Below, in pieces: positions 1-64,000 of a DNA stretch of 64,000 nt. The stretch covers positions 62,001 to 126,000 of the forward strand of contig JAGASH010000002.1 in the NCBI GenBank assembly GCA_017847835.1. Direction: 5' to 3'. Under the pieces are notes generated by a model that was given only the letters and a program-made list of their open reading frames with translations, searched no databases and was not told the DNA's origin. The translations under genes and the position numbers were made by a program. The first letter of the stretch is position 1. Each line of letters begins with the position of its first letter. Origin of the DNA: Oscillospiraceae bacterium (lineage in GTDB: Bacteria > Bacillota > Clostridia > Oscillospirales > Ruminococcaceae).

Positions 1-439
1 CGGTGAGGTCGACAAGGCTGTTTGCAATGCTCGGCATAACCGCAACCGCAATTCCCGCAAGCAGCGCGAAAAGAATCAAATAGGTGAGCGTCAGCGAAAG
101 CACACGACAGAGAGTTTTTCTGAAACGTGCGCGTTTTTTCTCGCGCTCTCTTTGCTTTTCTGGAGAGAGCTTTTCGGACAGGAGTTTTTCGGGAGGAGTG
201 ATTTTGAGTTTCCCGAAGAGCTTGTTTTCAAGGAGCATCATCAGCGGGTTCAGAATATACGCGATAATAACGCCGCAGATTACGGGAGCGGCAACCGCGC
301 CAACCCAGGAGAACCCGTTTGAAATTGAGTCAAATTTAAATACAAAAACCACGAACAGCACAGCCACAGCAAGAACAATCAGGCTGTAAATCGCTATCGT
401 GGTATATTTTTTGTTCCAGTTTATCTTCAAATGCTTCAC
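1..439 (-). CDS. AI-2E family transporter, N-terminal part (3' end outside window)
   Basis: Reading the minus strand from a GTG at 439 gives MKHLKINWNKKYTTIAIYSL, then two hydrophobic segments, a charged Lys/Glu/Arg-rich stretch and a third hydrophobic segment, still open at the window edge. This N-terminal arrangement fits the AI-2E/PerM/YtqB-like permease family (multi-pass inner membrane proteins; most members have no proven substrate). No ATG precedes the first membrane segment. The GTG is chosen because it lies just downstream of a good minus-strand promoter at 463-491 and a GGCG/AAGG-like site. The gene is divergent from the germination operon. The family call is from partial sequence only. 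Confidence 0.7.
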   Translation of the reverse strand, partial: MKHLKINWNKKYTTIAIYSLIVLAVAVLFVVFVFKFDSISNGFSWVGAVAAPVICGVIIAYILNPLMMLLENKLFGKLKITPPEKLLSEKLSPEKQREREKKRARFRKTLCRVLSLTLTYLILFALLAGIAVAVMPSIANSLVDLT

Positions 440-462
440 CGCCTTACAATTTACTATAATAC

Positions 463-491
463 AGTTTACCATATTTTTGCGCGGTTGTCAA
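463..491 (-). promoter_or_regulatory. Promoter of the AI-2E family gene
   Basis: On the minus strand, TTGACA (486-491) and TAAACT (463-468) are separated by 17 nt, about 25 nt upstream of the GTG start. This matches the vegetative sigma-A pattern. Confidence 0.65.
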
Positions 492-590
492 CCGAAAATT
501 CGTGTTTATTGCATAAAACGTGAATAATGCGAGAAAATATTGCTGAAAAAGAACAGTCTGTTTAGAAATGTATTGTATAAGGGAGAACAA

Positions 591-2075
591 ATGGAACAAC
601 AAGCAAAGCCCTCAGAGAACACACCGATAAGCCGTTCTCTGGAAGAAAATCTCGACAATCTGCTGAAATTCACGGACAATTCCTCGGACGTGATTATCAA
701 GAGGGGACTTGTCTGCGGGAATAAAATCGCCGTCATCACCTGCGAGGGAATGACTTCAACAGACACGCTCGCGCAGCTTGTTTACCCGAAGCTGAACCTT
801 GTCGAAAACGACAGGCTGCTGTCGCCCGACGCGCTTATGAACAGCTTTTTTGAGGTGTTTCTTATTGCCGCGGAACAGCTCGACATCAAAACTCTCGGCG
901 ACCTCACGCTGAAATTACAGTCAGGCTTTGCGATAATTCTCGTTGACGGCTGCGCGAGAGCGATTGCAATCGGCGTTCAGGGGTACAAGTCGCGCGGTAT
1001 CGACGAGCCGAGCTCCGAGCTGAACGTTCGCGGCTCGCGGGAAGGCTTTGTCGAGGTTATCAGGACAAATATGGCGCTTATCCGCCGAAGAATAAAGTCA
1101 CCGACGCTGGTTTTCGAGCTCTCGCCGTTCGGTGAACGCAGCAACACGGACATCTGCCTTTGCTACATCTCGGACAAGGTTTCGCCGAAATTACTCGAAA
1201 ACGTGAAGAAGCGCTTGAAATCGATAAAGCTGAACACAATCCTCGAAAGCGGATATGTGCAGCCGTATTTTGAAGGTGAAGGCGGCTGGTTCTTCTCGGA
1301 GTGCGGGACGTGCGAGCGTCCCGATGTTTTCGCGGCAAAGCTGTACGAAGGACGCGTCGGCATACTTGTGGACGGGACGCCGTTTGCGCTGGTTGTGCCG
1401 CATTTGTTCATCGAGAATTTTCAGACGCTCGACGACTACACGCAAAAGCCGTTTTACGCGTTTTTCATAAGAACCGTGCGGCTTGCCGCGTATCTGATAA
1501 CGCTTTTTCTGCCGGGATTTTACGTCGCTGTCGCCTCGTATAACCCCGAAATGCTGCCGTCGTCGCTTATCCTGAACCTTGCCGCAGCCGAGCAGACTGC
1601 GCCGTTTTCACTTATGGTGGAGTGCCTGTTCATTCACTTTATGTACGAAATTCTGCGCGAAGCGGGTATACGCCTGCCGCGTCCTATCGGTCACGCAATC
1701 GGCGTAGTCGGCGGACTTGTAATCGGCGATATCACGGTATCTGCGGGACTTGTCGGTGCGCCTATGGTGCTGATTGTGGCGCTGTCGGGGCTTTGCAGCT
1801 TTGTTGTCCCGAAGATGTACGAAAAGGTTGTCATTCTGCGGTTTGTGTATATCATCGCGGGAGGGGTTTTCGGACTGTACGGGCTGCTTCTTGCGGCGGG
1901 CGCTGTGATAATAAAAATGTGCTCGCTTTCAACCTACGGTGTGCCGTATATGGCGCCTATGTCGCCTTTTTCACCGAAGGCTTGCAGGGATTTGCTGGTG
2001 CGTGCAGATTGGAAGAAGATGTCGAAAACCGACGTGACAATTCAGTCGCTCAACGGCGCGCATATCAAAAGATGA
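591..2075 (+). CDS. Spore germination protein, GerA family A subunit (GerKA-like)
   Basis: A 494-residue protein with a large soluble N-terminal domain (about residues 30-270) followed by a block of hydrophobic helices from about 295 to 440 and a short charged tail. This is the layout of the A subunit of GerA-type germinant receptors in the spore inner membrane, which sense nutrients and start germination. A longer reading frame opens at 540, but the ATG at 591 is preceded by AAGGGAGAAC at proper spacing and is preferred. It heads a run of overlapping genes (46-codon ORF, B subunit, C subunit). The germinant cannot be deduced from sequence. Confidence 0.9.
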   Translation: MEQQAKPSENTPISRSLEENLDNLLKFTDNSSDVIIKRGLVCGNKIAVITCEGMTSTDTLAQLVYPKLNLVENDRLLSPDALMNSFFEVFLIAAEQLDIKTLGDLTLKLQSGFAIILVDGCARAIAIGVQGYKSRGIDEPSSELNVRGSREGFVEVIRTNMALIRRRIKSPTLVFELSPFGERSNTDICLCYISDKVSPKLLENVKKRLKSIKLNTILESGYVQPYFEGEGGWFFSECGTCERPDVFAAKLYEGRVGILVDGTPFALVVPHLFIENFQTLDDYTQKPFYAFFIRTVRLAAYLITLFLPGFYVAVASYNPEMLPSSLILNLAAAEQTAPFSLMVECLFIHFMYEILREAGIRLPRPIGHAIGVVGGLVIGDITVSAGLVGAPMVLIVALSGLCSFVVPKMYEKVVILRFVYIIAGGVFGLYGLLLAAGAVIIKMCSLSTYGVPYMAPMSPFSPKACRDLLVRADWKKMSKTDVTIQSLNGAHIKR

Positions 2076-2087
2076 CGAGGTGAACCT

Positions 2088-2228
2088 ATGGAAAATTTCG
2101 CAGAAACCATAATCCCGAACCGTGCCGCGCTCCCGCAGGAAGCTTATCTGAGCGAGCTTGCGCTGCCGTTTGCGGTGATGACGGAGATACAAATTCACGA
2201 TAAATTTGAAAAGGGTGAGGAGAAATGA
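2088..2228 (+). CDS. Small hypothetical protein inside the germination operon (46 aa)
   Basis: An ATG at 2088 preceded by GACGAGGTGAACCT opens a 46-codon frame (starting MENFAETIIPNRAALPQEAY) whose TGA overlaps the ATG of the next gene as ATGA. The Shine-Dalgarno site and the four-base overlap indicate translation coupled to the B subunit. It has no membrane segment, so it does not resemble the two-helix D subunits of some germinant receptors. I do not recognise the family. It may be a small accessory protein or mainly a coupling device. Confidence 0.6.
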   Translation: MENFAETIIPNRAALPQEAYLSELALPFAVMTEIQIHDKFEKGEEK

Positions 2229-3223
2229 CGCGTAAAAACCCTCAAAATGGCGGTGGTTTATCTTCGAATAGTAAATCTTCCGTTATTACAAAGCAGAACG
2301 AGAAAGGGTGCAGCGTTACGCTGCTTCCGAAAATAAGCGCGGCTCAGCTCTTTTGCATAATGCTTTTGTCGCGGCTCACAATGGACGTTATTGCACCGCC
2401 GCCCGTGCCCGAGTCGCCCGCAGAAGCGCTCTGCGTGATTGCCGTGACGGAGCTTGTAAGGCTTGCGATTGCCTCTCCGCTGATTTATTACTCCTTTCGC
2501 CGCGACAACATTCACCGTTCAATCTACCGAAAAAACCGATTTCTCGGCTGGCTTTCGGGTATTTTCGCGTGTGTTTTGCTTGTGGGAGCGGCAGCGAAAA
2601 CGCTTATGCACGGCACGGATTTCGCGTATAAAAACCGGCTTGTCGGCGGCGGGAATGTGTGGATTGTGTTTGCGGCAGCGGCTGCGTTTGCGGTTTACGC
2701 GGTTTATATGGGAGTGGAAGCGACGGCTCGCGCGGGAGTGCTGTTTTTGATTGTCGCGGCGATTATGACGGCTGCGGTGTTTCTCGCGGACATTCCCTAT
2801 ATGAAAATCTCGCCGATGTGGACGAAAAGCGGGTTCGGGACGTTTTTCAATGACGTTTTCCGGTGCTTTTCAAACGGCGGTGAATATCTCGTTTTTGCGG
2901 CGCTTTTGCCCTGTGTAAACCGCGAAAAATCAAGCTCTGCGGGAAGCTGTGTGTTGTGGTTTGCACTTATTTCGGCGGTGGCTTCGGCGGGAATTTGCGC
3001 GGTGAATTATCTGATTTTGCGGGAGATGTACCCGCTTGCGGAATACCCGTTTATCGCGTCCGCTTCGCTTGCCGATATCGCGCTGTTCAAGCGGCTTGAC
3101 GGGCTGACCGCAGCTGTCTGGGAGCTTTGCGCGGCTTTCAGAACGGGACTTTTGCTGCTGTCGGCGGTTTGCGTGATAACAACGGTTGTTCGGGCGGCGC
3201 GTGAGAAAAAGGAGAAGGTATGA
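2225..3223 (+). CDS. Spore germination protein, GerAB-type permease (B subunit)
   Basis: A 332-residue polytopic protein with roughly nine to ten hydrophobic segments and the GerAB opening pattern ISAAQLFCIMLLSRL after a 35-residue polar tail. B subunits belong to the APC transporter superfamily and form the ligand-binding membrane part of the receptor. Its ATG overlaps the preceding small ORF, and its stop overlaps the start of the C subunit, so the operon is tightly coupled. It is slightly shorter than the usual 360-370 residues. Confidence 0.85.
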   Translation: MTRKNPQNGGGLSSNSKSSVITKQNEKGCSVTLLPKISAAQLFCIMLLSRLTMDVIAPPPVPESPAEALCVIAVTELVRLAIASPLIYYSFRRDNIHRSIYRKNRFLGWLSGIFACVLLVGAAAKTLMHGTDFAYKNRLVGGGNVWIVFAAAAAFAVYAVYMGVEATARAGVLFLIVAAIMTAAVFLADIPYMKISPMWTKSGFGTFFNDVFRCFSNGGEYLVFAALLPCVNREKSSSAGSCVLWFALISAVASAGICAVNYLILREMYPLAEYPFIASASLADIALFKRLDGLTAAVWELCAAFRTGLLLLSAVCVITTVVRAAREKKEKV

Positions 3224-4143
3224 AAAAGCTTTTTGCTGTTGCAGCCGTTTCAGCGCTGATTTTCACGGGCTGTGCCGACGCGACAGACCTCGGAAATCGC
3301 GCGATTATTCAGGCTGCCGCGATTGATTTTGACGACGGATACCGTGTTTCTGCGCTGCTTTTTTCAAGCGGGGGAGCGGGCTCGGACGTAATCGACGCTT
3401 CGCAGGAAAACGTGATTAAGGTTGTCGGCACGGGAAAAACGCTTTCCGAGGCTGTCGATAATCTCTCGCTTGTTGACGGAAAGCGGATTTATATGAGCGA
3501 AACAAAGCTGCTGGTGCTGGGTGACGGCTTTTCCGAGGAGAGCGTGACAGACGCGCTGAACACGCTTTACTATGATTTGCGGTGCAGTCTGAATATGCCC
3601 GTGTGCTGCGCGGAAAACGCGGAGTTCCTCACGGATTTGCAGTTCACCGAGGGGATAACGTCCGCAGAAAAGCCGCTTTCGATGATTGAAAACGCGCACG
3701 AGCTCGGCGTTTCCCCGAAAACCACGCTGCTGGATATTTTCGCGGATTTGTCCTCTGAGCGCACATCGCTGATACCGATGTTCAAGAAAACCGAAAACGG
3801 CCGCGGAATGACTTCTTCCGAGAACGGAGAAACTGCGGTTTTGTCGGGCTGTCGGGTGCTGGAAAACGGAAAACTCACGGGTACTTTTGACCAAAGGCAA
3901 ACCGTGAGCCTGCTTCTCAAAAGCAAAAAAACCGACCACATCGCGCTGAATTATGTCTTCAGAGGCGAGGAAAAAACCTGCGAGGCATACGCGATTAAAG
4001 TTCTTGACGAGGCAGACCGTTTCGGGCACTCGTGGAGCGTTCACGCAAAATTCCGCGGAAGAACGGGCGGCAAAATCCCCGACGACGAGCAGGAAGCTGC
4101 TTTGGAGGCACTTTTGAAAGCGGTTCGCGGGGTTGATTATTGA
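3220..4143 (+). CDS. Ger(x)C family spore germination lipoprotein (C subunit)
   Basis: A 307-residue protein with a lipoprotein signal (MKKLFAVAAVSALIFTGC) and the GerAC N-terminal pattern DLGNRAIIQAAAIDFDDGY. C subunits are membrane-anchored proteins needed for the function of GerA-type receptors. The start overlaps the B gene stop by four bases. At 307 residues it is shorter than many family members (about 370-400), so the C-terminal domain may be reduced. It is the last gene of the operon; a new promoter follows at 4157. Confidence 0.85.
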   Translation: MKKLFAVAAVSALIFTGCADATDLGNRAIIQAAAIDFDDGYRVSALLFSSGGAGSDVIDASQENVIKVVGTGKTLSEAVDNLSLVDGKRIYMSETKLLVLGDGFSEESVTDALNTLYYDLRCSLNMPVCCAENAEFLTDLQFTEGITSAEKPLSMIENAHELGVSPKTTLLDIFADLSSERTSLIPMFKKTENGRGMTSSENGETAVLSGCRVLENGKLTGTFDQRQTVSLLLKSKKTDHIALNYVFRGEEKTCEAYAIKVLDEADRFGHSWSVHAKFRGRTGGKIPDDEQEAALEALLKAVRGVDY

Positions 4144-4156
4144 GCAAAAAATCCAC

Positions 4157-4185
4157 TTGCAGATATGCGAAAACTATGCTATAAT
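4157..4185 (+). promoter_or_regulatory. Promoter of the aldo/keto reductase gene
   Basis: TTGCAG (4157-4162), 17 nt, TATAAT (4180-4185), followed by AAAAGGAG and the ATG at 4218. The -35 hexamer is preceded by CCAC, a context shared with several other promoters in this window. Confidence 0.7.
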
Positions 4186-4217
4186 TAAGTTATAGTTCTG
4201 TAAAAGGAGTGGACAAA

Positions 4218-5069
4218 ATGAATACAATAAACGATTGCTATACGCTGAAAAACGGTGTGAAAATCCCTTGTATCGGTTTCGGAACGTGGCAGACGCCGAA
4301 CGGTGACGAGGGTGTGAATTCCGTGCTTTGCGCGCTCGAAGCGGGCTACACTCACATCGACACCGCAGAGGGCTATGATAACGAAGAAAGCGTCGGTCTT
4401 GCCGTGAAAAAGAGCGGCATCCCGCGCGAAAAGCTGTTTATCACGTCAAAGCTGTGGAACGATTTGCACGGCTATGAAAACACGCTCGCGGCTTTTGAGC
4501 AGACGCTGAAAAAACTCGACACGGACTATCTCGACCTGTTTCTTATACACTGGCCGAACCCGCTGAAATTCCGCGATTGCTGGCAGGAAGCGAACGCGGG
4601 AACCTGGAAAGCGTTCGAGGAGCTGTATGAAGCGAAGAAAATCCGTGCAATCGGGCTCAGCAATTTCCGTCAGCACCACATCGAGGAGCTGATGAAAACC
4701 GCGAAAATCCCGCCTATGGTAAATCAAATCAGACTTTGCCCGGGCGACACGCAGGACGAGCTTGTCGCGTATTGCCGTGAGAGGGGAATTTTGCTTGAAG
4801 CGTACAGTCCGCTTGGTACGGGAAAGATTTTCGCTGTGCCCGAAATGCAGAAGCTTGCAGAAAAATACAATCGTTCGGTAGCGCAGATTTGCATACGCTG
4901 GAGTTTGCAGCGCGGTTATCTGCCGCTTCCGAAGTCGGTTACTCCCGAGCGTATCCGCGAAAACGCGAACGTGTTCGATTTCGAGCTGTCGGCGGAAGAT
5001 GTTGAGCTTATCGCGGGACTTACGGGCTGCGCGGGACTTGAACGCGACCCCGATACCGCGCCGTTCTGA
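4218..5069 (+). CDS. Aldo/keto reductase
   Basis: A 283-residue NAD(P)H-dependent oxidoreductase of the aldo/keto reductase superfamily. The catalytic tetrad is visible: Asp and Tyr in HIDTAEGYDNE, Lys in FITSKLW, and His in LFLIHWP. The C-terminal cofactor region LPKSVTPERIREN is the usual KS-TPxR(I)xEN signature. A GTG lies in frame at 4209, but it overlaps the AAAGGAG site; the ATG at 4218 is correctly spaced. The physiological substrate (aldehyde, ketone or sugar) cannot be told. It may be cotranscribed with the DUF5131 gene 21 bp downstream. Confidence 0.9.
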   Translation: MNTINDCYTLKNGVKIPCIGFGTWQTPNGDEGVNSVLCALEAGYTHIDTAEGYDNEESVGLAVKKSGIPREKLFITSKLWNDLHGYENTLAAFEQTLKKLDTDYLDLFLIHWPNPLKFRDCWQEANAGTWKAFEELYEAKKIRAIGLSNFRQHHIEELMKTAKIPPMVNQIRLCPGDTQDELVAYCRERGILLEAYSPLGTGKIFAVPEMQKLAEKYNRSVAQICIRWSLQRGYLPLPKSVTPERIRENANVFDFELSAEDVELIAGLTGCAGLERDPDTAPF

Positions 5070-5090
5070 TAAAGGATTGAGGGAAGCATT

Positions 5091-5804
5091 ATGGCAATGT
5101 GGAACCCGTGGAGAGGGTGCAAAAGGTGCAGCGAGGGCTGTTTGCACTGTTATATCCACAAAGGCGACGCAAAGCGCGGTGTGAACACAAACGAAATCGT
5201 GAAAACCGATGATTTTTACAAGCCTGCCGCAAAGCTGAAAAACGGCAATTTCAAGATGAAATCCGGAATTGTTTATATGTGTTTTTCGACGGATTTTCTG
5301 ATTGAAGAAGCGGACGAATGGAGAAAAGAATGCTGGGAAATGATAAAATCCCGTCCCGACTGCACATTCCTTTTTCTCACAAAGCGGATTGAGCGGTTTC
5401 CCGAATGCGTTCCCGAGGATTGGGGCGACGGCTATGAAAATGTGGTTGTGTGCTGTACTGTCGAAAACCAGAAAAACGCGGACAAAAAGCTGTCAATTTT
5501 TCACGAGCTGCCGATAAAACACCGCTGCATAACGGCTCAGCCGCTTATCGAACGCATTAATATCGAGAAATATCTCGACAATGTCGAGCTGGTCGTTGTG
5601 GGCGGAGAAAGCGACAAAGAAGCGCGTCCTCTTGATTACGATTGGGTTCTGGATATCCGTGAGCAGTGCATTCGGAAAAACGTTGAGTTTGAGTTCAGAC
5701 AGTGCGGAACGCATTTCGTCAAGGACGGAAAGCAATATAAAATTCAGACAAGAGATTTGTGCAGTCAGGCGAGAAAAGCGGGCATAAATTTCAAGCCTAC
5801 ATAA
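5091..5804 (+). CDS. DUF5131 family protein (phage Gp37/Gp68-like)
   Basis: A 237-residue protein starting WNPWRGCKRCSEGCLHCYIH, the cysteine-rich opening of the DUF5131/Gp37-Gp68 family, followed by FLFLTKRIERFP and VVVGGESD motifs of the same family. The CxxxxxxCxxCY spacing suggests a radical-SAM-like iron-sulfur protein; the function is not established in what I know. It follows the aldo/keto reductase by 21 bp with GAGGGAAG as ribosome site and ends at a bidirectional terminator shared with tyrS. The family is known from both phage and chromosomes, so a phage origin is not implied. Confidence 0.8.
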   Translation: MAMWNPWRGCKRCSEGCLHCYIHKGDAKRGVNTNEIVKTDDFYKPAAKLKNGNFKMKSGIVYMCFSTDFLIEEADEWRKECWEMIKSRPDCTFLFLTKRIERFPECVPEDWGDGYENVVVCCTVENQKNADKKLSIFHELPIKHRCITAQPLIERINIEKYLDNVELVVVGGESDKEARPLDYDWVLDIREQCIRKNVEFEFRQCGTHFVKDGKQYKIQTRDLCSQARKAGINFKPT

Positions 5805-5805
5805 A

Positions 5806-5842
5806 AAATAAGCGGCGCTCTTATTTGAACGCCGCCTTATTT
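5806..5842. terminator. Bidirectional terminator between DUF5131 and tyrS
   Basis: AAATAAG-CGGCG pairs with CGCCG-C-CTTATTT (one bulged C), with A/T runs on both sides. It serves the plus-strand gene on the left and tyrS on the right. Confidence 0.75.
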
Positions 5843-5845
5843 GTT

Positions 5846-7051
5846 TTACGCTTTCTTGATTTTCAGGAACACCTTTTTGCCCTTGCGGAGGATTATCTCG
5901 TTCGTCAAATCGATAACCGCGTTCGCGTCCTCAACCGTTTTGTCGTCAACCGAAATTCCCTTTCCCGCAACAAGATTTCTCGCCTCGCGCTTTGACGGAG
6001 CAAGCTTTGTCGCTACCAGCAGGTCGAGAATACCGATTTTTCCGTCAGCCGCCTCAACCGTTGCTGTCGGCATATTGTCGGTATTTCCCGCGCCGCCGAA
6101 GAGAGATTTCGCGCCGTCGAGAGCCTTTTTCGCTTCTTCCTCGCCGTGAACCAGCTTTGTGAGCTCAAATGCGAGAATTTCCTTTGCCTTGTTGAGCTGC
6201 GAGCCTTCCCACTTTTCCATTTCGAGGATTTCTTCAAGCGGCAGGAATGTCAGCATTTTGAGGCACTTGATAACGTCCGCGTCCGCAACGTTTCTCCAGT
6301 ACTGGAAGAAGTCATACGGAGAGGTTTTCTCAGCGTCAAGCCAGACAGCGCCCTTTTCGGTTTTGCCCATTTTCTTGCCTTCGCTGTTGAGCAAAAGGGT
6401 AATCGTCATCGCGTGCGCGTCCTTACCGAGTTTTTTGCGGATAAGCTCAGTACCGCCGAGCATATTCGCCCACTGGTCGTCACCGCCGAACTGCATATTA
6501 CAGCCGTATTTCTGATAAAGCATATAGAAATCGTAGCTCTGCATTATCATATAGTTGAACTCAAGGAAGGTAAGTCCGCGCTCCATTCTCTGCTTGTAGC
6601 ACTCAAACGTGAGCATTTTGTTTACCGAGAAGCACGCGCCGACTTCGCGAAGAACATCGATATAATTGAGGTTCATCAGCCAGTCTGCGTTGTTGACCAT
6701 AATTGCCTTATCGTCGGAAAAGTCGATAAAGCGGCTCATCTGCTTCTTGAAGCACTCGATGTTGTGCTCGATATCCTCTTTCGTGAGCATTTTACGCATA
6801 TCGGATTTACCGGACGGGTCGCCTATCATTCCCGTGCCGCCGCCCAAGAGCGCAATCGGCTTGTTGCCCGCCATTTGCAGACGCTTCATCAGGCACAGCG
6901 CCATAAAATGTCCGACGTGAAGCGAGTCTGCCGTGGGGTCAAAGCCGATGTAAAACGTAGCTTTTCCTGCGTTTATCATCTTTCTGATTTCGTCTTCATC
7001 GGTAACCTGCGCGATAAGACCGCGCGCAATAAGTTCGTCATAAAGTTCCAT
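5846..7051 (-). CDS. tyrS: Tyrosyl-tRNA synthetase
   Basis: A 401-residue class I aminoacyl-tRNA synthetase that charges tRNA-Tyr. Visible are the HIGH-type motif in [12 protein letters not shown], the tyrosine-binding region, the KMSKS-type motif [10 protein letters not shown], and a C-terminal S4 RNA-binding domain (from about residue 335, [14 protein letters not shown]). The ATG at 7051 overlaps the last 14 bases of the upstream membrane-protein gene, so the two are cotranscribed and probably coupled. Transcription is controlled by the T-box leader at 7503-7752. Length is normal for TyrS. Confidence 0.97.
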
Positions 7052-7487
7052 TTTGTTTCTCCTTATTAAGTTTTATTTTTTCTCTCACGCACAAAACAAT
7101 CTGTACGACTGCGTTTATAGCGGCAGAGGGAATTGTGAAAAAAAGTATCCCAAAGGCAAGATTTCTCCCGAGATTTGGGAGATTTCCAAGACCGGTATTA
7201 TCGGGCTTGTGAGGGTTGTTGATATCGGTGGTAATGAACAGCGCGGCAATCACCGCAAGCGTTCCCGCGACATAGCACATAGTGAGAACAAACGGCGACA
7301 TTTTCATCTTCTTTTGGGCGATATCGCGCGCCTTATTGCCGAGCACAACTCCGATAACAGAGGTGAAAGAAGCCACGGCAAGCAATCCGCCATATCCCGC
7401 GAAAATTCCCAGATATTCCGCATAGTAAAACACCGTTTGAATTATCGCGCCCGCGAGGAAAAACCCGCCGATTTTCAGGGCTTTCAT
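7038..7487 (-). CDS. Unknown four-helix membrane protein under T-box control
   Basis: A 149-residue protein with four hydrophobic segments (about residues 5-25, 30-52, 65-87 and 105-132) and a basic tail. A ribosome site (AAAGGAGAAGG) precedes the ATG. It sits between the tyrosine T-box leader and tyrS and overlaps the tyrS start, so it is expressed when tRNA-Tyr is uncharged. I do not recognise a family. The position could hint at a transport or membrane role linked to tyrosine or aromatic supply, but this is inference only. Confidence 0.75.
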
Positions 7488-7502
7488 AGCCTTCTCCTTT
7501 CA

Positions 7503-7752
7503 GCAAAAATCGCCCTCCTGCCAAACGCAAGAGGGCGAAAAACCGCTGTACCACCTCAATTTACGGGAATCCCCGCCTTTGAACAGCTTTAACGGGCTTA
7601 CCCGTGCGGAACTACTCGCAAACGCTTTTGCACCGCCGCTCCGAGAGGTAATTCATCTTCGGCACCTGCTGTTTCACACCCGCCAACAGCTCTCTGAAAA
7701 GGATTTTCCGAAAACTACTTTGTTCCCGTCAACGCTTTGATATATTGAGATA
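7503..7752 (-). promoter_or_regulatory. T-box leader (tRNA-Tyr responsive)
   Basis: The minus strand carries the T-box core AGGTGGTACAGCGG (7543-7556). It is followed by a terminator stem CGCCCTC/GAGGGCG (7511-7537) with a U run, and preceded by a long Stem I region. In the specifier position, GAUGAAUUACCUC contains UAC (7648-7650), a Tyr codon, which agrees with downstream tyrS. Uncharged tRNA-Tyr should stabilise the antiterminator and allow transcription of the membrane-protein gene and tyrS. This T-box explains the roughly 300-base stretch without a gene. Confidence 0.93.
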
Positions 7753-7757
7753 TCAGC

Positions 7758-7786
7758 ATTATAACACATAAATCGGCTTTTGTCAA
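7758..7786 (-). promoter_or_regulatory. Promoter of the T-box / tyrS transcript
   Basis: TTGACA (7781-7786), 17 nt, TATAAT (7758-7763) on the minus strand, a perfect consensus. It lies just downstream of the DAHP synthase stop codon. Confidence 0.85.
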
Positions 7787-7793
7787 GGGCTTT

Positions 7794-8825
7794 TTACAGC
7801 GCGTCGGCGATTTCGAGAATGAGCTTCTCGCTCTTTTCCCAGCCGAGGCACGGGTCTGTGATAGACTTTCCGTAAACGCCTTCTTCGATTTTCTGCGCGC
7901 CGTCCTCAATATAGCTCTCAATCATCAAGCCCTTTACCGTCTTTCCTACGCTGTCGGGCGAGTGACGCATAGAGTGCAGAACCTCTTTCGCAATTCTCAC
8001 CTGTTCGAGATAGAGTTTGCCGGAATTTGAGTGGTTCGTGTCAACTATGATTGCAGGATTTTGCAGTCCCTTTTCCTGATACATATCGCAGCAAAGCTTC
8101 AAATCCTCGAAATGATAGTTCGGGATAGTCTGACCGTGCTTGTTCTGAGCGCCGCGGAGAATTGCGTGAGCGAGCGGGTTTCCGTCCGAAACGACTTCCC
8201 AGCCGCGGTAAATAAACGTGTGCTTTGCCTGTGCCGCCTGAATTGAGTTGAACATAACCGAAAGCGTGCCGCTGGTGGGATTTTTCATACCTACGGGGCA
8301 CTCCATACCCGAAGCGACAAGGCGATGCTGCTGGTCCTCAACGGAGCGCGCGCCGATTGCCACATAAGACAGCAAATCCGAGAGGTAACGATAATTCTCG
8401 GTGTAGAGCATTTCGTCTGCGCAGGTGAGGTGAGTTTCCTTGATTGCGCGAGCGTGCAGCTCACGGATTTTGATGATACCTTCGAGCATATCCTCGGGCT
8501 TTGCGGGGTCGGGCTGGTGGAGCATTCCCTTGTAGCCCATACCGTTTGTGCGCGGTTTTCCCGTGTAAATTCTCGGGATAATCACGAGCTTGTCCTTGAC
8601 CTGCTCGTTTACGCGGGCAAGTCTTCCGATGTAATCCATAACTGAGTCCTCGTTGTCCGCAGAGCACGGACCGATAATGAGGATAAACTTGTCCGATTTG
8701 CCCGAAAGCACGTCCGCGATTTCCTTGTCGCGGGCAGCCTTGATAGCTTTGATTTCATCGGACAGCGGGTACATTTCCTTTATTTCCTTAGGAATGGGAA
8801 GCTTCCTGTTGAACGTCATTGACAT
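7794..8825 (-). CDS. aroF: 3-deoxy-7-phosphoheptulonate synthase (class I DAHP synthase)
   Basis: A 343-residue protein that condenses phosphoenolpyruvate and erythrose-4-phosphate in the first step of the shikimate pathway. The class I AroF/G/H signatures are present: IIGPCSADNED, PRIYTGKPRTNGMGYKG, GARSVEDQQHR and VDTNHSNSGK. Two ATGs (8825 and 8819) are close to AAAGGAG; the first is used. It has its own consensus promoter at 8893-8921. The E. coli isozyme type (AroF, AroG or AroH, sensitive to Tyr, Phe or Trp) is not resolvable, so the symbol is generic. aroE and aroK occur at 47-48 kb. Confidence 0.92.
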   Translation of the reverse strand: MSMTFNRKLPIPKEIKEMYPLSDEIKAIKAARDKEIADVLSGKSDKFILIIGPCSADNEDSVMDYIGRLARVNEQVKDKLVIIPRIYTGKPRTNGMGYKGMLHQPDPAKPEDMLEGIIKIRELHARAIKETHLTCADEMLYTENYRYLSDLLSYVAIGARSVEDQQHRLVASGMECPVGMKNPTSGTLSVMFNSIQAAQAKHTFIYRGWEVVSDGNPLAHAILRGAQNKHGQTIPNYHFEDLKLCCDMYQEKGLQNPAIIVDTNHSNSGKLYLEQVRIAKEVLHSMRHSPDSVGKTVKGLMIESYIEDGAQKIEEGVYGKSITDPCLGWEKSEKLILEIADAL

Positions 8826-8892
8826 AATTTTTTCTCCTTTTGACAGCCTTTGCTGTCACATAAAATTAACGCATTTTTCAGCGCTTTATTCT

Positions 8893-8921
8893 ATTATAAC
8901 ATAAAAGCATTAAATTGTCAA
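8893..8921 (-). promoter_or_regulatory. Promoter of DAHP synthase gene
   Basis: TTGACA (8916-8921), 17 nt, TATAAT (8893-8898) on the minus strand. The -35 box overlaps the last codons of ruvX. Confidence 0.8.
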
Positions 8922-9349
8922 GAGGTAGTTTGAGGGTGATTTTTCCGGTAAGCCAGAAAACTCTCGAGAATAATCGCGGCGGCGGCCTGGTCGAGAACCT
9001 CCTTGCGCTTTTTGCCGCGACGGTTGTTCTCGTTCATAATGTTGATTGCGGAAACGGTCGTTGAGCGCTCGTCCCACATCTCGACAGGCAGATTTGTGAG
9101 CTCTTTGAGCTTTTCGGCAAACGTGCGGCATTTCTCGGAGCGCTCGCCGCGAGTGCCGTTCATATTCACGGGGTCGCCGACAACCAGCATTTCCGCTTTG
9201 TTTTCAAGGGCAAGCTGCGCGACTTTTTCGGCGCATTTGTCAAAATTCTTCTCAAAAACGGTCGCAAGCGGTGAAGCGAGAATTTCTCCCTTGTCGCACA
9301 TCGCAAGACCTGTTCTGCTGTCGCCGAAATCAACTGCCATAATCTTCAT
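8918..9349 (-). CDS. ruvX: Putative pre-16S rRNA nuclease / Holliday junction resolvase-like protein
   Basis: A 143-residue YqgF/RuvX family RNase H-fold nuclease. Seen are the first catalytic Asp in MAVDFGDSRTG, the LVVGDPVNMNGTRG loop, DERSTTVSA, and the last Asp in LDQAAAAIIL. In E. coli the family member processes the 5' end of 16S rRNA; it was earlier proposed as a resolvase. The ATG at 9349 (MKIMAVDFG) has AAGGAGGA at ideal distance; a longer frame starting at 9370 would run through this site. It is transcribed alone from the promoter at 9380-9408. Confidence 0.92.
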   Translation of the reverse strand: MKIMAVDFGDSRTGLAMCDKGEILASPLATVFEKNFDKCAEKVAQLALENKAEMLVVGDPVNMNGTRGERSEKCRTFAEKLKELTNLPVEMWDERSTTVSAINIMNENNRRGKKRKEVLDQAAAAIILESFLAYRKNHPQTTS

Positions 9350-9379
9350 AAATATATCCTCCTTGGGCACACTTATTTT

Positions 9380-9408
9380 ATTATAGCAGAACAGTCCGTG
9401 TTTGTCAA
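9380..9408 (-). promoter_or_regulatory. Promoter of ruvX
   Basis: TTGACA (9403-9408), 17 nt, TATAAT (9380-9385) on the minus strand, about 30 nt from the start codon. Confidence 0.8.
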
Positions 9409-9430
9409 GAAAAAATTTTCCTCAAACCAC

Positions 9431-9459
9431 TTGCAAAAGGACAGATGTTGTGCTATAAT
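9431..9459 (+). promoter_or_regulatory. Promoter of the M50 protease - scpAB operon
   Basis: TTGCAA (9431-9436), 17 nt, TATAAT (9454-9459). The -35 is preceded by ACCAC. Confidence 0.75.
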
Positions 9460-9513
9460 AAGTAGTGTATATCAAAATGTACTTGTTGCATTTTAGTTTG
9501 ACAGGAGGCAGTT

Positions 9514-10197
9514 TTGAGAGGCCCGTTATTTTATCTTATCGATTTCTTCAGAGGCGTTCAGCCGATTGAGATGTTTATTGTCTCGGTTTTCGGTGTGCTT
9601 GCGTTTTTGTTTATCTGTATCCCTATACACGAGTGCGCGCACGCGTTTGTCGCAAAGCAGCTCGGCGACGACACAGCGGAGCGCAAGGGCAGACTTACGC
9701 TCAATCCATTCGCACATATCGATACGCTTGGTATGATTATGATGTTCGTGTGCAGTATCGGTTGGGCAAAACCCACTCCCGTTGACCTGCGACGCTGCAC
9801 AAAAGTGAAGATAAGAACGGCAAATGTGCTGGTTTCGGCGGCAGGCCCGCTTTCAAACCTTATTATGTCGTTTATCTTTATGATAATTTTCAGGCTTATT
9901 GTTGTGTTCGGCAGCGGAAGCATTATGGCGCAGGTTGCGTTGATTGTGTACTACATCGCAAATCTTAACGCGTTTCTTGCCGTGTTCAACCTTATCCCTG
10001 TGCCGCCGTTTGACGGATATCACATTCTCGCAAGTTTTCTTCCCGCAAAGGCGCTTGCATTTATGGAGCGAAACGGGCAGATTATCCATCTCGTGCTGCT
10101 GATTTTGCTTGTGTCGGGATATGCGGGAATCCCGATAAGCTGGCTGTCAAACAAGATTATGGAGTTTTTCGGGTTTGCCACAAGCTTTATCAGGTAA
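9514..10197 (+). CDS. Site-2 protease family membrane metalloprotease (M50)
   Basis: A 227-residue polytopic protein with the zinc motif HECAH in the first membrane segment (IPIHECAHAFVAKQLGDDTA) and the second metal/active site NLIPVPPFDGYHIL. This is the small, PDZ-less YwhC/M50 type often found next to scpA in Firmicutes. The start is a TTG at 9514 with AGGAGG six bases upstream; the next ATG (9571) has no ribosome site and would cut into the first membrane segment. Its stop lies 4 bp before scpA. The substrate is unknown. Confidence 0.88.
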   Translation: MRGPLFYLIDFFRGVQPIEMFIVSVFGVLAFLFICIPIHECAHAFVAKQLGDDTAERKGRLTLNPFAHIDTLGMIMMFVCSIGWAKPTPVDLRRCTKVKIRTANVLVSAAGPLSNLIMSFIFMIIFRLIVVFGSGSIMAQVALIVYYIANLNAFLAVFNLIPVPPFDGYHILASFLPAKALAFMERNGQIIHLVLLILLVSGYAGIPISWLSNKIMEFFGFATSFIR

Positions 10198-10201
10198 AAC
10201 A

Positions 10202-10933
10202 ATGACCGAACTTAATTTCAAACTTGAAAACCTTGAATTTGAAGGTCCGCTCGACCTTATGCTTCTGCTGATACAAAAGCACAAGCTGAACATTCAGGAC
10301 ATCGAAATCACGGTGCTTCTCGACCAGTTTTTGCTGTATCTCGAGCGAATGACCGAGGCGGACATCGAGGTTACCGCGGAGTTTCTTGACGCGGCGGCTC
10401 GGCTTGTGCTGATAAAATCGGCGGCGCTTCTTCCGCGCGACGAAGCCGAGAAGATGAAAAAAGAGCTTCAGGGCGCGCTTATCGAGTATGCGCTCTGCAA
10501 GACAATGGCAGAAAAGCTGAAAAAGCGCTGGATAGGCGACGCGGTTTACGTCAGACAGCCGATTGAGCTTGAAATCGATGCGTCTTATCACGGCACACAT
10601 CAGCCCGAGGAAATTCCGTTTGCTTACAGCGCGGTTTCAAAGCGCGCGAAAATCAAGTCCGAAAGTCCGCGCTCGCTTGCGCCGATTGTCGCAAAGAGCT
10701 ATGTCACGGTGTACACGGGAGTTGTGATTGTGCTGAAAAGTCTGCTTTCGCGGCAGAAGGTCACGCTCGCTGAGATTTACCGGGGACGTCCGCGCTCGTA
10801 CAGAGTTTCAATATTTCTCGCGGTGCTGGAGCTGTCAAAAGCGGGAAGAATTGTCATCTCCGAGGACGGCGAAAGCGTGTCGCTTCGTGAGCAAAACGCT
10901 CCGAGAACCGATAAAAGGCAGGTGCATTTATGA
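10202..10933 (+). CDS. scpA: Segregation and condensation protein A
   Basis: A 243-residue kleisin that links the SMC ATPase heads and recruits ScpB for chromosome condensation and segregation. The family opening FEGPLDLMLLLIQKHKLNI is seen, followed by the helical N domain that binds SMC and a C-terminal winged helix. The frame is open from 10175, but the ATG at 10202 aligns with family starts. Its end overlaps scpB (ATGA), so the two are translationally coupled. Confidence 0.95.
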   Translation: MTELNFKLENLEFEGPLDLMLLLIQKHKLNIQDIEITVLLDQFLLYLERMTEADIEVTAEFLDAAARLVLIKSAALLPRDEAEKMKKELQGALIEYALCKTMAEKLKKRWIGDAVYVRQPIELEIDASYHGTHQPEEIPFAYSAVSKRAKIKSESPRSLAPIVAKSYVTVYTGVVIVLKSLLSRQKVTLAEIYRGRPRSYRVSIFLAVLELSKAGRIVISEDGESVSLREQNAPRTDKRQVHL

Positions 10934-11511
10934 AATTCAGCGAGAGAATGGCGGCGGTTGAAGCCGTGCTTTTTGCGTCGGGAGAACCGATTGAGCTTGA
11001 AAAACTTGCGGCTGCCTGCGAAATGGATAAAGAGGAAGCACTCCGCATTATAGAGCGCCTGAACGACCGCTATAAGGAGCAGGACAGCGCGTTTGAGATA
11101 GGAAAGCTCGGCGGGAGCTTTCAGATGATGACGAAAGCGCAGTTCGCGCGATACATAAAGGCTGCTGCGGAAACGCGTAAGCAGGCTCCGCTCACTCAGG
11201 CGGCGCTTGAAGTGCTGGCGATTGTCGCGTACAATCAGCCCGTGACGAGAGGTTTTATCGACCAGGTTCGCGGAGTTGACAGCGGCGGCGTTGTCAAGAG
11301 CCTTACCGAGCGAAATTTGCTGGAGGAGCACGGACGTTTGAACGACGTTCCCGGCAGACCTATCGCTTACCGCACAACCGAGAATTTTCTGCGGTGCTTC
11401 GGGCTGAACGGTCTGGACGGTTTGCCGCCTATTCCGGGAAATGCAGACCAGATTGACTTTGACGAATACGAGGAAATGCTCTCGGAGAGCGACGAGCAGC
11501 CCGAGGATTGA
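10930..11511 (+). CDS. scpB: Segregation and condensation protein B
   Basis: A 193-residue protein with two winged-helix domains that dimerises and binds ScpA in the SMC complex. Family patterns include AVEAVLFASGEP near the N terminus and ALEVLAIVAYNQPVTRGFIDQVRGVDS in the second winged helix. The start overlaps scpA by four bases. An acidic tail (EEMLSESDEQPED) is typical. Confidence 0.95.
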   Translation: MKFSERMAAVEAVLFASGEPIELEKLAAACEMDKEEALRIIERLNDRYKEQDSAFEIGKLGGSFQMMTKAQFARYIKAAAETRKQAPLTQAALEVLAIVAYNQPVTRGFIDQVRGVDSGGVVKSLTERNLLEEHGRLNDVPGRPIAYRTTENFLRCFGLNGLDGLPPIPGNADQIDFDEYEEMLSESDEQPED

Positions 11512-11541
11512 GGATTTGCGATTTGCCGAGGGGGTGAGGCT

Positions 11542-12204
11542 TTGGGCTGGATAATTGCGGGCTCGATTTTTGTGTTTATTCTGCTGCTGACATTGGGCAG
11601 GGTGAAGATAATCTTCGACTATAAGGACGACGTTATTTTTAAAGTGAAATATATGTTTTTGCCGCTGGTGACAATTCCCGCGACAAAGCCGAAAAAGCAA
11701 AAGCCTCCCAAAAAGGAGAAAAAATCCAAGAAAAAAACCGAGGGTGAAGACGAAGAAGAAAAATCCGAGGACGAAAAGCCCGAAGAGAAAAAGCCGAAGA
11801 AAAAAATCTCGCTTGCGGATATTTTCGAGATATTGAAGCTCGTGCTTGACAGTCTCGGAAAGCCGCTGAAAAGGATACTCAAACGGACGATTTTCGCGCA
11901 TCTCGCGCTGAGGATAAGCGTCGGCGGAGAGGACGCGGCAAAAACCGCGATTAAGTTCGGCTTGGTGAATATGGCTGTCGGAAACGCGCTCGGCTGGCTG
12001 GATACGGCTTTCACGCTGAAAAAGCCCGATGATATCAACATCACCGCGGATTTTCAGAGCGAGGAAACCAAAATCGACTGCTACTGCGAAATCAGCCTTG
12101 TGGCTGCGGCAGCATTTGCGTTTTTGTTCACGTTTATCGGCAGGGCAATCAAGTATTATTTCACGCACAACCGCACAAGAGCGGCTATCAGAAATCTTGT
12201 TTAA
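11542..12204 (+). CDS. DUF2953 domain-containing protein (YtfI-like)
   Basis: A 220-residue protein with an N-terminal membrane segment (residues 2-18), a strongly charged Lys/Glu stretch (about 50-95) and a C-terminal domain with a hydrophobic segment near 185-205. DUF2953 proteins are found just upstream of ytfJ in spore formers, as here, which supports the assignment. The start is a TTG at 11542 following GAGGGGGTGAG; there is no suitable ATG. The function is unproven; a sporulation or spore envelope role is suggested by the neighbour. Confidence 0.75.
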   Translation: MGWIIAGSIFVFILLLTLGRVKIIFDYKDDVIFKVKYMFLPLVTIPATKPKKQKPPKKEKKSKKKTEGEDEEEKSEDEKPEEKKPKKKISLADIFEILKLVLDSLGKPLKRILKRTIFAHLALRISVGGEDAAKTAIKFGLVNMAVGNALGWLDTAFTLKKPDDINITADFQSEETKIDCYCEISLVAAAAFAFLFTFIGRAIKYYFTHNRTRAAIRNLV

Positions 12205-12261
12205 TACGGGAAATCCCGTTAAATAAAAGCATTTGTTTATAACCGAAAGGAGTTGTTTTAA

Positions 12262-12705
12262 ATGGCACATCCCGTTGAAGGCGTTATGGGTGTATCTATG
12301 GAAAAAATCCGCGAAATGGTGGACGTTGAAACGATAATCGGCGACCCGATTACCGCAGAGGGCGTTACAATTATCCCTGTTTCAAAGGTATCGTTCGGCT
12401 TTGCTTCGGGCGGAAGCGATCTTCCCACTCAGGCTGCCGAGAAATTCGCGGGCGGCTCCGGTGCGGGAGTTACCGTAAAGCCGGTTGCTTTCATTGTTAT
12501 CAAGCCCGACGGAAATGTCAGCCTTATGGAGCTCGGTGCAAAGGGCTCTCCGTTTGACGGAGTTATGGACGCTCTGCCCGGAATTGTCGAGAAAATCAAG
12601 GGCTTTATGGCTGAGAAGAAGGCGGCAAAGGCTGAGAAAAAGGCTCAGAAGGACGCTGAAAACACCGCAGAGGGTGAAACTCTTTCCGAGGAAAAGCCCG
12701 AGTAA
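12262..12705 (+). CDS. ytfJ: GerW family sporulation protein
   Basis: A 147-residue protein with the YtfJ/GerW signatures IGDPITAEGVTIIPVSKVSFGFASGGSD (split across residues 26-53) and a Gly-rich turn GGSGAGVTVKPVAF. B. subtilis GerW/YtfJ is a spore protein needed for proper germination with some nutrients. The C terminus is Lys/Ala/Glu rich (residues 115-147) and probably disordered. An AAAGGAG site precedes the ATG. It sits downstream of DUF2953 with a small inverted repeat (ACGGGA/TCCCGT at 12205-12220) between. Confidence 0.93.
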   Translation: MAHPVEGVMGVSMEKIREMVDVETIIGDPITAEGVTIIPVSKVSFGFASGGSDLPTQAAEKFAGGSGAGVTVKPVAFIVIKPDGNVSLMELGAKGSPFDGVMDALPGIVEKIKGFMAEKKAAKAEKKAQKDAENTAEGETLSEEKPE

Positions 12706-12738
12706 TTCGGAATAATTTCCCATAAAAAAGCAATACTA

Positions 12739-12762
12739 TCCGTTGAAAATACTTTTAACGGA
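12739..12762 (+). promoter_or_regulatory. Hairpin overlapping the ribosome site of the carboxypeptidase gene
   Basis: TCCGTT (12739-12744) pairs with AACGGA (12757-12762). The 3' arm contains the GGAG that would serve the ATG at 12774, so the hairpin could mask the Shine-Dalgarno site. Regulation is inferred only. Confidence 0.35.
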
Positions 12763-12773
12763 GAGTGCTTGCT

Positions 12774-13886
12774 ATGAAAAAATTGATTTCGGTTCTGCTT
12801 GCCGCAGCGCTGCTGTTTCCCGTGATTTCAACAAACGCGGGAGCGGTTTCCACGTCTGCGGTGAGTTCTTGTCTTATCGAAGCGGAAACCGGAGAGGTGC
12901 TGTTTGCGGAAAACGCCGACGAGCGCCGCGCAATGGCTTCCACAACCAAGATAATGACCGCAATTCTCACGATTGAGGCGGGCGACCTCGATAGGGAATT
13001 TACCGTGGATGAGTACGCGATTATGGTTGAGGGCACGTCGATGGGGCTCAAAAAAGGCGACAGGGTTTCGCGGCGGGACCTGCTGTACGGGATACTTCTG
13101 CCCTCGGGAAACGACGCGGCAAATGCGGCAGCGGTATCGGTTGCGGGAAGTATGTCGGCGTTTGTTGAGCTGATGAACGAAAAAGCGGCGGCGCTGAACC
13201 TCAAAAACACGCATTTTGTCACACCTTCTGGACTTGACGCGGACGGTCACTACACGACAGCTCGCGATTTGGCGGCTCTCGCGGCATACGCGATGAAAAA
13301 CGAGCTTTTCAGGGAGATTGTTTCCTGTCGCTCAAAGCAGCTTGAATACGGCAATCCGCCTTATCCGAGAACGCTGTACAATTCCAACAAAATGCTCACG
13401 AAATACGACGGCGCAATCGGCATAAAAACAGGCTTCACGGACAATGCGCGAAGATGTCTTGTTTCGGCTGCAGAACGCGACGGTGTGACGCTGATTGCCG
13501 TTACGCTGAACGACGGCGACGACTGGAACGACCACATCAAAATGCTGGATTACGGCTTTGAGCAGGTGAGCGCGTGCTCGCTGGATACAAGCTGTTCGGA
13601 AAAGGTAGCGGTTGCGGGAACGGGAAAAAGCGTGGGGGTTTTCGCCGAGGAGGCAACGCTTGCGCTGAATTCCGAAAACCGTGCAAAGCTTGAACGCGTC
13701 GTGCTTTTGCCGAGAATGGTTTACGGCAGCGTTAAAAGAGGCGACAAGCTCGGCTCAATCGAGTATCGGCTGAACGGGAAAACCGTGAAAACTGTCCCGC
13801 TCTATGCCGCGCAAACGGTTGACGAGGGCGCGAAAGAGCTGAACTTTTTCCAAAAAATACTTGGATTTTTCGGGATTTACGTTTGA
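12774..13886 (+). CDS. D-alanyl-D-alanine carboxypeptidase (peptidase S11, PBP5/DacF type)
   Basis: A 370-residue penicillin-binding protein that trims the terminal D-Ala of peptidoglycan pentapeptides outside the membrane. There is a signal peptide (residues 1-23), then the SxxK motif STTK, SGN in LLPSGNDAANA and KTG in IGIKTGFT. A C-terminal beta domain ends in an amphipathic anchor (LNFFQKILGFFGIYV). The ATG at 12774 is used; an in-frame TTG at 12765 is too close to the GGAG. Spore formers have several paralogs (DacA, DacB, DacF), and I cannot assign which this is. Confidence 0.92.
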   Translation: MKKLISVLLAAALLFPVISTNAGAVSTSAVSSCLIEAETGEVLFAENADERRAMASTTKIMTAILTIEAGDLDREFTVDEYAIMVEGTSMGLKKGDRVSRRDLLYGILLPSGNDAANAAAVSVAGSMSAFVELMNEKAAALNLKNTHFVTPSGLDADGHYTTARDLAALAAYAMKNELFREIVSCRSKQLEYGNPPYPRTLYNSNKMLTKYDGAIGIKTGFTDNARRCLVSAAERDGVTLIAVTLNDGDDWNDHIKMLDYGFEQVSACSLDTSCSEKVAVAGTGKSVGVFAEEATLALNSENRAKLERVVLLPRMVYGSVKRGDKLGSIEYRLNGKTVKTVPLYAAQTVDEGAKELNFFQKILGFFGIYV

Positions 13887-13902
13887 ACACAACGCGTCTG
13901 CA

Positions 13903-13928
13903 CCGCGCAGGAATTTTGCTCTGCGCGG
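13903..13928 (+). terminator. Hairpin after the carboxypeptidase gene
   Basis: CCGCGCAG (13903-13910) pairs perfectly with CTGCGCGG (13921-13928). A second small stem (CGC-TTTA-GCG) and ATTTTAT follow. The T run is poor, so termination may be partial. Confidence 0.5.
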
Positions 13929-13965
13929 CGCTTTAGCGCGATTTTATAAAGAAAAGGTACGGATT

Positions 13966-14721
13966 ATGGAAAAAATCAGAATACAGAAAATCATCGCGGA
14001 CAGCGGTTTTTGCTCCCGCAGAAAAGCCGAGGAGTACATCTCGGACGGCTTGGTACAGGTGAACGGAAGAAAGTGCTCGCTCGGCGATAAGGCAGACCCG
14101 CGAAATGATTTCATCACCGTTGACGGAAACGAGATTTCTCAGGAGCCCGTGGAAAAGCGCTACATAATGCTTAACAAGCCGCGCGGCTATGTCACGACAG
14201 CTTCCGATGAAAAGGGCAGAAAAACTGCCGTGGAGCTGCTCGAAGGCGTTTCCGAGCGCGTTTTTTCGGTCGGACGTCTTGACCGAAACTCCGAGGGACT
14301 GCTCCTTTTCACGAACGACGGGCAGTTTGCAAACGACATCACACACCCTTCAAAGCATATCGGAAAAACCTATCGCGTCACCGTTGACAGCGCCGTTACC
14401 GAGGAACAGCTCGCAAAGCTCTCGTCGGGAGTTGAGCTTGACGGCGGTGAAAAAACGCTTCCCTGTACGGTTGAGGTTTTGTCCGAGGAACCCGACAGAA
14501 CGGTTCTGCGAATTACAATCAAGCAGGGGCTCAACCGACAAATCAGAAGAATGTGCGACGCGCTCGGACTTACCGTGGGACGGCTTCGCAGAACGGCAAT
14601 CGGCGGTGTAAAGCTCGGAATGCTGAAGCCCGGAGAATGGCGCGACCTAACAAAGGACGAGCTGAGAAGGCTTCGCTCCGAAATCGGTCAGAAGCGTCCC
14701 CAGAGCCGCGGCAGACGTTGA
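13966..14721 (+). CDS. rRNA pseudouridine synthase, RsuA/RluB family
   Basis: A 251-residue enzyme converting uridine to pseudouridine in rRNA. It has an N-terminal S4 domain (KIIADSGFCSRRKAEEYISD), the catalytic Asp in GRLDRNSEGLLLFTND, and the LNRQIRRMCDALG motif. The basic C terminus is typical of RluB. The frame is open from 13861, but the ATG at 13966 follows AAAGGTACGGATT and aligns with the S4 domain start. The exact target position in rRNA is not known from sequence; RluB-like (23S rRNA) is the likely class in Firmicutes. Confidence 0.9.
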   Translation: MEKIRIQKIIADSGFCSRRKAEEYISDGLVQVNGRKCSLGDKADPRNDFITVDGNEISQEPVEKRYIMLNKPRGYVTTASDEKGRKTAVELLEGVSERVFSVGRLDRNSEGLLLFTNDGQFANDITHPSKHIGKTYRVTVDSAVTEEQLAKLSSGVELDGGEKTLPCTVEVLSEEPDRTVLRITIKQGLNRQIRRMCDALGLTVGRLRRTAIGGVKLGMLKPGEWRDLTKDELRRLRSEIGQKRPQSRGRR

Positions 14722-14735
14722 TTGAGAGGCAGACT

Positions 14736-15050
14736 ATGATTGAGATTTTACAGAACAAGGAAAACACCGAGAAAATCGAGTTCAACGCGCGCGACGGGGA
14801 AGAGGTCCTCGGAAAAATCGCGGGAGAGCTTGACGGAGAGGTTTTCGTTATCGATGAGCTGGAGTGCGATGATTTTTTCACGGACGGGCTGGTGCGCGCG
14901 ATTTTAAACCTGATGACGCTTCACGGCATTGACAAGGCAAAATTTGAGCTCCCGCACAAAACCGAACAGCTCAGAAAGCTCGGTTTTTTCGCGGAAAAGC
15001 CCGAAATGGACAGCATTGCCGCGTTTTTTGACAAGGGCTGCTGTCATTAA
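14736..15050 (+). CDS. Hypothetical protein (104 aa)
   Basis: A 104-residue soluble acidic protein starting MIEILQNKENTEKIEFNARD and ending in a Cys-Cys-His tail (DKGCCH). GAGAGGCAGACT precedes the ATG, 14 bp after the pseudouridine synthase stop, so it is probably in the same transcript. The pattern of short strands and helices (GEVFVIDELECDDFFTDGL, then LRKLGF) could fit a partial GNAT-like fold, but no catalytic motif is visible and I do not assign a function. Confidence 0.7.
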   Translation: MIEILQNKENTEKIEFNARDGEEVLGKIAGELDGEVFVIDELECDDFFTDGLVRAILNLMTLHGIDKAKFELPHKTEQLRKLGFFAEKPEMDSIAAFFDKGCCH

Positions 15051-15138
15051 CGGTTTTGTGCAAAATTTCCAAATTTTCGACGCGATTTACGTTGAAAATA
15101 CTGCATAAGGTAAAAAATATTTTTTCTCGAAAAAGTGC

Positions 15139-15167
15139 TTGTTATTTACAAGACAATGTAGTATAAT
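15139..15167 (+). promoter_or_regulatory. Promoter of the carboxyltransferase / OadA operon
   Basis: TTGTTA (15139-15144), 17 nt, TATAAT (15162-15167), about 60 nt upstream of the first start codon. The strong ribosome site TATGGAGGATAAAAA follows. Confidence 0.6.
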
Positions 15168-15226
15168 TAATGTGGAATAATTTGAGGCAAGAATTTGCCT
15201 ACTTAATTTTATATGGAGGATAAAAA

Positions 15227-16552
15227 ATGGCATTTTCAAAGACACTCGCCGAAATGGAACAGAGCGTTCCCGAAAGCGACGCGAGAAAACGGCTCGAAGC
15301 GTTTTTTGACGGCGGAGAGTTCACAGAGCTTGACAAATTTCTGTCCGCGGAGGGCGAGGTAAGCTCCGTTGTTACCGGTTTCGGCGACGTTGACGGCACT
15401 TCGGTTTACGTTTTCGCGCAGGACAGCTCCGTTAAGGGCGGCGCAGTAAACAAGAGCGCGGCTCGCAAAATCGCAAAGATTTATGAGCTTGCGGCTAAAT
15501 CCGGCGCTCCCGTTGTCGGCTTCTACGACTCAAAGGGCGGCGATATAAACGAGGGTATGGCGGTTCTTTCCGCTTACGGCGACATTATGAAGGCTTCGGC
15601 GGAGATTTCCGGCGTTGTTCCGCAGATTGCCGTTATCACGGGCGTTTGCGCAGGTTGTGCGGCTATGCTCGCGGAAATGGCTGACGTGACGATTATGAGC
15701 GAGGACGCAGAGCTGTTCCTCACTTCTCCGTTCAACACTCCCGACGGCAAGATTGAGGGTGCGGGAAAGGCTGCAAGCGCGGCTAAATCCGGTGTTGCGG
15801 ATATCGTTGCAAAGAATGCCGACGAGGCTGTTGCTGCTGCAAAGAAGCTTATTTCCGTTCTTCCCGAGAACAATATGGCTCTTGCGGGAAGCACCGGTTT
15901 TGAGGAGAACGACGCTCCCGTAAACGCTTCGCTCAAGGGCGAGAAGCTTGTTGAAGCGCTCGCTGACAAGGGCTCCGTAATCGAGCTCGGCGCAGGTTTC
16001 GGCAGCGCGGCTTATACCGCTCTCGCTTCCGTAAGATTTGGCTCTGTTGCTTTTGTTGCAACCGATAAGGCTGAAAAGCTGACCGCCGATGACGCTGCGA
16101 AAATCGCTCGTTTCGTTCAGCTTGCAGATGTTTTCTCAATCCCTGTTGTTACCGTTATCAGCACCGACGGCTTCGAGGGAAGCTCGGCTGCCGAGCTTTC
16201 GGGAAGCGTTCGTGAGTGCGCAAAGCTCGCTCAGGTTTACGCTACGGCAACTACCGCAAAGGTAAATCTGATTACAGGAAACGCTTTCGGCGCGGCTTAT
16301 GCGGCATTTGACGCTGCCGATATCTCCTACGCGTGGGAAAACGCGAAGATTGCTCCTATGAGCCCCGAGGCAGGAAAGGTATTTATGGGCGAGGAGCTCG
16401 TTGTAAATCCGTTTGCTGCGGCTTCCGAGGGTATGGTTGACGGTGTAATCGCTGCCGAGGACACCCGCGAGGCAATCGCTTCGGCACTGTGGATTTGCCA
16501 GAACAAGAGAGTTGCTTCTCCTGCGAGAAAGCGCCCGAATATTGCATTCTGA
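15227..16552 (+). CDS. Carboxyl transferase domain protein (biotin-dependent, 12S-like)
   Basis: A 441-residue protein with the crotonase-fold carboxyltransferase layout in two halves (about 1-210 and 225-441), such as VITGVCAGCAAMLAEMADVTIM in the N half and LITGNAFGAAYAAFDAADISYAWENAKIAPMSPE (about 360-394) in the C half. It is shorter and more diverged than typical MmdA/PccB (about 510). It sits directly before a biotin carrier and OadA, so it probably transfers carboxyl between an acyl-CoA and carboxybiotin. Codon use is that of a highly expressed gene. The acyl-CoA substrate is not known. Confidence 0.75.
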   Translation: MAFSKTLAEMEQSVPESDARKRLEAFFDGGEFTELDKFLSAEGEVSSVVTGFGDVDGTSVYVFAQDSSVKGGAVNKSAARKIAKIYELAAKSGAPVVGFYDSKGGDINEGMAVLSAYGDIMKASAEISGVVPQIAVITGVCAGCAAMLAEMADVTIMSEDAELFLTSPFNTPDGKIEGAGKAASAAKSGVADIVAKNADEAVAAAKKLISVLPENNMALAGSTGFEENDAPVNASLKGEKLVEALADKGSVIELGAGFGSAAYTALASVRFGSVAFVATDKAEKLTADDAAKIARFVQLADVFSIPVVTVISTDGFEGSSAAELSGSVRECAKLAQVYATATTAKVNLITGNAFGAAYAAFDAADISYAWENAKIAPMSPEAGKVFMGEELVVNPFAAASEGMVDGVIAAEDTREAIASALWICQNKRVASPARKRPNIAF

Positions 16553-16579
16553 TTATAAATAAGTAGAGAGGTATATAAA

Positions 16580-16939
16580 ATGAAGAATTACACAATCACC
16601 GTAAACGGCACTGCTTATGATGTTACCGTTGAAGAAAACGGCGCAGGCGCTTCTGCACCCGTTGCTGCTGCTCCCGCACCCAAGGCTGCCGCTCCCAAGA
16701 AGGCTGCTGCTCCTGCTGCTGCGGGCGGCGCTCCCATAAACGCTCCTATGAGAGGCACTATCGTTGACGTTAAGGTTAAGGTTGGCGATAAGGTTTCCAA
16801 CGGCACGGTTGTTGCTGTTCTCGAAGCAATGAAGATGGAAAACGATATCGTTTCCGACAAGGACGGCGTTGTTGCTGCTGTTCTCGTAAACAAGGGCGAC
16901 TCCGTTGAGACGGGCGCTCCCGTTGTTACTCTTAATTAA
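16580..16939 (+). CDS. Biotin carboxyl carrier subunit
   Basis: A 119-residue protein with a short N-terminal strand pair, an Ala/Pro/Lys-rich flexible linker (about residues 22-50) and a biotinyl domain with the biotinylation motif VLEAMKMEND (Lys near residue 84). It is the size and layout of the 1.3S subunit of transcarboxylase or the gamma/carrier part of decarboxylases. It lies 27 bp after the carboxyltransferase and 24 bp before the OadA gene with clear ribosome sites. Confidence 0.92.
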   Translation: MKNYTITVNGTAYDVTVEENGAGASAPVAAAPAPKAAAPKKAAAPAAAGGAPINAPMRGTIVDVKVKVGDKVSNGTVVAVLEAMKMENDIVSDKDGVVAAVLVNKGDSVETGAPVVTLN

Positions 16940-16963
16940 GAATACTTATAACAGGAGATAATT

Positions 16964-18367
16964 ATGGCTAAATTGAAAATAACGGAAACCGTTCTCCGCG
17001 ACGCTCACCAGAGCCTTCTCGCAACGAGAATGTCCATCGACGAAATGCGCCCGATTTTGTCCGAAATGGACAAGGTTGGCTTCTACTCGGCTGAATGCTG
17101 GGGCGGTGCAACGTTCGATTCCTGCATTCGCTTCCTCAACGAGGACCCGTGGGAGCGTCTGAGAACTATCAGAAAGGAAATGCCCAATACCAAGCTGCAG
17201 ATGCTGTTCAGAGGACAGAATATGCTGGGTTATCGTCACTATGCGGACGATTTGGTTGAGTATTTCGTTCAGAAGTCTATTGCAAACGGTATCGATATCA
17301 TCAGAATTTTCGACGCGCTCAACGATATCAGAAACCTCGAAACAGCTATCAAGGCTGCAAAGAAGGAGCAGGGACACGCACAGGTTGCGATTTCCTACAC
17401 CACCGGTGAGGTTTTCACTCACGAGTATTATGTAAACTACGCAAAGCAGATTGAGAGCGCAGGCGCTGACTCGCTCTGCATTAAGGATATGGCGGCGCTG
17501 CTCACTCCTTACGAGGCTGAGAGCCTTGTAAAGGACCTCAAAGCTGCTGTTAAAATTCCTGTTCAGCTTCACACTCACTACACATCGGGACTTGCTTCGA
17601 TGTGCATTATCAAGGCTGTTGAAGCGGGTGTTGACGCGGTTGATACGGCTATGTCGCCGCTCGCGCTCGGCACTTCTCACGCTCCAACCGAGTCGGTTGT
17701 TGCAACATTCCAGGGCACTGAGTATGACACGGGACTTGATTTGATTAAGCTCAACGAAATCCGCGAGTATTTTATGGGACTTCGCAAGAAGTACATCGAC
17801 AGCGGTCTGCTTGACCCGTCTATGCTTGCGACAAACACAAAGGCTCTGATTTATCAGGTGCCCGGCGGAATGCTCTCCAACCTGCTTTCTCAGCTCAAGC
17901 AGGCGGGCAAGGCTGACCAGCTCGAAGAGGTTCTCAAGGAAGTTCCGCGTGTTCGTAAGGACAGCGGTTTCCCGCCCCTCGTTACTCCGACATCTCAGAT
18001 TGTCGGCACACAGGCTGTGTTCAACGTAATTATGGGCGAGCGCTACAAGACCGTTACCAAGGAGTTCAAGGGAATGGTTAAGGGCGAATACGGCAGAACT
18101 CCCGTGGAAATCGACCCCGAGTTCCGCAAGAAGATTATCGGCGACGAAGAGCCGATTACCTGCCGTCCCGCAGACCAGCTCGCGCCCGAGTTTGACGCAA
18201 TGAAGGAAGAGGCAAAGGAATGGATTGACGGTTCTTCCGTTGAGGACGTCCTCACCTATGCAATGTTCCCGAAGGTTGCTCCGAAGTTTTTCGAGAACCG
18301 CCGCGACAAGCAGCTCGGTATCGACGCAGCTCACGCAGACAAGCAGAACAAGGTTCACCCTGTATAA
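16964..18367 (+). CDS. oadA: Oxaloacetate decarboxylase alpha / transcarboxylase 5S subunit
   Basis: A 467-residue enzyme that moves carboxyl between oxaloacetate/pyruvate and biotin. The TIM-barrel metal site is complete: Asp in ETVLRDAHQSLLATR, the carbamylated Lys region SLCIKDMAALLTPYE, and His-x-His in LHTHYTSG. The conserved C-terminal PYC_OADA domain follows, but no biotin domain is fused; the carrier is the separate upstream gene. No membrane beta subunit (OadB) follows; a terminator does. The module therefore resembles a soluble transcarboxylase. The symbol names the family, not a proven reaction. Confidence 0.88.
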   Translation: MAKLKITETVLRDAHQSLLATRMSIDEMRPILSEMDKVGFYSAECWGGATFDSCIRFLNEDPWERLRTIRKEMPNTKLQMLFRGQNMLGYRHYADDLVEYFVQKSIANGIDIIRIFDALNDIRNLETAIKAAKKEQGHAQVAISYTTGEVFTHEYYVNYAKQIESAGADSLCIKDMAALLTPYEAESLVKDLKAAVKIPVQLHTHYTSGLASMCIIKAVEAGVDAVDTAMSPLALGTSHAPTESVVATFQGTEYDTGLDLIKLNEIREYFMGLRKKYIDSGLLDPSMLATNTKALIYQVPGGMLSNLLSQLKQAGKADQLEEVLKEVPRVRKDSGFPPLVTPTSQIVGTQAVFNVIMGERYKTVTKEFKGMVKGEYGRTPVEIDPEFRKKIIGDEEPITCRPADQLAPEFDAMKEEAKEWIDGSSVEDVLTYAMFPKVAPKFFENRRDKQLGIDAAHADKQNKVHPV

Positions 18368-18374
18368 TAAAAAG

Positions 18375-18402
18375 AAATCCCTGTCGCTCGACGGGGATTT
18401 TC
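18375..18402 (+). terminator. Terminator of the carboxylase operon
   Basis: AAATCCCTGTCG pairs with CGACGGGGATTT, followed by TCTTAT. The loop is very short. Confidence 0.75.
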
Positions 18403-18879
18403 TTATACATATATAATATATAGCTTGGATAACGCTCGTTAGAATATTCTTCTGATATCGTTTACAAAAAAATACATCAAAAATTCGTTGTTTTGCACAA
18501 ATCAAAGGTTACAAATCGGTAACATTTAAGTCGATTTTTTGTAATTTTTTTAATTTACAAATAAAATTATGAAAAATGTGGCTTTGTTGTGCGATTTGTG
18601 ATGAAAATGTGTTACATATGATTTGTTAAGTAATAAAGTAAAAAATGTGGCAAAATAAACAAGTTTTGCCCGCGGGAGGCGGTTTCAAAGGCTTTTTTGA
18701 AAAAAAATTGAAAAAACCACTTGCAAAAAGTAAAAAAATATGTTAAACTTACTAATGTAATCGAGAGGCAATAAAATATGTGGATTGTTGCAAACTCGAT
18801 TGAGATTTATCCGTACCGCAAAGTTTCGGAATTTGTTCCGAACATCGGTCGGAACCATTTATTTTAGGAGGAAAAACCA
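18403..18879 (+). other. AT-rich leader region upstream of the sugar-binding protein gene
   Basis: About 480 bases without a credible gene. The first 350 bases are strongly AT rich with an inverted repeat GTTAC-6-GTAAC (18508-18523) and a similar TGTTACATATG near 18610. A promoter follows at 18721-18749, then a leader of about 120 nt with CGATCGGAACC-type short repeats and AGGAGG before the ATG at 18880. The repeats could be regulator sites; no known operator is recognised. Confidence 0.5.
18721..18749 (+). promoter_or_regulatory. Promoter of the sugar ABC transporter operon
   Basis: TTGCAA (18721-18726), 17 nt, TAAACT (18744-18749). The -35 is preceded by ACCAC. Confidence 0.6.
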
Positions 18880-20301
18880 ATGAAGAAAAGAATTTTGGCA
18901 GCGCTCGTAGCGTCTGCTGCTGTTCTCTCGCTCGCTGGCTGCAACAAGGGTGGCTCCAGCAGCAGCAACTCAACCACCAGCTCTTCCGGCAACACTTCTA
19001 CCGACGCAAGCACCAGCAGCACTACAAGCGAACCCACTGTTGACGCTTATGCTGAGGCTCAGAAGGCTGGTACCGGCGTATTCGATACCGCTGGTGAAGG
19101 TAAGGTATTCAACATCTGGTGCTGGAACGGCGACTTCAAGAAGTACGTAGAGAATTCCGGCTACAAGGTTCCCGATGGAATCACCATCAAGTGGAACGAA
19201 ATCCCCAACGAGGGCGGCGCTTACCAGAAGCAGCTCGACGCAGCTCTTCTTAAGCAGGCTGACGCTCCCGCTGATGAGAAGATTGATATCTTCCTCGCAG
19301 AGGCTGACTACATCCTGAAGTACTCCAACGCTAAGGTTACTCAGGACGTTAAGAAGCTCGGCGTTGAGCAGTGGGCTACCGGTTATGACTATACTTACAA
19401 GGCAGCTACCAGTGCTGACGGCGTTCTGAAGGGCGTTTCTTGGCAGTGCAACCCGTCTGCATTCATTTACAGACGTTCCATCGCTAGGGATGTTCTCGGT
19501 ACTGACGATCCCGATAAGGTTCAGGAAGCTATCGCTACATGGGATAAGCTCGACGAAGTAGCTCAGAAGGCTAAGGACAAGGGCTACATCATGTTCGCTT
19601 CTCCTCTGGAGACCTACAGAACCTTCGCTAACAACTCCAAGGTTTCTTATGTAAACAATGGCAAGTTCGCTACTCACGATGCATTCAACCAGTGGCTCGA
19701 CCAGGCTAAGAAGTACGTTGACAACGGCTGGTCCCTCACTTATGACCTCTGGGCTGCTGAGAAGGCTGCACAGATGGACGTTGACGGCAAGATGATGGCT
19801 TGCATCGGCCCGGCTTGGTACTTCAACTTCTGCATGGGTACTGCACAGGATAAGACCCCTGGCGACTGGGCAATCTGCAAGGGCCCGCAGGCTCACTTCT
19901 GGGGCGGTACTTGGCTCCTCGCTGCTGAGGGCTCCGATAACCCCAAGATGATTGCTGACCTTATGAACGCATTCACCGCTAACGAGCAGATTATGGAATA
20001 CATCCTCAAGGATGCTAACGAGTTCCCGAACAACAAGAACGTTGTTAAGAAGTATGCTGAAGATCCTAACTTCGGTCTTGCATTCCTCGGCGGTCAGAAC
20101 CACATCAAGGTTCTCGGCGACATGACTGACGATATCGTTTGGGATACCGCTCTCCACACTGTTTACGACCAGACCTTCAACGAGGATCTTCCCAACAACA
20201 TGCTCACCTACCTCAACGGCACTAAGTCCAAGGAAGACGCTATGAAGGCATTCTATGACAAGCTTGATGACGTTACCGGCGGTTCTATCGCTCACGACTA
20301 A
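18880..20301 (+). CDS. Extracellular solute-binding protein, sugar ABC transporter (lipoprotein)
   Basis: A 473-residue lipoprotein with signal and lipobox (SLAGC, Cys near residue 21), a Ser/Thr/Gly-rich linker (about 22-55) and a family 1 solute-binding fold. It contains many aromatic residues (VFNIWCWNGDFKKYV, GPAWYFNFCMG, AHFWGGTWLLAAEG), as expected for an oligosaccharide binder of the CUT1 group. Codon choice is strongly biased (AAG, GCT, GTT), suggesting very high expression. The sugar is not predictable from sequence. A hairpin separates it from the permease genes. Confidence 0.9.
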   Translation: MKKRILAALVASAAVLSLAGCNKGGSSSSNSTTSSSGNTSTDASTSSTTSEPTVDAYAEAQKAGTGVFDTAGEGKVFNIWCWNGDFKKYVENSGYKVPDGITIKWNEIPNEGGAYQKQLDAALLKQADAPADEKIDIFLAEADYILKYSNAKVTQDVKKLGVEQWATGYDYTYKAATSADGVLKGVSWQCNPSAFIYRRSIARDVLGTDDPDKVQEAIATWDKLDEVAQKAKDKGYIMFASPLETYRTFANNSKVSYVNNGKFATHDAFNQWLDQAKKYVDNGWSLTYDLWAAEKAAQMDVDGKMMACIGPAWYFNFCMGTAQDKTPGDWAICKGPQAHFWGGTWLLAAEGSDNPKMIADLMNAFTANEQIMEYILKDANEFPNNKNVVKKYAEDPNFGLAFLGGQNHIKVLGDMTDDIVWDTALHTVYDQTFNEDLPNNMLTYLNGTKSKEDAMKAFYDKLDDVTGGSIAHD

Positions 20302-20332
20302 TTCAAAGCTTAGTTGAATAGCAATTGACCTT

Positions 20333-20366
20333 AAAGAGGTGAGGCGGCTCGCTTCACCTCTTTATT
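20333..20366 (+). terminator. Intra-operon terminator/attenuator after the binding-protein gene
   Basis: AAAGAGGTGA pairs with TCACCTCTTT (GU/short inner stem GGC-GGCTC-GCT), followed by ATTGTTC. No clear promoter is seen between it and the permease gene at 20427. Partial readthrough would give more binding protein than permease. Confidence 0.75.
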
Positions 20367-20426
20367 GTTCATATACGCTGTTCTCGGTTTGGTATAGCAA
20401 GAAAATTTTGGAAAGAGGTAAGCGCA

Positions 20427-21371
20427 ATGAACAAAAAGCATAAATCTATAAGTTATGCAAAATGGGGATATATCTTTATTATCCCGTTCTTCGTTGTTTA
20501 TATCATTTTCTCATTGATACCTACTTTATCCACGTTCTATTACAGCTTTTTTAATAAGGGTTTCGATCCGGTTTCATTTGAAGAATATGAAAAATTTGTC
20601 GGTTTTGACAATTACGTAAAACTGCTGAGCTTTGAGGGCGGTACAAACCGTTTCTTCAGCTATTTTGGCAATACAATGATTATGTGGGTACTTGGCGCTG
20701 TTCCTCAGCTCCTGTTCTCGCTTTTGCTGGCTGTAATTTTCACTTCTGCTAGATTGAGAATTAAGGGCCAGAGATTTTTCAAGACAGTAATCTATATGCC
20801 GAACCTCATCATGGCGGCTTCTTATGCATTGCTGTTTATCGGTTTGTTCAGTGATGTCGGACCTATCAATGTGCTTATTAAGGCAATTTCGGGAGATACT
20901 TTCCGTTTCCTTGCAGACCCGTGGGGCGCAAGAGGCGTAATTGCTTTCGTAAACTTTATTATGTGGTTCGGTAACACGACAATTCTCCTTATGGCAGGTA
21001 TTATGGGTATCGACCAAAGCTTGTTTGAAGCGGCTCAAATCGACGGCGCTTCGGGAATGCAGGTATTCACTAAGATTACCCTTCCGCTTTTGATGCCTAT
21101 TCTTGTATATGTTGCGATTACTTCACTTATCGGCGGTCTGCAGATGTTCGACGTTCCGCAGATTATGAGAGTTTCGGATACACCGACTCAGGATACGACC
21201 ACTATGATAATGTGGCTGAACAACCTGATTACAGGTGCAAGCCGACAGTATGGTATGGGCGGCGCAATGTCTGTTCTTATCTTTGCTGTTACCGGTGGTC
21301 TTAGCTTCCTTGTATTCAAGACAATGGTTACAAGCCCCGATAAGGTTAAGTCCAAGAAAAAGGCTAAGTAA
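20427..21371 (+). CDS. Sugar ABC transporter permease (MsmF/UgpA/MalF type)
   Basis: A 314-residue inner membrane protein with six hydrophobic segments and the EAA loop EAAQIDGASGMQVFTKITLP, which contacts the ATPase. It starts with AGAGGTAAGCGCA before the ATG. It pairs with the second permease 12 bp downstream. No ATPase gene is present here; in CUT1 systems of Firmicutes a shared MsmK/MsiK-type ATPase is often encoded elsewhere. Confidence 0.92.
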   Translation: MNKKHKSISYAKWGYIFIIPFFVVYIIFSLIPTLSTFYYSFFNKGFDPVSFEEYEKFVGFDNYVKLLSFEGGTNRFFSYFGNTMIMWVLGAVPQLLFSLLLAVIFTSARLRIKGQRFFKTVIYMPNLIMAASYALLFIGLFSDVGPINVLIKAISGDTFRFLADPWGARGVIAFVNFIMWFGNTTILLMAGIMGIDQSLFEAAQIDGASGMQVFTKITLPLLMPILVYVAITSLIGGLQMFDVPQIMRVSDTPTQDTTTMIMWLNNLITGASRQYGMGGAMSVLIFAVTGGLSFLVFKTMVTSPDKVKSKKKAK

Positions 21372-21383
21372 GGAGGAAGACGA

Positions 21384-22301
21384 ATGGATACAAATTACTA
21401 CAATAAAACTGGCGAAACCAAAAGCCAGCGTGCTCAAATCACGACTGCAAGAGTATTCTCTTACATCTTCCTCGGCCTTGTCACAGTTCTTGCATTGTTC
21501 CCGATTTTGATTCTGGTTATCAACACAACTAGAGACAGATTTGCTTTGCAGGGTACTTTCTCCCTCATTCCCGGAACTTCTTTCGGTGAGAATATGTCTC
21601 ACACCATTTACGGTGATAACGACCCCAACTCTCTGTTTAACACAACTCAGGTTCCGATTCTCAGAGGTATGTTGAACAGCTTGATTGTTGCAGGTTCTTC
21701 GTGCCTTTTGACTACATATTTCTCGGCTATGACCGCATACGGAATTCATGTTTATGACTTTAAGGGCAAGAAATTTGCGTTTAACTTCATTCTCATCATC
21801 ATGATGATTCCTACTCAGGTATCTTCTGTCGGTTTCGTAAGCTTGGTTGAGAATATGAAGTTGATGAACACCTACGCTCCGCTCATCATTCCTGCGATTG
21901 CAGCTCCCGCAGTATTCTTCTATATGAAGCAATACCTCGAAAGCTCCTTCCCGCTCGAAGTTGTTGAGGCTGCTCGTGTTGATGGCTGCAACGAGTTCAG
22001 GACGTTTAATATGATTGCTTTGCCGATGATGAAACCGGCGATAGCGGTTCAGTTAATCTTTGCGTTCGTTGCTTCGTGGAACAACTTCTTCACTCCTTCG
22101 CTGATTTTGAGAACCGAAGATGACCTCAAGACAGTCCCGATTCTTATTCAGAAGCTCAGTAGCTCTGTTTTGTCGGGTGGTGCTGACTGGGGACAGGTTT
22201 ATATGACAATTTTCCTGTCGATTATTCCTGTTGTAATTATTTACTTCTTCGTTTCCAAGAACATCGTTGAAGGCGTTGCACTTGGTGCAGTTAAGGGTTA
22301 A
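21384..22301 (+). CDS. Sugar ABC transporter permease (MsmG/UgpE/MalG type)
   Basis: A 305-residue inner membrane protein with six hydrophobic segments and the EAA loop EVVEAARVDGCNEFRTFNMI. AAGGAGGAAGACGA precedes the ATG. It forms the heterodimeric channel with the upstream permease. The operon ends at the strong terminator 22316-22348. Confidence 0.92.
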   Translation: MDTNYYNKTGETKSQRAQITTARVFSYIFLGLVTVLALFPILILVINTTRDRFALQGTFSLIPGTSFGENMSHTIYGDNDPNSLFNTTQVPILRGMLNSLIVAGSSCLLTTYFSAMTAYGIHVYDFKGKKFAFNFILIIMMIPTQVSSVGFVSLVENMKLMNTYAPLIIPAIAAPAVFFYMKQYLESSFPLEVVEAARVDGCNEFRTFNMIALPMMKPAIAVQLIFAFVASWNNFFTPSLILRTEDDLKTVPILIQKLSSSVLSGGADWGQVYMTIFLSIIPVVIIYFFVSKNIVEGVALGAVKG

Positions 22302-22315
22302 TTCCTTTACAAATC

Positions 22316-22348
22316 GAATTCCCTCCGTTCATTCGGAGGGAATTTTTT
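22316..22348 (+). terminator. Terminator of the sugar ABC operon
   Basis: GAATTCCCTCCG pairs with CGGAGGGAATTT, followed by TTTTG. Confidence 0.88.
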
Positions 22349-22349
22349 G

Positions 22350-22378
22350 TTGACAAATTCAAGCGAGTATGTTATAAT
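22350..22378 (+). promoter_or_regulatory. Promoter of the zinc-ribbon protein genes
   Basis: TTGACA (22350-22355), 17 nt, TATAAT (22373-22378), 38 nt before the first ATG. It directly abuts the preceding terminator. Confidence 0.82.
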
Positions 22379-22416
22379 AAATACAGCAAACTTTATAATT
22401 TTTTGGAGGTAATATT

Positions 22417-22812
22417 ATGTTTTGTAAATCTTGTGGAAAAGAAATCAACGACCAGGCTGTTGTATGCCCTTACTGCGGAGTGCAGACGGGCGTTGTACAG
22501 CAAATCCCTCAGCAGCCTACTTATGGTGCGCAGCAGAATTATGCTGCACCCCAGCAAAATCCTTATGTAAACCAGTACCCGCAGACCGAGCCCGATGAAA
22601 CAAATGTCGGAATAGTTGTTTTGTCGGTTTTGTTCCCAATTGTCGGAATTATTCTCGGAGCTGTCAATATCAGCAACGGCAAGAAAAAATCGGGCAAGGC
22701 TTACTTGACGGCGGGAATTATTGCAGTCGCAGTAGAAGTAGTAATCGGCATTATTCTTGGAATTGTCATTGCGTCAAATCCTGATTTAAGAATTGCTTGG
22801 AGCTTGATATAA
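22417..22812 (+). CDS. Zinc-ribbon membrane protein, copy 1
   Basis: A 131-residue protein with an N-terminal zinc ribbon (MFCKSCGKEINDQAVVCPYC), a Gln/Pro/Tyr-rich linker (about 28-62) and two hydrophobic segments (about 66-85 and 98-122). This zinc-ribbon plus membrane-segment layout is common in Clostridia, but the function is unknown. TTGGAGG precedes the ATG. Two full paralogs and one broken one follow in the same orientation. Confidence 0.85.
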   Translation: MFCKSCGKEINDQAVVCPYCGVQTGVVQQIPQQPTYGAQQNYAAPQQNPYVNQYPQTEPDETNVGIVVLSVLFPIVGIILGAVNISNGKKKSGKAYLTAGIIAVAVEVVIGIILGIVIASNPDLRIAWSLI

Positions 22813-22890
22813 GCATTACATATTGTAATAATTCCTGTTGATATTACAAATCGGCGTTTATGCGCAGTGGTTTTTTGATTTGGAGGAGCA

Positions 22891-23208
22891 ATGTTTTGCA
22901 GAACTTGCGGTAAAGAGATACTTGACAATTCGGTAGTTTGTCTGAACTGCGGGTGTTTGACCGGAGCTGCGCAGCCAATATATCAGGAAATAATTCCCAA
23001 TCGTCCTGATAAGGTTGAAGCTGTAAAGGTATTGCTGTCGCTGTTTATATCGGTTGTTGGAATAGTGCTGGGGGTAATTGACCTGAAAAACGGCAGAAAG
23101 TCCGGCAGAGTCTATTTAATAATCGGAATTATAAAAACCATAATTGAAATTATACTAAGTGTAATATTTATATGGTTTGTATTGTTTTTTCCATTTCTTA
23201 TTATGTAA
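22891..23208 (+). CDS. Zinc-ribbon membrane protein, copy 2 (short linker)
   Basis: A 105-residue paralog of the previous gene: MFCRTCGKEILDNSVVCLNC, then a short linker and two hydrophobic segments. The Pro/Gln linker is nearly absent. The second Cys pair is CLNC. TTTGGAGGAGCA provides the ribosome site. It is more AT rich than copy 1. Function unknown. Confidence 0.8.
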   Translation: MFCRTCGKEILDNSVVCLNCGCLTGAAQPIYQEIIPNRPDKVEAVKVLLSLFISVVGIVLGVIDLKNGRKSGRVYLIIGIIKTIIEIILSVIFIWFVLFFPFLIM

Positions 23209-23224
23209 TTTCTGAGGTGGAGCT

Positions 23225-23707
23225 ATGTTTTGCAGAACTTGCGGTAAAGAGATTATTGACGAGGCTGTGATTTGCCCGTACTGCGGGTGCTTGACGGGAG
23301 TGCCGCAGCAGCCGCCGATGGGACAGTTGTATGTTAAACAAAAAGTTGACCCAAACAACGAGCCTTACAATCCCTATGCGAACCCCCCAATGACCGACCA
23401 GAACGGAAATCCGGTTACTTTTGACCGTTACGGCAACCCCAACAATCCATATATGGACCGCTACGGACATCACAATACCACGCCGATAAATCAGCAGAAT
23501 ACGAGCTCTGAGCCCGACGAGGTGAATGCGGGGTTAGTTGTGCTGTCGGTGTTTTTCCCGATTGTCGGCATCGTTCTCGGTATCACAAATCAAAACTGCG
23601 GCAAGCATAAATCCGCCAAAGCGTACATCACCGCGGCTGTAATTTCGTGGGTTGGTTGGTTTTTCATTATGTTTATGTTTGGGATTTTTGCAGCCTTTTT
23701 TGGGTAA
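23225..23707 (+). CDS. Zinc-ribbon membrane protein, copy 3 (long Asn/Pro/Tyr linker)
   Basis: A 160-residue paralog: MFCRTCGKEIIDEAVICPYC at the N terminus, an Asn/Pro/Tyr-rich linker (about 35-97) with repeats such as QNGNPVTFDRYGNPNNPYMD, then two hydrophobic segments. AGGTGGAGCT precedes the ATG 16 bp after copy 2. The linker differs in length among the three copies, so it is probably a flexible spacer. Function unknown. Confidence 0.82.
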   Translation: MFCRTCGKEIIDEAVICPYCGCLTGVPQQPPMGQLYVKQKVDPNNEPYNPYANPPMTDQNGNPVTFDRYGNPNNPYMDRYGHHNTTPINQQNTSSEPDEVNAGLVVLSVFFPIVGIVLGITNQNCGKHKSAKAYITAAVISWVGWFFIMFMFGIFAAFFG

Positions 23708-23710
23708 CGT

Positions 23711-24039
23711 TGAATTTTGAACAAAAAGCATATCCCACTAGCGCGCCTAACAACCCCGATATGGCCGACCGAAACGAAAACCCGATTTCGTTTGAGCAAA
23801 ATGGCAACCCCAACACAACGCCCATTGTCCAGCAGAATATGAGCTCCCAGCCCGACAAGGTGAAAACGGTTTTGGTTATGCTGTCAGTGGTGTTACCGCC
23901 TGCGGGGTTTATTCTCGGAATTATACATAAAGATGTTGGCAAGGTAAAATTAGGCAAAACTTACACAAAAATCGCGGCGATTACTATGATAGTTATTATT
24001 TTGAATTTATTGTTTATGTGTATTGTTGACAAATTGTAA
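23711..24039 (+). pseudogene. Zinc-ribbon membrane protein, copy 4, lacking the zinc ribbon
   Basis: Downstream of copy 3 the frame encodes the linker (NENPISFEQNGNPNTTPIVQ) and two hydrophobic segments of the same family, but there is no MFCxxCGKEI ribbon and no ribosome site. The open frame extends left only by running into copy 3 in another frame. It looks like a 5'-deleted paralog, perhaps from unequal recombination between the tandem copies. A TTG at 23711 could in principle start a short protein. Confidence 0.65.
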
Positions 24040-24068
24040 ATTCCATCGGAAATATTTCAAATTGTAAG

Positions 24069-24103
24069 AAAATCGGGCTGTCTTGAGCAGTCCGATTTTG
24101 TTT
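24069..24103 (+). terminator. Terminator of the zinc-ribbon cluster
   Basis: AAAATCGGGCTG pairs with CAGTCCGATTTT, followed by GTTTATT. Confidence 0.82.
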
Positions 24104-24111
24104 ATTCGGCA

Positions 24112-24146
24112 AAAAAAGGCGACTTCCTCACGGAAACCGCCTTTTG
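24112..24146 (-). terminator. Terminator of the left rubredoxin copy
   Basis: On the minus strand AAAAGGCG pairs with CGCCTTTT, followed by a run of T. Confidence 0.75.
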
Positions 24147-24160
24147 CTATTCAGTAAAGC

Positions 24161-24316
24161 TTAAACAACCTCAAATGCGTCCTTGCCAAGACCGCAAACG
24201 GGGCAAGCCCAGTCATCGGGAATGTCTTCCCACTTAGTTCCGGGAGCGATTCCGCTGTCGGGGTCACCCTTCGCAGGGTCATAAACATAGCCGCAGGGGC
24301 AAACGTGCTTTTCCAT
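24161..24316 (-). CDS. Rubredoxin, left copy (probably displaced from its promoter)
   Basis: A 51-residue rubredoxin: [20 protein letters not shown] and, near the end, [16 protein letters not shown]. It is an electron carrier with a single iron bound by four Cys, typical in anaerobes as partner of rubrerythrin. The first Cys pair is CPC, one residue shorter than the usual CxxC; the second is CPVC. It differs from the right copy by one residue (Glu2 versus Asp2). TTAGGAGGATATGACA is a good ribosome site, but upstream there is only a rubrerythrin fragment and mobile-element DNA, so expression is doubtful. Confidence 0.9.
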
Positions 24317-24334
24317 TGTCATATCCTCCTAAAA

Positions 24335-24391
24335 TTACTTGAAGTAACGGTTGAGGAGTCCCTCGAAAGCCTTGCCGTGACGAGCCTCGTC
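24335..24391 (-). pseudogene. 3' remnant of rubrerythrin
   Basis: Minus-strand codons [18 protein letters not shown] plus stop match the last 18 residues of the intact rubrerythrin at 33268-33813. Similarity stops at 24391, where the mobile element begins. This is the stump of the original gene after insertion. Confidence 0.92.
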
Positions 24392-24486
24392 GCTTCCACT
24401 CTCTTGATGTTTTACGCTTCGGGTAATGTACAAAAGCCGCTAAAGCCTTTGTTTAAGCCACATCTTTGATACATCTTTTCACAATT

Positions 24487-24538
24487 CTTGTAAATCATTT
24501 AACAAGTTTGTAACTAGTTTTTACAACTTTATTACAAC
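24487..24538. repeat. Arm-site-like repeats near the left end
   Basis: CTTGTAAA (24487-24494, reverse of TTTACAAG), TTTACAAC (24520-24527) and ATTACAAC (24531-24538), just upstream of the integrase gene. The same motif recurs at 32957-33031 near the right end. Probable integrase or excisionase binding sites. Confidence 0.55.
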
Positions 24539-24554
24539 TTTGAGGTGATTTTCA

Positions 24555-25766
24555 ATGGCAAAAGAAACAAATGGTGTATTTCAGAACAAGGACAATTCAT
24601 GGGGATTTCGGTTTACAGCGGTTATTGACGGAAAGCAGATAACCAAGCGAAAAACCAAAGATGAAAACGGTCAGAAATATCCTACGAAAAAAGCAGCGGC
24701 AAAAGCAAGAGAAGCGGCAATCGCCAAAGCGCACATTGAAGTTAAGCAGAAGCAGAAGATTTTCCGCAGGACAATGGCTGACGTTTACAAGGAATACTGC
24801 GAGAGCGGCAGGACGGGCAAGGCTTATCAGACGATTAAAAAACAGGACAGCTTGTGGAATAACCACATTTCAGCTCGTTTCGGAAAGCGTTATGTTGATG
24901 ATATTTCAGCTGCTGAAATTGTGGACTATCTTTCCGAACTTTATTTTACAGAGGGCTATTCATTTCAGTACACCGAAAGCTTTCTGAAAATGTTCTATCT
25001 GATATTCGGGCAGGCTTATTCACGCAACTATCTTGATGTTGATACTTATAACAAGCTTTGCGTGAACAAAAGCACGAAAATCAGTATGCCGAAAATGAAA
25101 GCGGAAGATGATACCGAAATTGTCGCTTTCAGCCGTGAGGAACTTTCTGCTCTTGATGAATACTTCAAGGGGACAAATGCGGAAACCGCTTATCTTTTGG
25201 GGCGGTACTGCGGTCTGCGTATCAATGAGTGTTTCGGCTTGAAGTGGAGCAATGTTGACATTGAAGCGGGAACTATCACAATAGACCGCCAAATGCAATA
25301 TCAGAATGGGCTTATCAAGCTTGTTGCGCCTAAAACACACAATGCCAAAAGAACGCTCTTTATGTGCGCTGCTCTGAAAGAACATTTCAAGACTTTGGCA
25401 GAAAAGCGGAAATCAGATGAACAGGAATTTGCCGCTCTGCGTGAACAAAATCAGCGCATGATTGAAGATATTGACGGAAAGAAGATTTCTTCAACAGAAC
25501 TTGTAAACTGCCTTTATGACGGGAAAATTCAGACGGTTAATTCCATGAAATACCCCACAAGAGAGATAAAAATCAAGCTTGGGATAGACTTCAAATATCA
25601 TTATCTCCGTCATACTTACGGTACGCTTATGGCAGAAATGAATACTCCAACTCACCTGTTGTGCAACCAAATGGGACATGGAAATATTCAAGTCACGCAG
25701 CGATATTACATAGCGACTTCCAGAACGGGAATTGACGTTCTTCAAAGCAATATCGACAAGCTATAA
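24555..25766 (+). CDS. Site-specific tyrosine recombinase (integrase)
   Basis: A 403-residue phage/Tn916-type integrase. The N-terminal 60 residues form an AP2-like arm-binding domain (NKDNSWGFRFTAVIDGKQIT), then a SAM-like core-binding domain (about 75-180) and the catalytic domain. Catalytic residues are visible: Arg in GRYCGLRINECFGLKWSNVD, His-x-x-Arg in YHYLRHTYGTLM, His in MGHGNIQVTQ and the Tyr in RYY. GAGGTGATTTTCA precedes the ATG. The domain order is complete, so the enzyme is probably active. It would integrate and excise the 24392-33324 element. Confidence 0.94.
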   Translation: MAKETNGVFQNKDNSWGFRFTAVIDGKQITKRKTKDENGQKYPTKKAAAKAREAAIAKAHIEVKQKQKIFRRTMADVYKEYCESGRTGKAYQTIKKQDSLWNNHISARFGKRYVDDISAAEIVDYLSELYFTEGYSFQYTESFLKMFYLIFGQAYSRNYLDVDTYNKLCVNKSTKISMPKMKAEDDTEIVAFSREELSALDEYFKGTNAETAYLLGRYCGLRINECFGLKWSNVDIEAGTITIDRQMQYQNGLIKLVAPKTHNAKRTLFMCAALKEHFKTLAEKRKSDEQEFAALREQNQRMIEDIDGKKISSTELVNCLYDGKIQTVNSMKYPTREIKIKLGIDFKYHYLRHTYGTLMAEMNTPTHLLCNQMGHGNIQVTQRYYIATSRTGIDVLQSNIDKL

Positions 25767-25770
25767 CAAC

Positions 25771-25803
25771 AGAGCCGAAAGTTCAATGCTTTCGGCTCTT
25801 GCT
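25771..25803. terminator. Bidirectional terminator between integrase and WYL regulator
   Basis: AGAGCCGAAAG (25771-25781) pairs perfectly with CTTTCGGCTCT (25789-25799), followed by TGCTTATT. It serves the two convergent genes. Confidence 0.85.
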
Positions 25804-26903
25804 TATTGATAGAGATTGCGGATTTTATCAAGGAACTGCTTGAACTCCTCGACAACAGGAGCAGGAGAAACAAGCTTCGCACGCTTTCCAAAACCGCAAA
25901 GCCACGAAAAGAACTGTTCGCTGACATTCACCTTTGTGTTAATGCTGAAATGGTTCTCGTCAACCTTTCCGTAAATCACATTTGCTGTTCCGAAGCGGTC
26001 TACAACAGTATCAAGGAGCGGATTTACAAAGTGAATTGTAACTCTCTGCGTTTCGCCGCCGAACATAGAAAACGTCCGCTGCGCGTATGCTTCTATGTCA
26101 ACAGCGGCAAAGGCATCCGCGCCCTCTCTTGCCGCTCCCATAAGCTGAACGTCTTTCATGCGGTCAACTCTGTATGTCTTTATCTTCTGCGAGCGGCTTT
26201 CAAAAGCAAGGAGATAATAATTGCCCTCGTTTATCAGAAGCTTGTAGGGGCTTACTATGTATCTGTTGCCGTTCCTGCGTTCAAGCTGCTCGTTCACGTT
26301 GTTTATGGAGCATTTCAGATATTTGAAGCTTATCTGTTCGGGGGTGTGCTTTTTCGTGCTGATTGCTTCGTTTATTCGGCTGATGTTGTTCAGAACTTGC
26401 TTGTTGTTGGTTTTTACACGGTCTGTGAGGAAAGAATTTTGCTTTATCTTGTCCGCTTGGTGAACGCTCACAAACTCGGTTATCACGTCAACAAGCCGCT
26501 CTGCCTGTCCTTGTGAGATGAACTTTGCGGAATAAACGCACTCTGCAAGAATGCGGATATCGTCCAAATCAAAGCGAGGCTGCCGCACAAAGAAGCCTTT
26601 TCTGCTCTTGTCATACTGCACAAGCTTTTCCGTATCATCAGCGGCAAGAGCGGCTTCGGCTTCGTCAATGCTGCTTTCGTTTTCCAAAAGCCACATTATC
26701 CTGTTGATGTCCTCAATATCCCGATAAATTGAGCGGCGCTCCGCATAAATCCCGCAATCTTCAAGAAACCCGATTATATCAGAAGCCGAAGCAACATTAT
26801 CCTCATCTGTGTATTTCAAGAGATACTGCAACACAAGGTATGGCTTTAGCTTTTGGTTGTTCTTCCTGCCGTGTCCGCTTTCAAGCTGTGTTTCGTTTGT
26901 CAT
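25803..26903 (-). CDS. WYL domain transcriptional regulator
   Basis: A 366-residue protein with an N-terminal winged helix (about 20-75, LQYLLKYTDEDN then RRSIYRDIEDINRIM), a middle helical region and a WYL domain (PYKLLINEGNYYLLAFESRS, then KTYRVDRMKDVQL), ending in a WCX-like domain. WYL proteins sense ligands, often nucleic acids or nucleotides, and frequently control defence or mobile-element genes. GAGGAAAAAGC lies before the ATG. It has its own promoter at 26930-26958. Its targets here could be itself, the integrase or the neighbouring cargo. Confidence 0.88.
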   Translation of the reverse strand: MTNETQLESGHGRKNNQKLKPYLVLQYLLKYTDEDNVASASDIIGFLEDCGIYAERRSIYRDIEDINRIMWLLENESSIDEAEAALAADDTEKLVQYDKSRKGFFVRQPRFDLDDIRILAECVYSAKFISQGQAERLVDVITEFVSVHQADKIKQNSFLTDRVKTNNKQVLNNISRINEAISTKKHTPEQISFKYLKCSINNVNEQLERRNGNRYIVSPYKLLINEGNYYLLAFESRSQKIKTYRVDRMKDVQLMGAAREGADAFAAVDIEAYAQRTFSMFGGETQRVTIHFVNPLLDTVVDRFGTANVIYGKVDENHFSINTKVNVSEQFFSWLCGFGKRAKLVSPAPVVEEFKQFLDKIRNLYQ

Positions 26904-26929
26904 GCTTTTTCCTCTGCCGTTTTTCTTTA

Positions 26930-26958
26930 ATTATAGCAGAAGAATGTGGTTTTGTCAA
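26930..26958 (-). promoter_or_regulatory. Promoter of the WYL regulator
   Basis: TTGACA (26953-26958), 17 nt, TATAAT (26930-26935) on the minus strand, perfect consensus. Confidence 0.82.
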
Positions 26959-26964
26959 TTATAG

Positions 26965-27006
26965 AGAACCCCCACGCAGAGAAAAGCGACTGCGTGGGTT
27001 CTTTTA
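26965..27006. terminator. Hairpin terminator downstream of the envelope-protein operon
   Basis: GAACCCCCACGCAG pairs with CTGCGTGGGTTC (one G unpaired), followed by TTTTAT on the plus strand. It lies between the minus-strand operon ending at 27076 and the WYL promoter. Confidence 0.65.
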
Positions 27007-27075
27007 TGTGTTATTTTTATTGGTTGAGTTTATCTTCTCATTGTATTTTCCCTGACTGATAATACCTTCACCGTA

Positions 27076-27903
27076 TTATGTTAAGCTTTTCGATTTATTG
27101 CTTTTGATACTACTCCTGAATTTAATCACGGCAAGCACGACAGGAATACAAGCCACAATTGCTACAAAAGGAAAAGCTGACGTTCTGTGTGGATAATCCA
27201 TATTGGTAAAAAACGCAACCAAGAACATTAAGGCATAAACCATAGAAAATGAAAATGCTGTTTTATGTTTTTTATACCAAAATAGAATTGATGACAACGT
27301 CAAAACAGACAGGATTGCAACTTCAAAGATACTTACCGATACAAATGCTTCATCAAATGTACCAAAGAAATTCCAACTTGCATAATAATCATCGTAAGGA
27401 TAGAACGATATTTCCATAATACAAAAGGCTTTCATAAACAGATATACTATCATTGCAGAAACTAAATAGCAAACATTGAACGCCATCTCTTTGGTGGTAT
27501 AATCTATCTTTACAAAAGCTGTATCGGTTTTTGATAATAACTGCAATATAACCACGAACAACATCAATGTAACAACAGCTAAAAATATGAATAATCCCGG
27601 CATAATTTCACAATGCTTACAGCAGCTTAATATACAGATTATGTTAATGCAAAAATAGATTAGATTGAAGATCAGAAACGGTATTTTTTTGCCAATAAAC
27701 GCAAAGACAGCTGCCGCCGCCAACGCTAAAGGTGCTGCCGCAATAATCAAAGCCCATGAATCATATATTTTATAAAGTATTTGCTGCCCTGAAAACTCTT
27801 GTTTTGCCACAATCAGCGTACAGGACAAAATCAGCAAAACTGCTGCGAAAACCGAATAGCAAATGCTCAATACAAATTGTTTTTTAGATAGTAATGTCGC
27901 CAT
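27076..27903 (-). CDS. Unknown polytopic membrane protein (element cargo)
   Basis: A 275-residue protein with about eight hydrophobic segments spread along its length and very short loops, ending in a basic tail (KFRSSIKSNKSKSLT). I recognise no family. Base composition is AT rich. AGGAAGAGGCATTTTT precedes the ATG; the upstream zinc-ribbon gene ends 36 bp away, so it is the last gene of a four-gene minus-strand unit. A role in the cell envelope is all that can be said. Confidence 0.75.
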   Translation of the reverse strand: MATLLSKKQFVLSICYSVFAAVLLILSCTLIVAKQEFSGQQILYKIYDSWALIIAAAPLALAAAAVFAFIGKKIPFLIFNLIYFCINIICILSCCKHCEIMPGLFIFLAVVTLMLFVVILQLLSKTDTAFVKIDYTTKEMAFNVCYLVSAMIVYLFMKAFCIMEISFYPYDDYYASWNFFGTFDEAFVSVSIFEVAILSVLTLSSILFWYKKHKTAFSFSMVYALMFLVAFFTNMDYPHRTSAFPFVAIVACIPVVLAVIKFRSSIKSNKSKSLT

Positions 27904-27939
27904 AAAAATGCCTCTTCCTAAAGCGAAAGTGAATTGATA

Positions 27940-28794
27940 TCATTCGTAATAGATTTTCATTGATTTATAGCAGTTTACAGCCGCCGTATCAGCATTATGA
28001 AATGAAGACGAGAAAGAATTAAGGCTTCCGGTCGGATTTACCGCAAGATTAGTCAGTTCAAGATAAGCATTGTAGAATTCCTTGAGTGCATTATAGGCTT
28101 CGCGATGCTCCTCAGGAGGATTTTTCAAATCTTTCATCAAAGAATTAACCTCTTGTGTGTTGTATTTTATATTGGTTATCAGAACATTGAATTCACTATC
28201 GGCAAACAGTCTGTTGAGCGCGTCATTGAAATCATCTACAAAAACACCGTATGGACGAGTAAATTTATCTGTTTCGGTGTCGCGTTTTTCGTAAATGGCG
28301 TTATACCAAACGTTCTTGATAAGATTGCCGGCTTTTTCTGCGTCAACAGCTCCGTCAAGCATTATCTCGCTTGCTCGACTAACCTTTTGTATGTATTCAT
28401 TCTTTCTGATATTGCTTGTCACAACCGATACAATCACTATAACAAGCGCAACTAAAACAGCCGAGATACTTCCGATGATAATAAGCTTCTTTTTTGAAGG
28501 GGCGGGTTTTGCTTTTGGCGCGGAATTTTCCTGCCTATTAACAGGTCTTCCGCATTGAGGACAAAGGGTTGAGATTGCGGGAATAATTGCATTACACTCT
28601 ACACAATGAACTGCGCCTTCCGGCAAGCCCATACTTTCATTTTGACTTGAAGAATCAGGAATATCATCAACCTCAACCATCAGCTTTTTGGCGTCTTCCG
28701 ATGAGTATTTTGTACCGCAGCTCCGGCAGACAAAGAAATCTCCTTCTTTGACAAATTCTTTTTCGCTGCAAAGTTCGCACGTCAATGTTTTCAT
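27940..28794 (-). CDS. Double zinc-ribbon, single-pass membrane protein (element cargo)
   Basis: A 284-residue protein with a first zinc ribbon (CELCSEKEF...CRSC, residues 6-30), a second (CVECNAIIPAISTLCPQC, about 62-80), a Lys/Pro-rich linker, one membrane segment (about 102-124) and a 155-residue outer helical domain. The start is the ATG at 28794; the in-frame TTG at 28803 is too close to the ribosome site. The layout is similar to the host zinc-ribbon genes at 22.4-24 kb, but the outer domain is different. Function unknown. Confidence 0.8.
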   Translation of the reverse strand: MKTLTCELCSEKEFVKEGDFFVCRSCGTKYSSEDAKKLMVEVDDIPDSSSQNESMGLPEGAVHCVECNAIIPAISTLCPQCGRPVNRQENSAPKAKPAPSKKKLIIIGSISAVLVALVIVIVSVVTSNIRKNEYIQKVSRASEIMLDGAVDAEKAGNLIKNVWYNAIYEKRDTETDKFTRPYGVFVDDFNDALNRLFADSEFNVLITNIKYNTQEVNSLMKDLKNPPEEHREAYNALKEFYNAYLELTNLAVNPTGSLNSFSSSFHNADTAAVNCYKSMKIYYE

Positions 28795-28824
28795 AAAATT
28801 CAACCTTTCGTTTTATTATAGTTT

Positions 28825-28865
28825 GTCCGGCGCGCGGAAATGAAAAATATTCTCACGCGCCGGAC
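28825..28865. repeat. Perfect 10-bp inverted repeat between two cargo genes
   Basis: GTCCGGCGCG (28825-28834) and CGCGCCGGAC (28856-28865) form a GC-rich stem with a 21-nt AT-rich loop in an AT-rich neighbourhood. On the minus strand it lies after the 175-aa lipoprotein gene and just before TATAAT (28814-28819). It could be an attenuator, an mRNA stabiliser or a regulator site. Confidence 0.6.
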
Positions 28866-28870
28866 TGATT

Positions 28871-29398
28871 TTATAGTCCAAGTTTCTTTTGAAGAATTTC
28901 AAACTCATCATAGAGCTTTAACTCCGCCGTGAGGAACTTCATATAATCACTCATAAACACAATATTTCCTCCCGAAGAACCGTTGGATTTCTCTAATTTC
29001 ATTTCTTCGATTTCTTTCATCATTGAAGAAAGATTGCTCATTTCGGGATACTTTTCAGCTATTTCAATTGCTTTGGAATAATCATTCTGCAATTCCAAAA
29101 GATATTCATAGCAGGTGCTGTAATTTTTAGCGTCAAAATAACCCGAGGCTGAAGTTCTGTTTGGTGAGTGAATTGTCAGCTCAATTATTTTGTTGAGGTC
29201 ATCCAATCCGACAGCAGTTCCGCATTTTCCGCATATACCGAATTCAATATCGTGTCCGAGCGCTTCGCCTTGAGTTTCACCGCACTCCGCGCATTTCTGA
29301 GGCTCAGTGCAGGTCGCGTCTGAGAATTTGTGCTGATGAGCGCAGCCTGTTGTGAGAACAACCGTCATCAGCGTAAGAACAGCAATAATCTTTTTCAT
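28871..29398 (-). CDS. Small lipoprotein with Cys/His repeats (element cargo)
   Basis: A 175-residue protein with lipobox LTTGC (Cys at residue 19), then HKFSDATCTEPQKCAECGETQGEALGHD and FGICGKCG (residues 23-63), a Cys/His-rich module common in secreted clostridial proteins, followed by a helical, acidic region. AGAGAGGAATTTTT lies before the ATG. Probably anchored to the outer face of the membrane. The ligand or partner is unknown. Confidence 0.8.
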   Translation of the reverse strand: MKKIIAVLTLMTVVLTTGCAHQHKFSDATCTEPQKCAECGETQGEALGHDIEFGICGKCGTAVGLDDLNKIIELTIHSPNRTSASGYFDAKNYSTCYEYLLELQNDYSKAIEIAEKYPEMSNLSSMMKEIEEMKLEKSNGSSGGNIVFMSDYMKFLTAELKLYDEFEILQKKLGL

Positions 29399-29450
29399 AA
29401 AAATTCCTCTCTGTATTTTTATTCAGACCGGAAAAGTCTGATTTATGAAC

Positions 29451-30215
29451 TTATAATTTGTTAAGCCAATCATTTATTGCATTCGCAGTTTCACCGCCGG
29501 ATTTAATCTCGGGCTGTTCGATTTTCAAATCTTTTTTACCCCAGCTGCCGTCAAAATTGATATGCGCGTTCAGCTTCCAGAATCTGAACATAGAGCCATT
29601 CCAGTCGGTACCTGAGGCTGTTCCGCTGAAAACGAGGTCAAAGCCGTCTGCTGTTTCGGTGATTTTATAATCTTCAACGTGATTATAGCGCATTTCCTTG
29701 TATTCTCTTTCAACCACTTCATTTACATACTTAACCGCCATACTGTAAGCCTGTTTTTCGGTAACTGCGTCGCTTGCAAAGGAAGAATCGTTGATTGCGT
29801 TATAGACAACTTTCCCGTTTACCGCTTCAAATAAAGCAAAATCGGCGTCTTCATCGCTGAATATTTTTATTCTGCAGGAAACAGAATAATCTTTAGCCTG
29901 AACAAAGTCGTAAGCGGATTGGCTTACACTTTTATAATCATCGGTTTTATCTTCCCAGACAGGACCATAATCGGATTTTGTCCTTTTTATTTTCAGTGCC
30001 GAACCTTTAGAGGCGGTTTTGGTGATTAAGACCTCGTTTTTTGTTTCATCGAAAACCGTTTCTGCTTCTCCGATGGATTCCTCGGCAAGTTTATCGATAG
30101 AACTGATTATCTCACTGCTTGGTACGCTGCTTTTGCTGCTTGCTGCGTTTGAATTGCAGCCCGACAATAATGCTGAAATAATCAGCGAAAACGCTATTAA
30201 GTGTTTTCTCTTCAT
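29451..30215 (-). CDS. Lipoprotein of unknown function (element cargo)
   Basis: A 254-residue protein with lipobox ALLSGC (Cys near residue 20), a Ser-rich linker and a globular domain rich in Tyr, Trp and Asp. The ATG at 30215 has AAAGGAGT at good spacing; a longer frame from 30257 would read through this site. It is the first gene after the promoter at 30260-30288 and heads the four-gene operon. No family recognised; the late domain (DLVFSGTASGTDWNGSMFRF) may be a beta-sandwich. Confidence 0.78.
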   Translation of the reverse strand: MKRKHLIAFSLIISALLSGCNSNAASSKSSVPSSEIISSIDKLAEESIGEAETVFDETKNEVLITKTASKGSALKIKRTKSDYGPVWEDKTDDYKSVSQSAYDFVQAKDYSVSCRIKIFSDEDADFALFEAVNGKVVYNAINDSSFASDAVTEKQAYSMAVKYVNEVVEREYKEMRYNHVEDYKITETADGFDLVFSGTASGTDWNGSMFRFWKLNAHINFDGSWGKKDLKIEQPEIKSGGETANAINDWLNKL

Positions 30216-30259
30216 AATAATTTCATACTCCTTTCCAAAACGGGAACTATTCTTCACTA

Positions 30260-30288
30260 ATTATACACCTTTTCTTCCTGTTTGTCAA
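30260..30288 (-). promoter_or_regulatory. Promoter of the cargo lipoprotein operon
   Basis: TTGACA (30283-30288), 17 nt, TATAAT (30260-30265) on the minus strand. A plus-strand TATAAT (30302-30307) for the divergent XRE gene lies only a few bases away, so the two promoters share the region and may be controlled together. Confidence 0.78.
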
Positions 30289-30337
30289 GAGGAAAAGGAA
30301 GTATAATTCATATATACGGTAAAAAGGAGGAAGAAAA

Positions 30338-30670
30338 ATGCTTGTTACAAATATGCACATTGTAGGAAACAGATTGTATGAAATCAGAAAACGGGCGGGT
30401 TTGACGAGAGCGGAGGTTGCCGAAAGGGCAAATCTTTCGGACAGAACCTATGCGGATATTGAGCGCGGCTCGTCAAATATGCGTGCCGAAACGCTGATTG
30501 GTATTTGCAACGCTTTGCATATCACTCCCGATGAAATCTTTGTCGATACAAACGCAGCGCTTGATGTTCAGCAGGAAGAAATTTTCAACCGGCTGAGCGA
30601 ATGTTCCGCAAAAGAACGGGAAACCGCTCTCAAACTGATAGAAGTATATCTTCATTCGCTGAACAAATAG
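30338..30670 (+). CDS. XRE family helix-turn-helix regulator
   Basis: A 110-residue protein with a lambda-repressor-type helix-turn-helix (about 10-66: LYEIRKRAGLTRAEVAERAN, then LSDRTYADIERGSSNM) and a short helical tail. AAAAAGGAGGAAGAAAA gives a strong ribosome site. It is divergent from the lipoprotein operon with overlapping promoter regions, which suggests it regulates that operon and itself. No downstream partner gene (for example a toxin) is in the same orientation. Confidence 0.85.
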   Translation: MLVTNMHIVGNRLYEIRKRAGLTRAEVAERANLSDRTYADIERGSSNMRAETLIGICNALHITPDEIFVDTNAALDVQQEEIFNRLSECSAKERETALKLIEVYLHSLNK

Positions 30671-30821
30671 GGGGCTGCCTTTCGTGAAAATCAGAATTTT
30701 GTGAAAACTTTCGGGGCTGTGTGGGCTGCTCTTGTAGAATGAGCGGCTTTGATTTCGGAAAACGGTTTTCGGCTGTTTTCGCGGCAATGACAAACGTTTC
30801 CTCGGCAACAGAAAACAAAAA

Positions 30822-30866
30822 AACGGCAAGCTGTGCATTCCCTTTCGGGTGTACACGCTTGCCGTT
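30822..30866. terminator. Bidirectional terminator
   Basis: AACGGCAAGC (30822-30831) pairs perfectly with GCTTGCCGTT (30857-30866), with A/T runs on both sides. It ends the minus-strand 77-aa gene and probably the XRE transcript. Confidence 0.8.
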
Positions 30867-30869
30867 ATT

Positions 30870-31103
30870 TTACTTGAAGTACTTTTTGATTTGCTTTTCA
30901 AGTTCTTTCTCAATCGTCTTTCGGATAGTTTCCTGCAAGGCTTTTTTGTTAATCTTGGCTTGATTTAGCCTGTTTATTCGGTCAACAGTTTCTCTGCGTT
31001 GATTGAGGAAATCAATGTAATTCTCATGCGCCGATTTGCCGTTTGTCAAGCGTTGGAGATTTCTGATGTGATTATCCATGAGATATTCATAATCTTCGTT
31101 CAT
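30870..31103 (-). CDS. Small charged helical protein (77 aa, element cargo)
   Basis: A 77-residue protein, almost wholly helical and basic, with heptad-like patterns (NRLNQAKINKKALQETIRKT) and a poly-Lys end (KQIKKYFK). AAAGGAGCGATAAA precedes the ATG. No family recognised. It could be a DNA-binding or coiled-coil accessory protein of the element. Confidence 0.7.
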   Translation of the reverse strand: MNEDYEYLMDNHIRNLQRLTNGKSAHENYIDFLNQRRETVDRINRLNQAKINKKALQETIRKTIEKELEKQIKKYFK

Positions 31104-31233
31104 TTTATCGCTCCTTTCTTTTGTGTGTTGTGGAATTATCGCAGAGCCGCTCGGAGAGCGGCGTTGCTATGATTTCACAACCCTTATTTATTTTATTTGA
31201 AAAATGACAGATGAAGATTTAACAAATCTGATA

Positions 31234-31752
31234 TCAGAATTTAAAGAGGGGTTTTGTTGCTTTTGCTTGAGAGTTGCCGGTATTATTTATCCTATTATTT
31301 GTATCATATTTATTATATATTTCTCTATTGTTTTGTGAATTGGTGATTTCATTTTGCGGAAAAGTTTTTTCGCAAGAAGTGCTGTTTTCAGGCTTTAGTT
31401 CGTTTTTTGTAAAGGGACTTTCAGTTCTTTCTGCGTTTTTCGCAACAGGAACTTCATTGAATATGTAGGTGTTTCCATTACACGGAACAAGATACCCTTT
31501 TTTTATCATAATGTCAAAATACTTATAGACAGAAGTTTTGCCTATGCCTGTTTCCTTTATAACATTGGCGGGCGAAAATGCGAACTTGAAGCCGTTCATA
31601 TTGGAAGCAAAGTACAGATACAAAATCAAACCTGTACCGCCTAAATCACGGCTTGCTGCTCGCCAAACTCTGTTATTAATACCTAAATAGTTTCCATCAA
31701 GCGAAGCCTTGTTTACCTTTATAAATCTTTGGTTTTCAACTGAATATGCCAT
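31234..31752 (-). CDS. Winged-helix protein, possibly replication-related
   Basis: A 172-residue protein with a basic N terminus and a winged-helix pattern (LILYLYFASNMNGFKFAFSP, then IGKTSVYKYFDIMIKKGYL) similar in style to DNA-binding domains of small plasmid/ICE replication or partition proteins. It is followed by an Asn/Thr/Glu-rich disordered tail (about 105-172). GAAGGAGAATATT precedes the ATG, with a promoter at 31810-31838. Whether it initiates replication of an excised circle is unknown. Confidence 0.65.
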   Translation of the reverse strand: MAYSVENQRFIKVNKASLDGNYLGINNRVWRAASRDLGGTGLILYLYFASNMNGFKFAFSPANVIKETGIGKTSVYKYFDIMIKKGYLVPCNGNTYIFNEVPVAKNAERTESPFTKNELKPENSTSCEKTFPQNEITNSQNNREIYNKYDTNNRINNTGNSQAKATKPLFKF

Positions 31753-31809
31753 AATATTCTCCTTCTAAGATTATTTTTGGAAATCTTTTTGATTTCCTTT
31801 TGTAATATA

Positions 31810-31838
31810 ATTATAATAAAATTTTTTGTGTTTATCAA
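31810..31838 (-). promoter_or_regulatory. Promoter of the winged-helix gene
   Basis: TTGATA (31833-31838), 17 nt, TATAAT (31810-31815) on the minus strand. Confidence 0.55.
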
Positions 31839-31877
31839 ACAAGTTCGCCTTGTGGAGCGGCTTGATAAAGTCATATA

Positions 31878-32306
31878 TCACGCTGCGGTCTGCTTGATAA
31901 TCTGCTCTGTTGTTTCCTCTGTTTCCCGCTCTGCTGCTCCGAAATTTCCAACAGCGGGGTACTTTTGAAGAAACCACTTCTTGATTGTCGGATAGCGGAA
32001 AGCCTTAGAATGACACTGCGAAATCAACAGCATTTCGTCAAATTCATTAAGGACAAGCTTTCTTGTTTCTGCCGCTTCGTGAGTGGAAATATAATCCCTC
32101 ATGTACTTGTAAGTAAGCCCTGCGTAGGTTTCCTTGTTGGGATTTCTCTTGATTGTGCGGACTTCCACGCTGAAATTGGGGTAATCCTGACGGGCTTTCT
32201 GTAAAATCCTATACTCCTCGCTGCGAATATCGGAAGCGTGCTTTGCAAAGGCACTTGTCATTACAAGGCGATTGTTGATGAAGTCAACGTTGATTGTGTT
32301 TTTCAT
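31878..32306 (-). CDS. Unknown element protein, paralog A
   Basis: A 142-residue protein sharing its plan with the next gene: a short N-terminal segment (LVMTSAFAKHASDIRSEEYR), a central strand region with the shared motif GLTYKYMRDYI, and the C-terminal motif IKKWFLQKYP. The ATG at 32306 has AAAGGAGAACAAGACA upstream. The C-terminal tail is Glu/Thr rich. I do not know the family. Its presence as a tandem pair inside the element suggests a role in element maintenance or host interaction. Confidence 0.72.
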   Translation of the reverse strand: MKNTINVDFINNRLVMTSAFAKHASDIRSEEYRILQKARQDYPNFSVEVRTIKRNPNKETYAGLTYKYMRDYISTHEAAETRKLVLNEFDEMLLISQCHSKAFRYPTIKKWFLQKYPAVGNFGAAERETEETTEQIIKQTAA

Positions 32307-32329
32307 TGTCTTGTTCTCCTTTCTCTTGA

Positions 32330-32689
32330 TTAAGCTGCGAACTCTGCGATTTCTGGGTACTTTTCCAGAAACCACTTCTTGATTTGGCTGTATGCCTTGA
32401 CAGAAGCAACGCTCTTTCCGATTTCCCTCATTTGATTGTATTCTTGAATGATATCTTCGGAGTTGGAGCGGCTTTTGATGTAGTTCTCCATGAACTCATA
32501 GGTCAAACCTTTGAAGCTGTCTTTTGCCTTTCTGCTTGTTGTTTTGATTACAACCTTGAATGTGGGGAACTCGCTGCGGGCTGCCTTTAACTCCATATAC
32601 TCCTCAGAGCCGAAGCGGGAAGCCGCTGTAGCGAACTTCTTTGTGATTTCAAGTGCCTTGTTTCTTTCGTTGATAATAATGTTTGCCAT
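32330..32689 (-). CDS. Unknown element protein, paralog B
   Basis: A 119-residue protein with GSEEYMELKAARSEFPTFKV, GLTYEFMENYI and IKKWFLEKYPEIAEFAA, clearly paralogous to paralog A 23 bp downstream. Two ATGs (32695 and 32689) are possible; the second is better spaced from AAGGAG. No catalytic motif is visible. The pair share size, order and motifs, so a duplication within the element is likely. Confidence 0.72.
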   Translation of the reverse strand: MANIIINERNKALEITKKFATAASRFGSEEYMELKAARSEFPTFKVVIKTTSRKAKDSFKGLTYEFMENYIKSRSNSEDIIQEYNQMREIGKSVASVKAYSQIKKWFLEKYPEIAEFAA

Positions 32690-32789
32690 TTTCATTTTCT
32701 CCTTTTGATTTGATTTTGTGGTTTTGGGTGTTTCCCTTACCTTGTGATTATATTATAACATATCTTGACTGTTTATCTGTCGTTATAAT

Positions 32790-33040
32790 GGTACATATAC
32801 CTCATAAACAGAAAAAGCTACGTTGCTCAAAGAACAGCGCGGCAAAAGGAAATGTAGCTTGCTTAAAAGATGTATAAAAATGTTGCTGTTTTGTAAAAAA
32901 ATACTCAAAAGGTATTGAAATCTGATTAAAAGTCGTGTATAATATGATTGAAAACATTTACAAGCTTTTGGTTTACAAGTTGCTTTGTGAAATGATTTGT
33001 TTCAAAGTGGATTTACAAGGGAATTTACAACTCCGACAGG
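32790..33040. other. Non-coding right end of the element
   Basis: About 250 bases with no credible gene; together with 32696-32789 and the repeat it forms the 400-base gap before the right rubredoxin gene. AT rich, with a short inverted repeat AGCTACGTTGC / GTAGCTTGC (32817-32873) and four TTTACAAG/TTTACAAC repeats. Likely attachment-site arm DNA. Confidence 0.6.
32957..33031 (+). repeat. Arm-site-like repeats near the right end
   Basis: TTTACAAG at 32957-32964, 32972-32979 and 33012-33019, and TTTACAAC at 33024-33031. Similar motifs occur at the left end (24487-24538). The pairwise clustering fits integrase arm-type sites. Confidence 0.6.
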
Positions 33041-33044
33041 GCAG

Positions 33045-33078
33045 AAAAAAAGCGGCTCCCTCACGGAAACCGCCTTTT
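33045..33078 (-). terminator. Terminator of the rubrerythrin-rubredoxin operon
   Basis: On the minus strand AAAAGGCGG and CCGC pair imperfectly, followed by a T run. It is a slightly changed version of the terminator at 24112-24146. Confidence 0.6.
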
Positions 33079-33093
33079 GCTGTTCAATTAAAC

Positions 33094-33249
33094 TTAAACA
33101 ACCTCAAATGCGTCCTTGCCAAGACCGCAAACAGGGCAAGCCCAGTCATCGGGAATGTCTTCCCACTTAGTGCCGGGAGCGATTCCGCTGTCGGGGTCAC
33201 CCTTCGCAGGGTCATAAACATAGCCGCAGGGGCAAACGTGCTTATCCAT
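33094..33249 (-). CDS. Rubredoxin, right copy (operon with rubrerythrin)
   Basis: A 51-residue rubredoxin: [34 protein letters not shown] and a short tail. It should pass electrons to the rubrerythrin encoded immediately upstream, in peroxide or oxygen defence. As in the left copy, the first Cys pair is CPC, not CxxC. GAGGAGTTTTGACA precedes the ATG. This copy lies in the rubrerythrin transcript and is the one likely to be expressed. Confidence 0.92.
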
Positions 33250-33267
33250 TGTCAAAACTCCTCTCGA

Positions 33268-33813
33268 TTACTTGAAGTATCTGTTCAGCAGACCCTCGAA
33301 AGCCTTGCCGTGACGAGCCTCGTCCTTAGCCATTTCGTGAACGGTGTCGTGAATTGCGTCGAGATTTGCAGCCTTTGCCTTCTTTGCAAGGTCGAGCTTG
33401 CCCTCGGTAGCGCCGTGCTCAGCAGCAACGCGCTTTGTGAGGTTCTCCTTAGTAGAAGCGGAAACAACCTCGCCGAGCATTTCAGCAAACTTTGCTGCGT
33501 GCTCTGCCTCTTCCCAGGCAGCCTTCTCGTAGTAAAGACCAACCTCGGGATAACCCTCGCGGTGAGCAGCTCTTGCCATTGCAAGGTACATACCAACCTC
33601 GGTGCACTCGCCGGTGAAGTTTGCGCGAAGACCTTCTACGATTTCCTCGGGAACGCCGTCGATGATACCGATTTCGTGCTCACAAGCGAAAACGAGCTTG
33701 TCGCTCTCCTCGATTGCCTTGAACTTGCTTCCGGGAACGCCGCACTGAGGGCACTTTTCGGGAGCAGACTCGCCTACATAAACATAGCCGCATACGGGAC
33801 ATACATATTTCAT
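33268..33813 (-). CDS. Rubrerythrin (N-terminal rubredoxin-type domain)
   Basis: A 181-residue non-haem iron peroxidase that reduces hydrogen peroxide in anaerobes. The rubredoxin-like domain comes first ([15 protein letters not shown] and CPQCG, residues 1-25), followed by the ferritin-like di-iron domain with Glu/His ligands ([43 protein letters not shown]). This order is that of reverse rubrerythrins. AAGGAGGTTTCATT lies before the ATG. The last 18 codons plus stop lie in the direct repeat and are probably contributed by the mobile element. Confidence 0.95.
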
Positions 33814-33849
33814 AATAATGAAACCTCCTTAGTTTTGTTTTACATTTAA

Positions 33850-33878
33850 ATTTTATCACAAATGTGTTCAAAAGTCAA
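33850..33878 (-). promoter_or_regulatory. Promoter of the rubrerythrin operon
   Basis: TTGACT (33873-33878), 17 nt, TAAAAT (33850-33855) on the minus strand. No clear PerR box is seen. Confidence 0.65.
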
Positions 33879-33961
33879 GGTTTTCACATAAATTTTATCT
33901 TTTGGAAACCTTTCTTATGAAAACATTCAGATTATGGATTTTTCACAAAATGCTTTTGGAA

Positions 33962-33990
33962 AAACCACCGACGCTTATCGGCGGTTTGTT
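33962..33990 (-). terminator. Terminator of the NrdD-like gene
   Basis: AAACC-CCG pairs with CGG-GGTTT with one mismatch; T run on the minus strand (TTTTTCCAAAAG). Confidence 0.6.
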
Positions 33991-33992
33991 CG

Positions 33993-34265
33993 TTATTGCT
34001 GCATTGTGTGTTTTACGCGGTTTTTCTCCTCGGAACGCTTTGCGTTGTTGAAACGGTCAAGAGTGCCGACAAGATAACCGGTAATTCTTCTGATACGCTG
34101 AAAAGGAACGTCCGAGAAATGGTATTTCACGTTTACATACTCCCCGTCAACGTCAAGGTCTATTGCACGAAGATGTTTGTCGGGATACTGTGCTCCCGCA
34201 GCTTCAATGTAATAATTAATTTCTTCGCGGCTGATTTTTCCACCGGTAACATTAATATCAATCAT
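33993..34265 (-). CDS. Short NrdD-related protein (anaerobic ribonucleotide reductase family)
   Basis: A 90-residue protein ending RRITGYLVGTLDRFNNAKRS, the pattern near the C terminus of class III (anaerobic) ribonucleotide reductase NrdD, but without the catalytic domain and without the Cys-containing glycyl radical region. Such short NrdD-like proteins are frequent in Clostridia; the role is not established. The ATG at 34265 (MIDINVTGGKISREE) follows AGGGGTGAT; an upstream ATG at 34295 lacks a site. The promoter contains an NrdR-box-like palindrome. Confidence 0.7.
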   Translation of the reverse strand: MIDINVTGGKISREEINYYIEAAGAQYPDKHLRAIDLDVDGEYVNVKYHFSDVPFQRIRRITGYLVGTLDRFNNAKRSEEKNRVKHTMQQ

Positions 34266-34309
34266 TTTTATCACCCCTATATTTTGTACCATCATTGTGA
34301 TGTATTAAT

Positions 34310-34338
34310 AGTATAACACAATATCTTGTATAAGTCAA
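34310..34338 (-). promoter_or_regulatory. Promoter of the NrdD-like gene with NrdR-box-like operator
   Basis: TTGACT (34333-34338), 17 nt, TATACT (34310-34315) on the minus strand. The spacer holds ACACAATATCTTGT (34316-34329, plus strand), close to the NrdR box ACACWATATWTTGTGT. A second, weaker TGTACAATATT lies about 32 bp upstream (34350-34360). Confidence 0.5.
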
Positions 34339-34417
34339 TTGTGATTTTGTACAATATTCCGGGCAATATTTTGTGATAAACGCTAAATTTTCGGCGAACA
34401 CGCACTATATATAGAGA

Positions 34418-34675
34418 TTATCCCTTGTCACCGCGTGCCTGACGCACCATATCTTCCACAACGATGTCATAAATTTCACCGAGTGTGCGGCAGTATTCCA
34501 GAATTTTCCACGGCTCGTTTGTGTGGAAGTGGAGCTTTGCCACATCGTCGTCCGCAACCACAAGCAGGCTGTCACCCTCGAAATGTTCACGGATATACTC
34601 GTCGATTACGTCCTCGTCGAGGTCCTGCCCGTCAATCAAGAGCTGTGTGTCGTATCTGTACTGAATTTCTTCCAT
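34418..34675 (-). CDS. Small protein resembling the C-terminal part of DAK2/FakA-type kinases
   Basis: An 85-residue protein with IQYRYDTQLLIDGQDLDED and HFHTNEPWKILEYCRTLGEI, which match the C-terminal (DegV/FakA-associated) region of the DAK2-domain kinase family rather than the kinase domain. The ATG at 34675 overlaps the nadC stop as TAATG and has GGAGG upstream, so it is cotranslated with nadC. Free-standing proteins of this size exist in Clostridia; function not known. A link to NAD synthesis is only positional. Confidence 0.6.
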   Translation of the reverse strand: MEEIQYRYDTQLLIDGQDLDEDVIDEYIREHFEGDSLLVVADDDVAKLHFHTNEPWKILEYCRTLGEIYDIVVEDMVRQARGDKG

Positions 34676-35517
34676 TATTTTTTCCTCCATTTCATTGAAA
34701 TATCAAACGCTTTCACGCTGTGAGTAAGCGCACCAAGACTGATTATATCAACGCCTGTTTCGGCTTTTGCGCGGATTGTTTCAAGCGTGACATTGCCCGA
34801 AGCCTCGGTTTTCGCTCTGCCTGCGATGTAATCGACAGCCTCTTTCATCTGCTCGTTTGTCATATTGTCGAGCATTATCACGTTCACTCCGCACGCGACC
34901 GCTTCTTTCACCTCGTCGAGATTGCGCGTTTCAACCTCAATCTGCAACATGTGTCCTGCTTTCTTCCGAAGCGCTTCAACCGCCGCAGTTATCCCGCCGT
35001 AAGCGTCGATGTGGTTGTCTTTGAGCATTGCCGCGTCCGTGAGGTTATAGCGGTGATTTTTGCCGCCGCCGACCGTCACCGAGTACTTCTGAAGCGCGCG
35101 AAGTCCGGGAAGCGTTTTTCTCGTGTCGGTAATCGAAGCCTTCGTGCCCGCAACCGCCTCAACGCACTTGTTAGTATATGTCGCGATACCGCTCATATGC
35201 TGTAAAATGTTGAGCGAGGTGCGCTCGGCTTTGAGCATAAGGCGTGTGTGACCGCTGAAATTCGCGATAATATCGCCTGTTTTCACCTTGTCGCCGTCTT
35301 TTTTGAGCAGCTCGATTTTAAGCTCGGGGTCCAAAATCGTGAAAACTCTCAGCGCAACTTCAATTCCCGCGAGTATTCCGTCGTCCTTTGCCACAAAATA
35401 AGCCTCGGAGATGTCGTTGTCGTCAATCAGCAAGTCCGCGGTGCTGTCGATGTAGTTTATGTCCTCGGAGAGCGCGGTTTTAATCAAATCGTCGATGTAA
35501 AAGGGGAGTAAAATCAT
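34675..35517 (-). CDS. nadC: Nicotinate-nucleotide pyrophosphorylase (quinolinate phosphoribosyltransferase)
   Basis: A 280-residue enzyme that converts quinolinate and PRPP to nicotinate mononucleotide in de novo NAD synthesis. Signatures: ADxLKAERTSLNILQHMSGI-type helix (LKAERTSLNILQHMSGIATY), TDTRKTLPGLRALQKYSV, GGGKNHRYNLTDAAMLKDNH and VIMLDNM. The start overlaps the nadB stop (ATGA). Length is normal. Confidence 0.96.
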   Translation of the reverse strand: MILLPFYIDDLIKTALSEDINYIDSTADLLIDDNDISEAYFVAKDDGILAGIEVALRVFTILDPELKIELLKKDGDKVKTGDIIANFSGHTRLMLKAERTSLNILQHMSGIATYTNKCVEAVAGTKASITDTRKTLPGLRALQKYSVTVGGGKNHRYNLTDAAMLKDNHIDAYGGITAAVEALRKKAGHMLQIEVETRNLDEVKEAVACGVNVIMLDNMTNEQMKEAVDYIAGRAKTEASGNVTLETIRAKAETGVDIISLGALTHSVKAFDISMKWRKK

Positions 35518-36995
35518 TGCTCGTCCTTCCTTTCAAGAATTTCTTTGAGAATTATGTAAGCGACGGTAACAAGCGACTTCGTTTCCACGAAATCCGCGTT
35601 CACCTCGAAACCGCCGTTGTCGAGCATTTCCTTAAGCTCGGAAACGCGCGCGAAGCCTTTTTCCGCTTCGTTATAATCGGGGAACACGAAATACGCTTTC
35701 TGCATAATATCGCGAACCTCGGTTTTTATGCCCTTGGGCAGCGGTTTTCCGTCGGGAGAACTCATCGGGTAGTCGATTTCGGCGCGGTTGTCGGGAGTGA
35801 AATGCGCGTTGATGTCCTCGGCAATCAACCGCGAGAAAACAAGCGCTTCGAGCAGAGAGTTTGACGCAAGGCGGTTTTTGCCGTGAACGCCCGTGTGGGA
35901 ACATTCGCCCGCAGCGTACAGCCCTGCGATATTTGTCGCGCCCTTTCCGTCAACGTTTATGCCGCCCATAAGGTAGTGCTGGCACGGGTAAATCGGGATA
36001 GGCTCTTTCGTCATATCATAGCCCTTTTTCAGCACGTTTTCGTAAATCATCGGGAAGTGGTTCTTGATGAAATCCGCGTCCTTATATGAAATATCAAGCC
36101 AGAACTCGTCCGAGCCGGTTTTCTTCTGCTCCTCCATAATGCACTTTGACACGACATCGCGCGGGGCAAGCTCCTTGCGCTCGGGCTCGTAGCACGGCAT
36201 AAAGCGCTCTTTGTTGCAGTTGAGCAGGTAAGCGCCCTCTCCGCGAACCGCTTCCGATATCAGAAAGCACTCGCGCTCTTTTCTGTCGGCAAAGGCTGTC
36301 GGGTGAAACTGAACGTAGCTCAGATTTTTGATTTCCGCGCCGAGATTATAGGCAAGCTGAATTCCGTCACCCGTGGCAATCGCGGAGTTTGTCGTGTAGT
36401 TGTACACGCGACCGATACCACCTGTCGCGAGAATTACGTTATCTGCGCAGTAGTATTCGTGAGAATTATTGTCGGTTGTGATAACGTCCGCGAAGAAAAC
36501 CCCGTCATTTTTCTCTAAACGGCACAAAACCGAATTGTTGATAACCGAAACATTTTCGAGCTTTGAAACCTGCTCGATAAGGCTGGTTTCGATTTCCTTG
36601 CCCGTGGTATCCTTGTGGTGAGCAATTCTTCGGCGCGAGTGACCGCCTTCAAGGGTAAGAGCAAGCGAGCCGTCCTCGTTTTTGTCGAAATCCACGCCGT
36701 ATTTCTCAACAAGACGCTCGACATCGCGCGGACCTTGCTCAACGAGAATTTTCACGTTGTCGAGATTGTTTTTGTACTGTCCCGCGATAAGAGTATCCTT
36801 GATATGCAGCTCGAAATCATCGTTTTTGCTGTCCATAACAGCCGCGACGCCGCCCTGTGCGAGAGCCGAGTTGCACAGGGTAAGCTCGCGCTTGCTCAGC
36901 ATAAGGATTTTGAGCTTACTTTCAAGGTTAAGCGCGGCATAAATGCCCGAAATGCCTGTCCCGACGATTAAAACGTCGTATCTTTTGAATTTCAT
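35514..36995 (-). CDS. nadB: L-aspartate oxidase
   Basis: A 493-residue flavoprotein of the succinate dehydrogenase/aspartate oxidase family that makes iminoaspartate for quinolinate synthesis. It has the FAD motif VLIVGTGISGIYAAL, the substrate residues around GGHSRRRIAHHKDTTG and YVQFHPTAF, and the GECSHTGVHGKNRLASNSLL signature. It heads the nadB-nadC operon, divergent from hflX. Quinolinate synthase (nadA), often adjacent, is not in the window. In anaerobes fumarate is the likely electron acceptor. Confidence 0.96.
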   Translation of the reverse strand: MKFKRYDVLIVGTGISGIYAALNLESKLKILMLSKRELTLCNSALAQGGVAAVMDSKNDDFELHIKDTLIAGQYKNNLDNVKILVEQGPRDVERLVEKYGVDFDKNEDGSLALTLEGGHSRRRIAHHKDTTGKEIETSLIEQVSKLENVSVINNSVLCRLEKNDGVFFADVITTDNNSHEYYCADNVILATGGIGRVYNYTTNSAIATGDGIQLAYNLGAEIKNLSYVQFHPTAFADRKERECFLISEAVRGEGAYLLNCNKERFMPCYEPERKELAPRDVVSKCIMEEQKKTGSDEFWLDISYKDADFIKNHFPMIYENVLKKGYDMTKEPIPIYPCQHYLMGGINVDGKGATNIAGLYAAGECSHTGVHGKNRLASNSLLEALVFSRLIAEDINAHFTPDNRAEIDYPMSSPDGKPLPKGIKTEVRDIMQKAYFVFPDYNEAEKGFARVSELKEMLDNGGFEVNADFVETKSLVTVAYIILKEILERKDEQ

Positions 36996-37016
36996 AATTC
37001 AGCCTTTCTTTTATTA

Positions 37017-37045
37017 TTGACAAGAAGTTAAATGTGTGATATAAT
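37017..37045 (+). promoter_or_regulatory. Promoter of hflX
   Basis: TTGACA (37017-37022), 17 nt, TATAAT (37040-37045), perfect consensus. nadB must be read from the other strand of the same 140-bp region. Confidence 0.85.
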
Positions 37046-37070
37046 AACTTCAAGTGTGTTTATAAGTTGC

Positions 37071-37118
37071 GCTCCCTTTTCTCACAGGGAGCAGGTCGTT
37101 TCCGCCGTTACCGGAAAC
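37071..37118 (+). promoter_or_regulatory. Two hairpins in the hflX leader
   Basis: GCTCCC (37071-37076) pairs with GGGAGC (37087-37092), and GTTTCCG (37098-37104) pairs with CGGAAAC (37112-37118). No U run follows, so they are not a classical terminator. They end a few bases before AAAAAGGAGG and may influence mRNA stability or translation. Confidence 0.4.
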
Positions 37119-37137
37119 CGGTAAAAAGGAGGATTTT

Positions 37138-38364
37138 ATGAAGGAAGAAAAAGTTATTTTAGTGAGCGCCGACACGGGTGAATTTGACGTGGAAGCGTCG
37201 CTTGACGAGCTCTCGGAGCTTGTCGAAACAGCGGGTGCCGAGGAAATCGCGCGCGTTGTGCAAAAGCGCGACGCTTATTGTGCGGCAACCGTTATCGGCG
37301 AGGGAAAACTTGCCGAGGTGAAGGAGCTTTGCGAGAAGCTCGGCGCAAATCTGCTGATTTTTGACTGCGAGCTTACTGCCTCGCAAATCCGCAATATCGA
37401 AGAAGAAACCGACGTCCGCGTAATCGACAGGACAATGCTTATTCTCGATATTTTCGCGGGAAGAGCGGTTTCCGCGGAGGGTAAACTGCAAGTCGAACTC
37501 GCACAGCTTCGTTATCGTCTGCCGCGGCTTATGGGAATAGGCGCGAGCTTGTCCCGCTTGGGAGGCGGTATCGGAACGCGCGGTCCCGGTGAAACGCAGC
37601 TTGAAACCGACCGCAGACATATCCGCAGAAGGATTGACAAGCTGTCCGATGAACTCAAAGAACTTGAACAGCGTCGCGGTTTTTCGCGAGGCCGCCGTAA
37701 GAAAGACAACGTTCAGGTCGGAGCGATTGTCGGCTACACGAACGCGGGAAAATCAACCTTGCTGAATTTGCTCACGGGAGCGGGTGTTCTCGCTGAGGAC
37801 AAGCTTTTCGCGACGCTTGACCCGACTTCTCGCGCAATCGAGCTGCCCGACGGCAGAAGCTTGCTGCTCGTGGACACCGTAGGGCTTATCCGCAGACTTC
37901 CTCACAATCTTGTCGAAGCGTTCAAGTCAACGCTTGAAGAAGCGGCTTCCGCCGATATAATTTTGCACGTCTGCGACGCTTCCGACAGCGAAATTTCCGA
38001 AAAAGCCGAAGTCACTCTGAAAACTCTCGCGGAGCTTGGCGCGTCGGAAATTCCCGTTGTGACGATTTTGAACAAGTGCGATAAAATCACCGAGAACATT
38101 CCCACGGACGAAAAAACCGTGAAAATTTCCGCGAAATACAACGAGGGTATCGACGAGCTTCTGCGGACAATTGCGCGAAATCTCCCGCAGACCTCAAAGC
38201 GAATGAAGCTACTTTTGCCTTACAACAAGGCGGGGCTGTCGGCGCAAATCCGCGAAAACGGAAAGGTTTTCTCCGAAGAATACACGGAAAACGGTGTTCT
38301 GCTGGACGCGCTTGTTGACGTGGTTTTAATCAAGCAGATGAGCGAATTTGAGGTCGGCGATTAA
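37138..38364 (+). CDS. hflX: Ribosome-associated GTPase HflX
   Basis: A 408-residue protein with the HflX N-terminal domain, the Gly-rich ISRLGGG-like segment (SRLGGGIGTRGPGETQLETD) and a GTPase domain: Walker A GYTNAGKST, LFATLDPTSRAIELP, DTVGLIRRLP and NKCD. HflX splits stalled ribosomes under stress. AAAAAGGAGG precedes the ATG. It ends four bases into the convergent galactokinase-family gene. Length is typical for Firmicutes. Confidence 0.95.
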   Translation: MKEEKVILVSADTGEFDVEASLDELSELVETAGAEEIARVVQKRDAYCAATVIGEGKLAEVKELCEKLGANLLIFDCELTASQIRNIEEETDVRVIDRTMLILDIFAGRAVSAEGKLQVELAQLRYRLPRLMGIGASLSRLGGGIGTRGPGETQLETDRRHIRRRIDKLSDELKELEQRRGFSRGRRKKDNVQVGAIVGYTNAGKSTLLNLLTGAGVLAEDKLFATLDPTSRAIELPDGRSLLLVDTVGLIRRLPHNLVEAFKSTLEEAASADIILHVCDASDSEISEKAEVTLKTLAELGASEIPVVTILNKCDKITENIPTDEKTVKISAKYNEGIDELLRTIARNLPQTSKRMKLLLPYNKAGLSAQIRENGKVFSEEYTENGVLLDALVDVVLIKQMSEFEVGD

Positions 38365-39611
38365 CCGAGCAGAACCTCGCAGCTGCCCGCGCTTCTCACC
38401 GAGAGAACGTGACAGGAATTTATGCCGAAGATTTTTTCCATTTTCATTTTGAACTGCTGCAAATCTTCAAGCGGCACAAATGCGAGCATTGAGCCGAAAT
38501 AACCCGAGCCGTGAACGCGGCACGCACCCTTGCGGTGAAGAACGCCCTCGGCGATGTTGAGGGCAATGCTCAGCGGCTGATGACAGACATCGGTCGGCGT
38601 GTAGATGTTCTGCAGGTATTTGAACGACGAGTCGCCGCTTTCTTTAACGGACGACAGAAAACCATCGAAATTATCATTTTTCAGCGCGTGGACGATTTTC
38701 TCCACGCGCTCGTTTTCGCGGAAAAAGTGTATCGAGCGCAAAACGGCACGGTCGCCGAACTTGTCGCGCAAATCCTTCAAATTCAGCGTGATGTCCTCGA
38801 TTGCAAGCTGGCGCAGGCTGTTGCAGTCAAAATAATCCGAGATTGATTTCATCTCAGCCTGGATTGCCGCGTATTCCTTGGAAAAATCCGCGTATTTTGA
38901 GCCCGTGTTAACAATGCAAAGCGCGTGATTGAACTGACCGAAATCAGAGCGGATTTCCTCGATAATCGGCATATCCTCGTCCTTGAAATCAATCGCGACA
39001 AATCCCCCGACTGCGCAGGAAACCTGGTCGATAAGCCCCGAGGGTTTTCCGAAATACTCGTTTTCAGCAAAACGGGCAATCTGCGCGAGGGTTGCGGGAC
39101 GAATTTGTCCCTTGTTGAACAGGTGAGTGATAATTGTGCCTATCAAAATCTCAAAAGCCGCAGAGCTTCCCAGCCCGCAGTCCTGAATAACCTTTGAAGT
39201 CGTGTAAGCCTTAAAGCCGCCGATTTTATAGCCGTTTCGCTTGAAGCCCTTCAGCGCACCGCGTATCAGCGCCGCAGAAGTGAGTTTTTCTTCCTCTTTG
39301 ACGTCAAGGTCGTCTATGCTGATTTTTTCCTCGGGAAAGCCCTCGGACTTTATCGTGATGAAGCCGTCGTCGGTCGGCTCAGCGACAGCTATTGTGTCAA
39401 GGTCAATGCTCGCGGCAAAGGCTTTTCCGCAAGCGTGGGTTGTGTGGTTTCCGCAGATTTCCACACGTCCCGGAGCAGAGAAGAAGCGGTGTTCACCGAG
39501 AGAGCCGAAATGCTCAGCAAATCCGCATTCCGCGGAACGATAACGCATTTTCTGCGCTTCAAGAGCGCTCTCCGTATAGATTTCATCGATTTTTTTAACG
39601 GCAGGTTTCAT
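38361..39611 (-). CDS. Galactokinase-family (GHMP) sugar kinase with altered substrate motif
   Basis: A 416-residue GHMP kinase. The ATP-binding Ser/Gly motif CGLGSSAAFEILIG and the catalytic Asp region GKPSGLIDQVSCAVGG are conserved. The sugar motif, GRVNLIGEHTDYNGG in galactokinases, reads GRVEICGNHTTHACG here: the Glu and the second Asp that contact galactose are Asn and Thr. It therefore may phosphorylate a different sugar. The ATG at 39611 (MKPAVKK) follows AAAGGAAAATAT. It is cotranscribed with rodA (12 bp upstream). Confidence 0.8.
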   Translation of the reverse strand: MKPAVKKIDEIYTESALEAQKMRYRSAECGFAEHFGSLGEHRFFSAPGRVEICGNHTTHACGKAFAASIDLDTIAVAEPTDDGFITIKSEGFPEEKISIDDLDVKEEEKLTSAALIRGALKGFKRNGYKIGGFKAYTTSKVIQDCGLGSSAAFEILIGTIITHLFNKGQIRPATLAQIARFAENEYFGKPSGLIDQVSCAVGGFVAIDFKDEDMPIIEEIRSDFGQFNHALCIVNTGSKYADFSKEYAAIQAEMKSISDYFDCNSLRQLAIEDITLNLKDLRDKFGDRAVLRSIHFFRENERVEKIVHALKNDNFDGFLSSVKESGDSSFKYLQNIYTPTDVCHQPLSIALNIAEGVLHRKGACRVHGSGYFGSMLAFVPLEDLQQFKMKMEKIFGINSCHVLSVRSAGSCEVLLG

Positions 39612-39622
39612 ATATTTTCCTT

Positions 39623-40777
39623 TCAGTCCTTTTCGGTGTAGAACATATGTTTTGCCTTTTCCTTGTGCGCGGAAACGCTCAGGACAAGTCCCATACAAGC
39701 GTGCATCATTATCATTGCCGTGCCGCCCGTGCTGATAAACGGAAGCGGTATTCCGATAACGGGAACAACCGAAAGCACCATTCCGATATTAACCACGCAA
39801 TGGAAAAATACCATCGCGAAAACTCCCACGCAAATCAGCTTTCCGAGCGGGTCGGACGCTCCCGAAGCGTTTGACAAAAGCTTCAGACACAGCAGAGCCA
39901 GCGCAATCACAACCGCCATACAGCCGATAAATCCGAGCGTCATTCCGATGTACGAGAACACAAAGTCGTTGTACATTTCGGGAGTGTAGGTGTAGCTTTT
40001 TGTATCATCAAAGCCAAGCCCCGTGAGCTGTCCCGAGCCGAGCGCAATCGTGCCGTTGTACTGCTGCATATAGAAATTGAGCCGTTCTTCCTCCTGCATT
40101 TGCTTGTCAAAGAGGATAAGAAAACGCTGTCTGTGGTGTGCCTGCATTACAAAATTCCACACAACAAGCACAATCGGCGGCGTCACCGCAACGGCTGCCA
40201 CGATATATTTCCACGAAATCCCGCCCATAAACAGCATACAGATGAAAATGAACAGGAAAACCAGTGCCGAGCCCGCGTCGCCTTGCACTAAAATCAGCCC
40301 GACGGGGAACAGCCCGTGTGCGCAGACAAGCAGAAAATGCTTCGGGGAATTGAGCTTGTCACCGAGCTTTGAAATGTGTGTGGCAAGCGTGATGATGAAC
40401 ACAAATTTGAGGATTTCAGACGGCTGAATGTTGAAGAACCCGAAGTCCAGCCAAGCGATATCATCGTCGCGGTGCCGGCCGAGAGGAGTGAACAGCAGAA
40501 GCTGCAAAATCACGGCAATCGGCGCGTAAATAAACCACATCTTCGAGATGAATTTGTAGTCGATAAAGCTGATTATCGTCGCAATTCCTATTCCGAGAAT
40601 TGCCGCGGTGAGCTGTGTTGTCACAACAGACGAGCTGTCAACAACCCCCGTTTTGTACATCGAGTCTACGAGAAAGATGTCAAAAGCGGTTATCGCGATA
40701 CAGATTATCGGCAGAATTTTATCGATATGCTTCAGGTGGTTCAGAAAGAATTTCAGAATTGATTTTATATTTGACAT
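39623..40777 (-). CDS. SEDS family peptidoglycan polymerase (RodA/FtsW/SpoVE type)
   Basis: A 384-residue polytopic protein with about ten hydrophobic segments. The SEDS pattern WLDFGFFNIQPSEILKFVFI and the C-terminal GIPLPFISTGGTAMIMM are clear; the Asp in VQGDAGSALVF is the catalytic residue region. SEDS proteins polymerise glycan strands with a class B PBP. The RodA-like form is most likely, but FtsW/SpoVE cannot be excluded. Start chosen at ATG 40777; the ribosome site is weak. Promoter at 40821-40849. Confidence 0.88.
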   Translation of the reverse strand: MSNIKSILKFFLNHLKHIDKILPIICIAITAFDIFLVDSMYKTGVVDSSSVVTTQLTAAILGIGIATIISFIDYKFISKMWFIYAPIAVILQLLLFTPLGRHRDDDIAWLDFGFFNIQPSEILKFVFIITLATHISKLGDKLNSPKHFLLVCAHGLFPVGLILVQGDAGSALVFLFIFICMLFMGGISWKYIVAAVAVTPPIVLVVWNFVMQAHHRQRFLILFDKQMQEEERLNFYMQQYNGTIALGSGQLTGLGFDDTKSYTYTPEMYNDFVFSYIGMTLGFIGCMAVVIALALLCLKLLSNASGASDPLGKLICVGVFAMVFFHCVVNIGMVLSVVPVIGIPLPFISTGGTAMIMMHACMGLVLSVSAHKEKAKHMFYTEKD

Positions 40778-40820
40778 AGAATTAACAGTCCGTAACAAAA
40801 AATTTACTTATACACACTTT

Positions 40821-40849
40821 ATTATATACCTTTTTCGCGTTATTTTCAA
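40821..40849 (-). promoter_or_regulatory. Promoter of the rodA - kinase operon
   Basis: TTGAAA (40844-40849), 17 nt, TATAAT (40821-40826) on the minus strand. Confidence 0.7.
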
Positions 40850-40898
40850 TAGAAAACCCGTGAAATAATTTTTCGTGCAAAATTTCGCCGAAAATGCC

Positions 40899-40936
40899 AA
40901 AAAGCCGAGGATTTTTTGAAAATCTTCGGCTTTTTT
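40899..40936. terminator. Terminator of the GGDEF-EAL-like gene
   Basis: AAAAAGCCGA-GATTTT pairs with AAAATC-TCGGCTTTTTT; A and T runs on both sides. It lies just downstream of the minus-strand gene ending at 40959. Confidence 0.85.
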
Positions 40937-40958
40937 CACAAATATTTTGTTCGGGCAA

Positions 40959-43499
40959 TTATTTCGCTGCGGTTTGCCTCATCACGAGCTTCCCCATAAA
41001 TTCGCGCGTGTGGAGCGGTCTGCCGTTTACAATGCCTTGAATGTAGTCAATACCGAATGCGCTCGCGACATCGAGAAGCTGTTGGTTGTCGATACCCTTA
41101 ATGCAGATTTCTATACCCTTTTCGTGGGCTTTTTCGATAAACGAGCGAACATATCCCGTCGATACCTCGTCGCCGCAAAGACGGTGCATATTCAGCTTGA
41201 TTGCCTTTATGTAAGGGTTGTCAAACAGCGCGTCCGTGAGGAAAATGCCCTGCTTGTCGTCCGCGACAATGTTCACTCCGAGCGCGTCAAGCTGTTTGAG
41301 GTTTATGTTGCTTTTTGCGAGAGTACCCGCGCTTTCTGACGTGATAACATTTATTGCGTCCGGCGGCAGAGAGTTATCCGTGAGCGCCTGTTTGAGCGAA
41401 AGAACGCTGAATTCCGAGTTTAACGTGGACTCCGACATATCAAAACCCACCTTGAAATTCTCAACTCCGCTTTCTCTCACCGACGCGCAGAATTCGCAAA
41501 GACGGTTCATTGCATATTCGTACACCTTTATGCCATATCCGAGCCGCTCCAGAATGGGCAGGAAACGTTCCTTGGACACGATTATCTCGTTGTTTGCCCA
41601 GAACATATGTCCCTCGCAGCTTGCCATTTCACCCGTGTGCGCGTTTATAATCGGAGTGTAGAGGAAATAGAAGCCCTTGAAATCGTTCTCTGCCGCGTCG
41701 ATAATCAGTCTTCTTACGCGCAGATTTTCGTCCAGCTTTTCTTCGAGGTCAACGGAATAAGTGACGGGAGTCTGCGATTTTCTTTCCTTGGCAAGCCGAA
41801 GTGTTCTGGTTGCCGCTTTAACGCAGTCCGCAAAGCTGTACACATCATCGGGATAGAAAGCAATTCCCGCAAACATTTCGATTTTGTACTCGGTTTCATT
41901 CAGGAACCACGGCACGCGGAATTTTGTGAGAATTGTCCGTGCAAGTCCTGTTGTTTCGCCTTTATCCGTGCCGTCAAGAGTAACGACAATGATATCGTTT
42001 GAGAAACGGTAAATCTTTTTTCTTGTGCTTACGGGTATTGCCGAAATGTACTCGGCAACGCTCTTGATAACCTCGTCGGCATAGTGATAGCTGAACGACT
42101 CGGACATAGATTTGTAGTTCGCGATTTCGATTGATACAATCGCGCAGGGCTCGCCCTTTGTGATTTTCTCTTTCATATCGCGCTCAAAAGCGCTCTCGTT
42201 CGGGATACCCGTGCTGTGGTCGGTGTAGGCAAGACGTTCGAGATGTTCCTGCGAGAGCGCAAGCTGATTTTCCATAAGAGAGCGGTAAATCAGCGTTGAC
42301 AGGATTGTCGTAAGGCTGCGGAGCATTTTGCGGTCGCGGTTTGACCACACTCTGTCCGTCTGAGGGGAAATGAAGATAATCATTCCCTTACTGATACCGT
42401 TTTCGTACACTCTTGAAATCGCGCAGCTTCTGTTCCTGCTCGGAGCGCCGGAAAGTTCGTTCTCGTTCAAGCAGACAACCGCGTTCACGTCAAGCTGCTC
42501 GTTCAAGCGCTCGTCTTTCATCTGCTGCGAGATAACGGGAATAAGATTTCCCGACTCGTTCCAATGGTACACTTTCACGGGCTCGCAGTCGTCCGCTGCA
42601 AAAAGCATTTTTTCCAGCCCGAAATAATCGTTTATTATCGGGATAATGCAGGAAAATGCAGCGGCTGTATTCTCGCATTTAAGCGTATGCGAATAGACGT
42701 TGTTTATAAGTATCTGGTCCTCGAAATTCTCGCCGAGAAGCTTGTTTGCATTCTGGCTGTTTTCCATTTCCTCACCGATTACAACGTAGGAATTTGCAAT
42801 CTCCGAAACCGTCTGTACCATTATTTCAAGCAGCGGTGCGCTTTCGTTTATGTCTTCAAGCGACTCGCCCGCGATAATCCAGCTCGCGCAGGTTCTGTGC
42901 TTGACGCGGATACTTTTCTTGCGCTGATAGCTCATCTTGTTGAGATTAATCTTTTTATCCTGAAGATAAGCGGACGCAATTATGCTTCCGTCGTTTGCAA
43001 CAATAGCGGAGTAAAGCCCCTTGATATGCGAAAACGGCTGCTGGATAAGCTCGAGATAATCCACGCCGAGAATATCGCGCAAATCGGGCTCGTCGTCCGA
43101 GCTTATGGACTCCTTGATTTTCGTGCGGAACTTGTGCATAACTGCGTCCTCGCTCTCGCATTCGAGATACTCGGTCACGTCGAACATCATTCCGCAGAAA
43201 TCCGTCGCGCCCTTTGAAGGGTGCTCCGCGCCCGCAGACATATAGAACCAGCGGTATTCCCCGTCCATTTTCAGACGCGCGTGAGTTTTGATACTTCCGC
43301 CCTTGCCGTTGATAACCTCGTTTACAATACTGCAAAAAGGCATATAATCATCGGGGTGCAGAATTTCGCTCAAAAGCGCTTTTCTCTTATCGGAAAACGG
43401 GTTTGTTTTTCCGAAAAATTCGATAGGAAAGCCTGGCTTGTATTTCATAAAGAAAGCGTAATTTCCGCTGTTCATAACAGCTCTGTCTAATTTTGACAC
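40959..43499 (-). CDS. Degenerate GGDEF-EAL protein with N-terminal PAS domain
   Basis: An 846-residue soluble protein: PAS-like domain (about 30-115, ending FCGMMFDVTEYLE), a GAF-like middle (about 130-420), a GGDEF-type domain (about 430-590) and an EAL-type domain (about 600-840). The GGDEF motif is replaced by RFSNDIIVVTL, and the EAL motif by CEGHMFW. DDFG-type ADDKQG remains, but LKID is IKLN and EGVE is KGID. It is probably inactive for c-di-GMP synthesis and breakdown and may act as a sensor or binder. Start chosen at GTG 43499 after AAGAGGTG; a GTG at 43508 overlaps the ribosome site. Confidence 0.8.
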   Translation of the reverse strand: MSKLDRAVMNSGNYAFFMKYKPGFPIEFFGKTNPFSDKRKALLSEILHPDDYMPFCSIVNEVINGKGGSIKTHARLKMDGEYRWFYMSAGAEHPSKGATDFCGMMFDVTEYLECESEDAVMHKFRTKIKESISSDDEPDLRDILGVDYLELIQQPFSHIKGLYSAIVANDGSIIASAYLQDKKINLNKMSYQRKKSIRVKHRTCASWIIAGESLEDINESAPLLEIMVQTVSEIANSYVVIGEEMENSQNANKLLGENFEDQILINNVYSHTLKCENTAAAFSCIIPIINDYFGLEKMLFAADDCEPVKVYHWNESGNLIPVISQQMKDERLNEQLDVNAVVCLNENELSGAPSRNRSCAISRVYENGISKGMIIFISPQTDRVWSNRDRKMLRSLTTILSTLIYRSLMENQLALSQEHLERLAYTDHSTGIPNESAFERDMKEKITKGEPCAIVSIEIANYKSMSESFSYHYADEVIKSVAEYISAIPVSTRKKIYRFSNDIIVVTLDGTDKGETTGLARTILTKFRVPWFLNETEYKIEMFAGIAFYPDDVYSFADCVKAATRTLRLAKERKSQTPVTYSVDLEEKLDENLRVRRLIIDAAENDFKGFYFLYTPIINAHTGEMASCEGHMFWANNEIIVSKERFLPILERLGYGIKVYEYAMNRLCEFCASVRESGVENFKVGFDMSESTLNSEFSVLSLKQALTDNSLPPDAINVITSESAGTLAKSNINLKQLDALGVNIVADDKQGIFLTDALFDNPYIKAIKLNMHRLCGDEVSTGYVRSFIEKAHEKGIEICIKGIDNQQLLDVASAFGIDYIQGIVNGRPLHTREFMGKLVMRQTAAK

Positions 43500-43586
43500 A
43501 AAAATCACCTCTTGACAATAGCGTTGCTGAAATGTTTTATTATGATAAATTCACACATTGAATATATTTATTCATTTACTATATAC

Positions 43587-43615
43587 ATTATACCAAAATA
43601 ATTTCAACATTTCAA
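43587..43615 (-). promoter_or_regulatory. Promoter of the GGDEF-EAL-like gene
   Basis: TTGAAA (43610-43615), 17 nt, TATAAT (43587-43592) on the minus strand; the -35 is preceded by CCAC. Confidence 0.65.
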
Positions 43616-43693
43616 GTGGTTTTTAGTTATTTTTATAAAACTTTCACAAATTTTAGCCTTTTTTCACAAATTCTCGGAAAAATTAAAAACCAC

Positions 43694-43722
43694 TTGCCGT
43701 ATCGCTCAAATTGTGTTATAAT
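43694..43722 (+). promoter_or_regulatory. Promoter of the amidohydrolase - fumarase operon
   Basis: TTGCCG (43694-43699), 17 nt, TATAAT (43717-43722), again with CCAC before the -35. Confidence 0.6.
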
Positions 43723-43767
43723 AATATGTATACTTTTTTATGAAAAAATCATTACAAGAGGAAAATT

Positions 43768-44961
43768 ATGGTTATAACAAACGTCAACATCAAGTCAATG
43801 GCAAACAATGATTTCGCAAACGGATATGTCCGCGTAAACGGCGGCGTATTCACCGAAATCGGCGATATGAAGGACTTCAGACCCGCAGACGAGGAAATTA
43901 TCGACGGAAAGGGCGCAGACCTTTATCCCGGCTTTGTCGACGCGCACTGTCACCTCGGAATGTGGTCGGACGCGCTCTGCTTTGAGGGTGACGACGGAAA
44001 CGAGGACACCGACCCCGCAACCCCTCAGCTTCGCGCAATCGACAGCATAAACGCGCTTGACCGCTGCTTTGAGGACGCGGCTCGCGCGGGAGTTACGGCT
44101 GTCTGCACGGGCGTCGGCAGCGCAAATCCTATCGGCGGCACGTTCTCGCTTATCAAAACCTACGGCTCGAAGCGCGTGGATAAGCTGATTGTGAAAAATC
44201 CCGCTGCGATTAAATTCGCGCTCGGTGAAAATCCCAAGAGCACCTACAACGACCGCGATGAAACTCCCGTTACGCGAATGGCAACGGCGGGAATTATCCG
44301 TGAGAACCTCGCGAAAGCGCTTCGTTATAAGGAAGATTTGGACGAGTACACCCGCACAAAGGGCACCGACGACGAAACCTCACGCCCCGATTTTGACGCG
44401 AAATGCGAGGCGCTTATGCCGCTGTTCAACAAGAAAGACAAGCTCAAAGCGCATTTTCACTGTCATCGTGCCGACGATATCTTCACGGCAATCCGCATTT
44501 CAAAGGAGTTCAACCTCGACTATGTGCTTATTCACTGCACGGACGGCGGGATTATCGCAGAGGAGCTTGCCGAGGATATGCCCGCGGTTGTGCTCGGACC
44601 GCTTATGGGTGACCGCGGAAAGCCCGAGCTTGCTCACCACGACATAAAAACGCCCGCTGTTCTCGGGGAAAACGGAATAAAGTTCGCTATCTGCACCGAC
44701 CACCCCGAAACACCTATTCAGTATCTTCCGCTTACGGCGGCACTTGCCGTTCGAGGCGGTCTTGCGAGGGAAGAGGCGCTGCGCGCGATTACGATAAACG
44801 CGGCGGAAATCATCGGCGCAGCGGACAAAATCGGCTCGGTTGAAGTCGGAAAGGACGCGGATTTTTCGCTGTTTACCGGCGACCCGCTGGATATAACCGA
44901 AACACCACGTTTGGTTTGCGTTTCGGGGAGAATAGTTGAAGGAATGGGAGATAATTTATGA
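43768..44961 (+). CDS. Amidohydrolase family protein
   Basis: A 397-residue metal-dependent hydrolase. The metal site is visible: HxH in FVDAHCHLGM, Lys in AIKFALGENPK, His in AHFHCHRADD, His in VLIHCTDGG and the catalytic Asp in ICTDHPETP. The C-terminal EVGKDADFSLFTGDPLD is typical of the imidazolonepropionase/dihydroorotase-like group. The substrate cannot be assigned. AAGAGGAAAATT lies before the ATG. It overlaps the fumarase subunit gene by four bases. Confidence 0.88.
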   Translation: MVITNVNIKSMANNDFANGYVRVNGGVFTEIGDMKDFRPADEEIIDGKGADLYPGFVDAHCHLGMWSDALCFEGDDGNEDTDPATPQLRAIDSINALDRCFEDAARAGVTAVCTGVGSANPIGGTFSLIKTYGSKRVDKLIVKNPAAIKFALGENPKSTYNDRDETPVTRMATAGIIRENLAKALRYKEDLDEYTRTKGTDDETSRPDFDAKCEALMPLFNKKDKLKAHFHCHRADDIFTAIRISKEFNLDYVLIHCTDGGIIAEELAEDMPAVVLGPLMGDRGKPELAHHDIKTPAVLGENGIKFAICTDHPETPIQYLPLTAALAVRGGLAREEALRAITINAAEIIGAADKIGSVEVGKDADFSLFTGDPLDITETPRLVCVSGRIVEGMGDNL

Positions 44962-45800
44962 GAGAAATTAATGCCGAAGTAATCACAAATGCCATAGCAA
45001 AACTCTGCGTTGAGGCGAATTTGCATTTGCCCGAGGGAATGCGCGACTGCCTCAGAAACGCTCAGAAAAACGAAGAAAGCGACCTCTGCAAAAGCGTGCT
45101 CGGCGACCTTGAAAAAAATCTTGACGCTGCCGAGGAGCTTTCCGTGCCGATTTGTCAGGACACGGGAATGGCTGTTGTTTTCGCGGAAATCGGACAGGAC
45201 GTACATATTATAAATGGCGGCTTCGAGGACGCAGTGAACAAGGGTGTTGCAAAGGGCTACGTTGAGGGAAAACTGCGACTCAGCGTTGTCGGCGACCCGA
45301 TTGAGCGCGTGAATACGGGAAATAACACACCTGCGATTATTCACACGAGAATTGTTGACGGTGAGGAAATCCGGCTTATGGTTGCGCCGAAAGGCTTCGG
45401 AAGCGAGAATATGAGCCGCCTGAAGATGTTTACTCCGTCTGCTTCAAAGGAAGATATCGTCAATTTCATCATCGAAACCGCTTCCGTTGCGGGAAGCAAT
45501 CCCTGCCCGCCGATTGTTGTCGGAGTGGGAATAGGCGGTGATTTCGAGCAGTGCGCACTCCTTGCGAAAAAGGCGCTTTGCCGTGATTTGACCGAGCGCA
45601 ACCCGAAAGCGATGTACGCGGAAATGGAAAAACAGGCTCTTGACGGGATAAACCGCCTCGGAATCGGCGCGCAGGGCTTCGGCGGCACGCAGACAGCTCT
45701 CTATGTCAACATCGAGCAGGCTCCCACGCATATCGCGGGCTTGCCCGTGGCGGTAAATATGGGCTGTCACGTCACCCGTCACGCGGTTTGCGTAATTTAA
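44958..45800 (+). CDS. Fumarate hydratase class I (iron-sulfur), alpha subunit
   Basis: A 280-residue subunit of the two-subunit, oxygen-sensitive hydro-lyase family (fumarase/L-tartrate dehydratase alpha). Cys ligands of the 4Fe-4S cluster are seen in PICQDTGMA, SNPCPPIVVGVG and MGCHVTRH. These enzymes need a beta subunit of about 180-200 residues, normally the next gene. Here the next gene is an ECF sigma factor and no beta subunit is visible in the window. Fumarase and tartrate dehydratase cannot be separated by sequence alone. Confidence 0.85.
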   Translation: MREINAEVITNAIAKLCVEANLHLPEGMRDCLRNAQKNEESDLCKSVLGDLEKNLDAAEELSVPICQDTGMAVVFAEIGQDVHIINGGFEDAVNKGVAKGYVEGKLRLSVVGDPIERVNTGNNTPAIIHTRIVDGEEIRLMVAPKGFGSENMSRLKMFTPSASKEDIVNFIIETASVAGSNPCPPIVVGVGIGGDFEQCALLAKKALCRDLTERNPKAMYAEMEKQALDGINRLGIGAQGFGGTQTALYVNIEQAPTHIAGLPVAVNMGCHVTRHAVCVI

Positions 45801-45860
45801 AGAAATTTGTGCAACTTTTTTCGGAGTTGTCGGGTATTATAAGTAAATCGGAGTTTTGTT

Positions 45861-46394
45861 ATGGAATTTTCTCTGAAAACCACGGAGAGCTTCAACGAGG
45901 TAATGCGGCACTATCTGCCGATGGTTTACCGAATAGCTTTCACGCGTCTCGGAAATGCCGCTGAAGCCGAGGACGCGGCACAGGACGTGTTTGTGCGGTA
46001 TTTCAAGGCAGACAAAACCTATCAGTCCGAGGAACACCGCAAGGCTTTTCTGATACGCTGTGCGGTTAATCGGGCGAATTCCTATGCGAAAAGCGCTCAC
46101 GCACAGCACACCGCTCACACCGACGCTCTCGAAAATCTTCCCGACGACGCGCTTCAAACAGGTGACACAACTGCCGACAACGCGCTGAAAGCCGAGCTTC
46201 ACCGCGAGGTTCTGGAGGCGGTTATGCGGCTTGCTCCCGATTATCGCACGGCGATTTATTTGTTTTACTTCGAGGATATGAGTGTTTCGCAGATTGCCGA
46301 GGCAACGCGTTCTCGTGAAAATACCGTAAAGTCGCGGCTTTCAAGAGCGCGCGAAAAGCTGAAAGCCGAGCTTTCCGACCTAAATTTTGACTGA
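45861..46394 (+). CDS. ECF-type RNA polymerase sigma factor
   Basis: A 177-residue sigma-70 family protein with region 2 (YRIAFTRLGNAAEAEDAAQD, then VFVRYFK) and region 4 (LAPDYRTAIYLFYFEDMSVS, then ENTVKSRLSRAREKLK), separated by a short linker. Upstream, GCAAC (45811-45815) and CGGG (45831-45834) with 15-nt spacing resemble an ECF promoter, so autoregulation is possible. It overlaps or abuts the next gene, a membrane-anchored protein that is probably its anti-sigma factor. Confidence 0.9.
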   Translation: MEFSLKTTESFNEVMRHYLPMVYRIAFTRLGNAAEAEDAAQDVFVRYFKADKTYQSEEHRKAFLIRCAVNRANSYAKSAHAQHTAHTDALENLPDDALQTGDTTADNALKAELHREVLEAVMRLAPDYRTAIYLFYFEDMSVSQIAEATRSRENTVKSRLSRAREKLKAELSDLNFD

Positions 46395-46407
46395 AAGGAG
46401 AAATTTT

Positions 46408-47091
46408 ATGAAATTCAGCGAAGAATACAAATCGGCGATGAATGAAATTTCTCCCGATGAAAAAACCTCGCGGCGTATCGAAAATGCGGTTATGGAGCGG
46501 ATTTCCGTGCCCGCAAAGAAGAAAAAACCGTTTTACGTTTACGCGGGAGCACTTTCGGGCGCGGCTGCTTGCATAGCGGTTTTGTGCGTTGTGCTGATTA
46601 ACGTCAACAGCGGCAGCCTTGTAAAAGACACGAGCGGAATGGCTCTTGCTCCAACTGGCAGCGCAGGATTGCTTGAGGATTACACCACGGACGCAAGCCC
46701 ATCGAGCGTCACAAACGAAACCACCGATATGATTTTCACGGAAAGCACAAACGATAAAATCAACTCTTTTCAGTCGGCGGGCAGCGCGGGCTTTGAAGCG
46801 CCCGAAGCTGAGGGCAGCAAAAATCAGGTTTCCGTGCCGAAGGACAACGCGGTTTCCGAGGAAGTGTATTCGATTGAGTTTTTGACGGACGGCACGGTTG
46901 CTGTCAAGGGAAACGGCATAAACGCGGTTTTCCGTCCGGACAACGCAGTCACGCATTTCACAAACCCTCAGCAGGACTTGTCAAAAGCGAAAACTCAAAA
47001 TGGCGAGCTTTATCAAATCCGCCTTGAAAGCAATTTCCTGTACATTTTCGGGGACGATTTGCAGACAGCCGAGTGCTACAAACTCGCATAA
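46408..47091 (+). CDS. Putative anti-sigma factor (single-pass membrane protein)
   Basis: A 227-residue protein with a cytoplasmic N terminus (about 1-42), one membrane segment (about 43-65) and a Ser/Thr/Asn-rich outer part. The position immediately downstream of an ECF sigma gene and the topology suggest it holds the sigma factor at the membrane. No zinc-binding HxxxCxxC motif is seen in the N-terminal part. The start ATG 46408 has GAAAGGAG upstream. The signal sensed is unknown. Confidence 0.65.
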   Translation: MKFSEEYKSAMNEISPDEKTSRRIENAVMERISVPAKKKKPFYVYAGALSGAAACIAVLCVVLINVNSGSLVKDTSGMALAPTGSAGLLEDYTTDASPSSVTNETTDMIFTESTNDKINSFQSAGSAGFEAPEAEGSKNQVSVPKDNAVSEEVYSIEFLTDGTVAVKGNGINAVFRPDNAVTHFTNPQQDLSKAKTQNGELYQIRLESNFLYIFGDDLQTAECYKLA

Positions 47092-47103
47092 TTTCACAAA
47101 AAC

Positions 47104-47131
47104 AAAACGGAGCATTTTCGCTCCGTTTTTT
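47104..47131. terminator. Bidirectional terminator
   Basis: AAAACGGAGC pairs perfectly with GCTCCGTTTT, with T run after and A run before. It ends the sigma/anti-sigma operon and, from the other side, aroK. Confidence 0.88.
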
Positions 47132-47132
47132 A

Positions 47133-47636
47133 TTATTTCTGCTCGGAATAACGAACCAGCTTTTCGATTTCGATTGCTATGGTCTTGTCGCGCGCGTTTC
47201 CGTTTACCATAAAAGTGCTGTTGCGCTTGTAAATCACGCTTCGCTTGTCGTACAGCTCGTGAAGCTGCTCTTTCGTGTTTTTCACGACAAGCGGGCGGTT
47301 TTTGTCGCCTTGTATCCTGCGGTAGCACTCCTCGAAGGACGTGTTGATGTAAACGGAAATTCCGCTTTCCTTCGCGTAACGCGCCGTTTCATCGTTTATC
47401 AGCGCACCGCCGCCCGTTGCCACAACGCAGCCGTTTGCAAGCTCGCGGATATATTTCGCTTCAAGCTCGCGGAAATGCGGCTCGCCGAATTTGTCGAAAA
47501 TTTCGGGAATAGTCATCTTTTCTGCGTTCACAATATATTTATCGAGGTCGATGAAACTCATCGAGAGCCTTTTCGCGAGCATTCGTCCGATGTGACTTTT
47601 TCCGCAGCCCATAAATCCGCACAAATACACGCTCAT
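47133..47636 (-). CDS. aroK: Shikimate kinase
   Basis: A 167-residue kinase that phosphorylates shikimate at O3. Walker A GFMGCGKS, the shikimate-binding Asp in FIDLDKYI, FGEPHFRELE with the conserved Arg, and VVATGGGA are visible. The start overlaps the aroE stop (ATGA). Length is normal. It is the last gene of the fabD-aroE-aroK unit. Confidence 0.94.
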   Translation of the reverse strand: MSVYLCGFMGCGKSHIGRMLAKRLSMSFIDLDKYIVNAEKMTIPEIFDKFGEPHFRELEAKYIRELANGCVVATGGGALINDETARYAKESGISVYINTSFEECYRRIQGDKNRPLVVKNTKEQLHELYDKRSVIYKRNSTFMVNGNARDKTIAIEIEKLVRYSEQK

Positions 47637-48463
47637 ATCAAATTCTCCATATCGACAATCAGCTTATCGATATCTTCTTTATTGAATTTTGCGCCGTACC
47701 AGATTTCGTGCGCGGCAACCGCCTGCAAAACCAGCATTGCCATACCGTTCAAGCCTTTTTTGCCCTTTTCGCGAGCGGTTTTCACAAGCAGGGTTTCCTT
47801 CGGGTTGTAAATCACATCGAAAACATAGTCGAACTTGCCCGCGACTTCTTCGGAGCAGGGCATTCTGTCGGTTTTCGGGAACATTCCCACGGGAGTAGCG
47901 TTTATCAGCAAATCACCGCCGTCCGTTTCTTCAAGGCAGCCGCTTTCGATAACCGTGATTTTTACGGAGCTGTCGGGCTTTTGTGCTTTGATTTCCTCGA
48001 CAACCTTTTCCGCGAGCGGCAAATCGCTTTTCAGCGCGGCGATTGTAAGCTCTGCGCCCGAAAGTGCCGCTTCAATGCAAATCATTCTTCCGACTCCGCC
48101 GCAGCTGATAACCGTAACCTTTGAATTAAGCGTCGCTCCGAGCAGGTCAATCGACTTTGTGAAGCCGATAACGTCGGTGTTGTAGCCGGTCTTTTCGCCG
48201 CCTTTTACGCAGTTTACCGACTGATAACGCTTCGCGCCCTCGGACAGCTCCGAGCAGTAATCGATAATCGCGACCTTGTGCGGGATTGTGACGTTAATTC
48301 CCGCAAACTCGTCCAGAAACGCGTATTTTCCCGAAAGCTCCTCGGGAGCGATATCGTTGAGCGAGTACTCCGCGGGTTTGCCCGAAAGCTCAAACAAGCG
48401 CGTGTGAATTTGCGGCGAGAGCGAGTGACCGAGCGGGTGCCCGATTAAGCAGTATTTGTTCAT
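47633..48463 (-). CDS. aroE: Shikimate dehydrogenase
   Basis: A 276-residue NADPH enzyme converting 3-dehydroshikimate to shikimate. Seen: substrate-binding IGHPLGHSLSPQIH, the catalytic Lys in NVTIPHKVAI and Asp in YNTDVIGF, and the dinucleotide motif SCGGVGR (usual GAGGA-R). The ATG at 48463 has AAAGGAGAATAAG, overlapping the fabD stop codon; a longer frame from 48532 would overlap fabD and is rejected. Confidence 0.95.
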   Translation of the reverse strand: MNKYCLIGHPLGHSLSPQIHTRLFELSGKPAEYSLNDIAPEELSGKYAFLDEFAGINVTIPHKVAIIDYCSELSEGAKRYQSVNCVKGGEKTGYNTDVIGFTKSIDLLGATLNSKVTVISCGGVGRMICIEAALSGAELTIAALKSDLPLAEKVVEEIKAQKPDSSVKITVIESGCLEETDGGDLLINATPVGMFPKTDRMPCSEEVAGKFDYVFDVIYNPKETLLVKTAREKGKKGLNGMAMLVLQAVAAHEIWYGAKFNKEDIDKLIVDMENLI

Positions 48464-48464
48464 C

Positions 48465-49391
48465 TTATTCTCCTTTAACAGCGGCAAGCGTCTTTTCAAG
48501 CGACGCGAGATTTTCGATGTTCGCGAAAGCAACGCCGCTGAGCGTCTTTCTCACAAGTCCCGTCAGAACCTTGTTCGGACCAAGCTCGATAAAGGTATCA
48601 ATTCCCGCGCTCTGCATAGCGTTCAGCTCGTCCACAAATTTCACAGGTGAGCAGATATGCGCTGCGAGATAGCTCGGCATATCGGAAAAGTCTTCGAGCT
48701 TTTTGCCGTAAAGGTTTGCATAGAAATCGCACTTCGGCGCGCTAAACGTGAAATCCTTGACAGCCGCTTTGAACTCGTCCGCTGCGCTCTGCATAAGCTT
48801 TGTGTGGAATGCCGCAGAAACAGCGAGCTTAACCGAGCGTTTGCCCATTTCGGTGAACTTCGCGATTGCCTCGTCAACGGCAGCAACTTCGCCCGCGATA
48901 ACCGTCTGAACGGGTGAATTATAGTTTGCGGGAGCAAGGAAGCCGTTCACCTCGGAGCAGATTTTGTCGATTGTTTCGTTGTCAGCGCCGATAATTGCAG
49001 CCATTGCGCCCGAAGAATTTTCGGCAGCCTTTGCCATAGCTTCGCTTCTGAGCTTGATTGCCTTGAAAGCGTCTTCCATTGTCAGCATACCGCTTGCGTA
49101 CATTGCCGCGTACTCGCCGAGCGAGTGTCCCGCAACCGCCTCGCAGTCAAGACCGTTTTCACGAGCCGCGCAAAGCGACAGCAGCGAAGCCGTGAATATC
49201 GCGGGCTGTGAAAGACGCGTCTGCGCGAGTTCTTCTGCGGTGGAATTTGCGAGCTTGTCCTTCAGGTCGAAGCCCAAGATGTCCGAGCCGCATTCAAGTA
49301 TTTCCTTCGCAGGTGTGAATTTTTCCGCCAAATCAAGTCCCATTCCCTGATACTGCGAGCCTTGTCCCGAAAATAAAAATGCCTTTTTCAT
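48465..49391 (-). CDS. fabD: Malonyl-CoA:ACP transacylase
   Basis: A 308-residue enzyme that loads malonyl onto acyl carrier protein. Catalytic Ser in VAGHSLGEYAAM, the GQGSQ motif near the N terminus (FLFSGQGSQYQGMG), Arg in LRSEAMAKA and the catalytic His in SAAFHTKLM. It is divergent from fabH and leads into aroE-aroK, so the fatty acid and shikimate genes share a transcript here. Confidence 0.95.
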   Translation of the reverse strand: MKKAFLFSGQGSQYQGMGLDLAEKFTPAKEILECGSDILGFDLKDKLANSTAEELAQTRLSQPAIFTASLLSLCAARENGLDCEAVAGHSLGEYAAMYASGMLTMEDAFKAIKLRSEAMAKAAENSSGAMAAIIGADNETIDKICSEVNGFLAPANYNSPVQTVIAGEVAAVDEAIAKFTEMGKRSVKLAVSAAFHTKLMQSAADEFKAAVKDFTFSAPKCDFYANLYGKKLEDFSDMPSYLAAHICSPVKFVDELNAMQSAGIDTFIELGPNKVLTGLVRKTLSGVAFANIENLASLEKTLAAVKGE

Positions 49392-49443
49392 AATAAAATT
49401 TTTCCTTTCCTCGGCGTTTTGCCGTTTAATTTCATCTTCCTAC

Positions 49444-49472
49444 TTGACAAATTACACAAAATAGGGTAAAAT
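49444..49472 (+). promoter_or_regulatory. Promoter of the fab-acc operon
   Basis: TTGACA (49444-49449), 17 nt, TAAAAT (49467-49472). The roughly 100-nt leader contains a stem GCCTG/CAGGC (49495-49513). No FapR or FabT box is recognised. Confidence 0.7.
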
Positions 49473-49570
49473 AAAAAGTGTATTGTAATTTTGTGCCTGT
49501 GGAAAAGTCAGGCAAAACGGATATAAAAATATTATACAATATTTTTTAAATAAAATCAAGGAGATTTTTG

Positions 49571-50569
49571 ATGAGCGGAATAGAAATTGTTGGAACAGGA
49601 AGTTATTATCCCGAATTTGTCGCGGATAACGACAAGTTTTCGGAAATTCTCGACACCTCGGACGAGTGGATTTTCCCGAGAACAGGTATCAAGCAGCGCC
49701 ATATCGCTGTGGATATGCCGAATTATGCAATGGGAGTAAAGGCTGCGGAAAACGCGCTCGATAATGCCGAACTTTCCGCGGAAGAAATCGACCTGATTAT
49801 CGTTTCTACCTGTACGCCCGATTTCTTCTATCCCGCGATGTCTTGCCTTATACAGAAGCATATCGGCGCAAAGAACGCGGCTTGCTTTGACGTAAACAGC
49901 GCCTGCACGGGCTTTATCACGGCGGTTGATATCGCGCACAAGTTTATCGCGAGCGGCGCACACAAAAACGTGCTCGTTGTGGCAAGCGAAAAGCTCTCGG
50001 CTCAGCAGGACTACACAGACAGAGCTTCCTGCATACTTTTCGGTGACGCAGCCGGCGCGGTTGTCCTCAGAAAGAGCGAGAAAAAGTTCAGCTCATATAT
50101 GGGAGCAGAGGGCGACGAGTTTGAGGCGCTTTACTGCAAGGTACACTACGAGAGCAACTGCCCGTTTTATGATAAGGAAAAGGACTACTACAACAACCGC
50201 TTCGACACGTTTGCAAAGCAGAATTATCTTGTACAGGACGGAAAAGCCGTGTATAAATTCGCAGTAAACGCGATGTCAAACGCAGTGAGCGTTGTTGCGA
50301 AGGATTTCGGGATTTCTCCCGAGGAGCTGGATTTGGTTATCCCTCATCAGGCAAATCTTCGCATTATCGCAAAGGCAACCGAACTTCTTGGCATTTCTTC
50401 CGATAAGGTTTACACGAACATTGAGTATATGGGAAATGTTTCGAGCGCTTGTATTCCCGTTGCGCTGGACGAGCTCAACCGCGCGGGCAGGGTAAAGCCC
50501 GGAATGAAGCTTTGTCTTGTCGGTTTCGGTGCGGGACTTACTTACGGCTCGATTATTATGGACGTATAA
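49571..50569 (+). CDS. fabH: 3-oxoacyl-ACP synthase III
   Basis: A 332-residue condensing enzyme that starts fatty acid synthesis from acyl-CoA and malonyl-ACP. The Cys-His-Asn triad is in DVNSACTGFI, IPHQANLRI and IEYMGNVSSA. Start at ATG 49571 (MSGIEIVG) with AAGGAGATTTTTG; the in-frame TTG at 49568 is less likely. First gene of the long plus-strand fab-acc operon. Confidence 0.96.
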   Translation: MSGIEIVGTGSYYPEFVADNDKFSEILDTSDEWIFPRTGIKQRHIAVDMPNYAMGVKAAENALDNAELSAEEIDLIIVSTCTPDFFYPAMSCLIQKHIGAKNAACFDVNSACTGFITAVDIAHKFIASGAHKNVLVVASEKLSAQQDYTDRASCILFGDAAGAVVLRKSEKKFSSYMGAEGDEFEALYCKVHYESNCPFYDKEKDYYNNRFDTFAKQNYLVQDGKAVYKFAVNAMSNAVSVVAKDFGISPEELDLVIPHQANLRIIAKATELLGISSDKVYTNIEYMGNVSSACIPVALDELNRAGRVKPGMKLCLVGFGAGLTYGSIIMDV

Positions 50570-50602
50570 AAAGATACATTATTATATAGAAGGGGTTAAA
50601 CT

Positions 50603-51334
50603 ATGAGCAAAACTGCAATTATCACAGGTTCCGGAAGAGGAATAGGCGCGGCGATTGCCAAGCGTCTTGCAAAGGACGGATTTGATATCGTCATAAACGA
50701 GCTTTCCGCAGAAGCGGGCGAGCAAACCGCCGAGGAGTGCCGCGCGCTCGGAGTTAAAGCGAGCGTTTACGCGTGCGATGTTTCAAACTACGAGCAGTGC
50801 GAGGAAATGGTCAAGAAGGTCAAGGAAGAATTCGGCACGATTGACGTTCTCGTAAACAACGCGGGTATCACGCGCGACGGTCTGCTTCTCAGAATGAGCG
50901 AGGAAACCTACGACGACGTTATCAGAATTAATCAGAAATCCGTGTTCAATATGACAAAGCTGGTGGGAGCTGTTATGCTGAGGCAAAAGGGCGGAAGTAT
51001 CGTAAATCTTGCGTCCGTTGCGGGACTTTACGGCAACCCCGGTCAGATGAACTATTCCGCTTCAAAGGGCGCTGTCATCTCGATGACAAAGACCGCGGCA
51101 AAGGAGCTCGGTTCTCGCGGTATTCGCGTAAACGCGGTTGCTCCCGGCTTTATCAGCACACCGATGACAGACAAGCTCACCGATGAGCAGAAAAACGCAA
51201 TTCTCTCGCAGATTGCGATGAAGCGCTACGGCACTGCCGACGAGGTTGCAAATGTTGTTGCGTTCCTTTGCGGCGAGGAGTCGTCTTATGTAACGGGTCA
51301 AATCGTCGAAATCAGCGGCGGACTTAGTATGTGA
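50603..51334 (+). CDS. fabG: 3-oxoacyl-ACP reductase
   Basis: A 243-residue short-chain dehydrogenase reducing 3-oxoacyl-ACP with NADPH. Cofactor motif GSGRGIGAAIA, NNAG, catalytic Ser (NLASVAGL) and YSASK are present. AAGGGGTTAAACT precedes the ATG. Its stop overlaps the region just before the fabF start (ATG 51349). Confidence 0.95.
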   Translation: MSKTAIITGSGRGIGAAIAKRLAKDGFDIVINELSAEAGEQTAEECRALGVKASVYACDVSNYEQCEEMVKKVKEEFGTIDVLVNNAGITRDGLLLRMSEETYDDVIRINQKSVFNMTKLVGAVMLRQKGGSIVNLASVAGLYGNPGQMNYSASKGAVISMTKTAAKELGSRGIRVNAVAPGFISTPMTDKLTDEQKNAILSQIAMKRYGTADEVANVVAFLCGEESSYVTGQIVEISGGLSM

Positions 51335-51348
51335 TTTTCGGAGGAAGT

Positions 51349-52590
51349 ATGGAAAGAAGAGTTGTTATTACAGGACTTGGCTGCGTTACTCCGTGCGGAA
51401 ATTCCCCCGAGGAGCTCTGGAACAGCCTTTTGGAAGGCAAGCACGGCTTTGAGCTTGCACCGTGGTTTCCCGACCAGGAGCCCGATAATCTGAACGTTGT
51501 CGCAAGAGTCAAGAATTTTGACCCGACAACCGTTATCGACAAGAAAGAGGTTCGCAGAAGCGACGTTATCACGCAGTACGCGGTTTTCTGCGCCGACCAG
51601 GCTCTCAAAGACGCGGGAACCGATTTGAAGGACCTCGACCCGTTTAAGGTCGGCTGCGTTATCGGAAGCGGTATCGGCGGTGTCGAAACGACCTACGAGG
51701 AAATGTTCAACTATCGTGAAAAGGGCAACAAGCGCGTTTCCGTGTTCACGATTACAAAGATGATTGGAAATATGGCGGCGGGAACGGTTGCTATCAAATT
51801 CGGCTTCAAGGGTTCGAATTTCTGCGTAACGACCGCTTGCGCGACGGGCACGCAGTCAATCGGCGAGGCTTTCAGAATGATTAAGCACGGCTATCTTGAC
51901 GCGGCTCTTGCGGGCGGCACGGAACACGCTGATATCGGCTTCTGCCTCGCTTCGTTCAACAATATGAAGGCAATCACACGTTCTCAGGACGTGGACAAGG
52001 CTTCGACGCCGTTTGACGCGGAGAGAAGCGGATTTGTTCTCGGCGACGGCTGCGGAATTGTCGTTCTCGAAGAATACGAGCACGCAAAGGCTCGCGGCGC
52101 GAAGATTTACGCGGAAATCAAGGGCTACGGCTCGACCTGCGACGCTTACCACGAAACCAGTCCCGACCCCGAGGGAGCAGGCGGCGCACAGGCTATGAGG
52201 CTTGCTGTCGAGGAAGCGGGAATTCCGTTCGAGCAGGTAAATTATATCAACGCTCACGGCACTTCCACTCACATGAACGATATGACCGAAACAAAGGCTA
52301 TCAAGGCTGCTTTCGGCGAACACGCGAAGAATATCGCGATAAACTCCACAAAATCGATGACGGGACATCTTCTCGGTGCTGCGGGAGGCGTTGAAGCGAT
52401 TGTAACCGCGCTTTCCGTAAAGAACGGCAAGGTTCACCGCACGCTCGGACTGAAAACCCCCGACCCCGAATGCGACCTTGATTACGTTCCTGAGGGAACA
52501 CGCGATATGAAGATAACCGCAGCGCTCAGCAACTCGCTAGGTTTCGGCGGTCACAACGGCTGTATCTGCCTTGTCCCTGTTGAGGATTAA
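51349..52590 (+). CDS. fabF: 3-oxoacyl-ACP synthase II
   Basis: A 413-residue condensing enzyme for chain elongation. Cys in TTACATGTQ, His in NAHGTST and His in TGHLLGAAGGVE form the active site. The ATG at 51349 has CGGAGGAAGT at good spacing; a frame open from 51331 includes the ribosome site and is rejected. Confidence 0.96.
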   Translation: MERRVVITGLGCVTPCGNSPEELWNSLLEGKHGFELAPWFPDQEPDNLNVVARVKNFDPTTVIDKKEVRRSDVITQYAVFCADQALKDAGTDLKDLDPFKVGCVIGSGIGGVETTYEEMFNYREKGNKRVSVFTITKMIGNMAAGTVAIKFGFKGSNFCVTTACATGTQSIGEAFRMIKHGYLDAALAGGTEHADIGFCLASFNNMKAITRSQDVDKASTPFDAERSGFVLGDGCGIVVLEEYEHAKARGAKIYAEIKGYGSTCDAYHETSPDPEGAGGAQAMRLAVEEAGIPFEQVNYINAHGTSTHMNDMTETKAIKAAFGEHAKNIAINSTKSMTGHLLGAAGGVEAIVTALSVKNGKVHRTLGLKTPDPECDLDYVPEGTRDMKITAALSNSLGFGGHNGCICLVPVED

Positions 52591-52617
52591 CGACAACTGA
52601 ATTTCGGAGGATTTATA

Positions 52618-53106
52618 ATGAGTACAAAGGAAAAAGAAACCGTTACCCCTATCGAGGATACCGTGGAGTGCGTTGAGGCGCTCGCGAAAATCGTCAAGGA
52701 GAACAAGCTCTCCAAAATCAAAATCAGCACAGAGCAAATGGATATCGTAATCGAGGGTGAGTGTCGTCCTGCAGCTCCCGTTATGCCGCCTATGGGAATG
52801 CCGATGCCCGCGATGCCCGCACCCGCAGGGAACGCTCCCGCGGCTGCTGCAAAGCCCGCCGAAGAGGCAAAGGGCAATTTCATCACCTCTCCGATTGTCG
52901 GAACGTTTTATTCTTCTCCCGCTCCCGAAAAGCCCGCTTACGTCAAAGTCGGCGACAGCGTAAATTCCGGCGATGTTGTGTGCATTATCGAGAGTATGAA
53001 GCTGATGAACGAGATTAACAGCGAGTTCTCGGGCAAGGTTGCAGAGATTTATGTGAATAACGGCGAGCCTGTCGAGTTTGGACAGAAGCTGATGAGAATT
53101 GAATAA
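52618..53106 (+). CDS. accB: Biotin carboxyl carrier protein of acetyl-CoA carboxylase
   Basis: A 162-residue protein with a helical N-terminal region, a Pro/Ala/Met-rich linker (about 48-80) and a biotinyl domain with CIIESMKLMNEI (biotin Lys near residue 127). It carries carboxybiotin from AccC to AccAD. The Ala in the usual EAMKM is Ser here. CGGAGGATTTATA precedes the ATG. Confidence 0.95.
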   Translation: MSTKEKETVTPIEDTVECVEALAKIVKENKLSKIKISTEQMDIVIEGECRPAAPVMPPMGMPMPAMPAPAGNAPAAAAKPAEEAKGNFITSPIVGTFYSSPAPEKPAYVKVGDSVNSGDVVCIIESMKLMNEINSEFSGKVAEIYVNNGEPVEFGQKLMRIE

Positions 53107-53115
53107 GGAGCGGCT

Positions 53116-53556
53116 ATGACTTTAAATCTTGAGCAAATCAAAGAAATTATCCCTCATCGCGACCCGTTTTTGCTTATCGATGAGGTAACCGAGCTTGAAC
53201 CGGGCGTTCGCGTGACTGCGAAAAAGTACCTGAAGCCCGAAGAATATTGGTTTAAGGGACATTTCCCCGGACAGCCCGTAACCCCCGGCGTGCTGATGAT
53301 TGAGATGCTCGCGCAGGCGGGAGCTGTTTGTGCGCTTTCGCTTCCCGAGAACAAGGGCAAAATCGCGTTCTTTGCGGGTATCGACAAGGCTCGTTTCAGA
53401 GGACAGGTTCTCCCGGGCGATACTCTTGAGCTGTCGGTTGAGATGACCGAGCAGAGAGGTCCTATCGGCTTCGGAAAAGCCGATGCAAAGGTGAACGGCA
53501 AGAAAGTCGTTACCGCGGAGATTTCCTTTGCGGTTGCCGAGCCCAAGTCCGAATAA
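53116..53556 (+). CDS. fabZ: 3-hydroxyacyl-ACP dehydratase
   Basis: A 146-residue hot-dog-fold dehydratase. The catalytic His is in KGHFPGQPVTPG and the Glu in LMIEMLAQAGA; HRDPFLLIDEV is the N-terminal signature. AAGGAGCGGCT precedes the ATG, 9 bp after accB. Confidence 0.96.
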   Translation: MTLNLEQIKEIIPHRDPFLLIDEVTELEPGVRVTAKKYLKPEEYWFKGHFPGQPVTPGVLMIEMLAQAGAVCALSLPENKGKIAFFAGIDKARFRGQVLPGDTLELSVEMTEQRGPIGFGKADAKVNGKKVVTAEISFAVAEPKSE

Positions 53557-53574
53557 TTGTTGGGAGTAGACGGA

Positions 53575-54924
53575 ATGTTTAATAAAATACTTATCGCAAA
53601 TCGCGGAGAAATTGCCATTCGCATAATGAGAGCCTGCCGAGAGCTCGGAATAAAGACGGTTGCCGTTTATTCCGAGGCGGACAAATCCGCGCTTCACGCG
53701 CAGATTGCCGACGAGGCAATTTGTATAGGTCCCGCGGCTTCAAAGGACAGCTATCTCAACACCAAGGCGATTATTGCCGCTTGTGAAATAAGCCACGCTG
53801 AGGCAATTCACCCCGGCTTCGGATTCTTGTCCGAAAACGCGGATTTTGCGCGCTTGTGTGAAAAGTGCGGGATTACCTTCATAGGTCCTAACGGCGATAT
53901 TATGGACGCAATGGGCGACAAGGCAAGCGCAAAGCAGACTATGAAAAAGGCGGGAGTGCCTGTAATTCCCGGCTCGGACGGTGTTGTGCCTACGCTTGAA
54001 AAGGCTTATGAGCTTTGCCGCGAAATCGGCTATCCCGTTATGCTGAAAGCTTCGGCAGGCGGCGGCGGACGCGGTATCCGACTTGTAAACTCCGAGGACG
54101 AGCTTGAGAGCAACTACCTCACGGCAAGCAAGGAAGCGCTCGATTTCTTCGGAAACGGCGATATTTACATCGAAAAGTTTGTTGTAAATCCGCGCCATAT
54201 CGAGTTCCAGCTTCTTGCAGACAACTATGGAAACGTCGTTCATCTCGGTGAGCGCGACTGCTCGCTTCAGCGCAGAAACCAAAAGGTTCTCGAGGAAAGC
54301 CCGAGCCCGATTATGACCGAGGAGCTCCGCGAGAAAATGGGAAATGCCGCGGTAAGTGCGGCAAAGGCTTGCGGATATCGCAACGCGGGTACGATAGAAT
54401 TTCTTGTGGATAAGGACAAGAACTTCTATTTTATGGAAATGAACACGAGAATTCAGGTCGAGCACCCCGTAACCGAGTTTGTCACGGGAATTGACCTTGT
54501 AAAAGCGCAGATAAGAGTTGCGGCGGGCGAGGAACTTTGGTTCTCGCAGAAGGACGTAAAGGTTAGCGGACACGCGATTGAGTGCCGTATCAATGCTGAG
54601 GACCCGCGTCACGGCTTCCGTCCCTGCCCCGGAACTATAAATTCGCTTCACGCGCCCGGCGGCTTCAATGTGAGAATTGACAGCGCGGTTTACGCGGGCT
54701 ACACAATCCCGCCGTTTTATGACAGTATGATTGCAAAGCTGATTGTAAAGGGCGCGGACAGGGAAGAAGCGATTATGAAAATGCGCGTGGCGCTCGCTGA
54801 GTTTATCATCGGCGGCGTTGAAACAAACATCGATTTTCAGCTTCGTCTGCTGCGTGACGAAAACTTTGTCAAGGGTGAATTTGACAACGGTTATCTTAAC
54901 CGAACAAACATTATGGAGGACTAA
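53575..54924 (+). CDS. accC: Biotin carboxylase subunit of acetyl-CoA carboxylase
   Basis: A 449-residue ATP-grasp enzyme. N-terminal [19 protein letters not shown] loop [15 protein letters not shown] and [14 protein letters not shown] with the catalytic Arg are visible. It starts at ATG 53575 ([10 protein letters not shown]) with TTGGGAGTAGACGGA; the frame open from 53557 adds six unlikely residues. It could also charge the separate carrier of the 15-18 kb module. Confidence 0.96.
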
Positions 54925-54930
54925 TCGCCG

Positions 54931-55809
54931 ATGAATATTGAAGATATGTTCAAGGTTGTCAAGGCGCGTTTCACCGACGATAATCACCAGACCGTCCAGG
55001 CGGAAAAGGACGTTGAAATCCCGCAGGATTTGCTGTTCAAATGTCCGCGCTGCGGCGGTGTTTTGTACAACGAGGAGTTTGTCAACAATATGAAAGTCTG
55101 CCCGAAGTGCGGTTATCACGCGCGTTTGTCGTGGCAGGAGCGGCTTGATATGACCGTTGACAACGGCAGCTTCCGCGAGCTTGACGAAAATCTCGTTTCG
55201 CTCAACCCGATTGGTTTCCCGCATTATGAGGAAAAAGTCGCGAAAATGGGCGAGCAGTGCAATATGAAAGAGGCAATTGTCACGGGAGAATGCACAATCC
55301 GCGGTTATCGCTGCGTTTTGGGCATTATGGACAGCCACTTTATGATGGCGAGTATGGGAAGTGTTGTCGGCGAGAAAATCACCCGCGCTTTTGAATACGC
55401 GACCGAAAAGGGACTGCCCGTGATTATGTTCACGGCTTCGGGAGGCGCGAGAATGCAGGAGGGCATTATCTCTCTTATGCAGATGGCGAAAACTTCGGGC
55501 GCCGTTAAACGTCACAACGACGCGGGCGGGCTTTATGTAACGGTGCTGACCGACCCGACAACAGGCGGTGTACAGGCTTCGTTTGCAAGCCTTGGTGATA
55601 TTCTGATTGCCGAGCCGAAGGTGCTGATAGGTTTCGCAGGACGCAGGGTTATCCAGAACACCGTCCGCACAAGACTTCCCGATGATTTCCAGTCCGCAGA
55701 GTTCCAGATGGAGAGCGGATTGCTGGATATGATTGTTGAGCGCGGAATGATGAGAAAAGCGCTCTCGAATATACTTAAGCTGCACGGCTTTCCGAAGGAG
55801 GCGCGCTGA
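54931..55809 (+). CDS. accD: Acetyl-CoA carboxylase carboxyltransferase subunit beta
   Basis: A 292-residue subunit with the N-terminal zinc ribbon (CPRCGG and CPKCGYHARLS, about residues 33-60) and the crotonase-fold domain (FTASGGARMQEGIISLMQMA, LTDPTTGGVQASFASLGD). Start 7 bp after accC. The stop overlaps the accA start. Confidence 0.96.
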   Translation: MNIEDMFKVVKARFTDDNHQTVQAEKDVEIPQDLLFKCPRCGGVLYNEEFVNNMKVCPKCGYHARLSWQERLDMTVDNGSFRELDENLVSLNPIGFPHYEEKVAKMGEQCNMKEAIVTGECTIRGYRCVLGIMDSHFMMASMGSVVGEKITRAFEYATEKGLPVIMFTASGGARMQEGIISLMQMAKTSGAVKRHNDAGGLYVTVLTDPTTGGVQASFASLGDILIAEPKVLIGFAGRRVIQNTVRTRLPDDFQSAEFQMESGLLDMIVERGMMRKALSNILKLHGFPKEAR

Positions 55810-56612
55810 TGAATAATTTAACCACTTGGGAGCGAATGGAGCTTATCCACAACAAAAACCGTCCCACAGTCAACGATTATATCCCCGCGCTTTTCACGAG
55901 ATTTATGGAGTTTCACGGTGACAGAATGTGCGGCGACGACGGCGCGATTATCGGCGGTATCGGTTTTCTGAGCGATACTCCCGTGACTGTTCTCGCACAG
56001 GTCAAGGGTAGAACGCTTGACGAGAACAAGAAATCGAATTTCGCTATGCCTCACCCCGAGGGTTACCGCAAAGCGCTTCGTTTGGCGAAGCAAGCCGAAA
56101 AGTTCCGCAGACCGATAATCTGCCTCGTGGACACTCCCGGCGCGTTTTGTGGAGTTGAAGCGGAAAAACGCTGTCAGGGTGAAGCGATTGCGCGCAACCT
56201 CTACGAATTTATGACGCTTAAAACACCGATTGTCACGGTAATTCTCGGCGAGGGCGGAAGCGGAGGTGCTCTGGCGCTTGCTGTGTGCGACGAGCTGGCA
56301 ATGCTTCAGAATGCGATTTACAGCGTAATTTCCCCGAGAAGCGCGGCTTCCATTCTCTGGAAAGACCCGACCAAGGAGAAAGAAGCAGCCGAAATCCTCA
56401 AGATAACTGCGGAAGATTTGCTGCGGTTTGGCGTTTGCGACAAGATAATTCCCGAGCCCGAGGGCGGCGCACATCTTCAGCCCGCGGTTACCGCCGACAG
56501 CATTTACGAGTACATCGTGGACGCGGTTTCGAGGCTGAAAACAGTTGACTTGAAGACGCTTTTGGATAATCGTTATCAGAAATTTAGAAAAATTGGTATG
56601 TTTACCGAATAA
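55809..56612 (+). CDS. accA: Acetyl-CoA carboxylase carboxyltransferase subunit alpha
   Basis: A 267-residue subunit with FTRFMEFHGDRMCGDDGAII, LVDTPGAFCGVEAEKRCQGE and ILGEGGSGGALALAV, the AccA signatures. The start overlaps accD (TGATG). It ends the fab-acc operon; the AT-rich 118 bp that follow hold the acpP promoter. At 267 residues it is shorter than E. coli AccA (about 319), which is normal for clostridia. Confidence 0.95.
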   Translation: MNNLTTWERMELIHNKNRPTVNDYIPALFTRFMEFHGDRMCGDDGAIIGGIGFLSDTPVTVLAQVKGRTLDENKKSNFAMPHPEGYRKALRLAKQAEKFRRPIICLVDTPGAFCGVEAEKRCQGEAIARNLYEFMTLKTPIVTVILGEGGSGGALALAVCDELAMLQNAIYSVISPRSAASILWKDPTKEKEAAEILKITAEDLLRFGVCDKIIPEPEGGAHLQPAVTADSIYEYIVDAVSRLKTVDLKTLLDNRYQKFRKIGMFTE

Positions 56613-56651
56613 TTTCAGTAAAAATTACCTGTATTTTTTGAGAATTTGGTA

Positions 56652-56680
56652 TTGATTATTTTGTAATAATGCTTTATAAT
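56652..56680 (+). promoter_or_regulatory. Promoter of acpP
   Basis: TTGATT (56652-56657), 17 nt, TATAAT (56675-56680); a short CCGG-ACA-CCGG inverted repeat follows in the leader. Confidence 0.55.
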
Positions 56681-56730
56681 AGTATTTGACGATTCCGGAA
56701 CACCGGTAAAAATAATTGGAGGTTTTACTA

Positions 56731-56964
56731 ATGGACATTTTTGAAAAGGTAAGAGACCTTATCGCAGACCAGCTCGACATCGCAGATAAGGACACAATCA
56801 CGGAAGGTTCTTCCATCACCGACGACCTCGGCGCTGACTCTCTCGACGTTGTTGATTTGGTTATGGCAATCGAGGACGAGTTCTCCGTTGAAATCCCCGA
56901 GGACGAGGTTGAGAACATCAAGCTCGTTGGCGATATCGTTAAGTATATCGAGGATAAGCAGTAA
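56731..56964 (+). CDS. acpP: Acyl carrier protein
   Basis: A 77-residue acidic four-helix carrier. The phosphopantetheine Ser lies in [20 protein letters not shown]. The ATG at 56731 follows TTGGAGGTTTTACTA; an upstream GTG/ATG at 56716 would include the ribosome site. It is separated from the fab-acc operon by its own promoter and terminator, which permits the high expression ACP needs. Confidence 0.97.
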
Positions 56965-56975
56965 TTTTCAACATC

Positions 56976-57007
56976 AAATCCCGACTGATTTTTCTGTCGG
57001 GGTTTTT
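56976..57007 (+). terminator. Terminator of acpP
   Basis: AAATCCCGAC pairs with GTCGGGGTTT (one GU pair), followed by TTGTT. Confidence 0.82.
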
Positions 57008-57052
57008 GTTATGCTTTTTACAAAATTAGCTATGTATTTTACAAAAAAACAC

Positions 57053-57081
57053 TTGAAAAATTTTCGGATTTAGTGTACAAT
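57053..57081 (+). promoter_or_regulatory. Promoter of the pgk-tpiA-gpmI operon
   Basis: TTGAAA (57053-57058), 17 nt, TACAAT (57076-57081), 63 nt before the pgk ATG. Confidence 0.65.
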
Positions 57082-57144
57082 ATATAATGTAATGTTCTGT
57101 TGGTTTACAGCAGAGAAATTTCACTTACGAAAGGAATATGAACT

Positions 57145-58365
57145 ATGAGCAAGCTCAACAAGAAGAATGTAGAGGATTTGAACGTAAAGGGAAAGCACGT
57201 TCTGGTACGCGTTGATTTCAACGTTCCGCTGAAGGACGGCAAAATCACCAACGATAACCGTATCACCGCGGCTCTTCCCACTATCAATAAGCTGACCGAA
57301 AACGGCGCAAAGGTTGTTTTGTGCTCGCACCTCGGCAAGCCCAAGAACGGTCCCGAGGCTAAGTTCAGCCTCAAGCCCGCAGCTGACAGACTTGCTGAGC
57401 TCGTTTCGGCAAAGGTTACCTTCGCTCCCGATGACACCGTTGTCGGCGAGAACGCAAAGAAGGCTGTTGCTGAGATGAACGACGGTGATATCGTTGTTCT
57501 CGAGAACACACGTTTCCGCGGCGCAGACGAAACCAAGAACGGCGAGGGCTTCTCCAAGGAGCTGGCTGACCTCGTAAACGGCGAGATTTTCGTTATGGAC
57601 GCGTTCGGTTCTTCTCACAGAGCTCACGCTTCTACCGTTGGAGTAACAAAGTTCGTTAAGGAAACTGCTGTTGGTTACCTGATGAACAAGGAAATCGAGT
57701 TCCTCGGCAACGCTGTTGAGAACCCTGTTCGTCCGTTTGTTGCTATCCTCGGCGGTGCAAAGGTTGCCGACAAGCTCAATGTTATCTCCAACCTGCTTGA
57801 AAAGTGCGACACGCTGATTATCGGCGGCGGTATGGCTTACACCTTCCTGAAGGCAAAGGGCTATGAGGTTGGTACTTCTCTCGTTGATGATGAGAAGATT
57901 GATTACTGCAAGGAAATGCTTGCTAAGGCTGAAAAGAACGGCAAGAAGCTCCTCCTCCCTATCGATACCACAATCGCAAAGGCTTTCCCTGACCCGATTG
58001 ACGCTGATATCGAGGTTCAGGTTGTTGACTCCGACAAAATTCCCGCTGATATGATGGGTCTTGATATCGGTCCGAAGACTATGGAGCTCTTCGCTGAGGC
58101 TGCTAAGACCGCTAAGACTGTTGTATGGAACGGCCCGATGGGCGTTTTCGAGAACCCCACTCTCAAGAAGGGCACCGTTGCAGTTTGCGAGGCACTTGCA
58201 GCTGCTGACGCTACAACAATTATCGGCGGCGGCGACTCCGCAACTGCTGCTATCAACCTCGGCTACGCTGACAAGATGAGCCACATCTCCACCGGCGGCG
58301 GCGCTTCTCTCGAATACCTCGAAGGCAAGGGCCTGCCCGGCATCGACGCTATTCAGGACAAGTAA
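57145..58365 (+). CDS. pgk: Phosphoglycerate kinase
   Basis: A 406-residue glycolytic enzyme. Substrate loop [27 protein letters not shown], the hinge region and the nucleotide site [10 protein letters not shown] with [18 protein letters not shown] are present. Codon use (AAG, GCT, GTT) shows strong expression bias. A stem GGGCG/CGCCC (58380-58402) follows, perhaps a partial attenuator before tpiA. Confidence 0.97.
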
Positions 58366-58465
58366 TTTCCGAAGCTATGGGCGGACAGATTTGTTCGCCC
58401 TTTAGCTGTTTTGGGTAAAAATGTTTTAATTTTTCGGCGAAAGCCATAAGAAAGGAATTTTTATT

Positions 58466-59239
58466 ATGAACAAATCTGTAAGAAAAGCGGTTATCGCAGG
58501 CAACTGGAAGATGAACAAAACCCGTCCCGAGGCAAAGGCTCTGCTTGAAGAACTCAAGCCGCTGGTTGCTGACGTAAAGGGCGTTGAAATCGTAGCTTGC
58601 GTACCTTTCACCAACCTTGAAACTGCTCTTGCTGCAACCGAGGGAACGAATATCAAAATCGGCGCTGAGAACTGCCACTTTGAGAAGAGCGGTGCGTTCA
58701 CGGGCGAAATTTCTGCGGATATGCTGGCTGAAATGGGAGTTGAGTACGTTGTTCTCGGTCACTCCGAGCGCAGACAGTACTTCAACGAAACCGACGAAAC
58801 CGTTTACAAGCGCACAAAGGCTGCTCTCGCTGCCGGCTTGAAGCCTATCGTTTGCGTTGGCGAGCTGCTCTGGGAACGCGAGTGCAACATCACCGAGGAA
58901 GTTATCGCGCGCCAGATTAAGCTTGATTTCTACGATATTTCCGCTGAGGATATGAAGAAGTGCATTATCGCTTATGAGCCCGTTTGGGCAATCGGCACCG
59001 GCAAAACCGCGACAGCTGAGCAGGCTGAAGAAGTTTGCGCATTCATCAGAGCACAGCTCGAAAAGAAGTACGACAAGGCAACCGCAGAGGCTGTTACCAT
59101 TCAGTACGGCGGCTCGATGAACGCGGGCAACGCTGAGGAGCTTGTCAAGAAGCCCAACGTTGACGGCGGACTTATCGGCGGCGCTTCGCTCAAGGCTCCC
59201 GATTTCACTGCAATTATCAAGGCTGCTGAGGCGAACTGA
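58466..59239 (+). CDS. tpiA: Triosephosphate isomerase
   Basis: A 257-residue TIM-barrel enzyme. Lys in AGNWKMNKT, His in VLGHSERRQ, and the catalytic Glu in AYEPVWAIGTGKTAT are clear; YGGSMNAGNAEEL forms the phosphate site. It lies 100 bp after pgk with no promoter seen, so it is probably cotranscribed. Confidence 0.97.
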   Translation: MNKSVRKAVIAGNWKMNKTRPEAKALLEELKPLVADVKGVEIVACVPFTNLETALAATEGTNIKIGAENCHFEKSGAFTGEISADMLAEMGVEYVVLGHSERRQYFNETDETVYKRTKAALAAGLKPIVCVGELLWERECNITEEVIARQIKLDFYDISAEDMKKCIIAYEPVWAIGTGKTATAEQAEEVCAFIRAQLEKKYDKATAEAVTIQYGGSMNAGNAEELVKKPNVDGGLIGGASLKAPDFTAIIKAAEAN

Positions 59240-59273
59240 TTTACTAAAAAGTTGATTGAAAGGATTTGGAAAT

Positions 59274-60842
59274 ATGTCAAAACCTGTATTATTGGTAGTA
59301 ATGGACGGCGTTGGCTTCTCGAAAACGGGACTTGGCGACGCTGTAACCGAGGCAAATACACCCACTCTGGACTGGCTGCTTGCAAACTGCCCGAACACGC
59401 GTCTTAAAGCGCACGGCGGCGCTGTCGGACTGCCTTCCGATGACGATATGGGCAACTCCGAGGTTGGACACAACGCGCTCGGCTGCGGACAGATTTATTC
59501 GCAGGGCGCAAAGCTCGTAAACGAGAGCATTGAGAGCGGCAAAATGTACGACTCTTCCGCGTGGAAGGAGCTTGTCGCAAACTGCGTTTCCAAGAACTCC
59601 ACGATGCACTTCATCGGTCTTTTGTCCGACGGTAACGTTCACTCGAACATCTCGCACCTGTTCAATATGCTCAAAAAGGCAAAGGCTGACGGCGTGAAAA
59701 AAGCGCGCGTTCACTGCTTGCTGGACGGTCGCGACGTTCCCGCAACTTCTGCTCCGATTTATATCGAGCAGCTCGAAAAGGTTCTCGCAGAGCTGAACGA
59801 CGACAATTTCAACGGCAAAATCGCTTCCGGCGGCGGCCGTATGAAGATTACAATGGACCGTTATCAGGCTGACTGGGCAATGGTTGAGCGCGGCTGGAAA
59901 ACCCACGTTAAGGGCGAGGGCAGACAGTTCACGTCGGCAGCAGAGGCTGTTGAAACGCTTCGCAATGAAACCGGCGCTATTGACCAGGACCTCCCCGCGT
60001 TCGTTATCGCTGAAAACGGCGAGCCTGTCGGCAAGATTGTAGACGGCGACAGCGTAATCCTCTTCAACTTCCGCGGTGACCGTGCAATTGAGCTTTCTAT
60101 GGCTTTCGACAACGACGAGTTCACTCAGTTTGAGCGCGGCGGCAAGCCCAACGTTTGCTATGCGGGTATGCTCGAATATGACGGCGATATGAAGCTCCCG
60201 AAGCGCTTCCTTGTAAACCCGCCCGAAATTCACGACACGCTTTCCGAGGTTCTTGTTGCGGCAAAGCTCAACCAGTACGCTGTTTCCGAAACGCAGAAGT
60301 ACGGTCACGTTACCTATTTCTGGAACGGCAACCGCAGCGGCAAGTTCTCCGAGGAGCTTGAAACATTCAAGGAAATTCCTTCGGATAACGTCAGCTTCGA
60401 CCAGCGCCCGTGGATGAAGAGCGCGGATATTGTCGATGATTTGATTGAGGCAATCAAGTCCAAGAAGTACGATTTCCTGCGCTGCAACTTCCCGAACGGC
60501 GATATGGTAGGTCACACGGGTTCGCTTCAGGCAACGATTATCGGTGTTGAAGCGGTTGATATCGGTCTTGCAAGACTGATGAAGGTTTGCGACGAGTACG
60601 GTGTGACGATGCTTATCACCGCTGACCACGGCAACGCAGACGAGATGCTTGAAAAGAACAAGAAGGGCGAGGTTCAGGTTCGCACGGCTCACTCGCTTAA
60701 CCCTGTTCCGTTCATCATCTACGACAAGGACGTGAAGTACACCATAAAGGACGGCGAGTACGGACTTTCAAACGTTGCTCCGACTGTTGTCAAGATGTTC
60801 GGCTTGACTGCTCCCGATTGCTGGCAGGAAAGTATGATTTAA
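59274..60842 (+). CDS. gpmI: 2,3-bisphosphoglycerate-independent phosphoglycerate mutase
   Basis: A 522-residue manganese enzyme interconverting 3- and 2-phosphoglycerate. VVMDGVGFSK, the phosphoserine region GNSEVGHNALGCG, HCLLDGRDV and the late metal site TADHGNADEM are present. The ATG at 59274 has AAAGGATTTGGAAAT upstream; the frame open from 59256 includes it and is rejected. Gapdh and enolase genes are not in this cluster. Confidence 0.97.
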   Translation: MSKPVLLVVMDGVGFSKTGLGDAVTEANTPTLDWLLANCPNTRLKAHGGAVGLPSDDDMGNSEVGHNALGCGQIYSQGAKLVNESIESGKMYDSSAWKELVANCVSKNSTMHFIGLLSDGNVHSNISHLFNMLKKAKADGVKKARVHCLLDGRDVPATSAPIYIEQLEKVLAELNDDNFNGKIASGGGRMKITMDRYQADWAMVERGWKTHVKGEGRQFTSAAEAVETLRNETGAIDQDLPAFVIAENGEPVGKIVDGDSVILFNFRGDRAIELSMAFDNDEFTQFERGGKPNVCYAGMLEYDGDMKLPKRFLVNPPEIHDTLSEVLVAAKLNQYAVSETQKYGHVTYFWNGNRSGKFSEELETFKEIPSDNVSFDQRPWMKSADIVDDLIEAIKSKKYDFLRCNFPNGDMVGHTGSLQATIIGVEAVDIGLARLMKVCDEYGVTMLITADHGNADEMLEKNKKGEVQVRTAHSLNPVPFIIYDKDVKYTIKDGEYGLSNVAPTVVKMFGLTAPDCWQESMI

Positions 60843-60843
60843 C

Positions 60844-60950
60844 ACAGTCTGACGATAAAGGCACATCTGCGTCGTCAACGGCATTTCGGCAGGCACAAAG
60901 CCTAGCCGAAATACCGTTTCCTAGCATCTGCACCTTTCTCGCCAGCCTGT
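60844..60950. repeat. 107-nt imperfect palindrome after gpmI
   Basis: The left arm (60844-60894) and the right arm (60900-60950) are imperfect reverse complements around GGCACAAAGCC at 60892-60902. Best-paired parts are CATTTCGGC-type (GCATTTCGGC / GCCGAAAT) and CATCTGC / GCATCTG. It could fold as one long hairpin on either strand. It may be a repetitive intergenic element or a non-coding RNA; no protein is encoded. Confidence 0.7.
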
Positions 60951-60969
60951 AAAATTGAGATAAAACGCG

Positions 60970-60998
60970 CGCTCCCGAGAGATTTCGGGAGCGTTTTT
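60970..60998. terminator. Terminator between gpmI and the radical SAM gene
   Basis: CGCTCCCGA (60970-60978) pairs with TCGGGAGCG (60985-60993), followed by TTTTTAT; partly usable from both sides. Confidence 0.82.
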
Positions 60999-61002
60999 AT
61001 AT

Positions 61003-61863
61003 TTATAATAAGGTTAGTTGCTCGGGCTCGTCAATCGTTTTCATAAACGTGAAGACCTCGTTCTGATTGCGGACAATTCCGTGTTTATCGCAGAATTCCG
61101 TGAAATACCGCCAAAGTTTGTCGATGTTCGGAGAGGGAATTTCATAGCTGTTCCCGTAGCGCTTCGAGTATTTTTCCCGCAATCCCGGAAAATGCCTGTC
61201 AAGAGCCGCGTAAAAATACTCGCGGTCACCGTTTCGGAGAGTCAAGCCCATTCCGAACGAAATTATTCCGTAAACGCCCGCTTCCGCGATTTTTTCAAGC
61301 AGCGCAGCGAGATTTTCCACGGTGTCGTTGATAAACGGCAGCAGCGGTGTGAGCCACACAACCGTCGGTATCCCGCGTTTTTTCATTTCACGCAGTACCT
61401 CGACGCGTCGTGACGTCACGCAGACATTCGGCTCTACAATGCGGCAAAGTTCGTCGTCGGCGGTCGTGAGCGTCATCTGAACCACGGCTTTTGCTTTCTC
61501 GTTGATTTGCGCGAGAAGGTCAATATCGCGCATAACCAAATCCGATTTCGTGAGCACAGCCGCGCCGAAATCGTACCTTTCAATTACTTCCAGACACCGT
61601 CGCGTTATCCGCAAATCCTTTTCAATCGGGATATACGGGTCGCACATCGCGCCCGTGCCTATCACGCAGCGCCGACGTTTTGATTTCAGAGCCGTTTCAA
61701 GCAATTCGGGCGCGTTTTGTTTGACCTCGATATCCTCGAAATCGTGCGGCATATTGTAGCAGTCGCTTCGCGAGTCGCAGTAAATGCACCCGTGCAGACA
61801 GCCGCGGTACACGTTTATGCCGTTTTTCGCGCTCAGAATACCCTTTGCGTTCACAAAATGCAT
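61003..61863 (-). CDS. SPL-family radical SAM protein
   Basis: A 286-residue radical S-adenosylmethionine enzyme with the cluster motif GCLHGCIYCDSRSDCYNMPH (CxxxCxxC), followed by IGTGAMCDPYIPIE and VLTKSDLVMRDIDLL, which are typical of the spore photoproduct lyase-related family (SplB-like/Rv2578c-like). True spore photoproduct lyases are longer (about 340) and have an extra conserved Cys; this one is more likely an uncharacterised relative. Single gene with its own promoter. The start ATG 61863 lacks a strong ribosome site (GTGAGAAA). Confidence 0.85.
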   Translation of the reverse strand: MHFVNAKGILSAKNGINVYRGCLHGCIYCDSRSDCYNMPHDFEDIEVKQNAPELLETALKSKRRRCVIGTGAMCDPYIPIEKDLRITRRCLEVIERYDFGAAVLTKSDLVMRDIDLLAQINEKAKAVVQMTLTTADDELCRIVEPNVCVTSRRVEVLREMKKRGIPTVVWLTPLLPFINDTVENLAALLEKIAEAGVYGIISFGMGLTLRNGDREYFYAALDRHFPGLREKYSKRYGNSYEIPSPNIDKLWRYFTEFCDKHGIVRNQNEVFTFMKTIDEPEQLTLL

Positions 61864-61899
61864 TTTCTCACCCGTTTCAGAACAATTGTTTCTGTGAAC

Positions 61900-61928
61900 A
61901 TTATATCCGATTTTTCTGTGCTTGTCAA
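61900..61928 (-). promoter_or_regulatory. Promoter of the radical SAM gene
   Basis: TTGACA (61923-61928), 17 nt, TATAAT (61900-61905) on the minus strand, perfect consensus. Confidence 0.8.
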
Positions 61929-62042
61929 GTCTTGCCTATATAAATGTTGTATAAAATCAAGGGAAATAGAGAATATAGTGATATTGCACAATAAATTAAT
62001 AAAAAAATATTGCGAGTTTGTAATCTTTTTTTGCAAAAACCC

Positions 62043-62071
62043 TTGACAAAACGTGAGAAATGTGATAAATT
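62043..62071 (+). promoter_or_regulatory. Promoter of the hrcA-grpE-dnaK operon
   Basis: TTGACA (62043-62048), 17 nt, TAAATT (62066-62071). It lies directly before the CIRCE operator. Confidence 0.75.
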
Positions 62072-62075
62072 ATAA

Positions 62076-62102
62076 TTAGCACTCAGAGAGAGTGAGTGCT
62101 AA
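62076..62102 (+). promoter_or_regulatory. CIRCE operator (HrcA binding site)
   Basis: TTAGCACTC (62076-62084), a 9-nt spacer, GAGTGCTAA (62094-62102): perfect match to the CIRCE element. HrcA binds here and represses the operon until heat or unfolded protein relieves it. Confidence 0.96.
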
Positions 62103-62142
62103 ACATCAAACGGTCACGGAAAAATGAAAGGTGGGAGCTTTG

Positions 62143-63192
62143 GTGGATACGCGTGGAATGAAAATTCTGACGGCGATTATCGACGAGTATATCAGAACGG
62201 GCGAGCCTGTCGGTTCAAAAGCTCTTGCCGAAACGCACGACCTCAAGGTTTCCTCCGCGACAATCCGCAACACAATGGCGGCTCTTGAGCAGGAGGGGTA
62301 CCTCGACCACCCGCATACCTCCGCGGGACGTGTTCCCACGTTCAAGGGTTTTCGGTATTACATCGACAATCTGATGAACCCCGAACCTGTCGCTGCCGAA
62401 AATATCTCGCGTATCGACGAGTTTTTCGATGAAAGCAGCCTCACCGATGACGCGATTATCGAAAGCGCTTCGACGGCTCTTGCGGAAATCACGAAATGCG
62501 CGGCGATTTCCACAAATCACGCGTCAAAGTTCTCGGTGATATCAAAGGTTGACGTTATCCCGACAGGTCGGAGAATGTACGTTCTGCTGCTGATAACCTC
62601 AAACGGCGCGATTAAGAACAAGGTCTGCCGAATGGAATTTGACCTCACGGAAGAGCAAATGCGAGGCTTCACGGAGTTTCTGAACGAGCACCTTCGCGGC
62701 GTGAACCTTGAAAATATGTCCGAGGAATATGTCGAGAAGCTTGTTTCCGCGATGAGCAGCTATATGCTCTCGCTCTCACCGCTTCTTCACGCGGTTTACG
62801 AGCTTTCTGCGGAAATGATGCGCGACAGTGTTGCCGTGAAGGGTGAGGCAAACCTTCTCGCGTGCAGCGAAATTCCCGCTCAGGACGTGATGAAGTTTCT
62901 TGAACAGAAAAGCCTGTTCCCCGAAATGCTTGACAGCGCGCTTTCGGGCATATCGATAAAGTTCGGCGAGGAGGACGGGACGTTTGCGATATCAAACGGA
63001 GCGGTTGTGAGCGCGAGCTACTACAAGGACGGCAAGCCCGCGGGAACGCTCGGCGTTATCGGTCCTATGCGGCTTGATTACCGGAAGGTTATCCCGTATA
63101 TCGAATATTTGAGCAAAAAAGTGACGACTCTGCTTTCCGAAAGCGAGCGTTTGCAGATAGAAAGTGAGGAAATTGACGACAATGATGAATGA
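62143..63192 (+). CDS. hrcA: Heat-inducible transcription repressor HrcA
   Basis: A 349-residue repressor of chaperone genes. N-terminal winged helix (MKILTAIIDEYIRTGEPVGS, then SSATIRNTMAALEQEGYLDH), followed by a GAF-like dimer domain. The start is not certain: GTG 62131, TTG 62140 and GTG 62143 are in frame; the AAAGGTGGGAG sequence fits the last two, and 62143 aligns best with family starts. It overlaps grpE and autoregulates through CIRCE. Confidence 0.92.
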   Translation: MDTRGMKILTAIIDEYIRTGEPVGSKALAETHDLKVSSATIRNTMAALEQEGYLDHPHTSAGRVPTFKGFRYYIDNLMNPEPVAAENISRIDEFFDESSLTDDAIIESASTALAEITKCAAISTNHASKFSVISKVDVIPTGRRMYVLLLITSNGAIKNKVCRMEFDLTEEQMRGFTEFLNEHLRGVNLENMSEEYVEKLVSAMSSYMLSLSPLLHAVYELSAEMMRDSVAVKGEANLLACSEIPAQDVMKFLEQKSLFPEMLDSALSGISIKFGEEDGTFAISNGAVVSASYYKDGKPAGTLGVIGPMRLDYRKVIPYIEYLSKKVTTLLSESERLQIESEEIDDNDE

Positions 63193-63715
63193 AGAAGAAA
63201 TAGAAAAGACCGAGGATATTCCCGAGGAGCAGGCTGAACAGGAAACTCAGACCGAACAGCCCGAGGAAACCGAGGCAAACGAAGCCGACAAGGTTGCCGA
63301 GGAGCTTTCGGCGGTGAAGGAGCAGCTTGTTCGGACTATGGCGGAGTACGACAACTTCCGCAAGCGTTCTCAGCGCGAAAAAGACGCTCTCAGAAGCGAT
63401 ATCATCGTGAACGTGACTTCAAAGTTTTTGCCCGTTATGGACAATCTCGAAAGAGCGCTTAACGCGGACTGTACCGACGAGAACTACAAAAGCGGTGTGA
63501 AGATGATTTACGACAGCTTTATGGAAACGCTCAAAGGTCTCGGAGTTGAGGAAATCGAAAGCGACGGCGCGGATTTCTCACCGAATTTACATCAGGCGGT
63601 GCAGAAAATCCAGTCGGAGGAAGTCGAGAGCGGAAAGGTCGCTCAGACATTTGCAAAGGGCTATAAAATCGGCGACAAGGTTATCAGATTTGCGGTAGTC
63701 GCGGTTGCCGAATAG
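63182..63715 (+). CDS. grpE: Nucleotide exchange factor GrpE
   Basis: A 177-residue co-chaperone that releases ADP from DnaK. A Glu-rich disordered N terminus (about 1-45) is followed by the long dimer helix (ELSAVKEQLVRTMAEYDNFR) and the signature FLPVMDNLERAL, ending in the beta domain (HQAVQKIQSEE, GYKIGDKVIRFAVVAVAE). The start overlaps the hrcA stop; two consecutive ATGs (63182 and 63185) are possible. AGTGAGGAAATTGACGAC lies upstream. Confidence 0.95.
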   Translation: MMNEEEIEKTEDIPEEQAEQETQTEQPEETEANEADKVAEELSAVKEQLVRTMAEYDNFRKRSQREKDALRSDIIVNVTSKFLPVMDNLERALNADCTDENYKSGVKMIYDSFMETLKGLGVEEIESDGADFSPNLHQAVQKIQSEEVESGKVAQTFAKGYKIGDKVIRFAVVAVAE

Positions 63716-63772
63716 CAATAAATCAAAGCAAAATCAAACACAACAGAATATCGGCAAAAGCCGGTTTATTGA

Positions 63773-64000
<228 letters not shown>

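Follow-up and report, generated by a model that had tools for sequence, protein, structure and literature searches.

MITEs are mostly described by their ends. The pneumococcal BOX repeat is a mobile element with terminal inverted repeats and a predicted fold if transcribed, in which the middle module boxB can be absent or multiple (PMC3049150). The intergenic repeats bcr1 to bcr18 are described for the Bacillus cereus group; bcr1–3 are MITE-like, bcr10 and bcr18 are predicted functional RNAs, and roughly half of the copies are detected in transcripts (PMC3446304, PMC2267715). REP elements are multi-copy extragenic palindromes of 20–40 bp with GTAG or CGTC tags (PMC3733652). Finally, in the relevant sections of PMC5678879, IS1272 targets inverted repeats and replaces them without target duplication, with duplication of the whole stem-loop drawn as a possibility (Fig 13, pathway b).

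We analysed a stretch of 64,000 nucleotides from an Oscillospiraceae bacterium (the window), in which a palindrome lies behind gpmI. This palindrome is very probably a MITE moved by an IS1182 transposase, and its one-strand centre is a likely RNA module found across differing MITEs. The element is thereby of a known kind, and the one-strand shared core has no match at gathering score in Rfam 15 and no counterpart in the literature searched. The covariance model built for it is applicable to any genome, and the fold offers a concrete structure to probe.

The palindrome behind gpmI and its repeat family

The initial annotation described an imperfect palindrome downstream of gpmI, and the inverted repeat was confirmed at 60844–60950; the element proper (CAGTCTG...CAGCCTG, 105 bp) covers 60845–60949, with positions 60844 and 60950 contributing one extra A-T pair outside it. 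The plus strand of 60844–60950 folds as RNA with −45.4 kcal/mol, compared to −23.8 ± 3.3 kcal/mol for dinucleotide shuffles (z −6.6, 0/200 as good), which rules out a chance hairpin. The apex GGCACAAAGCC occupies 60892–60902, and only 2 nt separate the gpmI stop codon (60840–60842) from the element. The features of the region are as follows, with R2 and R3 denoting the model of the centre alone and a broad model, respectively:

59274–60842, plus strand: gpmI (ATG at 59274; the mechanical open reading frame starts with TTG at 59256; gene name from the initial annotation)
60845–60949, no strand: palindromic MITE copy of 105 bp in the bare form, which lacks the 3′ tail and its third terminal repeat; ends set by the copy alignment and the empty site in L360
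60845–60861, plus strand: left terminal inverted repeat CAGTCTGACGATAAAGG, sharing its general pattern with the ends of L127 and L128, both IS1182-type elements
60933–60949, minus strand: right terminal inverted repeat CAGGCTGGCGAGAAAGG, of the same general pattern as the L127 and L128 ends
60854–60937, minus strand (the sense strand): conserved folded core, 86.9 bits with R2 and 70.5 bits with R3, the window copy itself being among the sequences used to build both
60918–60930, minus strand: internal loop 1, 5′ side CAGATGCTAGGAA, columns mostly invariant in 54 copies
60864–60877, minus strand: internal loop 1, 3′ side TGACGACGCAGATG, columns mostly invariant in 54 copies
60892–60902, minus strand: apical hairpin GGC-UUUGU-GCC, with one apical pair GC in 37/54 copies and CG in 17/54
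60969–60994, plus strand: terminator-like hairpin behind gpmI, outside the element (a similar one on the minus strand, 60993–60970)
61003–61863, minus strand: convergent gene, whose product resembles, by its motif, a radical-SAM protein

The hairpin at 60969–60994 bears out the annotated separation of palindrome and terminator. The palindrome was also correctly said to encode nothing, as the open reading frame listing contains none of at least 60 aa overlapping 60845–60949. A promoter scan of 60700–61100 gave no match inside the element and a single promoter-like match on the minus strand (61034–61005). Elsewhere in the window, a T-box leader is located at 7528–7741 on the minus strand (Rfam, 117 bits), and R3 has a weak match at 3953–4023 on the plus strand (13.9 bits, E 0.13), which is probably due to chance.

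BLAST with 60830–60960 gave 15 matches in the own genome including the query itself, the other 14 at 74–87% identity and several of them partial, and a covariance model search of the same genome returned the same 15 places. The family was present in 30/37 genomes of the genus (own included) and in 0/24 other genomes of the order, 61 genomes having been searched in all. The search of genome and relatives proposed in the initial annotation thus revealed a repeated family, and the suggestion of a MITE-like intergenic element was upheld: the element is short, lacks a protein gene and has many intergenic copies, and all 30 of the 61 genomes with matches belong to the genus. Near-identical copies with differing flanks were found in some relatives, which indicates recent mobility there. 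These mobile copies are mostly about 130 bp long and consist of the palindrome plus a tail ending in a third copy of the end. The family copies in L094, L095, L102, L107, L110 and L116 have extra hairpins inserted in the core (129–161 bp compared to 106 bp), which recall boxB modules. Carriage on plasmids or phages of the collections searched was rejected, as blastn of the window element against them gave no match.

The gpmI locus was surveyed in 23 genomes of the genus including the own genome, 21 of which had a gpmI match, and the R2 core was present there only in the own genome (L358) and in G018 (L361). The G018 core belongs to another subfamily and is placed directly behind a hairpin, and is for these reasons considered an independent insertion. 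An empty site was found in L360 (93% identical over the query), which reads TAACAGCAAAATTG, with the window reading TAACA, the element, then TAAAATTG; the GC of L360 has no counterpart in the window, and the window junction is not clean. The window copy shows no visible target duplication, and it also has no tail. L359 (93%) likewise lacks the element and has a diverged spacer. The window copy is therefore an insertion specific to its lineage, in the bare form of 105 bp. Of the two properties that the initial annotation had set against its own reading, uniqueness does not apply, the sequence being repeated in the genome, and lack of conservation in relatives holds for this particular insertion. 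Directly behind gpmI of G005 (L363), a tail-like piece without core was seen by eye between two TAATTT-like repeats, and may be what is left of an insertion that decayed there.

IS1182-type ends and target sites

A search for IS1182 transposases in 41 genomes of the genus gave matches in 16, with those in three genomes above the curated cut-off. Two of these loci are insertion sequences carrying the terminal repeats of the MITE family on both sides: L127 (1551 bp), with a protein scoring 379 bits with NF033551 against a cut-off of 270 and with transposase domains in Pfam, and L128 (1532 bp), scoring 325 bits. No such ends were found at the third locus above the cut-off, L129, and five fragmentary loci below it (L130, L131, L143, L144 and L155) each have at least one such end. 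The own genome has no IS1182 transposase above the cut-off and contains three fragments (best 79 bits), some with stops; the insertion sequences with the shared ends, L127 and L128, lie in other genomes of the genus. An IS1182 DDE transposase would have moved the MITE in trans. The core was not found in any of the eight IS1182-type loci tested, and is for this reason not considered part of the transposase element. Other small elements have IS1182-type ends and no core (L114 204–302, L121 193–289, L124 2910–3008, L109 2889–3009 and L099 189–513), and L109 lies between near-duplicate hairpins of about 36 bp.

A set of 45 elements, made up of 43 tailed MITE copies plus L127 and L128, was examined for direct repeats immediately adjoining the two ends; the copies came from few genomes and were partly picked for near-identity. 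Repeats with a score of ≥6 flanked 29/45 elements, compared to 0.7 expected when flanks of different copies were mixed, and those with a score of ≥10 flanked 16/45, compared to 0 expected; the remaining 16/45 elements had no direct repeat at a score of ≥6. Target duplication is thereby seen at the level of the family (29/45) and is lacking at the window copy. The repeat lengths are bimodal, with 13 of 6–8 bp and 16 of 16–34 bp, and all 16 long repeats hold a stem of 4–15 pairs according to a crude finder, many being terminator-like in look. At both insertion sequences the hairpins on the two sides are exact duplicates, of 34 bp at L127 and 21 bp at L128. On an ordinary DNA target the transposase may make a staggered cut of about 7 bp, and on an extruded hairpin the element may be joined at the two feet of the cruciform, which would duplicate the whole hairpin. 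In L077, L082, L111 and L119 the two copies of the duplicated target hairpin differ from each other, with a compensating pair change in L077, as though each still served as a terminator.

A one-strand core in differing shells

Alignment of 54 copies showed that the stems vary yet remain paired, and that CATCTGCGTCGTCA, the apex and TTCCTAGCATCTG change little. For the minus strand, RNAalifold gave 37 pairs on the MAFFT alignment of these copies, 27 of which have changes on both sides. Of all cells 96.6% pair, a percentage favoured by the derivation of the 37-pair structure from the same alignment, and covariation is 0.517, compared to 0.160 for shuffled and ≤0.082 for slid alignments. The two internal loops hardly vary among copies. 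The annotated pairing of the arms is sound, and their mismatches are less scattered than described, as a good part of them form internal loops conserved in other copies.

The mismatches differ between the strands. Over all pairs of the 54 copies, A.C on the plus strand, which is G.U on the minus strand, occurs 117 times and G.T 35 times, and this falls to 84:35 once the two most frequently mismatched pairs are left out. The helix adjoining the terminal repeats on their inner side has 47 A.C and 2 G.T on the plus strand, and the inner helices have 95 and 18 (25 and 5 in the 13 rows of the own genome alone); the terminal repeats show no strand asymmetry, with 22 A.C and 17 G.T.

By following weaker matches of our first model we reached another element of the own genome (three copies, L173–L175), as well as elements of other genera in which the arms differ and the centre aligns. 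As this model also scores antisense echoes of the palindrome at 40–53 bits, in the same range, such weak matches were judged by their loop letters. R2, built from 29 sequences (95.9% paired, covariation 0.625 compared to 0.193), gave no antisense matches in the loci of its 80-match set. At E ≤0.001 it matched 86/297 genomes of the bacterial family (43/126 genera), 38/391 genomes of the class (26/223 genera) and 15/398 genomes of the phylum (11/267 genera), where the three sets of genomes are not independent, the own genome is among them, and the E-values are rough. Most matches read have the general form AAGG(A/C)A - P2 - CGCAG - P3 - CAAG - P2′ - U(G/A)ACGnAG, and they mostly sit inside longer palindromes with differing arms, with L182 being doubtful. 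One genome contains five near-identical core copies with different flanks and TA at both ends, which, being unlike the ends of the window family, probably represent another transposon type. Since the core is shared by palindromic elements with differing ends, a single transposase does not explain it. Near-identical core-bearing elements in G471 (L393–L396) seem, by eye, to lie inside terminator-like hairpins, and L230 has a TPP riboswitch (1350–1454, minus strand) with a core match some 50 nt away, at 1501–1576.

R2 had no match in 12 non-Bacillota genomes (0/12, a set without a positive control). Of at least 80 named loci found with a loose sequence pattern, R2 accepts at least 62. Among the matches listed, the accepted loci are all labelled as uncultured Clostridia, Oscillospiraceae, Pygmaiobacter or Ruthenibacterium, and the 18 R2-negative loci comprise all 12 from outside Bacillota and six labelled Bacillota. 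A viral copy was rejected as well, the single pattern match in viral contigs (L408) having no R2 match.

In an alignment of 62 R2 matches, each of the 25 pairs shows two-sided changes in at least some rows; this alignment, like the 57-row alignment, was fitted to the model. Their sense strand has 87 G.U and 27 A.C (61 and 16 in the 49 rows outside the building of R2), with 65 and 11 in the outer stem and a reversed asymmetry, 1 and 13, in the apical helix. By row, 38 are richer in G.U and 13 in A.C, with 11 ties. A G.A is kept at one place in 60/62 rows, and the non-Watson-Crick place beside it holds C.A in 31 rows and A.G in 28.

The orientation towards neighbouring genes was classified at 118 sites using a simple gene caller trained on the window, giving 27 tandem sense, 32 tandem antisense, 32 convergent, 15 divergent and 12 incomplete. 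Of these sites, 76 are from the 80-match R2 set, leaving out L095 and the second matches in L089, L073 and L111, and 42 are from the 62-match R2 set, one of which (L204) is from the genus. Left out of the 62-match set were three further genus loci, a duplicate locus, second matches, loci near a contig end and weak or doubtful loci.

A folded RNA seems likelier than single-stranded DNA as the form in which the core is used; this preference rests on the frequent wobbles of one strand and on neighbouring purine mismatches in the loops, such as RNA is known to form. The core may act as a folded RNA module, acquired or kept by palindromic MITEs of different transposase types, and this RNA would probably bind a protein upon transcription of the sense strand. 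The lack of orientation bias over the 118 sites means that transcription does not favour the folded strand, and a part in the read-through mRNA of neighbouring genes was rejected on this ground. What is left is an RNA transcribed on its own or by chance, or single-stranded DNA in folded form. The small RNA suggested in the initial annotation is a possible candidate. The selected structure could instead be single-stranded DNA that folds in replication or transposition and is read by the transposase or a host protein, which we consider rather unlikely. The absence of gene-orientation bias agrees with such a DNA structure, the hairpin targets point to a part for folded DNA in this transposition, and DNA also tolerates G.T better than A.C. 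However, the core occurs in shells with different ends, one of them with TA at both ends, which makes a single transposase an unlikely reader, and it is missing from the eight IS1182-type loci tested; the wobble excess of the outer stem also looks RNA-like, without being decisive.

The core could also be a relic of shared ancestry in a plain MITE, without function, its stems having been kept by template-switch repair. Long palindromes are prone to such repair, which in imperfect palindromes can mimic stem covariation, and the copies in the own genome have diverged. Yet this repair should erase conserved internal loops, and the loops are among the best conserved parts across differing arms; a predominance of wobbles of one strand type, with copies in both orientations, is not readily explained by it either, and we regard the relic as improbable. 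A local regulatory feature of gpmI, be it an mRNA stabiliser, an attenuator or a small RNA gene, would fit the position immediately behind the stop codon. It is very improbable given that R2 finds the core behind gpmI in only one of the 20 other genomes of the genus with a gpmI match, by an independent insertion, and that the folded strand is antisense to gpmI, and the stabiliser role raised in the initial annotation finds no support. The REP identity raised there fares no better: a repeat of the REP/BIME type, mobilised by a RAYT (Y1) transposase, would equally be a repeated extragenic palindrome, but 105 bp instead of 20–40 bp, ends matching IS1182-type elements and the duplicated targets of the family reduce its probability to almost nothing. 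The folded RNA module carried by IS1182-mobilised and other MITEs hence remains our preferred reading.

Comparison with known RNA families and repeats

At the gathering threshold of Rfam 15, no family matched the core in the window, in 20 loci with other shells or in nine loci of the phylum scan; the only matches in the 20 and nine loci were the TPP riboswitch and a tRNA, outside the core. Permissive scans gave sub-threshold matches only, and a known Rfam family was thus rejected. Ribozyme motifs and the k-turn were only provisionally considered for the core. The literature searched, comprising titles and abstract openings with preprints not covered, contained no description of such a core, and the strings clostridi, covari and IS1182 are absent from the examined text of a MITE review (PMC10969869).

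The BOX copy examined (n = 1, L410, from MK448497.1) has on one strand a loosened ordered form of the core motif, obtained by freeing the first base, omitting the final three letters and limiting the gaps; this form occurs in 1/20000 shuffles of the copy. BOX had been taken up as a candidate via its PCR primer, the sequence of which is published, and this choice adds multiple testing. The loosened motif is present in only 18/62 accepted Clostridial cores and not in the window, and the full motif as first noted has no letter-for-letter match in BOX. R2 gave no match in place, its best score being 5 bits elsewhere in L410, and R3 aligned in the right register without significance (6.4 bits, E 0.25). 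No core was found in L409, a viral-contig match of the BOX primer, nor the boxC pattern in viral contigs, nor BOX in plasmids. BOX is therefore a candidate relative of the core and not an established member. We propose only tentatively that a structured RNA module extends throughout Bacillota, with BOX as a distant member, riding MITEs of several transposase types and serving the spread or persistence of its carrier; our confidence is lower because the test motif had been loosened. The core does offer a testable idea of what BOX repeats may hold at their centre.

BOX and the core-bearing MITEs are both mobile with terminal inverted repeats, and a fold is predicted for their transcripts (PMC3049150). 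The bcr repeats, described for the B. cereus group, are intergenic like the family described here (PMC3446304, PMC2267715). REP elements are likewise multi-copy extragenic palindromes, whereas our element is 105 bp long with IS1182-type ends (PMC3733652). The closest likeness in transposase family and in inverted-repeat targets is to IS1272 of Staphylococcus, of the IS1182 family, and IS1272L has a duplicated end resembling the third terminal repeat of the tailed MITE form (sections of PMC5678879). In those sections IS1272 replaces its inverted repeat without duplication, whereas here the hairpin is duplicated in 16/45 elements, with repeats of 6–8 bp in a further 13/45, and the duplicated hairpins beside IS1182-type elements fit the pathway that was only drawn there as possible.
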